From positions 1 to 44,513 of the forward strand of contig CAIMUS010000148.1 in the NCBI GenBank assembly GCA_903844665.1: DNA of 44,513 nt. Reading direction: 5' to 3'. Position numbers and translations under genes: made by a program. Below are positions 1 to 44,513 of the stretch, in pieces. How positions within the stretch are numbered: the first letter of the stretch is position 1; each line of letters opens with the position of its first letter. A model generated the notes under the pieces. It did no database searches. It was not told the origin of the DNA and saw nothing but the letters and a program-made list of their open reading frames with translations. Origin of the DNA: an uncultured Pseudomonadota bacterium. Lineage in GTDB: Bacteria; Pseudomonadota; Gammaproteobacteria; Competibacterales; Competibacteraceae.

Positions 1-182
1 AGATTCACCCCTGGAGGGCACTCCAGGTTCGAGCGACTGGATGCTGTTTGCGCCCTTGAGACACCAAGCTCGTCACGTAGATTGTTGCAGCAGTCGCTCC
101 TCCTCGACGAAAGATCGAACAGTATCTTTGGTCCGGCTTGCTGGCAACCCGCATTCACAAGGTTGATCAGTTGAGGTTCACC
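1..182. other. Noncoding stretch before an IS110-like fragment
   Basis: No gene is visible here. A clear hairpin lies at 10-27 (7-bp stem CCTGGAG/CTCCAGG, GGCA loop). The stretch ends where the IS110-type transposase fragment begins. In IS110-group elements the noncoding left end, just upstream of the transposase, encodes the structured bridge RNA, so this could be the remains of such an end. I cannot assign the RNA fold or an element border. From 276 to 324 I see nothing recognisable. Confidence 0.3.
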
Positions 183-275
183 GTGCCCACGTTTCATGTC
201 GGTATCGATGTTGCCAAGCCAAACTGGACGGTGCTTTCCGGAAAAAACGTCGATCCAGCTCTTTATGGTGCTTGA
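183..275 (+). pseudogene. IS110-family transposase, N-terminal fragment
   Basis: A GTG-started frame of 30 codons encodes VPTFHVGIDVAKPNWTVL followed by SGKNVDPALYGA and a stop. The motif VGIDVAK is the usual opening of the DEDD (RuvC-like) domain of IS110-family transposases, where its Asp is the first catalytic acid. The rest of the roughly 300-400-residue enzyme is missing, and the sequence after the stop does not resemble a continuation in another frame. It is therefore a relic. The match is short, so the family call is moderate. Confidence 0.45.
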
Positions 276-324
276 CATGGATAACAGTATCTACGGGCTG
301 CCATCATTCAAACTGGTCAACGCT

Positions 325-867
325 CTAGAACTTTACCGGCCGTTTGGCCAGCTTGCGCTGCAAGGTGCGGCGGTGCATGCCCAACTGTCGGGCGGTGGCG
401 GAGATATTGCCACCGTTTTCGCGTAGCACTCTCTGAATGTGTTCCCATTCCAGACGGCCGATACTCAGTGGACGGACGTTGACCGGTATGGTTGGATCAC
501 CACCGGTGGCGGCTAAAGCCGCCAGCACCTGGTCGGCGTCCGCAGGTTTGGCCAGGTAGTTTACTGCGCCAAGCTTGATTGCCTCTACGGCGGTGGCAAT
601 GCTGGCGTAGCCGGTCAGCACCACGATGCGGATGGCAGGATCGAGGGCGAGCAATTCCGCAATCAAACCGAGTCCCGAATCGCCGGCCAGATTGAGATCC
701 ACCACGGCATATTCCGGTGGCTTGGTCTGCACCAGTTGCAAGGCCGTGGCGCTGCGGTAGGCGGTGTGCACATCAAATCCGCGCCGGCTCAGGGCGAGTC
801 CCAGCACCTGGCAGAAGGTGGCGTCGTCGTCCACCAGCAGCAGACTGGGGAGCGCAGCAGTGCTCAT
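325..867 (-). CDS. regA: Response regulator RegA (PrrA/ActR family)
   Basis: Two-component response regulator of 180 residues, the normal size for the RegA/PrrA/ActR/RoxR family, which controls redox-dependent genes (respiration, carbon and nitrogen fixation in relatives). The receiver domain (about 8-120) has the acidic pair LLVDDD and the phosphoacceptor Asp57 in YAVVDLNLAGDSG. The C-terminus (about 135-180) is a Fis-type helix-turn-helix with the family hallmark GNISATARQLGMHRRTLQRK. Its ATG overlaps the stop of the upstream regB by 4 bp (ATGA), so the two are translationally coupled. The call rests on the very conserved HTH and on the partner kinase. Confidence 0.93.
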   Translation of the reverse strand: MSTAALPSLLLVDDDATFCQVLGLALSRRGFDVHTAYRSATALQLVQTKPPEYAVVDLNLAGDSGLGLIAELLALDPAIRIVVLTGYASIATAVEAIKLGAVNYLAKPADADQVLAALAATGGDPTIPVNVRPLSIGRLEWEHIQRVLRENGGNISATARQLGMHRRTLQRKLAKRPVKF

Positions 868-2150
868 GCCACGGCGCCGAGCTGTGCCGGCAAAGCAATG
901 CGCGTACAGGTTCCCCCCTGCGGGTCGCGTAACAGGCTAACCTGTCCACCCAATCGTTCCAGCGCGGTATTGGCCAGCAGCAGGCCGATGCCAAGACCCT
1001 CTTCCTTGGTGGAGAAAAACGCTTCGCCGGCGCGGCGCGCCACCTCCGGCGTCAGGTTCGTCCCTTGATCATGGATTTCAATCACCACCCGACGGGCATC
1101 CCAGCGTCCTGTCAGGTCGATGCCCTCAGGGCAGGCGTCAGCCGCGTTATTGAGCAGGGTGATCAGCGTCTGGCCGATGGTCTGCGGAGCCGCCACCGCC
1201 GGCAGCGGCGGCGACCCCGAGCAACTCACCCGCAGCGGCACCCTGGGCCGGATGAGTTGCCAGCGGTTACGGGTGTGCTCCAGCAACACATCCAGCGGTT
1301 GCGCCGTTTCCTTGTCGGCTGCCAGATCGGCGCTTCTAAGCAGGTCGCCGAGAATGGCTTTGCAAACCTCGACCTGGTCGCGCAGGATGCGCAGGTCGGT
1401 GTGCAGATCCGCGTCGCTACCATGAGCGAGTTCCAGTTCCTTGACCAGCACCGCAATGGTGGACAGCGGCGTGCCCAGCTCGTGGGCGGCGCCGGCAGCG
1501 AACATGCCCAGGGCCAGTATTTGCTCGTCGCGCAGCGCCTTCTCCCGCAACTGGGCCACCTGCCGGTCACGCGCTCGCAACGCCGCCGCCAGCCGCCCCA
1601 CGAAACCCGCGATGAGCAAAGCGCTGATGACGAAGACCAGCCACATCCCCCACAGATGCGCCTGAAAACCGGAGCCGTGGCCGCTGAGCATACCGGGCAG
1701 CGGCTGGTGATAGAACATCAGCGCCGTGTAAACCGCTACCGTCACTGCCGCCATCGCCCAGACACAGCTTGCCGGCAACAACGCGGCGGTGATGATTAAA
1801 GGCAAGAGCAGCAGCGAAACGAAGGGGTTGCTGGCGCCGCCGCTGAAAAATAACAGCAAGGCCAAGGCCAGGACGTCGAGTTGTAGATAAGCGAATAACT
1901 CCCAGGCGGTCATCGGCGTCGTCAACCGGGCGCGCAGGCGCAACGCGGCGAAAGCCAGCGCCATCAGCCCCAGGAACAAGCCGATAGACCACGATAACAG
2001 GGAATAGGACGGGGTCAGGCCGAAGTACAGCCAGAGCAGCATGACGCCGGGTCCCAGGAGCACCAGCAGGCGGAGTAGCAACAGGCGTCGTAAATCTTCC
2101 ATCGGTTGAAGTTCGATTGAGTAACCACGTAGCCGCAGTGACAGTTGCAT
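864..2150 (-). CDS. regB: Redox sensor histidine kinase RegB (PrrB/ActS family)
   Basis: Membrane histidine kinase of 428 residues. About six hydrophobic segments fill residues 20-190 and include GGASNPF (104-110), the conserved quinone-binding heptapeptide GGxxNPF of RegB. The H-box GAAHELGTPLS carries His223. Cys263 (EVCKAIL) matches the redox-active cysteine of the dimerisation region. The N-box NNAADAC (334-340) and glycine boxes DQG (361) and GLGIGL (385) complete the ATPase domain. Known relatives sense the quinone pool and thiol redox state and phosphorylate RegA, encoded next. The start at 2150 is chosen because GGAGAG lies 8 nt upstream; a longer frame to 2267 adds 39 unrelated residues. 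Confidence 0.93.
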   Translation of the reverse strand: MQLSLRLRGYSIELQPMEDLRRLLLLRLLVLLGPGVMLLWLYFGLTPSYSLLSWSIGLFLGLMALAFAALRLRARLTTPMTAWELFAYLQLDVLALALLLFFSGGASNPFVSLLLLPLIITAALLPASCVWAMAAVTVAVYTALMFYHQPLPGMLSGHGSGFQAHLWGMWLVFVISALLIAGFVGRLAAALRARDRQVAQLREKALRDEQILALGMFAAGAAHELGTPLSTIAVLVKELELAHGSDADLHTDLRILRDQVEVCKAILGDLLRSADLAADKETAQPLDVLLEHTRNRWQLIRPRVPLRVSCSGSPPLPAVAAPQTIGQTLITLLNNAADACPEGIDLTGRWDARRVVIEIHDQGTNLTPEVARRAGEAFFSTKEEGLGIGLLLANTALERLGGQVSLLRDPQGGTCTRIALPAQLGAVA

Positions 2151-2220
2151 TTTAACGTCTCTCCGAAGGCGGGGACTGCGACAGTTTGCCGCATTTCCAC
2201 TGTACCGGTATCGCTTTAAC

Positions 2221-2880
2221 ATGACTCGATGCTCAACACACAGCGGCTTCAATAATCTGGAAATCACGCCGAAATATCAATTTTTCGAGAGCGACTTGCA
2301 CGAGACGGTGCTCTCCCTGCAACTGAATTGGGAGATCGGTGACACTGGCAGCCAGCGGGTCAACGCCGATTCCTTCAGCACTTGGACCCCGGCCCTGTTG
2401 TTCGGTAAAGGATTTGGCGATCTGCCCGACAACCTGGGCGCACTCAAACCCCTCGCGGTCACCGGTGTCGTTGGAGTGACGTTACCAACCAAGTCCCAAA
2501 AGACTCAACTCAACGACGACGGCGAATTCGCAACAGAAAAGTATCCCCACACTCTGCAATGGGGATTGGCCTTACAATACAGCATTCCCTATTTACAATC
2601 CTCGGTGCGGGATGTCGGTATTCCCCAGCCGCTCAACCGACTGATACCATTAGTGGAAATGGTCTTCGAGACGCCGTTGGACCGCGGTGGCGGGACGACT
2701 ACCGGCACCATCAATCCAGGCGTAATATGGATCGGCAAATCCTTTCAACTCGGCCTTGAGGCAGTCATTCCCATCAACGACTCCAGCGGACGGGGTGTGG
2801 GAGTCTTAGGACAGCTTCACTTTTACCTGGATGATCTGTTTCCCCACAGCCTCGGCCGACCACTATTCGAGAAGCCATGA
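2221..2880 (+). CDS. Truncated beta-barrel-like outer membrane protein
   Basis: The frame encodes 219 residues with alternating hydrophobic/polar strands and aromatic ends (ITPKYQFF, LALQYSIPYLQ, VLGQLHFYLDDLF), typical of an outer-membrane beta-barrel. It has no signal peptide, and similarity-like sequence starts abruptly at about GFNNLEITPKYQFF. Codons upstream in the same frame (2125-2220) look random and carry no start, so the 5' part is probably lost, and the ATG at 2221 may be fortuitous. The stop overlaps the copC start (ATGA), implying an original operon with copC/copD and perhaps a copper-related role. A divergent regB begins only 70 bp away, so the break lies between the two. Function is not otherwise recognisable. 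Confidence 0.55.
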   Translation: MTRCSTHSGFNNLEITPKYQFFESDLHETVLSLQLNWEIGDTGSQRVNADSFSTWTPALLFGKGFGDLPDNLGALKPLAVTGVVGVTLPTKSQKTQLNDDGEFATEKYPHTLQWGLALQYSIPYLQSSVRDVGIPQPLNRLIPLVEMVFETPLDRGGGTTTGTINPGVIWIGKSFQLGLEAVIPINDSSGRGVGVLGQLHFYLDDLFPHSLGRPLFEKP

Positions 2881-3242
2881 ACTACCTCCAGAGAATGCTT
2901 GCGATTTTGCTCCTATCCATCGGCGGGATGACCGGGGCGCACGCTCACGCCATGCTCGACCATGCCGAGCCAGCCGTCGGCAGCACGGTGAAAACCCCAC
3001 CGGTCGAGGTAAAACTCTGGTTTACCGAGGCGCTCGAACCCGCCTTCAGCACGGTCCAGGTTTTCGACCAACAAGGCCAGCGGGTGGATCAGCAGGACAC
3101 TCAGCCGCAACCCTCCAACGCTAAAGTGTTCCGCGTTGCTCTTAAACCGTTGTCACCGGGAATCTACAAGGTCGTCTGGCGCGTGGTCTCCATCGACAGT
3201 CACGTCACCAAGGGTGATTTTACCTTTCAAGTAGCCCCCTGA
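2877..3242 (+). CDS. copC: Copper resistance protein CopC
   Basis: Small periplasmic copper-binding protein of 121 residues. A signal peptide ends at AHA (residues 21-23), so the mature protein begins HAMLDHAEP with an N-terminal His. Known CopC proteins bind Cu(II) with this first His plus a later Asp-x-His, here Asp107 and His109 in SIDSHVTKGDFTF. The fold is a single Ig-like beta-sandwich. The gene overlaps the upstream barrel-like gene by 4 bp and is followed 56 bp later by copD, the usual pair for copper delivery or uptake across the inner membrane. Confidence 0.93.
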   Translation: MNYLQRMLAILLLSIGGMTGAHAHAMLDHAEPAVGSTVKTPPVEVKLWFTEALEPAFSTVQVFDQQGQRVDQQDTQPQPSNAKVFRVALKPLSPGIYKVVWRVVSIDSHVTKGDFTFQVAP

Positions 3243-3298
3243 ACCTCCCTCCCAATCACCGGTGCGCTGGAAAACGATTCCGCCAGACTGGCAGAATT

Positions 3299-4282
3299 AT
3301 GGCTGAACCGCTGGCATCGATTCGCGCCCTCCACTTCGGAGCCTCGCTGTTGCTGACCGGTGGCTGGGCGTTCATGTTTATTATCGCCCGGCCGGTTTTC
3401 AGCCATGGCGGCGAGGATGTGGAAACGGCGCATGAGGTTTTCAACCGGTGGTGGCTGGGGCTGATGGGGTGGAGTCTGCTGGCGTGCTTTGCTTCGGGAC
3501 TTCTTTGGCTCGGTGTCGAAGCCATCGCCATGAGTGGGCTGGCTTGGTCTGAGGCGTTGACGGGAGACATCATCGGTACTGTATTGACCGGGACCCAGTT
3601 CGGCCAGGTCTGGGAACTGCGAATGGTGTTGATCGTGCTGCTCGCTGGATACTTGGCGCTGCGTTGGCGCAGCGTCGGCGTTCGGCGCCTGTCGGTTTTG
3701 GATCTCGGCGCTGGTCTGCTGACCGGAGGCTTGCTCGGATCCTTAGCTTGGGTTGGACACGCCGTTGGCGCGGAGGGTGGGGAGCGCTGGTTACATCTGG
3801 CGATGGATGCTGTTCACTTGCTGGCCGCTGCCGCCTGGCTGGGCGCACTTGTCCCCCTGGGTTTTATCCTCGCACAGGCGCGGCGCTCGCCCGCTCCCGT
3901 CTGGATTGACCTTGCCCGGCATATAATCCCCCGGTTTTCCATCCTCGGGCTGGTTAGCGTCGGCAGCCTTATAGTAACCGGATTAGCGAACGCCTATTCC
4001 ACAGTGGGAGATAGCGCCCATCTTATTGCCACCTCCTATGGTCGTTTACTGTTGCTGAAAATCGCCCTTTTTGGGCTGATGCTGCTTATCGCCGCCGATA
4101 ACCGCTTACGGCTAACCCCACAGCTTCTCGCTGCGGCCGGACAGGATAAAGCCGTATTCCAGCCGACTGCCGTCGGTCGGCTTTGGCGCAATGTGATGGT
4201 GGAAATAGGCTTGGGAGCCGCTATCCTGTTTATTGTGGGCGCGTTGGGGATTATGCACCCGGCCGTTCACATTTTGCAGTGA
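3299..4282 (+). CDS. copD: Copper resistance protein CopD
   Basis: Integral membrane protein of 327 residues with about eight hydrophobic helices over its whole length. It has the CopD-domain features: an N-terminal His in ASIRALHFGASLLLTGGW and the central AMDAVHLLAAAAWLGALVPL stretch with a conserved His. CopD proteins work with periplasmic CopC, most likely moving copper into the cytoplasm, though transport in this family is only partly proven. It lies 56 bp after copC on the same strand. No strong ribosome-binding site precedes the ATG, so the exact start is uncertain. The next 215 bp (4283-4497) show no gene. Confidence 0.9.
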   Translation: MAEPLASIRALHFGASLLLTGGWAFMFIIARPVFSHGGEDVETAHEVFNRWWLGLMGWSLLACFASGLLWLGVEAIAMSGLAWSEALTGDIIGTVLTGTQFGQVWELRMVLIVLLAGYLALRWRSVGVRRLSVLDLGAGLLTGGLLGSLAWVGHAVGAEGGERWLHLAMDAVHLLAAAAWLGALVPLGFILAQARRSPAPVWIDLARHIIPRFSILGLVSVGSLIVTGLANAYSTVGDSAHLIATSYGRLLLLKIALFGLMLLIAADNRLRLTPQLLAAAGQDKAVFQPTAVGRLWRNVMVEIGLGAAILFIVGALGIMHPAVHILQ

Positions 4283-4497
4283 TAGTATTACACAACAGCT
4301 ACAGTGGCTAATACCAGTTAATTTTCAACCCTAAACAGCAGGATGCACGGCGCTCCATCTGTAGCGAAATCAACTATTATGGACTGTTATAATGGTGGAT
4401 GGCGGGCATTGAGCGCGTAACCGCTTGGCTGCAACGACAAACGCGGCGCGCCAGCGCCTCCGCCGACACCCTGATGTTTAACAAGAAGGATACCTTA

Positions 4498-4917
4498 ATG
4501 AATATTGTGAAAACCCTGTCGATCCTATTCGTCCTGTTGGCCGGCCTCCTGGCTGCGCCGGTATTCGCCGGGGATAAGGACCCCCTGTTCATCAACATGA
4601 CCACCGATGAGCCACATCGGGCGGATATGGCTGTTACTTTCGGCAAGCATCAACTGGAGAGAGGGCATCCGCTGACGATTTTTCTCAATGACAAGGGGGT
4701 CTATGTGGGTTCGACGGCCAATGCCTCGAAATTCGGTGAACAGCAGCATGTTCTGACCGAACTGATAAGTAAAGGAGCCATCGTCATAGCCTGTCCGATG
4801 TGCATGAAGCATTACGGGGTCAAAGAAACCGAACTACTGCCGGGGATTAAGGTAGGCAAGCCCGAACTGACCGGCGACGCGCTGTTCAAAAACGACACCA
4901 AGACCCTGAGTTGGTGA
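4498..4917 (+). CDS. Exported DsrE-family protein
   Basis: A protein of 139 residues with a cleavable signal peptide (about 1-24, ending PVFA) and a DsrE/DsrF-like fold (about 30-139). Two cysteines sit in IACPMCMKHYGV (Cys99, Cys102), where DsrE-type sulfur carriers have their reactive Cys. A periplasmic location sets it apart from cytoplasmic TusD/DsrE sulfur relay proteins, and its role is unknown. The start at 4498 is preferred because AAGAAGG lies about 8 nt upstream and the signal peptide follows directly; the frame is open back to 4399. It lies downstream of copD on the same strand, so a link to metal or thiol chemistry is possible but not shown. Confidence 0.8.
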   Translation: MNIVKTLSILFVLLAGLLAAPVFAGDKDPLFINMTTDEPHRADMAVTFGKHQLERGHPLTIFLNDKGVYVGSTANASKFGEQQHVLTELISKGAIVIACPMCMKHYGVKETELLPGIKVGKPELTGDALFKNDTKTLSW

Positions 4918-4956
4918 TGGCCGTTCGGTAATTGCCGCTGCAATTTGCTTGAAAGA

Positions 4957-4982
4957 GGTGGGCTGGATCGGTCCGGCCCGCC
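4957..4982. terminator. Possible bidirectional terminator stem-loop
   Basis: An 11-bp stem (GGTGGGCTGGA / TCCGGCCCGCC, with two G-U pairs) and a TCGG loop lies between the convergent DsrE-like gene and the nuclease-like gene. No clear T-run follows on either strand, so intrinsic termination is uncertain. Confidence 0.3.
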
Positions 4983-5006
4983 AATTCCTTGAGAGGCCGT
5001 AGGGTG

Positions 5007-5615
5007 CTAACCCTGGGACGACTCGATCATGAATTTGAAGATGCCGAGTATCTTATCGACTTCCCGAATATAGTAATCGTCGAGATCGACAACAACAGTA
5101 TTATTGCTGTATTTCAGATATTTCCAGACAGTACCTGTGGTGACACAGCCATAGATCGCTGCAATATTTCTCTGCTGCCTGTCATTGACAATCCGGCAGG
5201 CAATCAATTCAGCCATACACTGTGGTATACCGATATTGATGTTCTCATTCTTCGCTTCGACAACGGCGACCACCGGCGCATCGATCATCAATTGCTCCGA
5301 TGAAAGGCTAAGTATAAAATCACACGTCCCAGTCAACCCTTGTTGAGGATCGACATTCAAAACTACGCCGGAAAACAGGCTGATTTTATTTTGAAACAGC
5401 AACCTGATTTCAGCCAGAATAGGCGCGATGATAAATTCGGAACGGGCCTTTTCAGTGTTGATCGCATGAGCGAGTGGAACCCAGTTCTGCAGCAATTCAG
5501 ACAGACGCGGAGAAACAGCGCATGAATTTACCTCCGAAAACAGAGATACCTGCTCCTCTACGTTTATACTGAATTTCGTTTTGATATCTTGCAGAGTGAA
5601 GTCACTGTAGGACAT
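5007..5615 (-). CDS. Predicted PD-(D/E)XK-like nuclease domain protein
   Basis: A protein of 202 residues with an arrangement typical of PD-(D/E)XK nucleases: Glu60 in ARSEFIIAPIL, Asp99 in GTCDFILSL, the strand VVAVVEAK with Glu120 and Lys122, then Gln132 in the following helix (GIPQCMAELIAC). Related stand-alone proteins are common in cyanobacteria and proteobacteria and have no assigned role; the core resembles restriction-type endonucleases. No methyltransferase or other restriction partner adjoins it. Its codons are visibly AT-richer than those of neighbouring genes, suggesting recent transfer. The start ATG at 5615 is the first in the frame. The fold call is inferred from motifs only. 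Confidence 0.6.
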   Translation of the reverse strand: MSYSDFTLQDIKTKFSINVEEQVSLFSEVNSCAVSPRLSELLQNWVPLAHAINTEKARSEFIIAPILAEIRLLFQNKISLFSGVVLNVDPQQGLTGTCDFILSLSSEQLMIDAPVVAVVEAKNENINIGIPQCMAELIACRIVNDRQQRNIAAIYGCVTTGTVWKYLKYSNNTVVVDLDDYYIREVDKILGIFKFMIESSQG

Positions 5616-5641
5616 GGTTCACCTCAAAGCGCAGACATAAC

Positions 5642-5667
5642 GGCGCAATACGCTTCGCTATTGCGCC
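5642..5667. repeat. Short palindromic (REP-like) element
   Basis: Perfect inverted repeat GGCGCAATA / TATTGCGCC around CGCTTCGC, followed by a second GC-rich palindromic piece near 5681-5700. It sits between the nuclease-like gene and the broken phaC. It resembles the other short GC-rich palindromes scattered through the window. Confidence 0.6.
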
Positions 5668-5708
5668 CTACAGGATGCTGACCGGCGCGGACGCCGGCGC
5701 TCCCAGAA

Positions 5709-6198
5709 TTACTGCATCAACCGTACCCTCACATAAGACCCCGGCGCCTCTTCGAGCACCGGCAACCGGCCATCTCCCGGCACGCGCGCCGGGACCTGCG
5801 GCCCGGTAAACGGCTCAATCCACTGCCGCCAGTCCACCCACCAGGAACCCTCATGCCGCTCGGCGCTCCCGAGCCATAATTCCGGCGTCTGCGGATGGAT
5901 GGAATGCTGGCCGAAGAAGGAAGAAGGCGGCGGCGCTGCGACGCCACAGTTCGGTGTACTCCTGCCAAAGCGACATCTGGGCCTGGGCCAGCCGGGTCGG
6001 TTCCAGCATCATCTTCTGGGTTAACTGCAAAAACGCCTTGCCGATATTCAGGCTGCTTTCCAGGTCGAGGGAGCCATCCGCCACCTGGCGCCGGAGAAAA
6101 TCACTGACCAGCCGTTGGCTTTTCTGGGCAATGACGGCAATCGTTTGGGTGACTTGCACCGGATCGGGTAATTTGATCTCCAGACCCTGCGAGCTCAT
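5709..6198 (-). pseudogene. phaC: PHA synthase PhaC remnant, centre deleted
   Basis: The 5' part encodes the N-terminus of a class I polyhydroxyalkanoate synthase (LPDPVQVTQTIAVIAQKSQR ... LWQEYTELWRRSAAAFF, about 95 residues). One frame over, with no gap, the sequence continues as the enzyme's C-terminus: ELWLGSAERHEGSWWVDWRQ, then VPARVPGDG and EEAPGSYVRVR up to the TAA at 5709-5711. The alpha/beta-hydrolase core with the lipase-like Cys box and the catalytic Asp and His, some 400 residues, is absent, and the junction near 5915 is also a frameshift. It cannot make polymer. The adjacent phasin gene is intact. A real deletion or an assembly collapse could explain it; a working synthase would have to lie elsewhere. 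Confidence 0.85.
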
Positions 6199-6278
6199 GG
6201 GGCCTCCTCATCGATGGTGGCTGTCATTTATCATTCGTCCTTATTGTTCTTATTATCATTGATTTTGGCAAAACAAAC

Positions 6279-6304
6279 AGGCCACCCGGAAAACCGGATG
6301 GCCT
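6279..6304 (-). terminator. Rho-independent terminator after the phasin gene
   Basis: An 11-bp stem AGGCCATCCGG / CCGGGTGGCCT (one G-U pair, read on the minus strand) with a TTTT loop, followed by the T-rich tail GTTTGTTTTG. It lies 27 bp beyond the phasin stop, in the right orientation. Confidence 0.8.
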
Positions 6305-6331
6305 GGGTTAGGGGCAGACGGGGCGAGACAT

Positions 6332-6775
6332 CTACTTATTGGTGAACAGCGTTTTCAGTTCTTCCACACTTTCGGTAAATCGCTTGTTGATCAGATCGAA
6401 GGCTTCCGTGTTGGTCTTGCTGAACATTTCCGCCAACTCGCGCATATTGGCCAGCGCCTTTTCGAACGTCTGTCCGACCAGTTCCGACTGCTTGGCGCCC
6501 GCTTCCTGAGGGTTGCCGGAACCCGTCATCTGTTGCGCCATGCCGGAAACCTCGGCAACCGCCTGCGCCATGATTTCAGCCTGCCGTTTGGCGATAGCCT
6601 GCATGCCCTCGAGGGCAACCCTGTTGGCCGCCATCAACGCCTCCAGATTCTTGCGTTGGGCGGTCATCAGGGCGGTCATGTCGAAGCCGGGAAGCTTGAG
6701 GTCGCCGAACATCTTGGTGACATCGAACTTGCCCAGGTCGAAATTGGCAAATGGATTGAAAAGATTTTCAGTCAT
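6332..6775 (-). CDS. phaP: Phasin family protein (PHA granule-associated)
   Basis: A protein of 147 residues, almost all helix, with the amphipathic heptad-like pattern of phasins (AQRKNLEALMAANRVALEGM, then MRELAEMFSKTNTEAFDLIN). Phasins coat polyhydroxyalkanoate granules and control their number and size. The N-terminal LFNPFANFDLGKFDVTKMFG resembles the start of gammaproteobacterial phasins. The ATG at 6775 is chosen because GGAGAA lies 5 nt upstream; a GTG one codon earlier is too close to it. It has its own terminator and sits upstream of the phaC remnant, consistent with a former PHA locus. Confidence 0.9.
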   Translation of the reverse strand: MTENLFNPFANFDLGKFDVTKMFGDLKLPGFDMTALMTAQRKNLEALMAANRVALEGMQAIAKRQAEIMAQAVAEVSGMAQQMTGSGNPQEAGAKQSELVGQTFEKALANMRELAEMFSKTNTEAFDLINKRFTESVEELKTLFTNK

Positions 6776-6895
6776 CACACTTCTCCAGGATACCAGCGGT
6801 TATTGTGCAGTGCATCATACAGTTTATTGTGCGCCCTTCAGACCGTCCCTGTCAATTGCTTAACCACAATAAACAAATTAAATCATATACTTAAA

Positions 6896-9586
6896 TTAAC
6901 CCGCCTCCAGGCTTTTGACGACAATCTCGTATACATCCGGCGACAGCGCCGGGGTCTGCCGGATACGCTCCAGTTCGGCCCGCATCAGCGCCTGGCGACT
7001 GGGATCGTATTTACGCCAGCGGGTGAAGGGATTCAGCATCCGCGCGGCGATCTGCGGGTTAAGGGCGTTCAGCGTCACCACCTGTCCGGCGAGGAAGCCA
7101 TAGCCGGAACCGTCGGCGGCATGAAAGCGCACCGGGTTGGACTGGCAGAACGCACCGATCAAAGCCCGCACCTTGTTGGGATTCCTGATGCTGAAATCCG
7201 GATGCTGCAGCAAGGCGTTGACTTCCAGCAGCGTATCGGGCAACTGGGAGGTGGACTGCAGGGCAAACCATTTATCCAGCACCAGGGCGTCATGCCGCCA
7301 GCGCCGGTAAAAGTCGGCCAGCGCGTCGGTGCGTTCGGGACAGGCGCGGTTGGCCAGCAGGCCCAGGGCGCTCAGTTCATCGCTCATATTGTCGGCGCCG
7401 CGGTATTGCCGCAGGCACAGCTCCAGGGTGAACGGCTGTTCCAACTGCATCAGATAATCCAGGCAACGGTTTTTCAGGCTGCGCCGGCCGATGGCGGCGG
7501 CATCGTTGCGATACTCGTCGCTTCGATTGGCCTCGTAGACGGCCAGGAACCGATCCCGCAAGCGCTGCGCCAGCGCCTGCCGGACAAAGTTACGGGCGGC
7601 ATGGATGCCGTCCACATCCACCACTTCCATCTGCTCGGCCAGATAGGTTTCATCCGGCAAATTCAATACCTGATCCAGCAGCGCCGGATCCAGTTCCCGA
7701 TTGTCCAGCGCCTGACCGAAGGCGGCGCTGAAAGCGTCCGACAGCCCCCAGGATCTACCCTGACGGCGGTCCTCGACCAATCGCAGGATGGTGCGCAGCG
7801 CCAGCGTCTGGCCCGCATCCCAGCGGTTGAATTCATCGCTGTCATGAGCCAGCAGGAACATCAGATCGGTATCGCTGTAATCCAGCAACAGCTTGGCCGG
7901 CGCCGAGAATCCCCGCAGTAGGGAGGGCATCGGCGGACCGGCTATATTCACAAAGGTGAAGCGGTGTTCCGGCTCGCGCAGTTCCAACACCCACTGCGTT
8001 CCTGTCGGCGCTGTTTCTCCCGCCAGTTGCAACGGCAGTTCACGGCCGTCGGCATCCAGCAGACCCATGGCCAACGGGAGATGAAACGGCTGCTTGTGAG
8101 GCTGGCCGGGCGTGGGCGGACAGGACTGGCGCACCGTCAGGGTATAGGTCCGCGCGGCGGAATCGTAATCGCCGCTTACCCGCAGTTCCGGCGTACCGGC
8201 CTGGCTGTACCACAGGCGGAACTGGCCGAAATCGACCCCGTTGGCGTCTTCCATGGCCTTGACGAAATCATCGGTGGTCACCGCCTGACCGTCATGACGT
8301 TCGAAGTACCAATCCATCCCGCGCCGAAAGCTTTCCTGGCCCAATAAATTGCGCAGCATGCGCACCACTTCTGCGCCCTTGTTATACACCGTTACTGTGT
8401 AGAAATTATTAATCTCGATAAACGACTCGGGCCGTACCGGATGCGCCATCGGCCCGGCGTCCTGGGGAAACTGGGCGGAGCGCAAAACCCGGACATCGCC
8501 GATGCGCTTGACCGCCCGCGAGTTCATGTCCGCCGAGAATTCCTGATCGCGGAATACCGTCAGACCCTCCTTCAGGCTCAACTGAAACCAGTCCCGGCAG
8601 GTGATCCGGTTACCGGTCCAGTTGTGGAAATATTCATGGCCGATCACGCCTTCGATACCTTGGTAGTCGGCGTCGGTGGCGGTTTCCGGCCGGGCCAGCA
8701 CGTATTTGGTGTTAAAGATATTCAAGCCCTTGTTTTCCATGGCGCCCATGTTGAAATCGCCGACCGCCACGATCATATAGATATCGAGATCGTATTCCCG
8801 GCCGAAGACTGCTTCGTCCCAGGCCATCGCCTTCTTCAGGGAGGCCATGGCATGGCCGCACTGGTCGAGGTTCTGCGGCTCCACATAAATATGCAGCGCC
8901 ACCCGGCGGCCGGAACGGGTGGTGAAGGTATCCTCCACCCGCCGTAAATGACCGGCCACCAGGGCGAAGAGATAGCAGGGCTTTTTGAAAGGATCGCGCC
9001 AAGTGGCCCAGTGGCGGCCATCCCCCAGTTCGCCGCTGGCGATCAGATTGCCGTTGGCCAGCAACACCGGATAGCGGGTCTTGTCGGCGGTCAGGGTGGT
9101 GGTATAAACCGCCATCACATCGGGCCGATCCAGAAAATAGGTGATCTTGCGAAAACCCTCGGCTTCGCACTGGGTGCAGAAATTGCCACTGGATTTATAC
9201 AGTCCCTCCAGCGAGGTATTGTCCTGGGGCCGAATCCGGGTGAGCGCTTCGAGTTCGAACCGTTCCGGCACGACGAAGAGAGTCAGGCGCTCCGACTCGA
9301 CCTCATAACGGTCCGGCGTCAGTTCCACGCCGTCCAGGCGCAATCCCAGCAATTGCACTTGCTGGCCGTCAAGCACCAGGGGACGTGGGCTGCCGGCGGT
9401 CGGAACGTGATTGCGCACCATGCGCAGGCGGGAATGCACCAGGGTGGACGCCTCGCCGAGTTCGAACCGCAGTTCGACCTGTTCGATCAGATAATCCGGC
9501 GGCGTGTAATCACGTAGATAGATCGTTTTGGGTGCTTGTCTTGCAGCAGCGATGTCCAAGGTGGCGCCTCCGCGGTGGTGCTTCAT
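6896..9586 (-). CDS. pepN: Aminopeptidase N (M1 family)
   Basis: Zinc aminopeptidase of 896 residues, close to the E. coli PepN length (870). It removes N-terminal residues from peptides in the cytoplasm. The exopeptidase motif GAMEN is at 281-285. The zinc site HEYFHNWTGNRITCRDW has His317 and His321, with Glu340 in LSLKEGLTVFRDQEF as third ligand and Glu318 as catalytic base. The N-terminal beta-domain starts with KTIYLRDYTPPDYLI, as in PepN, and a long helical C-terminal domain follows. About 15 residues before that motif are unusual, so the real start may be slightly downstream. It stands alone, with 120 bp to the phasin gene and 273 bp to the methyltransferase gene. Confidence 0.95.
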   Translation of the reverse strand: MKHHRGGATLDIAAARQAPKTIYLRDYTPPDYLIEQVELRFELGEASTLVHSRLRMVRNHVPTAGSPRPLVLDGQQVQLLGLRLDGVELTPDRYEVESERLTLFVVPERFELEALTRIRPQDNTSLEGLYKSSGNFCTQCEAEGFRKITYFLDRPDVMAVYTTTLTADKTRYPVLLANGNLIASGELGDGRHWATWRDPFKKPCYLFALVAGHLRRVEDTFTTRSGRRVALHIYVEPQNLDQCGHAMASLKKAMAWDEAVFGREYDLDIYMIVAVGDFNMGAMENKGLNIFNTKYVLARPETATDADYQGIEGVIGHEYFHNWTGNRITCRDWFQLSLKEGLTVFRDQEFSADMNSRAVKRIGDVRVLRSAQFPQDAGPMAHPVRPESFIEINNFYTVTVYNKGAEVVRMLRNLLGQESFRRGMDWYFERHDGQAVTTDDFVKAMEDANGVDFGQFRLWYSQAGTPELRVSGDYDSAARTYTLTVRQSCPPTPGQPHKQPFHLPLAMGLLDADGRELPLQLAGETAPTGTQWVLELREPEHRFTFVNIAGPPMPSLLRGFSAPAKLLLDYSDTDLMFLLAHDSDEFNRWDAGQTLALRTILRLVEDRRQGRSWGLSDAFSAAFGQALDNRELDPALLDQVLNLPDETYLAEQMEVVDVDGIHAARNFVRQALAQRLRDRFLAVYEANRSDEYRNDAAAIGRRSLKNRCLDYLMQLEQPFTLELCLRQYRGADNMSDELSALGLLANRACPERTDALADFYRRWRHDALVLDKWFALQSTSQLPDTLLEVNALLQHPDFSIRNPNKVRALIGAFCQSNPVRFHAADGSGYGFLAGQVVTLNALNPQIAARMLNPFTRWRKYDPSRQALMRAELERIRQTPALSPDVYEIVVKSLEAG

Positions 9587-9820
9587 CAGATGCCCTTAAA
9601 CGGGCTATTGTCATCATTCGGCAACAGATTTGAGCCAGGGTTCGCCGGTTGGATGGCCGGAAACGGCTGTCAGGGGGCGGCGAGCGCGGCTTTTTCTTGC
9701 GCCACGTAGGTAATCAAAGCCGGAAAGAAAAGGCTGGGGTGTAAGCAAATTCTGTAGATACCGTCTTGGCAATTAGCCTATTTTTAGAGTTGTAGGCTGG
9801 AATAGGCGGAGCTTGCGGAG

Positions 9821-9852
9821 CGTTTCCGGCGCTCCTGAGCATGCCGGAAACG
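9821..9852. repeat. Nested palindromic repeat
   Basis: A perfect 10-bp inverted repeat CGTTTCCGGC / GCCGGAAACG encloses a smaller hairpin GCTC-CT-GAGC. It lies within a dispersed element starting near 9791 (TGTAGGCTGGAATAGGCGGA), related to the element at 11875-11910. The rest of the 273-bp gap between pepN and the methyltransferase gene shows no gene. The structure could also end transcription of the minus-strand methyltransferase. Confidence 0.55.
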
Positions 9853-9859
9853 GCCGCCG

Positions 9860-10543
9860 TTAGACAGGCTTGATAAGCAACATTTCATTACCGCCTCGCT
9901 GAAACTCGTAAGGGACACGCTTAACCTCAACACCGAAGCCTTGGGCTATAAGACTCTCGGTTACGAAGGATAAGTGCGGCGAAGGCGCGCCGTCCAGCGT
10001 AAGCAAAGGAAACACTCTGACTTCACGAGCTACCCGCAACATTTCCCGCATAGCCTGAAGGTGAAATCCAGCGGTCAAGTGAGTACTGTAAAGAAATAAA
10101 AAATGCGATGATAAGGCGATGTCGAAACTACCGCTCTCAAAGGGGAGTGACGGTAACTCACCGGCAATATATCGACCTTCGTTCTTTCCAGCCATGTAGT
10201 CCGATAGGAACGTTTCCATCGCTGCCATACGAACCCGCCCAAGTTTTTCAACCGACGAGATAGCCCCCCAGGCATAGTTGCTTTGGTTCTCGCGCATTTG
10301 AGCCATCACGGTTTCGTAAGTCTCGGAGATGCGGCTTCTGATCTGTGCAGCCTCAAAGACATAGATCGGATCGACTGAAATGACATGACCGCCACGTTTG
10401 GTCAGTCCCGAGTTGAATCCGGCTGGACCATCACCACAGCCGAGAATGCGAAATTTCAGATCGGCCTCCGTGAGGCCGAACATGGCAACGTATTCGTCGT
10501 AGGAACGCCCCCACGGTATGACTTTTTCGAGTGCAAAACTCAT
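9860..10543 (-). CDS. SAM-dependent methyltransferase-like protein
   Basis: A protein of 227 residues with a class I methyltransferase layout: motif I FRILGCGDGPAGFNSGL (about 31-47), an acidic end of strand 2 in VISVDPIY, and a later FDIALSSHFLFLYS segment where motif IV sits. The substrate is unknown. The glycine motif (GCGDGP) fits SAM binding. It lies 20 bp downstream of hicB on the same strand, inside the accessory island. Its stop codon falls in a GTCTAAC heptamer, which matches an integron attC outer box, but no partner box follows. Orphan proteins of this kind are common in islands. Confidence 0.6.
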   Translation of the reverse strand: MSFALEKVIPWGRSYDEYVAMFGLTEADLKFRILGCGDGPAGFNSGLTKRGGHVISVDPIYVFEAAQIRSRISETYETVMAQMRENQSNYAWGAISSVEKLGRVRMAAMETFLSDYMAGKNEGRYIAGELPSLPFESGSFDIALSSHFLFLYSTHLTAGFHLQAMREMLRVAREVRVFPLLTLDGAPSPHLSFVTESLIAQGFGVEVKRVPYEFQRGGNEMLLIKPV

Positions 10544-10563
10544 CGATAGTCATTCACTACTTT

Positions 10564-10785
10564 TCAGGCCACTTCCTGCATGGGCCGAATGCGAGGGCTA
10601 GGCAGTGTACGCCCTTCGGCTGCAAAATGACGAATTATATCTTCAACGACTTCACATAATTCACCATATAGCTTTACCGGATCGCCTCCATGAATTCCAG
10701 TAATCAAGTCAGGGCATTTCCCAATGTAAGTCTGATCTTCTTCACTCCACTCTACCCATTTGTGATACTGATCGATCTCTTTCAT
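10564..10785 (-). CDS. hicB: HicB-like antitoxin
   Basis: A protein of 73 residues with the partial RNase-H-like HicB fold (HKWVEWSEEDQTYIGKCPDL, then a helix CEVVEDIIRHFAAEG). HicB proteins bind and block HicA mRNA interferases and usually repress their own promoter through a C-terminal DNA-binding domain. That domain is absent or very short here, which makes this a minimal HicB. Its ATG overlaps the hicA stop by 4 bp (ATGA), giving the usual toxin-first hicAB order. Seen: fold pattern and overlap. Inferred: that the pair is active. Confidence 0.85.
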   Translation of the reverse strand: MKEIDQYHKWVEWSEEDQTYIGKCPDLITGIHGGDPVKLYGELCEVVEDIIRHFAAEGRTLPSPRIRPMQEVA

Positions 10786-10985
10786 TGCTTCACTATCTCT
10801 ACAGCTTGTTTCACTTGCTTTTCTTGATAAGATTTAGCATCGTCACCGGACTTTCCGCTGAGCGTCACAGCACCGGCATAGTTGGCATGAGTGAATTTGC
10901 GATGCGATCCCTTACCTCCGCCTGGAATTTCGTAAAAACCAGCATTTTTTAGATCCTGGATCAATTCTCTGATTTTGCTTGGCAT
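10782..10985 (-). CDS. hicA: HicA-like mRNA interferase toxin
   Basis: A protein of 67 residues with the double-stranded-RNA-binding-like HicA fold. The catalytic His28 sits in PGGGKGSHRKFTH, the GSHxxF-type motif that defines the family, and the N-terminal SKIRELIQDLKNAGFYEI is also typical. HicA cleaves mRNA and halts growth when not bound by HicB, encoded next with a 4-bp overlap. It is complete compared with family members (about 60-80 residues). It lies 143 bp from the PIN module across a region that includes the attC-like site. Confidence 0.88.
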   Translation of the reverse strand: MPSKIRELIQDLKNAGFYEIPGGGKGSHRKFTHANYAGAVTLSGKSGDDAKSYQEKQVKQAVEIVKQ

Positions 10986-11113
10986 TTCACAGCTTCAATC
11001 GGTACTGCAAACCGTTCAATACCTCACGTTGAGCTTCAGCGGGGGCGCGTTAAGAATCCATAGGTTGCGGGGGTGACGAACGAATCCTAACCTACGCGCT
11101 ACGCCGGCTGAAG

Positions 11114-11171
11114 ACCTAACGCGCCAATTCAGCGGCGAGCGAAACGAGTCCGCTGCAATGAAGAGTTAGGC
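11114..11171 (-). other. attC-like integron recombination site
   Basis: A 58-bp imperfect palindrome is bounded by ACCTAAC (11114-11120) and GTTAGGC (11165-11171), which both fit the attC outer-box consensus RYYYAAC/GTTRRRY. Inside, CAATTCAGCGG (11125-11135) pairs with CCGCTGCAATGAA (11150-11162) with an unpaired base, as the extrahelical bases of attC sites do; the apical spacer is CGAGCGAAACGAGT. The site lies at the 3' end of the minus-strand PIN module, as expected for a gene cassette, and is translated as the tail of the small partner gene. No integrase gene is present in the window. Confidence 0.6.
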
Positions 11172-11329
11172 ATAGGGGATGCTGGAGGCTTAACGTGTTG
11201 CCAACCCTCGGCCTCACTTTGCGCCTCTGATCGCTTTATGTCCTCGAAAATTCGACGCACATCGAAACCGAACTGAGCAGCTAATGCCTCTTTAGTAGCG
11301 CATACTTCGTCAATGATTTCATCACGCAT
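11129..11329 (-). CDS. Small partner (probable antitoxin) of the PIN protein
   Basis: A protein of 66 residues. The first 45 or so (MRDEIIDEVCATKEALAAQF, then GFDVRRIFEDIKRSEAQSEAE) resemble short helical proteins often encoded beside PIN toxins of this type, presumed antitoxins. In characterised VapBC pairs the antitoxin gene usually comes first; here it follows the toxin gene, overlapping its 3' end by 8 bp. The tail MPNSSLQRTRFARR is a translation of the attC-like site, not conserved protein. No DNA-binding fold is evident. Confidence 0.6.
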   Translation of the reverse strand: MRDEIIDEVCATKEALAAQFGFDVRRIFEDIKRSEAQSEAEGWQHVKPPASPMPNSSLQRTRFARR

Positions 11330-11810
11330 CGTCTTCTCCTAAAAGTTCTTCCGGGGTACAAATGAAAGGTAACGACAATCCAACTCCAGCAAGATAATCC
11401 GAGATATCCGCCTGGATGACGGGATTGGCAATGTGCTTGAAATTCCAGGTTAGCAACAGGTCGATGCCATGTACCGTCGCAACCGAAATATGAAAAGCAT
11501 CTTCCACTGCCTTTTCCGGGATGATTCGCTGGATAACCAAAGATTCGACAATATCGACTATCCGGGCAGTTACCGATAATGACGGAAACTCCCGCAACGC
11601 CTCCAGTCTTCGAGCAGCGGCAACAGGATCGCCAGCGCGACACTCACGCAGCACAACATCGGATATAAATACTCGATATTCGCTTCGCCGCGCCCACCAA
11701 CGCCGAGTAACCAATTGACGGGCCGCGCCCAAGAGCGAAGAGCTATCGCGCGAAGTAAGATAGCTTACGATAGATGTTTCAATATAGACGCTTGGCTGCT
11801 TGGTTTTCAT
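11322..11810 (-). CDS. PIN-domain protein (probable VapC-like toxin)
   Basis: A protein of 162 residues. The PIN start VYIETSIVSYLTSR carries the first acidic residue as Glu11 instead of the usual Asp. Further acidic residues are in VLRECRAGDP and EKAVEDAFHISVATVHGIDLLLTWN, the latter matching the PIN motif that precedes the terminal strand. PIN proteins are metal-dependent RNases; this subgroup (YIETS start) is annotated as toxin-like but is little studied. It overlaps the small gene that follows by 8 bp. The adjacent attC-like site suggests the pair moved as a cassette. Confidence 0.75.
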   Translation of the reverse strand: MKTKQPSVYIETSIVSYLTSRDSSSLLGAARQLVTRRWWARRSEYRVFISDVVLRECRAGDPVAAARRLEALREFPSLSVTARIVDIVESLVIQRIIPEKAVEDAFHISVATVHGIDLLLTWNFKHIANPVIQADISDYLAGVGLSLPFICTPEELLGEDDA

Positions 11811-11874
11811 TCGTATCGGGTGTGGTGCAATCTAAAATCGTGGTCTGTCCTCATTTTCCTTGTCGCCGGAGGAA

Positions 11875-11910
11875 CCTGGATTGCGCTTCGCAAGCTCCGC
11901 TCCATCCAGG
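11875..11910. repeat. Dispersed palindromic repeat
   Basis: Inverted repeat CCTGGAT / ATCCAGG flanks GCGCTTCGCAAGCTCCGC; on the plus strand it is followed by CTACGCCGGCTGA. The same 13-mer occurs at 11099-11111 next to the attC-like site, and a related GGCGGAGCTTGCGGAGC sequence lies at 9806-9822. It belongs to a repeat family that marks the gene boundaries of this island. Confidence 0.55.
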
Positions 11911-11929
11911 CTACGCCGGCTGACCTCTG

Positions 11930-12352
11930 TTAGGCCACCTGTTCGGGGTGGGACTCTACCTGTTCAAGAATCTCTGCTACCCGTCTTCCTGCCTCTCGCG
12001 GAGAGGATTCTTTGAGGAACTGAAATTGCCGAAGTAAGGATGCTATACGCATTAAATCAACATCCTCGGCAACGACTGGAATGATCCGTTTCTTATCCGC
12101 CAACGCCGCACCAAGCTCGAAAAAAGTCCAAGGGCTTTCAACACTATTTGGGCTGAGGATGATAATAAGAGTACTGCTGTCTCTGAGCGCTTCTTGGATC
12201 TTGTCCTGCCAGCGTTCCCCAGGAGCCAATTCGGAAACATCAAACCAAGTTTTGACACCTGCATCTCTTAGAGCAGAGGCGAACTCCGACACCCAAGGTT
12301 TGTCTTTGAATGAATAGGAGAGGAAAACATCGTAACGCTGTTTCTCAGCCAT
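11930..12352 (-). CDS. TIR-domain protein (second of a pair)
   Basis: A TIR-only protein of 140 residues. Strand A is YDVFLSYSFKDKPWVSEFAS, then a box-2-like FDVSELAPGERWQDKI, strands LIIILSP and IIPVVAE, and the helix SPWTFFELGAALA with Glu79 at the position of the catalytic Glu of NAD-cleaving TIR domains. Bacterial TIR proteins often cleave NAD+ or make cyclic ADP-ribose signals during phage defence. The ATG at 12352 is chosen because GGGAGA lies 5 nt upstream and the domain starts there. It overlaps the upstream TIR gene by 8 bp. Its stop lies in GCCTAAC, a possible half attC box. No effector is fused to it. Confidence 0.85.
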   Translation of the reverse strand: MAEKQRYDVFLSYSFKDKPWVSEFASALRDAGVKTWFDVSELAPGERWQDKIQEALRDSSTLIIILSPNSVESPWTFFELGAALADKKRIIPVVAEDVDLMRIASLLRQFQFLKESSPREAGRRVAEILEQVESHPEQVA

Positions 12353-12773
12353 TGTTTCTCCCGGACGATACCCGCGCACCAAGCTGATTAAAGTACTGGT
12401 CGATGTCGTTAAGCCGAATGATATCTCTTTTCTTGAGAAAGACCGGGGCATTCGGCTGGGCTTGGAATTCTTTGGGCGTTAAACCATGGAGTACGACAAC
12501 TATAGGAATACGGCGAATCCATGCAGCACCGATCTCAGCCCATACATAGGGTCTCTCAAGCGCCCAAGGCGTAAATAACACGACGAGCTCGTCAGCTTTG
12601 TCCAGGAACTCGCGAATGTCTTCCTCGAATTCTGCCCCAACGTCAACGTCGGCCTCATCGAGAAACGGCTGCGCCCCACGAGACGAGATTTCCCTAGCGA
12701 TCTGACGAGCCACCCAGGTGTCTTCGCCAGAGTGACTGACGAAAACCAGTCTTGCACCATGTGAAGAGACCAT
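12345..12773 (-). CDS. TIR-domain protein (first of a pair)
   Basis: A TIR-only protein of 142 residues. It opens with LVFVSHSGEDTWVARQIARE (strand A and helix A), then GAQPFLDEADVDVGAEFEED (BB-loop region), ELVVLFTPWALERPYVWAEI with Glu80 in the catalytic position, and IPIVVVLHGL. It differs clearly from its partner, so the pair is not a recent duplication. The start at 12773 is set by the domain start and by AAGG 6 nt upstream; the frame is open upstream to 12959, but those codons run through a palindromic repeat and look noncoding. The overlap with the next TIR gene suggests the two products act together. Confidence 0.83.
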   Translation of the reverse strand: MVSSHGARLVFVSHSGEDTWVARQIAREISSRGAQPFLDEADVDVGAEFEEDIREFLDKADELVVLFTPWALERPYVWAEIGAAWIRRIPIVVVLHGLTPKEFQAQPNAPVFLKKRDIIRLNDIDQYFNQLGARVSSGRNNG

Positions 12774-12812
12774 TTTTACCTTATTATTGGAATTTCTGTC
12801 ATCAGTCCCGCA

Positions 12813-12888
12813 GGATGGGCACGCTTCGCTTTGCCCATCCTCCCGATAGAGACAACGATGGGCACAGCGCAATGCGCCTTTGCCCATC
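12813..12888. repeat. Two tandem hairpin repeats
   Basis: Two related palindromes lie in the 142-bp gap between the TIR pair and ihfA. The first is GGATGGGCA / TGCCCATCC (12813-12840) around CGCTTCGC. The second is GATGGGCA / TGCCCATC (12857-12888), with an inner GCGC-AAT-GCGC hairpin. They are probably copies of one dispersed REP-like element and could also insulate the TIR genes from the translation operon. Confidence 0.65.
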
Positions 12889-12915
12889 CTACCGTTGATA
12901 TAAACAGACCGTACA

Positions 12916-13233
12916 TCAAACCCAATTGGTCTCTTCCTCGGCTTCCCCCTCGAAAACATCTATCCGCGATTTCAGCTTCTGGCCGGCCCGGAAGGTCACC
13001 ACCCGACGGGCCGTGATCGGAATCTCCTGGCCGGTTTTAGGATTGCGGCCAGGACGCTGATTCTTATTGCGCAAATCGAAATTGCCGAAACCCGACAGCT
13101 TGACCTGCTCCCCTTGCTCCAAGGCTGCCCGGATTTCCTCAAAGAACAATTCCACCAAGTCCTTGGCATCCCGTTTGTTCATGCCCAGTTCTTCAAAAAG
13201 CATTTCTGCCATATCCGCTTTCGTCAATGCCAT
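12916..13233 (-). CDS. ihfA: Integration host factor subunit alpha
   Basis: A DNA-bending HU/IHF family protein of 105 residues (E. coli IhfA has 99). It has the family arm [20 protein letters not shown], whose Pro intercalates into DNA, and the IhfA-type start [20 protein letters not shown]. With IhfB it forms IHF, which shapes DNA for transcription, replication and recombination, including integron and phage events. It starts 5 bp after pheT, in the standard gammaproteobacterial order. In many relatives a merR-type gene follows; here the repeats and TIR genes take that place. Confidence 0.97.
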
Positions 13234-13238
13234 AGCTG

Positions 13239-15617
13239 CTACACCCTGAGCGTTGCACCGAGCTGCGCTTCCAGCCCGGCTATTATTTTCGCGATGGTCT
13301 CATCCACCACTTGATCTATAAGATTGCGCGAAAAATCCTGTAAAATCAAGCCAAAGGCTAAACTTTTCCGACCGGCGGGCAAATTTTCGCCACGAAACAC
13401 GTCAAATAAGCGTATTTCCCGTAGCAGTTCCCCGCCGTGCGCCTGGATGCACTGCGCCACCGCCCCGGCGGCAACCCCCTCATCCACCACGACGGCGATA
13501 TCGCGGCGACTGGCCGGAAACCTGGACAACTCGCTGAACTGCGGCGCCCGCGCGCTGGCGACAGCGTCCGCCCGCAACTCGAAGACGAACACCGGGCCTT
13601 CCAATTCCAACCGGCGCTCCACCGCCGGATGCAAGGCACCGAGCCAGCCGCAGGGCCGGCCGTCGAGATCGATCCGCGCCGTCTGGCCGGGATGCAAGGC
13701 TGGATGCGGCGCCTTTACAAATGCAAAGGCTTCGGGCTGTCCGGTCAAAGCCAGCAAGGCTTCCACATCGGCCTTCAGATCGAAGAAATCCACCACCCGG
13801 CGGGATTCACCCCACTGTTCGGGCAGCGCCTCGCCGCAAATCACGCCGCCGAGGTAGCGCTCCTGCACCAACTCTCCACCCTGCGGCAGGAAATTGAGAC
13901 CGATCTCGAACAGACGGACCCGCGCCTGCTGGCGCTTCTGGTTGTAAACCAGCGCCTTGACCAAGCCAGCCCAGAGGGTGGTGCGCATCACCGCCAGATC
14001 CTCGGAAATCGGATTGGCCAGGGCCAGCGGCTGCCGCTCCGGGTCCAGCGCCTGCGCGAACCGGGGGTCAACGAAACTGTAGGTGATGGCCTCCTGGAAA
14101 CCCCGCTGCACCAGGGTTTCCCGCCAGCGGTTCAGATTCACCTGGGATTCCGGCTGCGGATGGAAACCCATGCGCAACAAGGGCGTCCGGCTCGGTAGGC
14201 GGCTGTAACCGTAAATCCGCCCGAGTTCCTCGATCAGATCCGCTTCGAGGGTAATATCGAAGCGAAACGACGGCGGCACCACCAGCCAGCGATCGCCTTC
14301 GTCCGCCACCGCCATCCCCAGGCGCGTCAGAATTTCGACGACCTGCTCTCCCTCGATGTCCAGACCGAGCAGCCGGCGGATGCGTTCCGGCCGGAGCTTG
14401 ATGGCCGGCTCCGCCGGCAGGTGCTCGGGCGCCACCGCTTCGACGATCGGCCCCGGCCGGCCGCCGGCGATGTCCAACAGCAACCGGGTCGCCCGTTCCA
14501 TCGCCCGTACCTGCAATTGCGGGTCCACACCCCGCTCGAAGCGATGGGAGGAATCGGTGGATAGCCCATAGCGCCGGGCGCGCCCGGCGATAACGGTCGG
14601 GCTGAAAAAGGCGCTTTCCAGAAAGACATCATGGGTCTGCCCGTCCACCGCGCTGGCGGCTCCGCCCATTATCCCGGCGATGGCCAGCGGCCCATTGTGA
14701 TCGGCGATCAGCAGGGTCTCGGAATCCAGCTCCACCCGGTTGCCGTTCAGCAACTCCAGCGTCTCCCCGACTTGGGCGCGGCGCACCTCGATGCCGCCGG
14801 CCAGCCGCTGGAGATCGAAGGCGTGCATGGGCTGGCCCAATTCCAGCATGACATAGTTGGTCACATCCACCAGCGGGCTGATCGGTCGCAAGCCGGCGCG
14901 CCGCAACCGCTCCTGCAGCCACGGCGGAGTCCCGGCGGCGGGATCGAGCCCGCGGACGACGCGCCCCACATAGCGGGGGCAATCGGCAGGGGCGCTCAGC
15001 TTAACCGGCAGCACGGCGTCGATTGCCGCCGCCACCGGGTCGGCCGCGATAAATTTAACCTCACAGCGATTCAACACTCCCACCTCGCGGGCCACCCCGG
15101 CCATGCCGAGACAATCGCCGCGGTTGGGCGTTAGATCGATTTCGATGATCCGATCGTCCAGCCACAACAGCCGCCGCAGATCTTCGCCTAACGGACTGTC
15201 CGCCGGCAGTTCCAGCAAGCCCTCGGCGCTCTCCGCCAGACCGAGCTCCCTGGCGGAGCACAGCATCCCCTGGGAATAGACCCCGCGCAACTCCGCGGCG
15301 ACGATCTGCACACCATCGGGCAGCACCGCGCCCAACAGGGCAAGCGGCGCGCGCATGCCGACCCGCGCGTTGGGCGCGCCGCAGACGATCTGCAAGGTTT
15401 CCCCCTGCCCCACCTCCACCCGGGCCACCCGCAAGCGGTCGGCCTGGGGATGGGGTTCGAGTTCGACCACCTGCCCCACCACCACGCCGCTGAAAGCCGG
15501 CGCCGCCGGCTCGACGCTATCCACCTCCAGACCGGCCAGCGTCAATTGCGCCGCCAGTTCGGCAGTGGAGATCGCGGGATCGACCCACTCCCGCAGCCAT
15601 TGCTCACTTATTCTCAT
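13239..15617 (-). CDS. pheT: Phenylalanyl-tRNA synthetase beta subunit
   Basis: Large subunit (792 residues, normal length) of the alpha2-beta2 enzyme that charges tRNA-Phe. The domains appear in the expected order: N-terminal tRNA-binding (EMAP-like) domain at about 40-150 ([20 protein letters not shown]), the B3/B4 editing region in the middle, B5 around 400-475, a synthetase-like core, and the C-terminal ferredoxin-like anticodon-binding domain ([18 protein letters not shown] to the end). The start ATG is preceded by AAGGAGG at 4 nt. It follows pheS by 18 bp and precedes ihfA by 5 bp, so the three are very likely one transcript. Confidence 0.97.
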
Positions 15618-15635
15618 AAAGCCTCCTTAAGTCCC

Positions 15636-16667
<1,032 letters not shown>

Positions 16668-16693
16668 CTATCAGTCAACGTGTAACCGTTCAG

Positions 16694-16800
16694 ACCCCCC
16701 ACCCCAACCCTCCCCCACAAGGGGGGAGGGAGTTATTGCAAAACAGCTACTTAGCGTATTCCCCCTCCCCTTGTGGGAGGGGGCTAGGGGGAGGGGGGTG
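16694..16800. repeat. C/G-rich imperfect inverted repeat
   Basis: Left arm (about 16695-16730) is C-rich with CCCCCACAAGGGGGGAGGG; right arm (about 16761-16799) is nearly its reverse complement (CCCCTCCCCTTGTGGGAGG, then GGGGGCTAGGGGGAGGGG). Each arm can also fold on itself around the CACAAG/CTTGTG centre. The 30-bp middle is A/T-rich. This looks like a small non-autonomous repeat inserted between rplT and pheS. Confidence 0.6.
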
Positions 16801-16815
16801 AACGCTTACGTCAAC

Positions 16816-16890
16816 GTAGGGTGCGTCCTACGCACCAATACTCAGCACCCTGCTGAATCGAAACGAGGGTGCGCAGGACGCGCACCCTAC
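16816..16890. repeat. Dispersed repeat pair with GTAGGGTGCG ends
   Basis: Two facing copies of one motif: GTAGGGTGCGTCCTACGCAC from 16816, and GGTGCGCAGGACGCG followed by CACCCTAC ending at 16890. The outer ends form an inverted repeat. A third copy, GGTGCGTAGGACGCACCC followed by TAC, is at 21937-21957. This fits a REP/BIME-like family in this genome. Confidence 0.65.
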
Positions 16891-16919
16891 AAAGTCAACG
16901 TAGTGCGTCCTAAAAAGCA

Positions 16920-16951
16920 AAAAGGGAAAGGTTGCCGGGCCTTTCCCTTTT
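16920..16951 (-). terminator. Rho-independent terminator after rplT
   Basis: A perfect 12-bp stem AAAAGGGAAAGG / CCTTTCCCTTTT with a CCCGGCAA loop, followed on the minus strand by TGCTTTTTAGG. It begins 21 bp past the rplT stop and should end, or attenuate, the thrS-infC-rpmI-rplT transcript before pheS. Confidence 0.88.
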
Positions 16952-16972
16952 GCAACACTAAACCGGCTAAGG

Positions 16973-17335
16973 TTAGGCTACGGCCAGAGCGGCCTTGGCT
17001 TTTTCCGCCAGGGCGGCAAACGCCGGCTTGTCGCCCACCGCCAGATCCGCCAGGATCTTGCGATCAATTTCGATGGCCGCTTTCTTCAAACCGTTAAGAA
17101 AACGGCTGTAAGACAAACCATGTTCATGGGCCGCCGCATTGATGCGGACAATCCACAAGGCGCGAAACTGCCGTTTTTTCTGGCGGCGGTCGCGATAGGC
17201 GTACTGTGCCGCCTTGGTGACCGCCTGCTTGGCGACACGAAAGGCCCGGCTGCGGGCGCCGTAATAACCCTTGGCCTTCTCCAATACTTTTTTATGGCGC
17301 GCATGCGCCGTCACACCACGTTTTACTCGGGGCAT
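16973..17335 (-). CDS. rplT: Ribosomal protein bL20
   Basis: 50S subunit protein of 120 residues (E. coli 118). The basic N-terminal extension [20 protein letters not shown] and the helical core [20 protein letters not shown] are diagnostic. L20 is needed early in large-subunit assembly, and in E. coli it represses its own operon by binding the rpmI leader. Here it follows rpmI by 30 bp and is followed by a strong terminator. Confidence 0.98.
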
Positions 17336-17365
17336 AGGACTGACTCTCCGACGGTTCCGCGCTGT

Positions 17366-17563
17366 TTAGGCGTAGGGTAACATGCGCCGCACCAAGGGGG
17401 CGTCCGCCGGATGCACCTGGACGGTGCCCCGCAACTGCCGTTTCCGCTTGGGAGACTTTTTGGTCAGGATATGGCGGGCATGGGAATGGGAACACTTAAG
17501 GCCGCCGGAACCGGTGGCGTTAAAGCGCTTGGCCGCGCCGCGCTTGGTTTTCAACTTAGGCAT
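17366..17563 (-). CDS. rpmI: Ribosomal protein bL35
   Basis: A basic 50S protein of 65 residues, the normal length. [20 protein letters not shown] is the standard bL35 start, which fixes the ATG at 17563 although the frame is open further upstream. It lies 62 bp after infC and 30 bp before rplT. The infC-rpmI gap carries a perfect 12-bp hairpin (17590-17616), placed where L20-dependent control acts in E. coli. Confidence 0.97.
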
Positions 17564-17589
17564 CGTTAAAACTCCGCATTGCAAGTAAA

Positions 17590-17616
17590 CGGCGTTGCGG
17601 CAAAGCCGCAACGCCG
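17590..17616. promoter_or_regulatory. Perfect hairpin in the infC-rpmI leader
   Basis: A 12-bp perfect stem CGGCGTTGCGGC / GCCGCAACGCCG with a 3-nt loop fills most of the 62-bp infC-rpmI gap. On the minus strand it is followed only by TTTAC, so it is a weak terminator at best. It could be an attenuator or processing site, part of a leader recognised by L20, or another member of the dispersed palindrome set. Confidence 0.5.
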
Positions 17617-17625
17617 ACAAGGCCG

Positions 17626-18147
17626 CTATTTTTTCCTGGCGGGCGCGAACACCATGATCATTTGCCGTCCTTCCAGCTTGGGGCGTTGCTCCACCGTCGC
17701 ATAGTCTTGCAGGTCCGCTTCGATACGGGTAAGCAGCTTCATGCCGATATCCTGGTGAACCATTTCCCGACCGCGAAACCGCAGCGTCACTTTGGCCTTG
17801 TCACCTTCCGACAGGAAACGTATCAGGTTGCGTAGTTTGACCTGATAATCCCCTTCGTCCGTACCTGGACGGAATTTCACTTCCTTGACTTGGATCTGCT
17901 TCTGTTTTTTGCGGGCTTCCTGCTGCTTTTTGCTTTGTTCGAACCGGAATTTGCCGTAATCCATGACCCGGCAAACCGGCGGTTTGGCGCTCGGGGACAC
18001 CTCGACCAGATCCAACTCGGCCTCCAGCGCAATCCGTTTGGCCTGCACCAGAGGGACAACCCCGACTTGATTACCATCCTGATCGATCAGGCGTACTTCA
18101 CGCGCCGTGATCTCGTCGTTCAACCGATTTTCAGTACCAGCGGGAAT
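17626..18147 (-). CDS. infC: Translation initiation factor IF-3 (ATT start)
   Basis: IF-3 of 173 residues. It binds the 30S subunit, prevents 50S joining and proofreads start codons. The N-domain is [20 protein letters not shown], the linker is Lys-rich (about 80-92), and the C-domain carries [19 protein letters not shown]. The start is taken as ATT at 18147-18145: the only strong ribosome-binding site, AAGGAGG (18162-18156), ends 8 nt before it, and the frame [12 protein letters not shown] runs into the conserved protein. The TTG at 18123 lacks such a site. IF-3 discriminates against ATT, giving autoregulation as in E. coli. The upstream thrS stop is 15 nt away. Confidence 0.95.
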
Positions 18148-18155
18148 GAGTCATT

Positions 18156-18162
18156 CCTCCTT
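18156..18162 (-). promoter_or_regulatory. Strong ribosome-binding site for infC
   Basis: AAGGAGG on the minus strand, directly after the thrS stop codon and 8 nt before an ATT. A perfect Shine-Dalgarno sequence combined with a non-canonical start codon is the known IF-3 autoregulation arrangement. An ATG inside the spacer is out of frame and closes after seven codons. Confidence 0.85.
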
Positions 18163-20085
18163 TCAATCCACCACAAAACGGCCGCGCTGCGCGATATCGG
18201 TCCTGAGACGCTCCACCAGGGTGGGCAAAGCCATCGCCCCCAGGTCCTTACCACCTCGCGTACGCACGGCCACTGTATCAACTCCCGCCTCCCGATCCCC
18301 CACGACCAGCAGGTAGGGCACACGCTGTAACGTGTACTCGCGGATTTTAAAGCCGATCTTTTCGTTTCTCAAGTCCGCTTTGGCACGGAAACCTTGTTGC
18401 ACAAGGAAATTTTCGACCTGCCGGGCATAATCCGCCTGATTGTCGGTAATATTCAGTATCACCGCCTGGGTGGGCGCCAGCCAGGTCGGCAGAGCGCCCG
18501 CATGATGCTCCAGTAAAATACCGATAAAACGCTCCAGAGAACCGAGAATAGCCCGATGCAGCATGACCGGCGTTCTTCTGCCGCCGTCCTCCGCTACATA
18601 GTCGGCCCCCAGCCGGCCCGGCATAAAAAAATCCACCTGGATCGTGCCGCACTGCCACACCCGATCCAGACAATCGCGCAGGGAAAATTCGATCTTGGGA
18701 CCGTAAAAAGCGCCTTCCCCCGGTTGCAGTTTGAACTCCAGTCCTTTGTTCTGCAAGGCCAGCGCCAGGGCCTGCTCCGCCTTGTCCCAGAGATCGTCGC
18801 TACCCACCCGCTTGTCGGGGCGGGTGGACAGGCCGATCAGGATATCTTCGAAGCCGAAATCGGCATAGACCTTGAACAACAGGTCGATAAAGTCCGCCAC
18901 CTCGGATTGGATCTGTTCGTCCATGCAAAAGATATGGGCATCGTCCTGGACGAAATGGCGCACCCGCATCAGGCCGTGCAGGGTGCCGGAGACTTCATTG
19001 CGGTGGCAGGAACCGAATTCGGCCAGGCGCAGCGGCAATTCCCGGTAGCTCTTCAAGCCCTGATTGAAAATCTGAATATGACAGGGGCAGTTCATCGGCT
19101 TGAGGGCGTAATCCCGGTTCTCCGAATGGGTGGTGAAGATCTCGTCGTGAAACTTATCCCAATGCCCCGAACGCTCCCACAGGCTGCGATCCACAATCTG
19201 GGGGGTATGGACCTCCTGATAGCCGCGCTGGCGCAGCAACTCCCGAATATAGTTCTGGATTTCCACATAGACGCGCCAGCCGTTGTCGTGCCAGAACACC
19301 ATACCGGGCGCTTCTTCCTGCACATGGAACAGATCCTGCGCCTTGCCGATGCGGCGATGATCGCGCCGTTCCGCCTCTTCCAGGTGATGCAGATAGGTTT
19401 GCAGATCTTTCTTGTCGGCCCAGGCGGTGCCATAGATGCGTTGCAGCATCTCGTTATTGGAATCGCCCCGCCAGTAGGCTCCGGCCACCTTCATCAGCTT
19501 GAAAGCCTGGAGCCTGCCGGTGGAGGGCGCATGCGGTCCCCGGCACAGGTCGATGAAGTCGCCTTGGCGATACAGCGAGAGGGTCTCCTGCGGCGGAATG
19601 GCGGCGATGATCTGCGCCTTATATTCCTCGCCCAGGCTGCGGAAGAAGGCCACAGCCTCGTCGCGCGGCATGACCATGCGCTCGACCGGAATATCCTGGG
19701 CCGCCAGTTCTTCCATACGGGCTTGAATGGCTTCCACGTCTTCCGGCGTGAAAGAGCGCCCGAAAGCGAAATCGTAGTAAAAGCCGTTATCGATGACCGG
19801 GCCGATGGTCACCTGGGCGCTGGGAAACAGTTGCTTGACCGCATGGGCGAGCAAATGAGCGCTGGAGTGGCGCAGGGTTTTCAGCCCGTCGGGGTCGCGC
19901 GGGGTGATGATAGTCAGAGCGGTATCGTGGTCGATGACATGCGAGGTATCCACCAATCTGCCATCCACTTTGCCGGCCAGCGCGGCCCTGGCCAGACCCG
20001 GACCGATGGCGGCGGCAATTTCCTGCACGCTGACAGGCTGGTCAAATACTTTTTGACTACCATCGGGAAGTGTGATTACCGGCAT
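18163..20085 (-). CDS. thrS: Threonyl-tRNA synthetase
   Basis: Class II synthetase of 640 residues (E. coli 642). Domains in order: TGS (about 1-62, [18 protein letters not shown]), the editing domain with [16 protein letters not shown], the catalytic core with the zinc-site Cys in [20 protein letters not shown] and QDDAHIFC, and the C-terminal anticodon-binding domain ([20 protein letters not shown] to the end). A small oddity is MNCPCH where the usual form is MNCPGH, and RVRHF for RVRGF. The ATG at 20085 is chosen by the TGS start; a longer frame to 20172 is not conserved. It heads the translation operon. Confidence 0.96.
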
Positions 20086-20190
20086 CGCTACTCTATCCAC
20101 TGGGAGTACGGTACAAATGATAAAGGGCGAACCGTAAACCCCTTCTTTTGGAAGGAACGGTACGCCCTTCAAAGCACCGTATCATAAAAC

Positions 20191-20267
20191 TGGTAGGCGC
20201 GATTGGACTCGAACCAACGACCCCCACCATGTCAAGGTGGTGCTCTAACCAGCTGAGCTACGCGCCT
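20191..20267 (-). tRNA. valV: tRNA-Val (anticodon GAC)
   Basis: A complete 77-nt tRNA with encoded CCA. The acceptor stem pairs AGGCGCG with CGCGCCT; the D-arm is GCTCAGCTGGTTAGAGC; the anticodon stem CACCT/GGTGG surrounds the loop TTGACAT with anticodon GAC, which reads GUC/GUU valine codons; the T-arm holds GTTCGAGTC. The body closely matches the E. coli tRNA-Val(GAC). It lies 105 bp upstream of thrS on the same strand and could share its transcript. Confidence 0.95.
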
Positions 20268-20316
20268 GTCGTAAAGCGTGGCGATTCTACAGGAACCCCC
20301 CCCGGCTTGGCAAGTT

Positions 20317-20496
20317 TCATCTGACCATGGCGATCAGCAGGATGACGAAAAGCACGACCAGCGCCAACGGTATCAGCACGCCCGGCCAGTCCTTGGGCGC
20401 GACACGGCTCTGTTCCAGCGCGGCTTTGATGCCCGGCCGGAAGAACAAGATAAGCAGGACGGCGGCGAGGCCGGCCAGGAGGATTTCCCAGTTCAT
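20317..20496 (-). CDS. Small two-helix membrane protein (59 aa)
   Basis: A 59-residue protein starting MNWEILLAGLAAVLLILFF and ending in a second hydrophobic helix (VLIPLALVVLFVILLIAMVR). The two helices are joined by a short polar segment with RPGIKAALEQSRVAPKDWPG. The start ATG at 20496 has AGG-rich sequence close upstream. Short proteins of this design occur in related gammaproteobacteria without a known role. It lies between the DUF1820 gene and tRNA-Val on the same strand. Coding is supported by the clean helix-loop-helix pattern; function is unknown. Confidence 0.65.
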   Translation of the reverse strand: MNWEILLAGLAAVLLILFFRPGIKAALEQSRVAPKDWPGVLIPLALVVLFVILLIAMVR

Positions 20497-20525
20497 GACT
20501 CGTTCAACCTCTGAGTGATGGGCGG

Positions 20526-20876
20526 TTATTCCTTGTCCTTGCGACCGCCGGGCGGATAGAGAGGACCGGGAAAAGGGGCGATATTGTCGGCTGAATCGCT
20601 GCTCGAACGGATCTTACTGATCCCCTCTTTTTCCACTTCATCGATGCGGATCACCGCATGCAGCGGGATAAAGGTGCGGCGGACTCCGGCGAATTCCGCC
20701 TGCAAACGTTCTTCAGCCGGGTTTACCAGCAAACCGGACTGTTCACCGAAAGCCAGTTCCTCCACTTCGATGAAGCCGTAGAGATCGCCCTGGCGGACAT
20801 GGCCGGCGTAAAGCTCGTAGACCTTCCCCTGGCTGTGGAAGATCACTTTATACACATTCTTGGCGGGTTTGGTCAT
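20526..20876 (-). CDS. DUF1820 family protein
   Basis: A protein of 116 residues beginning MTKPAKNVYKVIFHSQGKVY, followed by ELYAGHVRQGDLYGFIEVEELAFG and FIPLHAVIRIDEVEKEG, the conserved body of DUF1820 (COG4517), a small beta-rich proteobacterial family of unknown function. The C-terminal 25 residues are Pro/Gly-rich and look disordered. The ATG at 20876 is preferred to a longer frame because family similarity begins there. It lies 29 bp upstream of the small membrane protein gene. Confidence 0.85.
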   Translation of the reverse strand: MTKPAKNVYKVIFHSQGKVYELYAGHVRQGDLYGFIEVEELAFGEQSGLLVNPAEERLQAEFAGVRRTFIPLHAVIRIDEVEKEGISKIRSSSDSADNIAPFPGPLYPPGGRKDKE

Positions 20877-20998
20877 CAGAGGGTGTCGCAAGCAGAAGCT
20901 GATGGCGCTCACTGTAACGCGCTTTTATCCTGACCACCACCTGGCGCACTTCGATAAGGCGGATAATCAAACCGTGACGGCGATCGAGGCAGGCAGTT

Positions 20999-21880
20999 TC
21001 AGCTACAGTTAGGCCGCCTGCCCTGTGCCTGCGCCGCCTGATAGAGTTGCATGGCCTTTCCCATATTGGCTTGCAGGTCGCGCATACGGGTGTCGTAACC
21101 CGGATGGGTGGACAGGAACTCCGGCGGCTGACCTCCCCCGGAGGCCGCCATGTTCTGCCAGAGTTGCAGACTCTGACGCGGATCGAAGCCCGCTCGCGCC
21201 ATCAGTTCCAGACCGATGATATCGGCCTCGCTTTCCTGCGTGCGGCTGTAGGGCATCAACACGCCGTATTCGGCGCCCAGTCCCAGGCCCTGCATCACGG
21301 CGTCGTGGCTTGCCCCCAGCTTGGCGCCATAGAAGGCATCGACCGCCGCCAGTCCGCCCTGCACCATCACCTGCTGGGAGGTCCGTTCGTTGGAATGATT
21401 GGCCAGCACGTGACCGATTTCGTGACCGATCACCGCCGCCAGTTGATCCGGGTTGCGCGCCACCTGGAACAGGCCGGTATTGACGCCGATCTTGCCACCC
21501 GGCAGGGCGAAGGCGTTGGCGCTTTTATCTTGAAACACCCGGACTTCCCAAGGACTCCGGCTCCCGCCCAATTGCGAGGTAATCGCCCCGGCCACGCATT
21601 GGACATAGGTATTGGTTCGGGGATCCTGATCGATCGGTTTGGTCTGCTTCAATTGATTGAACGCCTGGACTCCCATGGTGTTGATTTGCTGGTTGTTCAT
21701 CAGCAACAATTGCTTGCGTCCAGTGGGAGACACGGCGCAGGCCGTCAGCAGTAAGGCCATGACACCATAAAATACGTTATTTCGCATCGCTCGGCTTGCT
21801 TGGGTAAAGACTGGAAAGGACATCTGCATCAGAAAATTACGACTTAATCCTTTGGCCGGCAATAGTCTGGAAAGTTGCAT
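20999..21880 (-). CDS. M48-family metalloprotease, probable lipoprotein
   Basis: A zinc metallopeptidase of the M48 family, LoiP/BepA-like, likely a quality-control protease at the cell envelope. HEIGHVLANHSNERTSQQ holds the HExxH zinc motif, and the third ligand is the Glu in SRTQESEADIIGLELMARAG. The lipobox is MALLLTAC, and the mature protein would begin CAVSPTGRKQLLL. The frame starts at 21880 with AAGGAAG about 8 nt upstream, which gives an unusually long pre-lipobox segment (about 48 residues); an ATG at 21787 would give a standard signal peptide but lacks a clear ribosome-binding site. It is transcribed away from kup. Confidence 0.88.
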   Translation of the reverse strand: MQLSRLLPAKGLSRNFLMQMSFPVFTQASRAMRNNVFYGVMALLLTACAVSPTGRKQLLLMNNQQINTMGVQAFNQLKQTKPIDQDPRTNTYVQCVAGAITSQLGGSRSPWEVRVFQDKSANAFALPGGKIGVNTGLFQVARNPDQLAAVIGHEIGHVLANHSNERTSQQVMVQGGLAAVDAFYGAKLGASHDAVMQGLGLGAEYGVLMPYSRTQESEADIIGLELMARAGFDPRQSLQLWQNMAASGGGQPPEFLSTHPGYDTRMRDLQANMGKAMQLYQAAQAQGRRPNCS

Positions 21881-21900
21881 GGAAATTCTTCCTTTTGCTC

Positions 21901-21957
21901 GCCGACCCCTCCCCGTCAGGGTCGGGATAAAAAACGATGGTGCGTAGGACGCACCCT
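21901..21957. repeat. Intergenic palindrome and dispersed repeat copy
   Basis: A small hairpin (CGACCC / GGGTCG, 21901-21922) is followed by GGTGCGTAGGACGCACCC-TAC (21937-21957), the same element seen as a facing pair at 16816-16890. The rest of the 323-bp gap (21881-22203) between the divergent M48 and kup genes should hold both promoters. I see no gene or recognisable riboswitch; kup has TGAGGA about 9 nt before its ATG. Confidence 0.6.
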
Positions 21958-22203
21958 ACAAAGCCTGCTGTCAAGTACGGGAAGCGCCGCAACGGCACAG
22001 GGCCATACGGGTATCCGGCATACTCACCTTATGACGCCTGCCAGCCGGCAATAGTTTCTTCCAACCTCCGGCCTGGTGAAAAAGCTCAAAAAAAAGGGAG
22101 TAAACTTTCCCATCGAGCGCCGCCATTCGGCCCGGTTCCATGATTCAACCGCCAGTATGGCACGAGCATGAAATCCGAATAACTATTTGCTGAGGATAAA
22201 TCC

Positions 22204-24099
22204 ATGCATCAGAACAATTCCGACAGCACAGGCCATGCCAGAGAACGACTCATGGCCCTGACCTTAGGGGCGATAGGCATTGTCTATGGCGATATCGGCA
22301 CCAGCCCCCTGTACGCCATGCGGGAATGCTTTGCAGGCAGCCACGCCGTGGCGCCTTCGCGGGAGAACGTGCTGGGCATCATCTCCCTGATTTTCTGGTC
22401 CCTGACGATCGTCATTTCCATCAAATACGTGATGTTCGTGATGCGGGCCGATAACCGGGGGGAAGGCGGCATTCTGGCGCTGCTGGCCCTGGCCATTCGT
22501 AAGTTCAGCAGCACTTCCCAACAGCGGGCGGTTCTGATTATGGTCGGGATTTTCGGCGCCACCCTGTTTTTCGGCGATGGCATGATCACGCCCGCTATTT
22601 CGGTATTGAGCGCGGTCGAGGGACTGAATGTAGCCACGCCGGTCCTGGAGCCCTATGTCATCCCGATCACCATTATCGTGCTGTTCGGACTGTTTCTGGT
22701 TCAGGCCAGCGGTACGGCGCGGATCGGGGCGTTGTTCGGACCCATTATGGTGCTGTGGTTTTTTATCCTGGCGCTGCTCGGCGTCATCAACCTGGTCCGC
22801 GAGCCGCAGGTGCTGGCCGCCTTCAATCCCTGGCATGCCGTGGCCTTCTTCGGCCAAAATCACTGGCATGGCTTCCTGGTGCTGGGTGCGGTGTTCCTGG
22901 TGATGACCGGCGGCGAGGCGCTGTACGCGGACATGGGTCACTTCGGCAAACGGCCCATTCAAATGGCTTGGTTCACCCTGGTCATGCCCGCGATCCTGCT
23001 GAATTACCTGGGTCAGGGCGCGCTGCTGCTGAGCGATCCGTCCGCCACGGAGAATCCGTTCTACCTGCTGGCGCCATCCTGGAGCCTATACCCTATGGTC
23101 ATTCTCTCCACGCTGGCCACGGTCATCGCCTCCCAGGCGGTCATTTCCGGGGTCTTCTCACTCACCCGGCAGGCGGTGCAACTGGGCTATTCGCCACGGG
23201 TCAACATCGTCCACACCTCGGAGCGTGAAATCGGCCAGATCTATATTCCGATCGCCAACTGGGGGCTGCTGGTGGCGGTCATCGGCCTGGTGCTGGGATT
23301 TCGCTCCTCCTCCAATCTGGCCGCCGCTTATGGTATCGCCGTCGCCATCACTATGGTGATCACCACCCTGCTGGCCCTGGTGGTGGCGCGCACCCTCTGG
23401 GGCTGGGGCTGGCTGCGCTGCGCCCTGGTGGTCGTGGTCTTTCTGCTGGTCGATCTCGCCTTCTTCGCCGCCAATGCGCTCAAGATCGCCCATGGCGGCT
23501 GGTTCCCCCTGTTGATCGGGGCGGTGCTCTACACCCTGATGATTACCTGGCAACAAGGGCGCGCCCTGCTGGCCGAGCGGTTGCGCGAAACAGCGGTGCC
23601 GGTGGACGAGTTCATTACCCGGCTGGCCACCGGTTCCGCCATCCGGGTGCCGGGCACGGCGGTATTCCTGTCCAGCAATCCCGAAGGCGTGCCCAACACC
23701 CTGTTGCATAACCTCCGCCATAACAAGGTCGTGCATGAGCAGGTGGTATTGCTCACCGTGCTGACCGAGGATATTCCCCGCGTGGTCGATGCCAATCGCG
23801 TCCAGGTGCAAGGCATGGGCCATAATTTCTATCGGATCATCGCCCACTACGGTTTCATGGAAGATCCCAGTATCCCGGCCATTCTCGACCTATCCGCCCA
23901 ACAGGGACTGCAATTCAATCTTATGGACACCACATTCTTCCTGGGACGGGAGACCCTGATTCCCACGCCGCGACCGGGCATGGCCCTGTGGCGGGAAACG
24001 TTGTTCGTCAGTATGTCGCGCAACGCCGCCCGCGCCATGGATTTCTTCCGTATTCCCCATACCCGGGTGGTGGAGCTAGGCACTCAGGTGGAATTGTGA
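22204..24099 (+). CDS. kup: Low-affinity potassium transporter Kup
   Basis: K+ uptake permease of the Kup/HAK/KT family, 631 residues (E. coli Kup 622). The diagnostic N-terminal signature is LGAIGIVYGDIGTSPLYAM; about twelve hydrophobic helices fill residues 15-450, followed by a cytoplasmic C-terminal domain (about 455-631). Motifs such as ADNRGEGGILALLALA and FGDGMITPAISVLSAVEG match the family. Kup works as a proton/K+ symporter in the inner membrane. It stands 158 bp upstream of the DUF5132 gene on the same strand, which seems to have its own promoter. Confidence 0.96.
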   Translation: MHQNNSDSTGHARERLMALTLGAIGIVYGDIGTSPLYAMRECFAGSHAVAPSRENVLGIISLIFWSLTIVISIKYVMFVMRADNRGEGGILALLALAIRKFSSTSQQRAVLIMVGIFGATLFFGDGMITPAISVLSAVEGLNVATPVLEPYVIPITIIVLFGLFLVQASGTARIGALFGPIMVLWFFILALLGVINLVREPQVLAAFNPWHAVAFFGQNHWHGFLVLGAVFLVMTGGEALYADMGHFGKRPIQMAWFTLVMPAILLNYLGQGALLLSDPSATENPFYLLAPSWSLYPMVILSTLATVIASQAVISGVFSLTRQAVQLGYSPRVNIVHTSEREIGQIYIPIANWGLLVAVIGLVLGFRSSSNLAAAYGIAVAITMVITTLLALVVARTLWGWGWLRCALVVVVFLLVDLAFFAANALKIAHGGWFPLLIGAVLYTLMITWQQGRALLAERLRETAVPVDEFITRLATGSAIRVPGTAVFLSSNPEGVPNTLLHNLRHNKVVHEQVVLLTVLTEDIPRVVDANRVQVQGMGHNFYRIIAHYGFMEDPSIPAILDLSAQQGLQFNLMDTTFFLGRETLIPTPRPGMALWRETLFVSMSRNAARAMDFFRIPHTRVVELGTQVEL

Positions 24100-24169
24100 G
24101 CGGAATGGTTTGCCGGCCTGGCCGAAGGTTCTAAAAAAAGCCGAGGCGGGGGGATTGCAGCCACTGTCA

Positions 24170-24198
24170 TTGCGGTATTTGCACCCCCTGTTTAGACT
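24170..24198 (+). promoter_or_regulatory. Candidate sigma-70 promoter for the DUF5132 gene
   Basis: TTGCGG (24170-24175) and TAGACT (24193-24198) are separated by 17 bp, a fair -35/-10 pair, about 60 bp before the GTG start of the DUF5132 gene. The match to consensus is partial, so confidence is limited. Confidence 0.35.
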
Positions 24199-24257
24199 AA
24201 CGCGGGTTATCCCTATTGTGAGCGCATCCCCGCCGGTGATGCGCGGAGGTATTAATA

Positions 24258-24587
24258 GTGTTCGCTATACTGAAAGGACCTGTGGGCAAGGGCCTGGCGC
24301 TGGGCATCACGGCCGTGGTGCTGGCGCCGATCATCTTACCGGTCGTCACCCGGGCGGCCCGTCCCCTGGCGCATGCGGCTGTCAAAACCGGGATGATTTT
24401 CTATGAGAGAGGCCGCGAGGCCGTCGCCGAAGCGCAGGAGGTGTTGGAGGATGTGATCGCCGAAGTGCGCGCCGAATTGACCCGGAATGACGATCAGGAG
24501 GATTGGGCAACGGTCGAATCCGAGGTCGCGGCGGACAGCGCTCAGACGGCCACCACAAGCAGCGAAACCCTAACGCCCCTGGTATGA
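24258..24587 (+). CDS. DUF5132 family membrane-associated protein
   Basis: A protein of 109 residues. One hydrophobic helix (GKGLALGITAVVLAPIILPV) is followed by an amphipathic charged helix (GREAVAEAQEVLEDVIAEVR) and a disordered acidic tail. This is the layout of DUF5132 proteins, which are usually encoded beside HMA-like proteins and P-type ATPases. The start is GTG at 24258, with GGAGG 8 nt upstream. Its stop overlaps the next gene's ATG (ATGA), so the two are coupled. It may be an accessory subunit of an ion pump, which is inference from neighbourhoods of the family. Confidence 0.72.
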   Translation: MFAILKGPVGKGLALGITAVVLAPIILPVVTRAARPLAHAAVKTGMIFYERGREAVAEAQEVLEDVIAEVRAELTRNDDQEDWATVESEVAADSAQTATTSSETLTPLV

Positions 24588-25063
24588 GCATCGCCGTTGC
24601 CCATATCGTCCACAGTCTGCCCGGCCGAACCCGACTGAAAGTACCCGACCGGCGCGGTGAACCGCGCTATTTCACCCATCTCAGCGAGCGTTTAAGCCAA
24701 TGTGCCGGGATCGTGCGAATTCAGACCAACCCCCGGACGGGCAGCCTGCTGCTCGAACACACGGTCCCGCTGGCGCAAATCGCCGCCTTCGCCCAGGCCA
24801 ATCAGTTATTCACCCTGGCGCCGCCGGAATCCTTGCAGCAGGAAATCACACAAAGCACTCAGGCCGGTCTGCGCTGGCTGAATCGCCAGTTCGCCCAGGC
24901 CGGCGAAGGTTTGCTGAACCTGCGCGTCGTGCTGATCGTCGGCCTGGCGGGTCTAACCTTTATTCAGGTTGCCCGCGGCCAGATTCTGATGCCTGCCACC
25001 AATTTGCTTTGGTTTCTGGCGCAAGTACTGGATTTAAACTGGCCGCGCGATGGGAAACGTTAA
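24584..25063 (+). CDS. HMA-like domain membrane protein
   Basis: A protein of 159 residues. The N-terminal domain (about 5-75, VAHIVHSLPGRTRLKVPDRR, then RIQTNPRTGSLLLEH) has the beta-alpha-beta pattern of heavy-metal-associated domains but lacks the CxxC metal site. A C-terminal hydrophobic helix follows (LRVVLIVGLAGLTFIQVARG). The same CxxC-less domain, with GRARFK and NTLTGSLLVEF, opens the P-type ATPase at 30883-33996. The start at 24584 overlaps the DUF5132 stop. A regulatory or assembly role for an ion-translocating ATPase is plausible but unproven. The 208 bp after it (25064-25271) hold only a 15-codon frame at 25207. Confidence 0.72.
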   Translation: MSIAVAHIVHSLPGRTRLKVPDRRGEPRYFTHLSERLSQCAGIVRIQTNPRTGSLLLEHTVPLAQIAAFAQANQLFTLAPPESLQQEITQSTQAGLRWLNRQFAQAGEGLLNLRVVLIVGLAGLTFIQVARGQILMPATNLLWFLAQVLDLNWPRDGKR

Positions 25064-25271
25064 GGCGCCCGGCTGGAAAGATAGTTGAAGGTCTGGATTT
25101 GATAGAGGCCGCCAACCAAAACACCTTCGCTGCCGCCGTCGCCATCGGGCCGCGTCCAGGGCCTTGGCTCCGTCTGGCTGAAGAATCTTGCTAATCAGGA
25201 AAACCTATGTCCTACGACAGCAAAACCCGCAACACCCTCGATATGCAGTATTGAAATTGAGATCTAAGACC

Positions 25272-25520
25272 ATGCTCAGACAAATGCTCCATCCCACCCA
25301 AAAACAGATTATCCTGGAACTGCCGGATGACTATCTCAATCAAGACATAGAAATTCTGGCTTTCCGTTTGCGCGACGCCGAACCCGTACCGAGTCATCCC
25401 CCGGCGGCCAACACCCGGTTCATTGCCAGCGCCGAGGATGCCTTGGCGCTGCTTGCCAACATCAATCTGCCCTTCGGCCCCAACGACTTCAACCGGGAAG
25501 ACGCCAATGTCCGGCGTTGA
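25272..25520 (+). CDS. Putative antitoxin of a PIN module
   Basis: A protein of 82 residues beginning MLRQMLHPTQKQIILELPDD, then YLNQDIEILAF and a disordered, acidic C-terminus, as in small antitoxins that pair with PIN toxins. The N-terminal part suggests a short beta-strand/helix element rather than a clear ribbon-helix-helix. The start at 25272 is chosen because conserved-looking sequence begins there; the frame is open to 25188. The toxin gene starts inside its 3' end (25507, 14-bp overlap), supporting a two-gene module, but that toxin is truncated. Confidence 0.6.
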   Translation: MLRQMLHPTQKQIILELPDDYLNQDIEILAFRLRDAEPVPSHPPAANTRFIASAEDALALLANINLPFGPNDFNREDANVRR

Positions 25521-25680
25521 ACGCGCCTTTGCTGACAGCAACATTCTGTTGTATGCCATCAGCGACCAAGCCGATAAAAAAGCCTGCGCTCTGACTCTAT
25601 TACGTACCCGCCCGGTCATCTCATTACAAGTGATTAACGAGTGCAGCAACGTATTACGCCGCAAACAACAGCCCGCGTAG
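25507..25680 (+). pseudogene. PIN-domain toxin, truncated after 57 residues
   Basis: MSGVERAFADSNILLYAISD has the first PIN Asp (ADSNILLY), and SLQVINECSNVLRRK carries the conserved Glu of the second motif. The protein then stops, where about 80 more residues with the remaining acidic residues are expected. The break coincides with the beginning of a palindromic repeat (GTAGGGCGGAACCGCGAAGC, part of 25676-25715). The antitoxin gene before it is intact. Without the C-terminal half of the active site it cannot be a working RNase. Confidence 0.75.
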
Positions 25681-25715
25681 CCCGCGTAGGGCGGAACCGC
25701 GAAGCGGGTTCCGCC
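25676..25715. repeat. Dispersed palindrome that interrupts the PIN gene
   Basis: GGCGGAACCGC (25690-25700) pairs with GCGGGTTCCGCC (25704-25715) with one bulge. It is preceded by a doubled AGCCCGCGT. A sister copy is at 27791-27824. From 25716 to 26017 I see no intact gene or recognisable remnant beyond the start of the UPF0175 frame. Confidence 0.65.
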
Positions 25716-26017
25716 ACCCGCCGACCCGTCAGCCCGCTCTCCCGCTTGAAGGTCGTCATCCACGGTACCCGCCCAATCGGCAGGATAAACACCCACCCGA
25801 ACCCAGCGGTGAAACGTAGAATACGGCTATTCCTGTACCACCTTTGCCCACCCTTTTTAACCGGATTGCAGTGGATATAGCCTACGTAGACCGGTCAACT
25901 TGCTGCCTACCTACTTGCAGGAAATCCTTGCTCCAGGATTGAAACTATCCCTGGTGCTCCGGGAGAATGGATCTCAAGCAAAGAGTGATTATCCGTAAAG
26001 CCAACAGGACTTTCTCA

Positions 26018-26263
26018 ATGAGTATAGTGATCCCTGATGAAATCCTGCAAGCAACCCACCTGTCGGCCGGTGAGTTACTGCAGGAAATCGCATTAATGCT
26101 GTTTGCCAAGGATAAACTGACCCTGGCGCAGGCCAGCCGTTTGGCCGATATGAGTCAGTACCGGTTTCAACATCTATTAGCGAGCCGGAGTATTCCCATG
26201 CATTACGATGTAGAGGACTTTGAAGCCGATCTGGCTACACTGCAACAGGCTGGCCGCCTATGA
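26018..26263 (+). CDS. UPF0175 family antitoxin
   Basis: A protein of 81 residues with the UPF0175 pattern: MSIVIPDEILQATHLSAGEL, then IALMLFAKDKLTLAQASRLA and DMSQYRFQHLLASRSIPMHY, an N-terminal element followed by a helix-turn-helix-like region and the conserved YDVEDFEADL end. These proteins act as antitoxins of DUF3368 PIN-like toxins. The start at 26018 is taken from the family start; AGGA lies about 9 nt upstream and a longer frame reaches 25967. The partner's ATG overlaps its stop (ATGA), but the partner is truncated. Confidence 0.8.
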   Translation: MSIVIPDEILQATHLSAGELLQEIALMLFAKDKLTLAQASRLADMSQYRFQHLLASRSIPMHYDVEDFEADLATLQQAGRL

Positions 26264-26376
26264 AGGTGGTCAGCAATACCTCGCCGATTATCAATCTGGC
26301 GTGTATCGGGCAACTGAATTTGCTGCATCAATTGCCATCCGGGCTACGCTGGCTACTCTGGCTCTACGCTGGCTAA
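26260..26376 (+). pseudogene. DUF3368 (PIN-like) toxin fragment
   Basis: The frame begins MKVVSNTSPIINLACIGQLN-LLHQLP, the exact style of DUF3368 toxins (VSNTSPLI.L..IG.L.LL), then turns into SGLRWLLWLYAG and stops at 26376. A whole protein would have about 150 residues. The stop region overlaps by 4 bp the 3' end of the convergent vapC, so a deletion or insertion has joined the two modules. The antitoxin gene upstream is complete. Confidence 0.75.
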
Positions 26377-26777
26377 CCGGGTAATAGCTCGAAGCCCTGC
26401 TCGGCGAAGTGCTGGTCGAACGCGAACGCCCGGCGCAGGCCGAGTCGGCGCATGATCTGAAAGCTGGTACAGTCGACCAGACTCAACCCCCGGCGATTTG
26501 CCGTCAGGAGAGCATGGGTGGCCAGCCGATGATCGTCCGGTGTGATCCAGTGGACCTGAACCACGGGGAGGACCGCCTCGTGGAAAACGCGTACCGCCTC
26601 CATGCCCAGGCGCGCCTGGATCAGCGCGCAGGATTCCGCAAGCACATAATTGCTGGTGACCAGGGTGAATGTCTCCGGATCAGCCACCCGTGTCGCCCAG
26701 GTTGCACGGGCTGGTTCATGCACTGCATCATCGCGGTCCAGGACGGCATAGAACGCGGACGTATCGACGAAAATCAC
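26373..26777 (-). CDS. vapC: PIN-domain toxin VapC
   Basis: A complete PIN RNase of 134 residues with the four conserved acidic positions: Asp5 (MIFVDTSAFYAVLDRDD), Glu48 (SNYVLAESCAL), Asp102 (GLSLVDCTSFQIMRRLG) and Asp121 (AFAFDQHF). VapC toxins cut tRNA or rRNA when freed from VapB. Its ATG overlaps the antitoxin stop by 4 bp, giving the usual antitoxin-first order. It is convergent with the DUF3368 fragment. Nothing suggests loss of function. Confidence 0.9.
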   Translation of the reverse strand: MIFVDTSAFYAVLDRDDAVHEPARATWATRVADPETFTLVTSNYVLAESCALIQARLGMEAVRVFHEAVLPVVQVHWITPDDHRLATHALLTANRRGLSLVDCTSFQIMRRLGLRRAFAFDQHFAEQGFELLPG

Positions 26778-27022
26778 TGGCGGTAGGCTTCAGCAAGATA
26801 GTCGTCATGATGGCGCACCACGTCTTGCAGGCCTGAGGCGAACGTGCCCGCCGCCTCGATGGCGCGTCGGCGCTGCTCGTCCGGCGCAAGTTCCGCTTCC
26901 ACCACGACCCATGCCGCCACAGCACGGCGAACCAACGCCGAAACCGACACCTGTTCCCGGCGCGCCCGCGTTTTGAGAGCTTGTAATTGCACTTCGTTCA
27001 ACTGTACCTGTACTCGAATCAT
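26774..27022 (-). CDS. vapB: Ribbon-helix-helix antitoxin of vapC
   Basis: A protein of 82 residues. The N-terminal MIRVQVQLNEVQLQALKTRA, then REQVSVSALVRRAVAAW, is a ribbon-helix-helix DNA-binding domain. The C-terminal charged part (ELAPDEQRRRAIEAAGTFAS to the end) would wrap VapC. Such antitoxins repress their own promoter. The start at 27022 is chosen by the domain start; ATGs a few codons upstream (near 27040) are possible because no clear ribosome-binding site decides. It overlaps vapC by 4 bp. Confidence 0.85.
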   Translation of the reverse strand: MIRVQVQLNEVQLQALKTRARREQVSVSALVRRAVAAWVVVEAELAPDEQRRRAIEAAGTFASGLQDVVRHHDDYLAEAYRQ

Positions 27023-27175
27023 CTGCGCTAATATCATCATTTTGTTCAAGAGATGACATGCTATCGCTGTCACAGGCAGGCGTCAATTTCCGGCTGGCTG
27101 GCTTATCCCAACCGGCGTTTGCCTGTTTGTCCGCCAAACACTTTCTCAAACAACAACCAGCGAGGCACCAGGGGG

Positions 27176-27204
27176 TTGCGTAGTATGCATATTGTGCATA
27201 TACT
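27176..27204 (+). promoter_or_regulatory. Promoter with embedded operator for brnTA
   Basis: TTGCGT (27176-27181) and TATACT (27199-27204) are spaced by 17 bp. Between them lies the inverted repeat ATGCA-TATTG-TGCAT (27185-27199), well placed as an operator for the BrnA repressor. Transcription would start at or within a base or two of the BrnT ATG (27210), so the mRNA is probably leaderless; no ribosome-binding site is seen. Confidence 0.6.
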
Positions 27205-27209
27205 AGCGC

Positions 27210-27482
27210 ATGCCCTCGCGCTTCGACCCCAAGAAAGAGGCCGTAAACCTCAAGAAGCACGACGTCTCCCTCACCGAGGGCGACGGGGTGTTGAGCGACC
27301 CCCTGGGCATCACCATTGAAGACGAGTCATCGCAGGGCGAACGGCGTTTCGTTACCGTCGGGGCCAACGTCTTTGGTGCGGTGATGGTCGTTGTATGGAC
27401 GGAGCGGGGTGAAAACCCCCGCTTCATTTCAGTCAGGCGGGCCGAGCCCAAAGAGCGTAGAGCGTATGAAGAAGGTCTATGA
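27210..27482 (+). CDS. brnT: BrnT-family ribonuclease toxin
   Basis: A protein of 90 residues with the BrnT layout: FDPKKEAVNLKKHDVSLTEG (the FDPxKxxxNxxKHxVs opening), VLSDPLGITIED, the strand RRFVTVG and RFISVRRAEPKERRAYEEG. BrnT has a RelE-like fold and blocks translation by cleaving RNA. The gene comes before its antitoxin, the normal brnTA order, with a 17-bp overlap. It appears complete. The promoter and operator directly abut the start codon. Confidence 0.92.
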   Translation: MPSRFDPKKEAVNLKKHDVSLTEGDGVLSDPLGITIEDESSQGERRFVTVGANVFGAVMVVVWTERGENPRFISVRRAEPKERRAYEEGL

Positions 27483-27717
27483 TTTTTCCAAGGGCACGCG
27501 GGGTGCAGTCCTCCCGGTCAAAGGGAAAACTCGCATCACCATCTATCTTGACGACGCCATTGTGGGCCGGTTCAAGGAGATGTCGGCGAAGAGCGGCAAG
27601 GGCTATCAGACTCTCATTAACGAGGCGCTCGGTGCTCACCTCGGGCTTGCCGAGCCACCGGTTACCGCAGAGCTTGTGCGCAAGATTGTCCGCGAAGAGT
27701 TGGCCGCTCAAAGTTGA
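27466..27717 (+). CDS. brnA: BrnA-family antitoxin
   Basis: A protein of 83 residues. A short N-terminal toxin-binding stretch (MKKVYDFSKGTRGAVLPVKG) is followed by a ribbon-helix-helix domain (KTRITIYLDDAIVGRFKEMS, then KSGKGYQTLINEALGAHLG). BrnA neutralises BrnT, and the dimer represses the operon. The start at 27466 lies inside the brnT 3' end. The module appears intact, unlike the first two on the plus strand. Confidence 0.9.
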   Translation: MKKVYDFSKGTRGAVLPVKGKTRITIYLDDAIVGRFKEMSAKSGKGYQTLINEALGAHLGLAEPPVTAELVRKIVREELAAQS

Positions 27718-27790
27718 GGGCTAACTACACGTTCGGGCTGGCCGTCGCAAGCAAGCTTGCGCTGGCGGCTCAACGTGAGCGCTAGCCCGC

Positions 27791-27824
27791 GTAGGGCAGA
27801 ACTGCGAAGTGGGTTCCGCCCTAC
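27791..27824. repeat. Dispersed palindrome, sister of the 25676 copy
   Basis: GTAGGGCAGAAC ... GGGTTCCGCCCTAC form an imperfect inverted repeat, preceded by TAGCCCGC. Its sequence closely matches 25685-25715. It lies between the convergent brnA and patatin genes. Confidence 0.6.
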
Positions 27825-27887
27825 TACTTACAAACTACGGCGCACCAGCACGAGGCGAAAAATATCGCCCGCCCAACAACCCGCCGG

Positions 27888-29279
27888 TTAATGACGGGGG
27901 GACGCCAGGTAACCCACCGCGCTCGCTGCCGCCGCCCGTGGCGGGATGGGCTTACCGACCTGGATGGGGATCGGCTCTTCCGCCCGCGGCAGTTCGATCA
28001 CCTTCTCAGCCGGCCTGGCCGGTAGATTCTTAGGCTGTGAATCCACCCAGACTTCAATATCGTCCAGCGCATCGCTCAACGAATTGGTCATTTTATTCTG
28101 CAGCTTCGCCAGTTGCGAAATTTCCGGAGGCACGATCAAATGGCTATCGAAACGGCGACTCCGATCTTCCAGAATATCGACTCGCAACTGGATACCATGA
28201 CGGGCAAACAGAGGAATCAACTCATTCTTGCGGGCCAATAAATCCCGGCGGGTCGTCTGATAGGCATGCTCGCAGACTTTACGGCGATTGGTGAAACTGA
28301 AGACATTGGAGAAGAACATCTTGGCATCGCCGCTGTTGGGCTCGAACAGAATGATATCTCTATCGGGATAATCGGCCGTATATCTGGCCAACCCTATTTT
28401 CATCCGCGAGTGAATCAGCGCATAAAACATCTGTGACATCACCACCGGCAAGCCACCATCGACCAGGCTTTCCATATTTCTCATTTCACCCGGCTTGGCA
28501 TGTTTGGCATTAAAAGGAACCAGAGGATTAATACAAATCAATAAATCGGCGCCGGCATCCAATGCCGTCGAGGCATGAACGGTTTTCTTTACGCTACCGT
28601 CGATATAATGACGTCCCTCTATTTCCACCGGCGGATAAAGGCCGGGCATGGCGGTACTGGCCTGAACCGCTTTGGAAATAGGAATATGATCGTTAACTCC
28701 GGTGCCGAACTTTATAATTTCCCCGGTATCCAGATCGGTCGCGACCACAAACAACTTATGCTTTAATCTACGAAAATCATTGGTTCGTTTGCGGCTGCTG
28801 AAGATCGTGGCCAGAAACTGATCGATCGGTTCATTATCCAACAGGCCGGCGGGAATAGCAGGACCCAATTTACTCAACACCGCCAGAATATCCCTGTCCT
28901 GGGGATTTTTGACGAAACTCCATGAAGCATCCCACAGCAGACCGGGCACCGATTTTAAACAGTCCCAGTACAACCCGAAGGCGGGCCGCATAAAATGTTC
29001 GGGATCGAGGGGAAACGCCAGAGACTCGTTGCGCACGAAAATACGGCAGATCTTCGCCGGGGTAAACCCGTTGGCCAAGGCGGCAGCGTTGATCGCGCCG
29101 ACGCTGACCCCGCCATAGACATGAAGGTTGTTCAGATCGATCCCTTCCAAAGCTTCGTCGAGGGCGAGCAAAGCGCCGATTTGATAGATGATACCCAGGG
29201 GACCGCCGCCCGCCAACGCCAGCCCGACCCGGGGTCCGTTTCTGACTATGCCATCTTTTAAAGGCTGTGTTTCTAGCAT
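27888..29279 (-). CDS. Patatin-like phospholipase
   Basis: A protein of 463 residues. The N-terminal patatin domain has the oxyanion motif LALAGGGPLGIIYQ (24-29), the nucleophile Ser59 in GGVSVGAINAAAL, and the second catalytic residue in HYIDGSVKKT (the DG dyad). A C-terminal extension of about 130 residues (from around TTRRDLLARKNELIP) is charged and ends in a Pro-rich tail. Patatins release fatty acids from phospholipids; bacterial ones range from lipid turnover to secreted toxins. There is no signal peptide. The ATG at 29279 is chosen for GAGGA 7 nt upstream. It is a single gene, and its substrate is unknown. Confidence 0.88.
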   Translation of the reverse strand: MLETQPLKDGIVRNGPRVGLALAGGGPLGIIYQIGALLALDEALEGIDLNNLHVYGGVSVGAINAAALANGFTPAKICRIFVRNESLAFPLDPEHFMRPAFGLYWDCLKSVPGLLWDASWSFVKNPQDRDILAVLSKLGPAIPAGLLDNEPIDQFLATIFSSRKRTNDFRRLKHKLFVVATDLDTGEIIKFGTGVNDHIPISKAVQASTAMPGLYPPVEIEGRHYIDGSVKKTVHASTALDAGADLLICINPLVPFNAKHAKPGEMRNMESLVDGGLPVVMSQMFYALIHSRMKIGLARYTADYPDRDIILFEPNSGDAKMFFSNVFSFTNRRKVCEHAYQTTRRDLLARKNELIPLFARHGIQLRVDILEDRSRRFDSHLIVPPEISQLAKLQNKMTNSLSDALDDIEVWVDSQPKNLPARPAEKVIELPRAEEPIPIQVGKPIPPRAAAASAVGYLASPRH

Positions 29280-29544
29280 GTTGATTCCTCTGGAAGTCTC
29301 GCTCAGACCAATGAAATCATTGTAAACCATCGGCCGGCAGTATCGCCATGGTTATATTTGCGGCTGAAAAACCCGGCGCGCACCGTCCTACCCCCGCCAG
29401 ACAGGGGATGCGTTCCGGCGCCCGGCGGCAGGATAGCGCATGAGCCTTCAGCCAGCCATCAGCCCGCCTGGAGCATCGGACTATTGAGCGCGAACAGTGG
29501 TATGGTCCCGATAATGGTTATTCAGACATTCGTTGCCGCTGGCG

Positions 29545-29631
29545 CCCTGGGAGAGCCGCACCCCAGTGCGGCATTGTAATGACGCCAGTGGCAAGTGGCG
29601 AGAGCCGCACTGGGGTGCGGCGCTCCCAGGG
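29545..29631. repeat. 28-bp inverted repeat, each arm itself a hairpin
   Basis: Left arm 29545-29572 and right arm 29604-29631 are reverse complements apart from one base. Each contains the hairpin GCCGCAC-CCCA-GTGCGGC or its complement, and the arms are separated by 31 bp. The arrangement is that of a BIME-type REP pair. The rest of the 425-bp gap between the patatin and metK-like genes (29280-29704) shows no gene. Confidence 0.7.
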
Positions 29632-29704
29632 GTGGTATTTGCGCGGCTACCCACCACCCTTCACTGTCTGGATAATCATTAGCGGAGCTATAAGTCACCG
29701 CCAA

Positions 29705-30886
29705 TTAACATAATGCCTCCGCGGTATCGGTTTTTTCCCAGGGTAACTCCAAATCCGTTCGCCCCACTTGGCCATAAGTGGCTAAGCGTTGATAGAAAGG
29801 GCCTTTGCCGGATAATTGGCGTAACTGAAAAAAGCGGATAATACCGCCGACGCGAAAATCGTAGTGGGCCTTAAGTCGTCGGGCCAATTCAGTTTCATCC
29901 ATTTGGCCGGCGCCAAAGGTGTCCACGTGAATACTGACCGGATGCGCCAGGCCGATGGCATAACTGAGCTGCACCTCGCATTCGTCCGCCAGTCCCGCGG
30001 CAACCACATTTTTGGCGGCAAACCGGGCCATATAGGCGGCAATGCGATCCACCCGCAACGGGTCTTTGCCACTCAAAGCCGATTCACTCTGGCGGGCATA
30101 ACCACCATAGGTGTCATTCGCCGTTTTGCGCCCCGTCATTCCGGAATGAGTGGCCGGTCCACCGCCTACCCTGATTCCATTGGGATTGACGAAGATACGG
30201 GTCTGCTTATCCAGACCGATGGCTTCCTCCAGAAATATCGGACGGATGACCTGTTCGATCAGCGCCGTTCGCAAGGTATCCGGGCGAGGATAGTCCGGTT
30301 GATTCTGGCTGACGGCCAGGGTAATGCTATGCACCCGACGGGGACGACGGTCCCGGTACTCGATGCCGATCTGCACGGCGCCATCGGGGGTAAGATAGGG
30401 CAAGGCGCGGGATGCCCGCACTCTGCTCAGGCGCCGCGCCAGGCGGTGCGCCAGCCAGATCGGCAAGGGCATCAGCGCCGGCGTCTGCCGGCAGGCAAAA
30501 CCAAAGGCGGTGACCTGATTACGTGCTACCAACATCTCCAGATCCTCGTCTCCCAGAGTAGTTTCATCCTGGCCGGCGCGCGCCGCCGCCGGCATTTCCA
30601 CCAAGCTGGTCAAAATGCTGCAATCGCGGGCGTTGAACTCGCCCTCGGTATAACCCACCTGTTGAACCACCTGACGCGCCAGGGCGGGTATATCCACTTT
30701 GGCCGACGAGGCAAAGCGCGTTGCAATAAAGGCCACGCCCCTGGCGACCGCGCACTCGGCGACGATCCGGGCGCCGGGATCGAGCGCCAGATAGCGATCG
30801 ACGATGGCGTCGCTGATCTGGTCGCACAGTTTGTCGGGATGACCTTCTGTGACCGACTCCGAGGTGAAGACAAAATCAGAACTCAT
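29705..30886 (-). CDS. Divergent methionine adenosyltransferase-like protein
   Basis: A protein of 393 residues, clearly of the bacterial MetK fold: EGHPDKLCDQISDAIVD (His16, Asp18), TALMPLPI-type segment, GGP..SGMTGRKTANDTYGG and SGKDPLRVDRIAAY. Several residues essential in E. coli MetK are changed: the GDQG loop reads ARNQ (Asp118 to Asn), PDAKSQ reads PDGAVQ (Lys165 to Ala), the GDxGLTGRK Asp238 is His (THSGMTGRK), and Lys269 is Arg. It is unlikely to be the housekeeping enzyme and may use another substrate or have lost activity. Its ATG overlaps the stop of the upstream P-type ATPase by 4 bp, so the two are co-translated. Confidence 0.85.
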   Translation of the reverse strand: MSSDFVFTSESVTEGHPDKLCDQISDAIVDRYLALDPGARIVAECAVARGVAFIATRFASSAKVDIPALARQVVQQVGYTEGEFNARDCSILTSLVEMPAAARAGQDETTLGDEDLEMLVARNQVTAFGFACRQTPALMPLPIWLAHRLARRLSRVRASRALPYLTPDGAVQIGIEYRDRRPRRVHSITLAVSQNQPDYPRPDTLRTALIEQVIRPIFLEEAIGLDKQTRIFVNPNGIRVGGGPATHSGMTGRKTANDTYGGYARQSESALSGKDPLRVDRIAAYMARFAAKNVVAAGLADECEVQLSYAIGLAHPVSIHVDTFGAGQMDETELARRLKAHYDFRVGGIIRFFQLRQLSGKGPFYQRLATYGQVGRTDLELPWEKTDTAEALC

Positions 30887-33800
30887 GGCATTTCCTCTAC
30901 CGAGTCTGTACCGCCTTCGGCCAGGTCCGAGGGCGCCGACAGATCAGGCGATGCAAATTTCTTGGTGCTCTCATTGATGAGCAAAGGCAAAACCGCGCCG
31001 GCGCCGATGACCAGACTGTCGAGCAGACCCAGTGGGGTAGTCCCCAGCAGCCGGCGCAGGCCGGGAACCAGCACCGTCAGGCTCTGGAGCGCCAGGGAGA
31101 CGCCCACGGCCAGACGCAGCGGCGGATTGGGTGGCAATCGCTCCCGGTCGAACAGGCTATGTCGTTCGGAACGGCTGCTGAAGGCATGCAGCAACTGGGC
31201 CGCGGTCAGGGTCATGAAGGTGTGGGTATTGGCCCGCGGTCCCGCCCCGTAGCGCCATAAGGCATAGGCGTAACTGGCCAGGGCGCCGCTGCTGATCACC
31301 GCCGATTCCAGTCCCAATCGACCCAGGTCGCGACGGGTGACGATCGGCATCTGCGGGTCGCGTGGCGGTTTATCCAGAATATCCGGTTCCGGCGGCTCCA
31401 GCGCCAGCGCCAGGCCGGGGAAGACATCGGTGGCCAGGTTGATCCACAACAGTTGCATCGGATTGAGCGGTTGTCCCACCCCCAGACCGACACCGGCCAG
31501 CATCACGGTAATCTCACTCAGATTGGTGGACAGCAGATAGCGGACCGCCTTGCGAATATTGCTGTAGATGGTGCGGCCATCGCGAATGGCTGTCACCATG
31601 GTGGTCAGATTGTCGTCCTCCAGCACGATATCGGCCACCGAGCGGGCCACTTCGGCGCCGCCGCCGCCCATCGCCACCCCCAGGTCGGCGGCTTTGAGGG
31701 CGGGACCGTCGTTGATGCCGTCGCCGGTCATGGCCACGATCCGGCCGCCGCGCTGCAAAGCCTGGACGATCTGCAGCTTATGGGCGGGACTGACCCGGGA
31801 AAACACCTGTACTCGCGGAATCAGGCTGCGCAGCAGTTCGGGGTCCATTTTATCCAGGCTGACCGAATCCAGCATTTCCACCGGTCGGCCGTCGGCCAGA
31901 TCCAGTTCTTTGGCGATCGCATAGGCGGTGGCGCTCTGGTCGCCGGTAATGATGGCGGTGGCGATGCCAGCCTGATGGAACCGGCGCAACAGGGCCGTCA
32001 TCCCCGGCCGCAACGGATCGGCCATGCCGGCCAGACCCAGCCAAATCCACTGCTCCGGCGGCTCGGACTCCGCCGGCGCCAGCGCATAGGCCATTCCCAG
32101 CACCCGCAACGCGGCGCCGGCCATCCGTTCGTTTTCCCGCAGGATAGCGGCGCGCTTCGCCTTGGTGAGCCGGCGAACCTTGCCCTCCTGCAGATAGTCG
32201 CGACACCGCTCCAGCACCTGTTCGGGGCTGCCCTTGACCGCGATCAATTGCTGCCCCTCCTCCCAGGGATGCACCGTCACCATATAGGGCCGATCCTCGG
32301 CTCGATGGCGAATATCGAGTTGCGGATGCCGCTGGCGCAGATTGCCGATATCCAGACCCGCCTTGACCGCCAGTTCCAGCAGGGCCACTTCGGTGGCGGA
32401 GCCGTCGAAGCGCCGGCGATCCCGGCCGCCGTTCATCCGGACTTCATTACATAAAGCCACGACTTCCAGCAGACGCTGGAAGTCCGGCAGCTCCAGCGGC
32501 CCGCCGGCGCGCTCCACCAGCCGCAAGCCCTGTTCGTCCACCACCACCCGCTGCAACCCAACCTGCAGGGCGACCACCGTCATGTGATTCAAGGTCAGAG
32601 TGCCGGTTTTATCCAGGCAAAACACCTGTACCGCCCCCAGCGTCTCGATGGCGTCCAGGCGGCGCACCAGGACATTATGCCGGCGCATATTGCGGATGCC
32701 GATAGCCAGGGTGGTGGTGGCGACGGTAGGCAAACCCTCCGGCACGGCGGCCACCGCCAGTGAAATCGAGGATTTGAGCATGCTCAGCCAGGTTTGGCCG
32801 CGCAGCAGGCCGACGAGAAAGACCACGCCACAGGTGGCGCTGCTCAACAGCACCAATTGGCCGCCCATGACGTTAAGCTGCCGTTCCACCACAGTTTCCG
32901 GCGGACGCGCCGCTTCGGCCAACGCCTGAATCCGGCCGATCTCGGTATTCAAGCCGGTGCCGATCACCAGGGCGACGCCGCTGCCGCCGGTCACCAGCGT
33001 ACCCTTGTAAACCATATTGCGCCGATCCCCCAGCGCCGCTTCCTCCAGGCATACGCTATCGGCCCGCTTTTCCACCGGCATGCTCTCCCCGGTGAGCGCC
33101 GCCTCATCCAGGCTCAAGCGTTCCGCCTGCACCAGCCGGACATCGGCGGGCGCCAGGCAGCCTGGGGTCAGCGCCAGGATATCGCCCGGCACCAGGGTGG
33201 CCACCGCCACCGGCTGCCAGCGGCCGTCGCGCCGCACCTGGCTATCGGGCGCCGCCACCGGCGTCAGGCTGGCGATAATGGTTTCCGACTGCCGCTCGGT
33301 GAAGAAGCCGATCAGGGTGTTGATAGCCACCACGCTGCCGATCACGGCGGCATCCAGCAAGCCGCCGGTCGCGATGGAGACCACGGCGGACAGACCCAGC
33401 AGGGCCACCGGCGGCGTCGCCAGTTGCTCCAGCAGGATACTCAGGTCGGAACGCCGCCCGGCGGTGGGCAGCACATTGGCGCCCACGCTCAGCAGGCGCT
33501 CGGCGGCGACGGCTGTGCTTAAACCCGCCGGGCTGCTTTCCAGGCGGGTGCTGACTTCAGCCGTATCCAGGGCATGCCAGGGCGGCGCCGGCGTCGCGGC
33601 CGCCGGGGCGGGCCGGGCCGCCGCCGCTGTCGGTTCGGCCTGGGGCGCCGCGCCGGGGCGCGACTCGGGCGGCGTAGCGACGGCTCTGCGCAACAGCGGC
33701 AGCGGCAATTCCGCCAGGGCGGCTTCCAGAACCGGCAGCAGCTCCACCAGGCTAAGGTCCGGATCGAATTCGACCAACAGACTGCCGGTCAGCGTATTGA

Positions 33801-33996
33801 CGGCGACGCCCTGGACGCCGGTCACCGCCTGCAAACGGGTTTCCACGGCCTGTTGCAGCGACCCGGCGCGATACAGTGCCCGGCTCTTGAAGCGGGCGCG
33901 ACCGGCCAGCCGGGTATGCAGGGGCACGAGACAGGCCGCATGTTCGGACGAGTCCGGAGATTCGCCGGGTCGCTGCGAGGCGGCGCCTGAAATCAT
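30883..33996 (-). CDS. P-type cation ATPase with N-terminal HMA-like domain
   Basis: A protein of 1037 residues. An N-terminal HMA-like domain without CxxC (about 22-100, LHTRLAGRARFKSRALYRAG) and an Ala/Pro linker (105-140) precede a complete P-type ATPase: actuator TGES (302-305), PEGLP in a transmembrane helix (419-423), phosphorylated Asp462 in CLDKTGTLTLN, and the hinge GDGINDGPALKAADLGVAMG. PEGLP instead of CPC places it with P2-type (Ca2+/Na+/K+-like) pumps, not heavy-metal P1B pumps. A C-terminal cation-ATPase helix bundle is present. The ion is unknown. The stop overlaps the metK-like start. The linker and HMA domain link it to the small HMA protein near kup. Confidence 0.9.
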   Translation of the reverse strand: MISGAASQRPGESPDSSEHAACLVPLHTRLAGRARFKSRALYRAGSLQQAVETRLQAVTGVQGVAVNTLTGSLLVEFDPDLSLVELLPVLEAALAELPLPLLRRAVATPPESRPGAAPQAEPTAAAARPAPAAATPAPPWHALDTAEVSTRLESSPAGLSTAVAAERLLSVGANVLPTAGRRSDLSILLEQLATPPVALLGLSAVVSIATGGLLDAAVIGSVVAINTLIGFFTERQSETIIASLTPVAAPDSQVRRDGRWQPVAVATLVPGDILALTPGCLAPADVRLVQAERLSLDEAALTGESMPVEKRADSVCLEEAALGDRRNMVYKGTLVTGGSGVALVIGTGLNTEIGRIQALAEAARPPETVVERQLNVMGGQLVLLSSATCGVVFLVGLLRGQTWLSMLKSSISLAVAAVPEGLPTVATTTLAIGIRNMRRHNVLVRRLDAIETLGAVQVFCLDKTGTLTLNHMTVVALQVGLQRVVVDEQGLRLVERAGGPLELPDFQRLLEVVALCNEVRMNGGRDRRRFDGSATEVALLELAVKAGLDIGNLRQRHPQLDIRHRAEDRPYMVTVHPWEEGQQLIAVKGSPEQVLERCRDYLQEGKVRRLTKAKRAAILRENERMAGAALRVLGMAYALAPAESEPPEQWIWLGLAGMADPLRPGMTALLRRFHQAGIATAIITGDQSATAYAIAKELDLADGRPVEMLDSVSLDKMDPELLRSLIPRVQVFSRVSPAHKLQIVQALQRGGRIVAMTGDGINDGPALKAADLGVAMGGGGAEVARSVADIVLEDDNLTTMVTAIRDGRTIYSNIRKAVRYLLSTNLSEITVMLAGVGLGVGQPLNPMQLLWINLATDVFPGLALALEPPEPDILDKPPRDPQMPIVTRRDLGRLGLESAVISSGALASYAYALWRYGAGPRANTHTFMTLTAAQLLHAFSSRSERHSLFDRERLPPNPPLRLAVGVSLALQSLTVLVPGLRRLLGTTPLGLLDSLVIGAGAVLPLLINESTKKFASPDLSAPSDLAEGGTDSVEEMP

Positions 33997-34119
33997 TGAA
34001 GTCTCCTGAAATACTGAGCGGCAATACTATACCCGAGCGCAGGCGGGCGATACATGCTATAAAATCAAATGTGGCATGGTCATAATTCTACACCCGTAGG
34101 GATGAAAATCGGCCTCCAT

Positions 34120-34188
34120 GTCGGGTTACGACGCGCCCGTAACGTCTCTGCTATTGGCTGGCTCGGTAGAGAGCGCGTCTAACCCGAC
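34120..34188. repeat. Inverted repeat between the ATPase and pap genes
   Basis: GTCGGGTTACGACGCGC (34120-34136) pairs with GCGCGTCTAACCCGAC (34173-34188) with one bulge. Flanking TGAAAATC ... GATTTTCA extends the symmetry outward. It looks like a further dispersed repeat family. The 240-bp gap should also hold the promoters of the two divergent genes. Confidence 0.6.
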
Positions 34189-34236
34189 CTACAGGGATTT
34201 TCACGGTAACCATTTTGAAGCAAGTAGAGGGTCAAT

Positions 34237-35856
34237 TTGAGTCAATTCATGTTTAGAACAGCCGAATTGGGGCGCAAAGTCGATAAGCAGGAATACCGGC
34301 AGCGCGAACCTGTCCTGCGGGAAGAATTATTGCTGGTCCAGCAGGATCTGCGGCTATCGGCCAGGTTTCCCGTGCTCCTGGTATTCGCCGGGGTCGACGG
34401 CGCCGGCAAGGCGCAAACGGTCAACCTGCTCAATGCCTGGATGGATCCCCGCTGGCTGCTGACCCGCGCCTATGGCGAGACCTCCGATGAGGAGCGGGAA
34501 CGCCCTCCTTACTGGCGCTATTGGCGCGATATTCCACCCAAGGGCCGAATCGGAATGTTCCTGCGCTCCTGGTATTCACGCCCGATTCTCGATAAGGTCT
34601 ATGGCAAGATCGACCTGGCGGATTTCGACGAACGACTGGACCGGATCATCGCCTTCGAAAAGGCCCTGACGGACGAGGGCGCGGTGATTCTTAAATTCTG
34701 GATGCACCTGAGTCGGGAGGCCCAGAAGAAACGCCTCAAGAGTCTGGAGAAAGATCCCACGACCCGCTGGCAGGTCGGGGACACCAGTTGGGAACATTGG
34801 GGCATGTATGACAAATTTCTGGAGGCGGCCGAGCGCACCATCATGCGCACCAGCACCGGCCCGGCGCCGTTCACCATCGTGGAAGGCGTCGATCCCTGTT
34901 ACCGCAGCCTGACGGTGGGCCAGATCGTGCGCGACGCCATTCGCAGGCGTCTGGACGAGGCCACCCACCTGGAGAAACTCAAAACCCGGCTCCAGGTCCA
35001 TAACGATTTCGGCGAGGTCATCGAGCCTGGTTCGACCACCCTGATAAGCAGCGGCGATCCCGGCAACGCCGTGGCCAGGCCGGCCAAGCCGCTGCCGACG
35101 GTGCTCAGCGCTCTGGACATGTCCAATGGCATGGGCAAAGCCGACTATGAGCACAAACTCAATCGATACCAGGGTGAATTGAATTTCCTGCAACGCAAGG
35201 CGCTGCAACAGAGTATCTCCACCCTGATCGTGTTCGAGGGACCGGACGCCGCCGGTAAAGGGAGCGCCATCCGCCGTATCACCGCCGCCCTGGACGCCAG
35301 CAATTACCAGATTATCCCCTTCGCCGCCCCCACCGACGAAGAACAGGCGCATCATTATTTATGGCGCTTCTGGCGGCACCTGTCGCGGGCCGGGCGGTTT
35401 ACCATCTATGACCGGAGCTGGTACGGCCGGGTCCTGGTGGAACGGGTGGAGGGTTTCGCCGGCGAGGCGGAATGGAGGCGCGCCTATAACGAGATCAACG
35501 ATTTCGAGGATCAACTGATCGAACACGGCGTCGTGCTGCTGAAATACTGGCTGCACATCACCCAGGACGAACAGTTGCTCCGGTTTCAGGATCGCGAGCA
35601 AACCCCGCACAAGCGCTGGAAGCTGACCCCCGAGGACTGGCGCAACCGGGAAAAATGGGAGGACTACGAGCTGGCGGTGCACGACATGGTGCAGTACACC
35701 AGCACCCATCTGTCTCCCTGGATTCTGGTGGAGGGTAATAATAAATACTACGCCCGCATCAAAATCCTCAAAATTTTGTGCCGGCAATTGGAAAAAGCGC
35801 TGGGGGAAGGCAAAAAGACGCTTCCCAAGGCCCGCATCGGTTTGGTTAAGGAGTAA
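34237..35856 (+). CDS. pap: Polyphosphate:AMP phosphotransferase (two PPK2 domains)
   Basis: A protein of 539 residues made of two fused PPK2 domains, the class II PAP architecture that phosphorylates AMP to ADP with polyphosphate. Domain 1 (about 15-260) has Walker A-like VFAGVDGAGKAQTVN; domain 2 (about 295-525) has VFEGPDAAGKGSAIRRI, the lid-type WYGRVLVERVEGFA and YDRSWY. The start is TTG at 34237, with GAGGG 5 nt upstream; the ATG at 34249 (MFRTAELG) matches the usual family start but lacks a good ribosome-binding site. sixA follows 5 bp later. It fits an organism that cycles polyphosphate. Confidence 0.93.
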   Translation: MSQFMFRTAELGRKVDKQEYRQREPVLREELLLVQQDLRLSARFPVLLVFAGVDGAGKAQTVNLLNAWMDPRWLLTRAYGETSDEERERPPYWRYWRDIPPKGRIGMFLRSWYSRPILDKVYGKIDLADFDERLDRIIAFEKALTDEGAVILKFWMHLSREAQKKRLKSLEKDPTTRWQVGDTSWEHWGMYDKFLEAAERTIMRTSTGPAPFTIVEGVDPCYRSLTVGQIVRDAIRRRLDEATHLEKLKTRLQVHNDFGEVIEPGSTTLISSGDPGNAVARPAKPLPTVLSALDMSNGMGKADYEHKLNRYQGELNFLQRKALQQSISTLIVFEGPDAAGKGSAIRRITAALDASNYQIIPFAAPTDEEQAHHYLWRFWRHLSRAGRFTIYDRSWYGRVLVERVEGFAGEAEWRRAYNEINDFEDQLIEHGVVLLKYWLHITQDEQLLRFQDREQTPHKRWKLTPEDWRNREKWEDYELAVHDMVQYTSTHLSPWILVEGNNKYYARIKILKILCRQLEKALGEGKKTLPKARIGLVKE

Positions 35857-35861
35857 GGCTT

Positions 35862-36371
35862 ATGTCACGTCAACTGCTGCTACTGCGTCATGCAAAATCC
35901 GCCTGGGATACCGAGGCGGCGACAGATTTCGCCAGACCCCTGAACAAACGGGGGGAGCGCGATGCGCCACGCCTGGGCCGCTGGCTGCGGCAACAGGGAT
36001 TCATACCGGATTATGTCGTCAGCTCGCCGGCGGAGCGCGCCAAACAGACGGCCCTCAGAGTCTGCAAGGAACTGGGTCTGGAAGATGAGCGGCTGCACTG
36101 GGAGCCGAGTATCTATGAGGCGACGCCGGGTGAGTTGCTGCGGGTTCTGGCCGCTTGCCCCGAGACCGCCCGAACCGTGCTGCTGGTAGGTCATAATCCC
36201 GGTCTGGAACTGCTGTTAGGCTATCTCTGCGAATCGGCGCCGACGCCAGCGGACGGCAAGCTGCTGCCGACCGCCACCGTGGCCCAACTGGCGATGCCCG
36301 CCGACTGGCGGCAACTGGACCCCCATTGCGCCCGATTGCTGGCCATTACCCGGTCAGCGTCGCTGGCGTAA
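35862..36371 (+). CDS. sixA: Phosphohistidine phosphatase SixA family
   Basis: A histidine phosphatase of the SixA branch, 169 residues. The RHG-type motif LLLLRHAKSAW places catalytic His10; Arg in SSPAERAKQTA and the second His in LLVGHNPGLELL complete the site. E. coli SixA dephosphorylates HPr-type or ArcB phosphohistidines; the substrate here is unknown. It lies 5 bp after pap and 26 bp before the radical SAM gene, so a shared transcript with pap is likely. Confidence 0.9.
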   Translation: MSRQLLLLRHAKSAWDTEAATDFARPLNKRGERDAPRLGRWLRQQGFIPDYVVSSPAERAKQTALRVCKELGLEDERLHWEPSIYEATPGELLRVLAACPETARTVLLVGHNPGLELLLGYLCESAPTPADGKLLPTATVAQLAMPADWRQLDPHCARLLAITRSASLA

Positions 36372-36397
36372 TACCGCACATCCTGGAAGAAATCCCC

Positions 36398-37024
36398 ATG
36401 AATCCGCTCAAACATCAGGAACCCCCCGTCTATGCCTATGCCCTGCACGGCAACTGTTACTTAAACCTGACCAGCCGCTGCAATCTGCGCTGTGAATTCT
36501 GCCCGCGCCTGGAAAACGAATGGAATGTACAGGACTACGAACTGCGGCTGCGGCGAGCCCAGGAACCCGGCGCCGCGGAATTACTCGCGGCCATCGGCAA
36601 TCCCAGGGATTTCCAGGAGATCGTGTTCTGCGGTCTGGGTGAACCCACCCTGCGACTGGACACCCTGCTGGCGGTCGGGCGGACCTTGCGGCTACAGGGG
36701 GCGCGGGTGCGGCTCAATACCAACGGTCTGGCCAACCAGTATCATGACCGTGACGTCACCCCGGAACTGGGCAGCGCTATCGATGCGATTTCCATTTCCC
36801 TCAATGCCCAGGACGAAACCATCTATGAGCGCTACTGCCGCCCCAAACAGGCCGGCGCTTACCCCGCTCTGCTCGACTTCATCGCCAAAGTGAAGGTCCA
36901 TGTTGCCGATGTGACCGTCACCGCTATCGATGGTCTGGAAGGGGTGGATATCGCCGCCTGCGCCCGCATCGCCGCCGGATTGGGCGTCAAGTTCCGCGCC
37001 CGCGTGCTGGATCAGATTGGCTGA
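36398..37024 (+). CDS. TatD-associated radical SAM protein
   Basis: A radical SAM protein of 208 residues. The iron-sulfur motif NLTSRCNLRCEFCPR provides Cys28, Cys32 and Cys35 (CxxxCxxC), and FCGLGEPTLRLD carries the GE motif that contacts SAM; RLNTNGLANQYH and AISISLNAQDE fit strands 4-5 of the partial TIM barrel. The size and style match the TatD-linked radical SAM family, whose reaction is unknown. The ATG at 36398 is used because similarity begins near there. No tatD gene is in the window. It is followed 12 bp later by the patB gene. Confidence 0.82.
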   Translation: MNPLKHQEPPVYAYALHGNCYLNLTSRCNLRCEFCPRLENEWNVQDYELRLRRAQEPGAAELLAAIGNPRDFQEIVFCGLGEPTLRLDTLLAVGRTLRLQGARVRLNTNGLANQYHDRDVTPELGSAIDAISISLNAQDETIYERYCRPKQAGAYPALLDFIAKVKVHVADVTVTAIDGLEGVDIAACARIAAGLGVKFRARVLDQIG

Positions 37025-37036
37025 TAGCGGCCCGGC

Positions 37037-38212
37037 ATGCCGGTCATGCGCTTCGATTTCGACACGGTTCCCGAACGGCGCGGCGGCGACAGCGTCAAGT
37101 GGGAACGCTATGGCCCCGAAGTGCTGCCGATGTGGGTGGCGGATATGGATTTCGCCTCTCCCGAGCCGATCATCCGCGCGCTGCAACAGCGGGTGGCGCA
37201 CAGGGTATTCGGCTACGGCGCGATCCCGCCGCAACTGCCCGCCCTGCTCTGCGAGCGCCTGTTACAACGCTATCGCTGGACGGTCGAGCCTGACCAGATC
37301 GTGTTCCTCCCCGGTCTGGTCAGCGGCCTCAATGTCGTCTGTCGGGCCGTGGGGGAAAGCGGCGATGGCGTGCTGGTGCAGACGCCGGTCTATCCCCCCT
37401 TTCTGGCGGCGCCGGCGGCCCAGGACCGGCGCCTGCAAACGGCCGAACTGGCGGTGGGCCGGCACGGCGAATGGCTTTATTACGAACCCGACTTCGACAC
37501 CCTGAATGGGGCTGTCACGGCTCGCACGCGGCTGTTTATCCTGTGCCATCCGCATAATCCGGTGGGACGGGTCTACACCGCCGTGGAACTGGCTCAACTG
37601 GCCGAATTCTGCGTCCGGCATGATCTGGTGATCTGCTCCGATGAAATTCATTGCGATCTGCTGCTGGGCGGACAGCGGCACCAGCCGCTGGCGACACTGG
37701 ACGTGGCCATCGCCAACCGCTGCATCACCCTGATGGCGCCCAGTAAGACCTTCAATATCGCCGGCCTGGGAATCAGTTTCGCCATCATCCAGGACGCCGC
37801 CCTGCGCCGCCGGTTTAAAGCGGCCATGGCCGGTATCGTGCCGCCTATTAATATCCTGGGATTTACCGCCGCCCTGGCGGCCTATCGGGACTGCGAGGAC
37901 TGGCTGACAGCCTTGCTGGTTTACCTGACCGCCAACCGGGATTATCTGCTCACCTTCGTCCAGCGTCACCTGCCCGGCATTCGCGCCACCTGCCCCGAGG
38001 CGACCTATCTCGCCTGGCTGGATTGCCGGCAGGCGAAGCTTCCCGCCAATCCACAGTCTTTCCTGCTCGAGCGCGCCAGGGTGGCGTTCAACGACGGCGC
38101 CACCTTCGGTCCGGGCGGAGAGGGTTTTATCCGGTTGAACTTCGGCTGTCCCAGGGCGCTGCTGGCGGAGGGACTGGAGCGGATCGGGTCGGCGTTGGCG
38201 CAGGCCGGTTGA
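37037..38212 (+). CDS. patB: PatB/MalY-type cystathionine beta-lyase
   Basis: A PLP-dependent C-S lyase of 391 residues, aminotransferase class I/II fold. FDFDTVPERRGGDSVKWERY and LPMWVADMDFASPEPI are the PatB/MalY signature. HPHNPVGRVYT and ICSDEIHCDL contact PLP, and Lys237 in LMAPSKTFNIAGLGIS forms the Schiff base. The enzyme would split cystathionine or cysteine to release a thiol or sulfide. The gene is 12 bp after the radical SAM gene on the same strand. It is the last conventional gene before the repeat-bracketed CHAT locus. Confidence 0.93.
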   Translation: MPVMRFDFDTVPERRGGDSVKWERYGPEVLPMWVADMDFASPEPIIRALQQRVAHRVFGYGAIPPQLPALLCERLLQRYRWTVEPDQIVFLPGLVSGLNVVCRAVGESGDGVLVQTPVYPPFLAAPAAQDRRLQTAELAVGRHGEWLYYEPDFDTLNGAVTARTRLFILCHPHNPVGRVYTAVELAQLAEFCVRHDLVICSDEIHCDLLLGGQRHQPLATLDVAIANRCITLMAPSKTFNIAGLGISFAIIQDAALRRRFKAAMAGIVPPINILGFTAALAAYRDCEDWLTALLVYLTANRDYLLTFVQRHLPGIRATCPEATYLAWLDCRQAKLPANPQSFLLERARVAFNDGATFGPGGEGFIRLNFGCPRALLAEGLERIGSALAQAG

Positions 38213-38220
38213 GAGCCGCT

Positions 38221-38250
38221 CATTCCGCCGGCCGGAAGCCGGCGCCACAC
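38221..38250 (+). repeat. Palindromic repeat on the 5' side of the CHAT gene
   Basis: ATTCCGCCGGCCGGAAGCC followed by GGCGCCAC, containing a GGCGC/GCGCC-rich palindrome. Two further copies with one base changed (GGCTGGAAGCCGGCGCCAC) lie just after the CHAT gene at 42302-42360 in the same orientation. The element starts 9 bp past the patB stop. Confidence 0.75.
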
Positions 38251-38272
38251 CACAAATATCTGGAAATCTATC

Positions 38273-41200
38273 ATGCCTACTCATTTCGACCTCATCATCA
38301 CCGTCGACGCCCCGAGTCACACCGCCGAGTTTCGGCTGCTCGACGCCCACGGTTCGCAACTCGCCTACCACCACACGGATTTCAAAACCATCAGCGTCAG
38401 CCATCGGCAGGGTCTGTTCGACCTGCGGAATTACCTCCGTCTCTACGTCGAGGAAGGGAAAGAGACGGCGGCGGTCGCCGAGATCGGCGTCTGTATCGCC
38501 GAGGAAGTGCTCGGTCAGGACATTTTCGAAAAGCTCTGGAAGTCCGAAAGCCAGCGCACGCTGCGTATCCAGTTGCCGGGAGCCGCCGAGGAGGAAAACC
38601 ATCTCGCCGCCGCACTGGCCCGCGTGCCGTGGGAAATTGCGAAGCCCAAGGCCGATGCCGAGACCCTTGGCGAGCGCAACCTGCTCGTCCGCGTGGTCCA
38701 CGACCGGCAGGCCCCGACCTCCCAGCCGGTCGAACTGGCGCCCGACGAGCCGCTGCGCGTGCTCTTTGTCTTCGCCGAGGCGCGCGGCTCGCGACCGCTG
38801 GGCGCGCGGGAGGAGCGGCTGGACCTGCTGCGGCTTTTTGCCAAGGAAATCTACCCGCAGCGCCGGGTCGTCGCCCATTTCCTCACGCACGGCGTCACCC
38901 GCGAACGGCTGATCGACCAGATTCAGCGGAACAACGGCTATCACGTCGTCCACTGGAGCGGACACGGGAACCTGAACCGGCTGGAGCTTGCCAGGCCCGG
39001 CGGCGCGAAAGACCATCTTTCCGGCGAAGAGTTGCTCGACCTGTTCACCGACGCGGGCGGCTTTCTGCCCCGGCTGGTGTTCCTCAGCGCCTGCCATTCC
39101 GGCGACATCCTGCGGGTGAAGGACTGGAACGATTTTCTCGCCATCGCCCAGGGCAAGGAGCCGGGCGCGAAGGAAGCGGCCACCAAAGACTTCGACCTCC
39201 AGGAACAACCCGGCTTTACCGGCACTGCTCACGCTCTGCTGCACGGCGGCGTGCCCTCGGTGGTGGCGATGCGCTACGCCGTGGGCGACGACTACGCCCG
39301 CGAACTGGCGGTGGAGTTTTACCGCGCCCTGCTCGCCCATCCCCAGCCCAAGAACGCCGCCGCCGCCCTCACCCTGGCCCGGAAAGCCTTGCTGGATGGC
39401 AAGAGGCACGATCCCGCCCGCTTTACCGTCTGCGATCACGCCACGCCGGTGCTCTACGGGGCGGAACAGCCCGGCCTCACCCTGGCGAAAGGCAGCAGCC
39501 CGGACCTCAATCCGCGCAATCCCCGCCTGCACCGGATCGCCGAGCTGACCGCAGCGGGGCACGAATACTTCGTCGGGCGCACCTGGGAACTGGCCGGACT
39601 GGGAGCGGATTTCATCGGCTCCACCAGCGGGGCGGAGGTGAAACCGGTCGCGGTCATCACCGGACTGGGCGGCATGGGCAAGACCGCCCTGGTGGCCGAG
39701 ACGCTGGCGCTGTGGGAGACGCGCTTCGAGTGGGTGTTGCTCTATCAGGCCAAGCCCAACGCCCTCGGCTTCGACGCCACGCTGCGCGACATCCACCTGA
39801 AGCTCGTGGGCGAACTGGGCCGCTACTACGACTATATGCAGGTCCACCGCGCCGATGCCCTCTACCGCGACGCCACCGCCGAGTTCACCGGCCCCGAACG
39901 GCTGGAACGGCTGACGTACAATCTCATCCGCGCCCTGCAGGACGAAGCCATCCTGCTGGTGCTCGACAACTTCGAGACCAACCTGAAACCGCAGGCCGAG
40001 CCGTCGTCCGTCGTCGGGCAACCGGTCTGGGCCTGCCAGGACCCGGCCTGGGACCGCTGTCTGGCGGCGCTGGCCCAGGAACTCGCCGGCTCGCCGTCAC
40101 GGGTGCTGATCACCTCCCGCCGGCCGCTGGCGGCGCTGGCGGCCGGCACGGGCTATCCCGTCCGGCTCGGCCCGCTGCCGGCAACGGAGGCGGCGCTCTA
40201 CCTGCAGGCGCATCCCGCCCTCAGCCGGATGGTGTTTGGCCCCAACGCCGGGGAAAGGGAGCTCGCCCTGCGCCTGCTGAACGCCAGCCGCTTTCACCCG
40301 CTGCTCATGGACCGGCTCGCCCGGCTGGCGGCGGACGCCAAGTTGCGGCCGCAACTCCTCCAGGCGCTCGATACGCTGGAGCAGAGCAAGGACTTCGCCC
40401 AACTCCCGGCGCTGTTCGCCACCACGCCCGGCGATGCGAAGGAACTGGCCTATCTGAACGACGCGCTCGCTACGTCACTCGATCAACTCATCCGCGATGC
40501 CAGCCCGGACGCCCGGCGCGTGTTGTGGATGATTGCGGTAGCCAACGAGCCGGTAGCGCTGGGGCTGCTGAACAGCGTGTGGAGCGAGGCGCCCCCGCCC
40601 CGTCCCGAGATCCAGCCGCTCCTGCGCCATCTGCTCAGCGTGGGGCTGGTCACGGAGGAACGCGAAGGGCCGGACGATGCCAATCCCGACCTCACCTGCC
40701 ACGAACTGGTGCGGGAGCGTATTCGCGCCTGGATGGAGCAGCAGCTTCGGGACCGGGGCGAGTGGACGGAGAACGCCATCCGCCTTGCCTACGCCGAGCG
40801 GCTGGAGGCGGTGTACAACGCGCTCCAGCACCAGAACATGACCGCCGCCCTGCAGGCCGGCAGCCGCGCCCTGGTCTATTGCGTGCAGGCCGGGGCCTGG
40901 GACCGGCTGGGCGACTTCGCCAGCTATGTTGTCACCGGCACCAGCGATCCGCGCCTGCTGGCGGGGCTGATCCCGCACCTCCAGACCGCCGCCGAGTCCG
41001 CTCCCGAGGGCCGGCCGCGCTGGAGCTGCCTCGCCATCCTCGCCAATGCGTTGCAGAATGGTGGCCGCCCCGATGCCGGCCTGCCGTTCTACGAACAGGC
41101 GGCTACCCTGGCCCGCGCCGCCGCCGAGGCCGGGGGCGAAAGCTCGCAACAGGCTTGGGCGGACCTGGCCTGGATCACCGGCAACTGGGCGAACGCTCTC

Positions 41201-42223
41201 GTGATGACCAGCAATCTGGACGCCGCCCGCCAGCGGCAGCTTGAATCCGCCGAGGCAAATAAGCAGGCGGGCCGCCCACAGGTCGATGTCATTGGCAGCG
41301 AGCTGGAAGCCCTGCGCATCGACATCAGGCAGGGCCAAGTCGAAACGGCCTTGCCGGAGGTGGAGGCGCGGCTGGCGCGGGTGGCGGCTTGGTGGCAACG
41401 GTATCGCTCCGGCCAGCCCGTGCCCGAGGCTCCGGATGCCGAAATGCTCGCCCGCGCCTACATCAGCGCGCTCGACATCGCCATGAATGCCGACGTTGCC
41501 CGGCAGGACTGGGAATCCGCCCTGCGCCGGCTGGATGCCGTGCTGGAGGTCAAGCGCGCCTTGGAGCGCCCGGCGAAGGACATCGCCGCCACGCGGGGTA
41601 CCCGGGCCAACGTGCTGAAGGAGCTGGGCCGCTTCAGCGAGGCCAGAGCCGAGTTGGAAGATCTCGCTCAGCTGTTCCAAAATAGTCCGGTCGATACCGC
41701 CAAGGTGCTCAGCTCCCTCGCCGGCCTGTTCGACAAACAAGGCGACGTGGCCCAGGCCATCACCCAGCAGCGCCGCGCCCTCGCCCTTTGCGAGCAATTG
41801 CCCGATCCCGCCGACCGCGCCAGTTCGCACAACAACCTGGCCAACTACCTCGAACGCAGCGGCGCCCCGGCTGCCCTCGCCGAAGCGCCCCGCCACCGGC
41901 TTGCCGCCCTGATTTACTGCCTCGTCGTAAACGCTGGCCAAGCACTTCAGACCTACCTGCGCAACTACGCCGTCCTTTTCCGCCGCGCCCACGCCGCCGG
42001 CGCCGAGTTGGCCGTACCCCGCGTGGCCGAACTGCTCGCCGACCCGGCCTTTCACCCGCTTGAGCAGTGGCTCCGTCAGCGCCAGGTGAATGTGACCGAA
42101 CTGCAAGCCGAGGTGGACCAGGTCCTTGAGCAGGCACGGCAAGCCGCTGGATCTTCGCGAGTCGCAAAGAAATCCAGCATATTCCGAAGGCTGCTTGATA
42201 GAGTTCTGGGCCAGCAGGAGTAA
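38273..42223 (+). CDS. CHAT protease-NB-ARC-TPR (STAND) protein
   Basis: A single protein of 1316 residues. An N-terminal module (about 1-150) precedes a CHAT caspase-like protease (about 160-395) with catalytic His231 in VVHWSGHGN and Cys274 in VFLSACHSG. A NTPase of the NB-ARC/STAND kind follows, beginning at YFVGR (432-436), with Walker A GLGGMGKT (464-471), Walker B ILLVLDNFE (560-568) and the sensor segment VLITSRRPL. The C-terminal half (about 800-1290) is helical with TPR units such as RRALALCEQLPDPADRASSH. STAND proteins sense a ligand through the repeats, oligomerise and switch on the effector, here a protease. Comparable proteins act in bacterial immunity. Composition is more GC-rich than the neighbours, and repeats flank it. 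Confidence 0.92.
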   Translation: MPTHFDLIITVDAPSHTAEFRLLDAHGSQLAYHHTDFKTISVSHRQGLFDLRNYLRLYVEEGKETAAVAEIGVCIAEEVLGQDIFEKLWKSESQRTLRIQLPGAAEEENHLAAALARVPWEIAKPKADAETLGERNLLVRVVHDRQAPTSQPVELAPDEPLRVLFVFAEARGSRPLGAREERLDLLRLFAKEIYPQRRVVAHFLTHGVTRERLIDQIQRNNGYHVVHWSGHGNLNRLELARPGGAKDHLSGEELLDLFTDAGGFLPRLVFLSACHSGDILRVKDWNDFLAIAQGKEPGAKEAATKDFDLQEQPGFTGTAHALLHGGVPSVVAMRYAVGDDYARELAVEFYRALLAHPQPKNAAAALTLARKALLDGKRHDPARFTVCDHATPVLYGAEQPGLTLAKGSSPDLNPRNPRLHRIAELTAAGHEYFVGRTWELAGLGADFIGSTSGAEVKPVAVITGLGGMGKTALVAETLALWETRFEWVLLYQAKPNALGFDATLRDIHLKLVGELGRYYDYMQVHRADALYRDATAEFTGPERLERLTYNLIRALQDEAILLVLDNFETNLKPQAEPSSVVGQPVWACQDPAWDRCLAALAQELAGSPSRVLITSRRPLAALAAGTGYPVRLGPLPATEAALYLQAHPALSRMVFGPNAGERELALRLLNASRFHPLLMDRLARLAADAKLRPQLLQALDTLEQSKDFAQLPALFATTPGDAKELAYLNDALATSLDQLIRDASPDARRVLWMIAVANEPVALGLLNSVWSEAPPPRPEIQPLLRHLLSVGLVTEEREGPDDANPDLTCHELVRERIRAWMEQQLRDRGEWTENAIRLAYAERLEAVYNALQHQNMTAALQAGSRALVYCVQAGAWDRLGDFASYVVTGTSDPRLLAGLIPHLQTAAESAPEGRPRWSCLAILANALQNGGRPDAGLPFYEQAATLARAAAEAGGESSQQAWADLAWITGNWANALVMTSNLDAARQRQLESAEANKQAGRPQVDVIGSELEALRIDIRQGQVETALPEVEARLARVAAWWQRYRSGQPVPEAPDAEMLARAYISALDIAMNADVARQDWESALRRLDAVLEVKRALERPAKDIAATRGTRANVLKELGRFSEARAELEDLAQLFQNSPVDTAKVLSSLAGLFDKQGDVAQAITQQRRALALCEQLPDPADRASSHNNLANYLERSGAPAALAEAPRHRLAALIYCLVVNAGQALQTYLRNYAVLFRRAHAAGAELAVPRVAELLADPAFHPLEQWLRQRQVNVTELQAEVDQVLEQARQAAGSSRVAKKSSIFRRLLDRVLGQQE

Positions 42224-42301
42224 ATCCACCGGAATCCCATCGCCATGCCAACCGCCGCCAACCCGCAACGCCCGCTCGCCGACCTGCTCGCGGAACTCGC
42301 A

Positions 42302-42360
42302 ACCGCCGGCTGGAAGCCGGCGCCACAATTCATTCCGCCGGCTGGAAGCCGGCGCCACGC
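42302..42360 (+). repeat. Two copies of the CHAT-flanking repeat
   Basis: CCGCCGGCTGGAAGCCGGCG followed by CCAC occurs at 42304-42326 and again at 42334-42358, both in the orientation of the 38221 copy. The second copy ends 5 bp from the uup stop. The first copy interrupts a short frame that begins with ATG at 42245 (MPTAANPQRPLADLLAELAT), 22 bp after the CHAT gene. Confidence 0.75.
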
Positions 42361-42362
42361 TC

Positions 42363-44252
<1,890 letters not shown>

Positions 44253-44326
44253 GATAAGGTTCTGGAGATGAAAACCGGCGCATTGTAGCGGAAAATGCGC
44301 ATTCAGGACTTACACATATAAGGTTG

Positions 44327-44513
44327 GCAACCACATCATGTAGGGGCGGTTCGCGAACCGCCCCTACTTTCAATCAAGAGAGCAACCACATCATGTAGGG
44401 GCGGTTCGCGAACCGCCCCTACTATTCAATCAAGAGAGCAACCACATCATGTAGGGGCGGTTCGCGAACCGCCCCTACTATCCAACCAAGAGAGCAACCA
44501 CATCATGTAGGGG
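44327..44513. repeat. Tandem 55-56-bp units with a perfect palindrome
   Basis: Units start at 44327, 44382, 44438 and 44494; the fourth is cut by the window end. Each contains a perfect 28-bp palindrome (14-bp arm GTAGGGGCGGTTCG and its complement) and a near-identical 27-28-bp spacer (CAATCAAGAGAGCAACCACA core). Spacers differ by only one to three bases, so this is a repeat tract, not a CRISPR array. It lies upstream of uup, with no gene in 44253-44513. Confidence 0.85.

Follow-up and report, generated by a model that had tools for sequence, protein, structure and literature searches.

Bacterial pseudogenes that arise by internal deletion in multi-copy gene families are ordinary. They show a single internal loss, intact neighbours and other family members that are complete, and nothing distinguishes the locus described here from them. 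The locus is a remnant of the PHA synthase gene phaC, and lies in a 44,513-nt stretch of DNA (the window) from an uncultured member of the Competibacteraceae. The closest described system is the pepN/phasin-linked class I PhaC of that family (TIGR01838; PF07167), which is found at the same site beside the same neighbours and is homologous to the remnant at both ends. The remnant differs in its broken reading frame and in the absence of approximately 440 codons from the interior, among them those for the entire active site. For PHA synthase, the available portion of PMC5509742 describes a catalytic triad of Cys, Asp and His and a role of the PhaC N-terminus in dimer stabilisation; the available portion of PMC10867992 reports that PhaC N-termini affect dimerisation and granule morphology.

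With a probability of roughly 0.78, the remnant is a pseudogene that originated by internal deletion in the phaC of an ancestral pepN-phasin-phaC locus. Relative to intact orthologues it carries disabling lesions, namely a large deletion and a frameshift, and it is probably a phaC pseudogene of recent origin in a multi-copy family. A literature search of titles and the beginnings of abstracts found no report of phaC loss in Competibacteraceae, and no novelty is claimed.

Structure of the remnant and its lesions

In the remnant, some 95 codons from the start of a class I PHA synthase gene are fused to some 60 from its end (Table 1). The first-pass annotation had described a union of some 95 N-terminal and 62 C-terminal residues, and comparison with the PhaC proteins of relatives and with TIGR01838 agrees with this. 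The N part is ~42-54% identical over ~82 residues to the full-length PhaC of the 16 relatives whose loci were fetched, with the homology extending over approximately the first 92 residues of the 115-codon ORF. A Shine-Dalgarno-like GAGGAGG sequence is found close upstream of the ATG codon. The C part corresponds to positions 475-531 of the 532 in TIGR01838 (E 3.4e-16), with a score far below the whole-protein cut-off, as expected because it is a fragment, and is also homologous to the PhaC C-termini of relatives. Its frame is open from at least position 5930 to the authentic stop codon and encodes a typical PhaC C-terminus (GSWW...APGSYV). Thus both authentic phaC ends are kept, and neither part is interrupted by a stop in its own frame. 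Profile searches of the genome found no PF07167 (PhaC_N) match at this locus, and with Pfam neither the 115-aa ORF nor the C part matched any PhaC family.

Table 1. Features of the remnant and its conserved neighbours, with positions in the window
Feature	Position	Strand	Remarks
phaC remnant (probable pseudogene)	5709..6198	-	ATG at 6198, TAA at 5709-5711
C-terminal PhaC part	5712..5891	-	60 codons, QTPELW to RVRLMQ
115-codon ORF from retained start	5851..6198	-	PhaC N-domain plus out-of-frame tail
Probable deletion joint stretch	5892..5906	-	between FGQ and QTPELW; approximate, relatives only ~50% identical
N-terminal PhaC part	5907..6198	-	95 codons when one 7-nt repeat copy is not counted; FGQ motif as end
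Exact 7-nt tandem duplication	5913..5926	-	CTTCTTC twice on minus strand; likely frameshift
Terminator-like hairpin 3' of phasin gene	6278..6305	-	
Intact phasin gene	6332..6778	-	Pfam Phasin_2, E 1.3e-22
pepN, aminopeptidase N	6896..9586	-	ancestral neighbour

The loss itself is evident, but it is larger than the 400 or so codons of the first-pass annotation: ~438-443 codons (~1.3 kb) are absent relative to a 604-aa PhaC from a relative (L061), corresponding in the alignment to residues ~102 to 543 of that protein. Cys 338, Asp 494 and His 522 of L061, located by their motifs, all fall within this interval, and the Cys of the lipase-box-like G-x-C-x-G motif, the Asp and the His are absent from the remnant. 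Judged from its sequence, the remnant is no longer able to encode an active PHA synthase.

The reading frame of the N part leads into FFLLRP, and reading the DNA one base further on yields FFGQ. In 15 of the 16 aligned relatives the conserved N-domain LW is shortly followed by a G-Q pair, which takes the form FGQ in 10 (counted on the alignment). In the remnant, FGQ is regained in the other frame directly past the exact 7-nt repeat, which lies N-terminal to the deletion joint. If one copy of the repeat is left out, FGQ lies seven residues past LW, as in nine of the 10 relatives that have it. The frequency of FGQ is ~0.09% of six-residue stretches in all frames of the window, and that of the looser motif [FL]x(0,1)GQ is 0.27%. 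In addition, 487 nt less 7 nt is exactly 160 codons, with 95 in the N part, 60 in the C part and 5 assigned to neither. Since FGQ and the C part fall in one frame, the number of nucleotides deleted was most likely divisible by three, with the frameshift being a separate short duplication. The remnant therefore probably carries two lesions, as far as its sequence can tell, and the direct join with a frameshift that had first been noted stands with respect to the broken frame, but not as a single event, because the deletion keeps the frame and the shift probably has its own origin in the duplication. A single-base insertion would also account for the change of frame, but is less neat, as it leaves a linker that is longer by two residues.

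Deletion between direct repeats was one mechanism considered; it would leave a single copy of the repeat, the lost flanks being gone. A scan for repeats between positions 4900 and 7000 yielded two imperfect direct pairs (6638/6902 and 5368/6286) as well as an inverted pair, and in no case did both copies fall within the remnant. Directly past the stop codon of the remnant is a partly palindromic multicopy repeat (5629-5713), which has 44 matches in the genome, including itself, mostly to one half or the other. It was considered as a cause of the internal deletion and rejected, as it is outside the remnant and offers no explanation. Next to it, a 202-aa ORF (5007-5615, minus strand) has no Pfam match above the cut-off, only weak NCBIfam matches and no match in the 16 fetched stretches from relatives; it may be an insertion beside the remnant. 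Elsewhere in the window, an ORF at 12345-12959 (minus strand) resembles a TIR-type domain by eye (FVSHSGEDTWVARQIAREI), and a 1316-aa ORF at 38273-42223 (plus strand) seems on visual inspection to encode a CHAT-type protease joined to a P-loop part and repeats.

The syntenic locus and the other phaC genes

The survey of relatives covered 30 genomes; 18 besides this one belong to the family and one to the order, and the locus was fetched from 16 of these 19 (G001-G004, G006-G008, G010-G016, G018 and G019). The three left out were G005, which has no such phasin and an N match of only 31%, and G009 and G017, in which phaC is present and the phasin match is weak and on a different contig. A full-length phaC (598-663 aa) adjoins the same phasin gene in all 16 fetched loci, and pepN is also present in 15; in the order-level genome (G019) the phasin gene is flanked by two phaC genes. 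The presence of a full-length phaC beside the same phasin gene and pepN in relatives indicates that the remnant represents the ancestral gene in its ancestral position. Its descent from a class I PHA synthase is thus evident from gene order, together with the homologous C-terminus. Loss of a conserved downstream gene was considered as a sign of a larger rearrangement and set aside: downstream genes are common to at most five of 15 loci, and none matched the window. Among the 39 family genomes searched, no other belongs to the same genus as this one, so that no close sister genome with the same lesion is found in the genus, and the best phasin identity among the best 80 of 100 confirmed loci is 66%, consistent with there being no near relative.

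The phasin gene, the only one of TIGR01841 type in the genome, is intact and followed by its own terminator-like hairpin, as had been annotated. The hairpin is of 12 bp, followed by TTTGTTTT. Inspection by eye shows a related hairpin (GGACAGG.C ... GGCCTGTCC or close to it) in the corresponding gap of 10 of the 16 relatives. In three others (L059, L064 and L067) the gap holds inverted repeats that are GC-rich and differ in sequence, and in a further three (L053, L065 and L066) no hairpin of this type was noticed by eye in the part of the gap inspected. Given the similar hairpin in relatives, the terminator looks old at this locus and unconnected to the decay of phaC.

The 4.88-Mb genome (348 contigs, completeness 98.93%, contamination 1.7%) has two complete phaC genes by PF07167 and only these two, one on contig C46 (650-aa ORF) and one on contig C180 (579-aa ORF). 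A search with the missing middle, as 450 aa of a relative's PhaC, matched only these copies (61% on C46, 39% on C180). The search for a complete phaC that the first-pass annotation had called for has thus been run, and its proposal that the organism must rely on another copy is supported. In the 19 other genomes, phaC matches are present in 13, with 1 to 6 each, some of them partial or weak.

A combined tree was built from the remnant and 28 other sequences, with one of the 29 loci dropped; in it the remnant falls beside the main clade of pepN/phasin-linked syntenic genes, with a support of 48. The C46 copy groups with second copies of relatives (G009_C194, G019a, G003_C272, G001_C291 and others; support 77), and the C180 copy belongs to a distant group. 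Placement of the remnant has a support of 37 in a tree of the N part and of 35 in a tree of the C part, where it lies beside G009_C225. These single-part trees leave its place weakly supported, and orthology is carried by gene order. The clade positions of C46 and C180 make the spare copies look like old paralogues, not recent duplicates, which is what the trees suggest at the level of sequence. The idea of decay after duplication fits insofar as other complete copies exist, but an origin of the spare copies in recent duplication is not supported by the paralogue trees, in which some nodes have low support.

Over 55-57 residues, the C part shares 63% identity with the C-terminus encoded on C46, a percentage higher than that of the best syntenic gene (57%, or 60% in another comparison), but not a higher bit score. 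A chimeric origin, with the N part from one phaC and a C part of the C46 type, is not favoured, as the C-part tree, with its low support for the placement of the remnant, does not group it with C46. Judged from the sequence comparison, gene conversion of the C part with C46 may have occurred.

Age of the loss and alternative explanations

The age of the loss was approached through branch ratios, that is, the length of the own branch relative to the rest of the tree, with the topology of 16 taxa fixed from pepN and phasin. The N part has a ratio of 0.111 (bootstrap 0.059-0.186) and the C part one of 0.292 (0.177-0.50); the intact phasin has 0.200 (0.14-0.272) and pepN 0.076 (0.07-0.09), with 40 resamplings each and 8 for pepN. 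The intervals of both parts overlap that of phasin, those of the C part and phasin lie above pepN, and those of the N and C parts just overlap. Thus the N part evolves no faster than the intact phasin. By codon position, both parts differ in the way that two groups of relatives whose genes are intact differ from each other, and the GC content by codon position follows the pattern of coding sequence. The rate of the N part, no higher than that of phasin, and the coding-like pattern are not the mark of old decay, and imply that either the loss is recent or the N part has been kept.

The first-pass annotation had left the choice between a real deletion and a collapse of the assembly. A complete phaC may be present in the organism, the assembler having joined both ends and dropped ~1.3 kb. 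The assembly is a draft in 348 contigs, data of this sort often contain mixed strains, and phaC is difficult for assemblers because its interior is highly conserved among family members. Frame breaks in phaC are also known from other drafts of the family. Among 66 N-domain match rows, nine others have open frames of <500 aa, and of the six inspected (all but G038:C54, G048:C606 and G045:C121), two run into a contig end (G036 and G034) and four have a frame break (G030:C16, G032:C92, G039:C92 and G010:C20). These four resemble the remnant in their interrupted reading frame, but differ from it in having no large deletion, and may be sequencing errors. Frame breaks are therefore not rare in these drafts, whereas the large deletion is seen in this genome only. 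In one of them (L163, G010:C20:13000-19000), a frame break near residue 200 splits what is a second paralogue of phaC in that relative; phaC copies in the family may thus decay more than once, unless this break is a sequencing error. Against a mis-join, no orphan middle is found on any other contig, and the joint is internal to the window, at 5.9 kb from the beginning, and not at a contig end. The joint is also in frame when FGQ is placed on the N side, a weak argument in that one deletion in three would be. Collapse is accordingly the less likely of the two, and we regard it as unlikely.

Less likely still, the 115-codon ORF could be retained as a small functional PhaC N-domain protein, catalytically dead, that binds granules or PhaC partners and tunes the dimerisation or granule attachment of the remaining synthases. 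The retained start codon and GAGGAGG ribosome-binding site would suit such a protein, as would the roles in dimerisation and granule morphology published for PhaC N-termini (in the available portions of PMC10867992 and PMC5509742) and the rate of the N part, which does not exceed that of phasin, whereas the out-of-frame C part may be faster. However, with the N and C intervals just overlapping, a recent deletion yields the same picture, and no comparable short form is present among the six short-frame matches inspected. Ribosomal frameshifting at the TTC/CTT run, yielding a mini-PhaC of ~160 residues from two parts that are each open in their own frame, is barely credible, as no standard slippery signal is recognised there by eye, the exact duplication is a simpler account of the change of frame, and the candidate site is seen in one genome only.

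Consequences for the lineage

The preferred reading remains a real deletion and no assembly error, in which the phaC gene of the ancestral pepN-phasin-phaC locus would have lost a ~1.3-kb interior that included the lipase box and the catalytic-triad region. The tandem duplication would shift the frame just before the joint as a separate lesion, and the short product, if made, would be without function. The class I enzyme encoded on C46 would now serve the phasin-coated granules.

Beyond annotation the importance is small, this being ordinary gene loss, and counts of phaC by fragments would be misleading at this locus. The lineage seems to have dispensed with the phasin-linked synthase, which is retained at all 16 fetched loci of relatives, and models of its granule metabolism should therefore use the enzymes encoded on C46 and C180.
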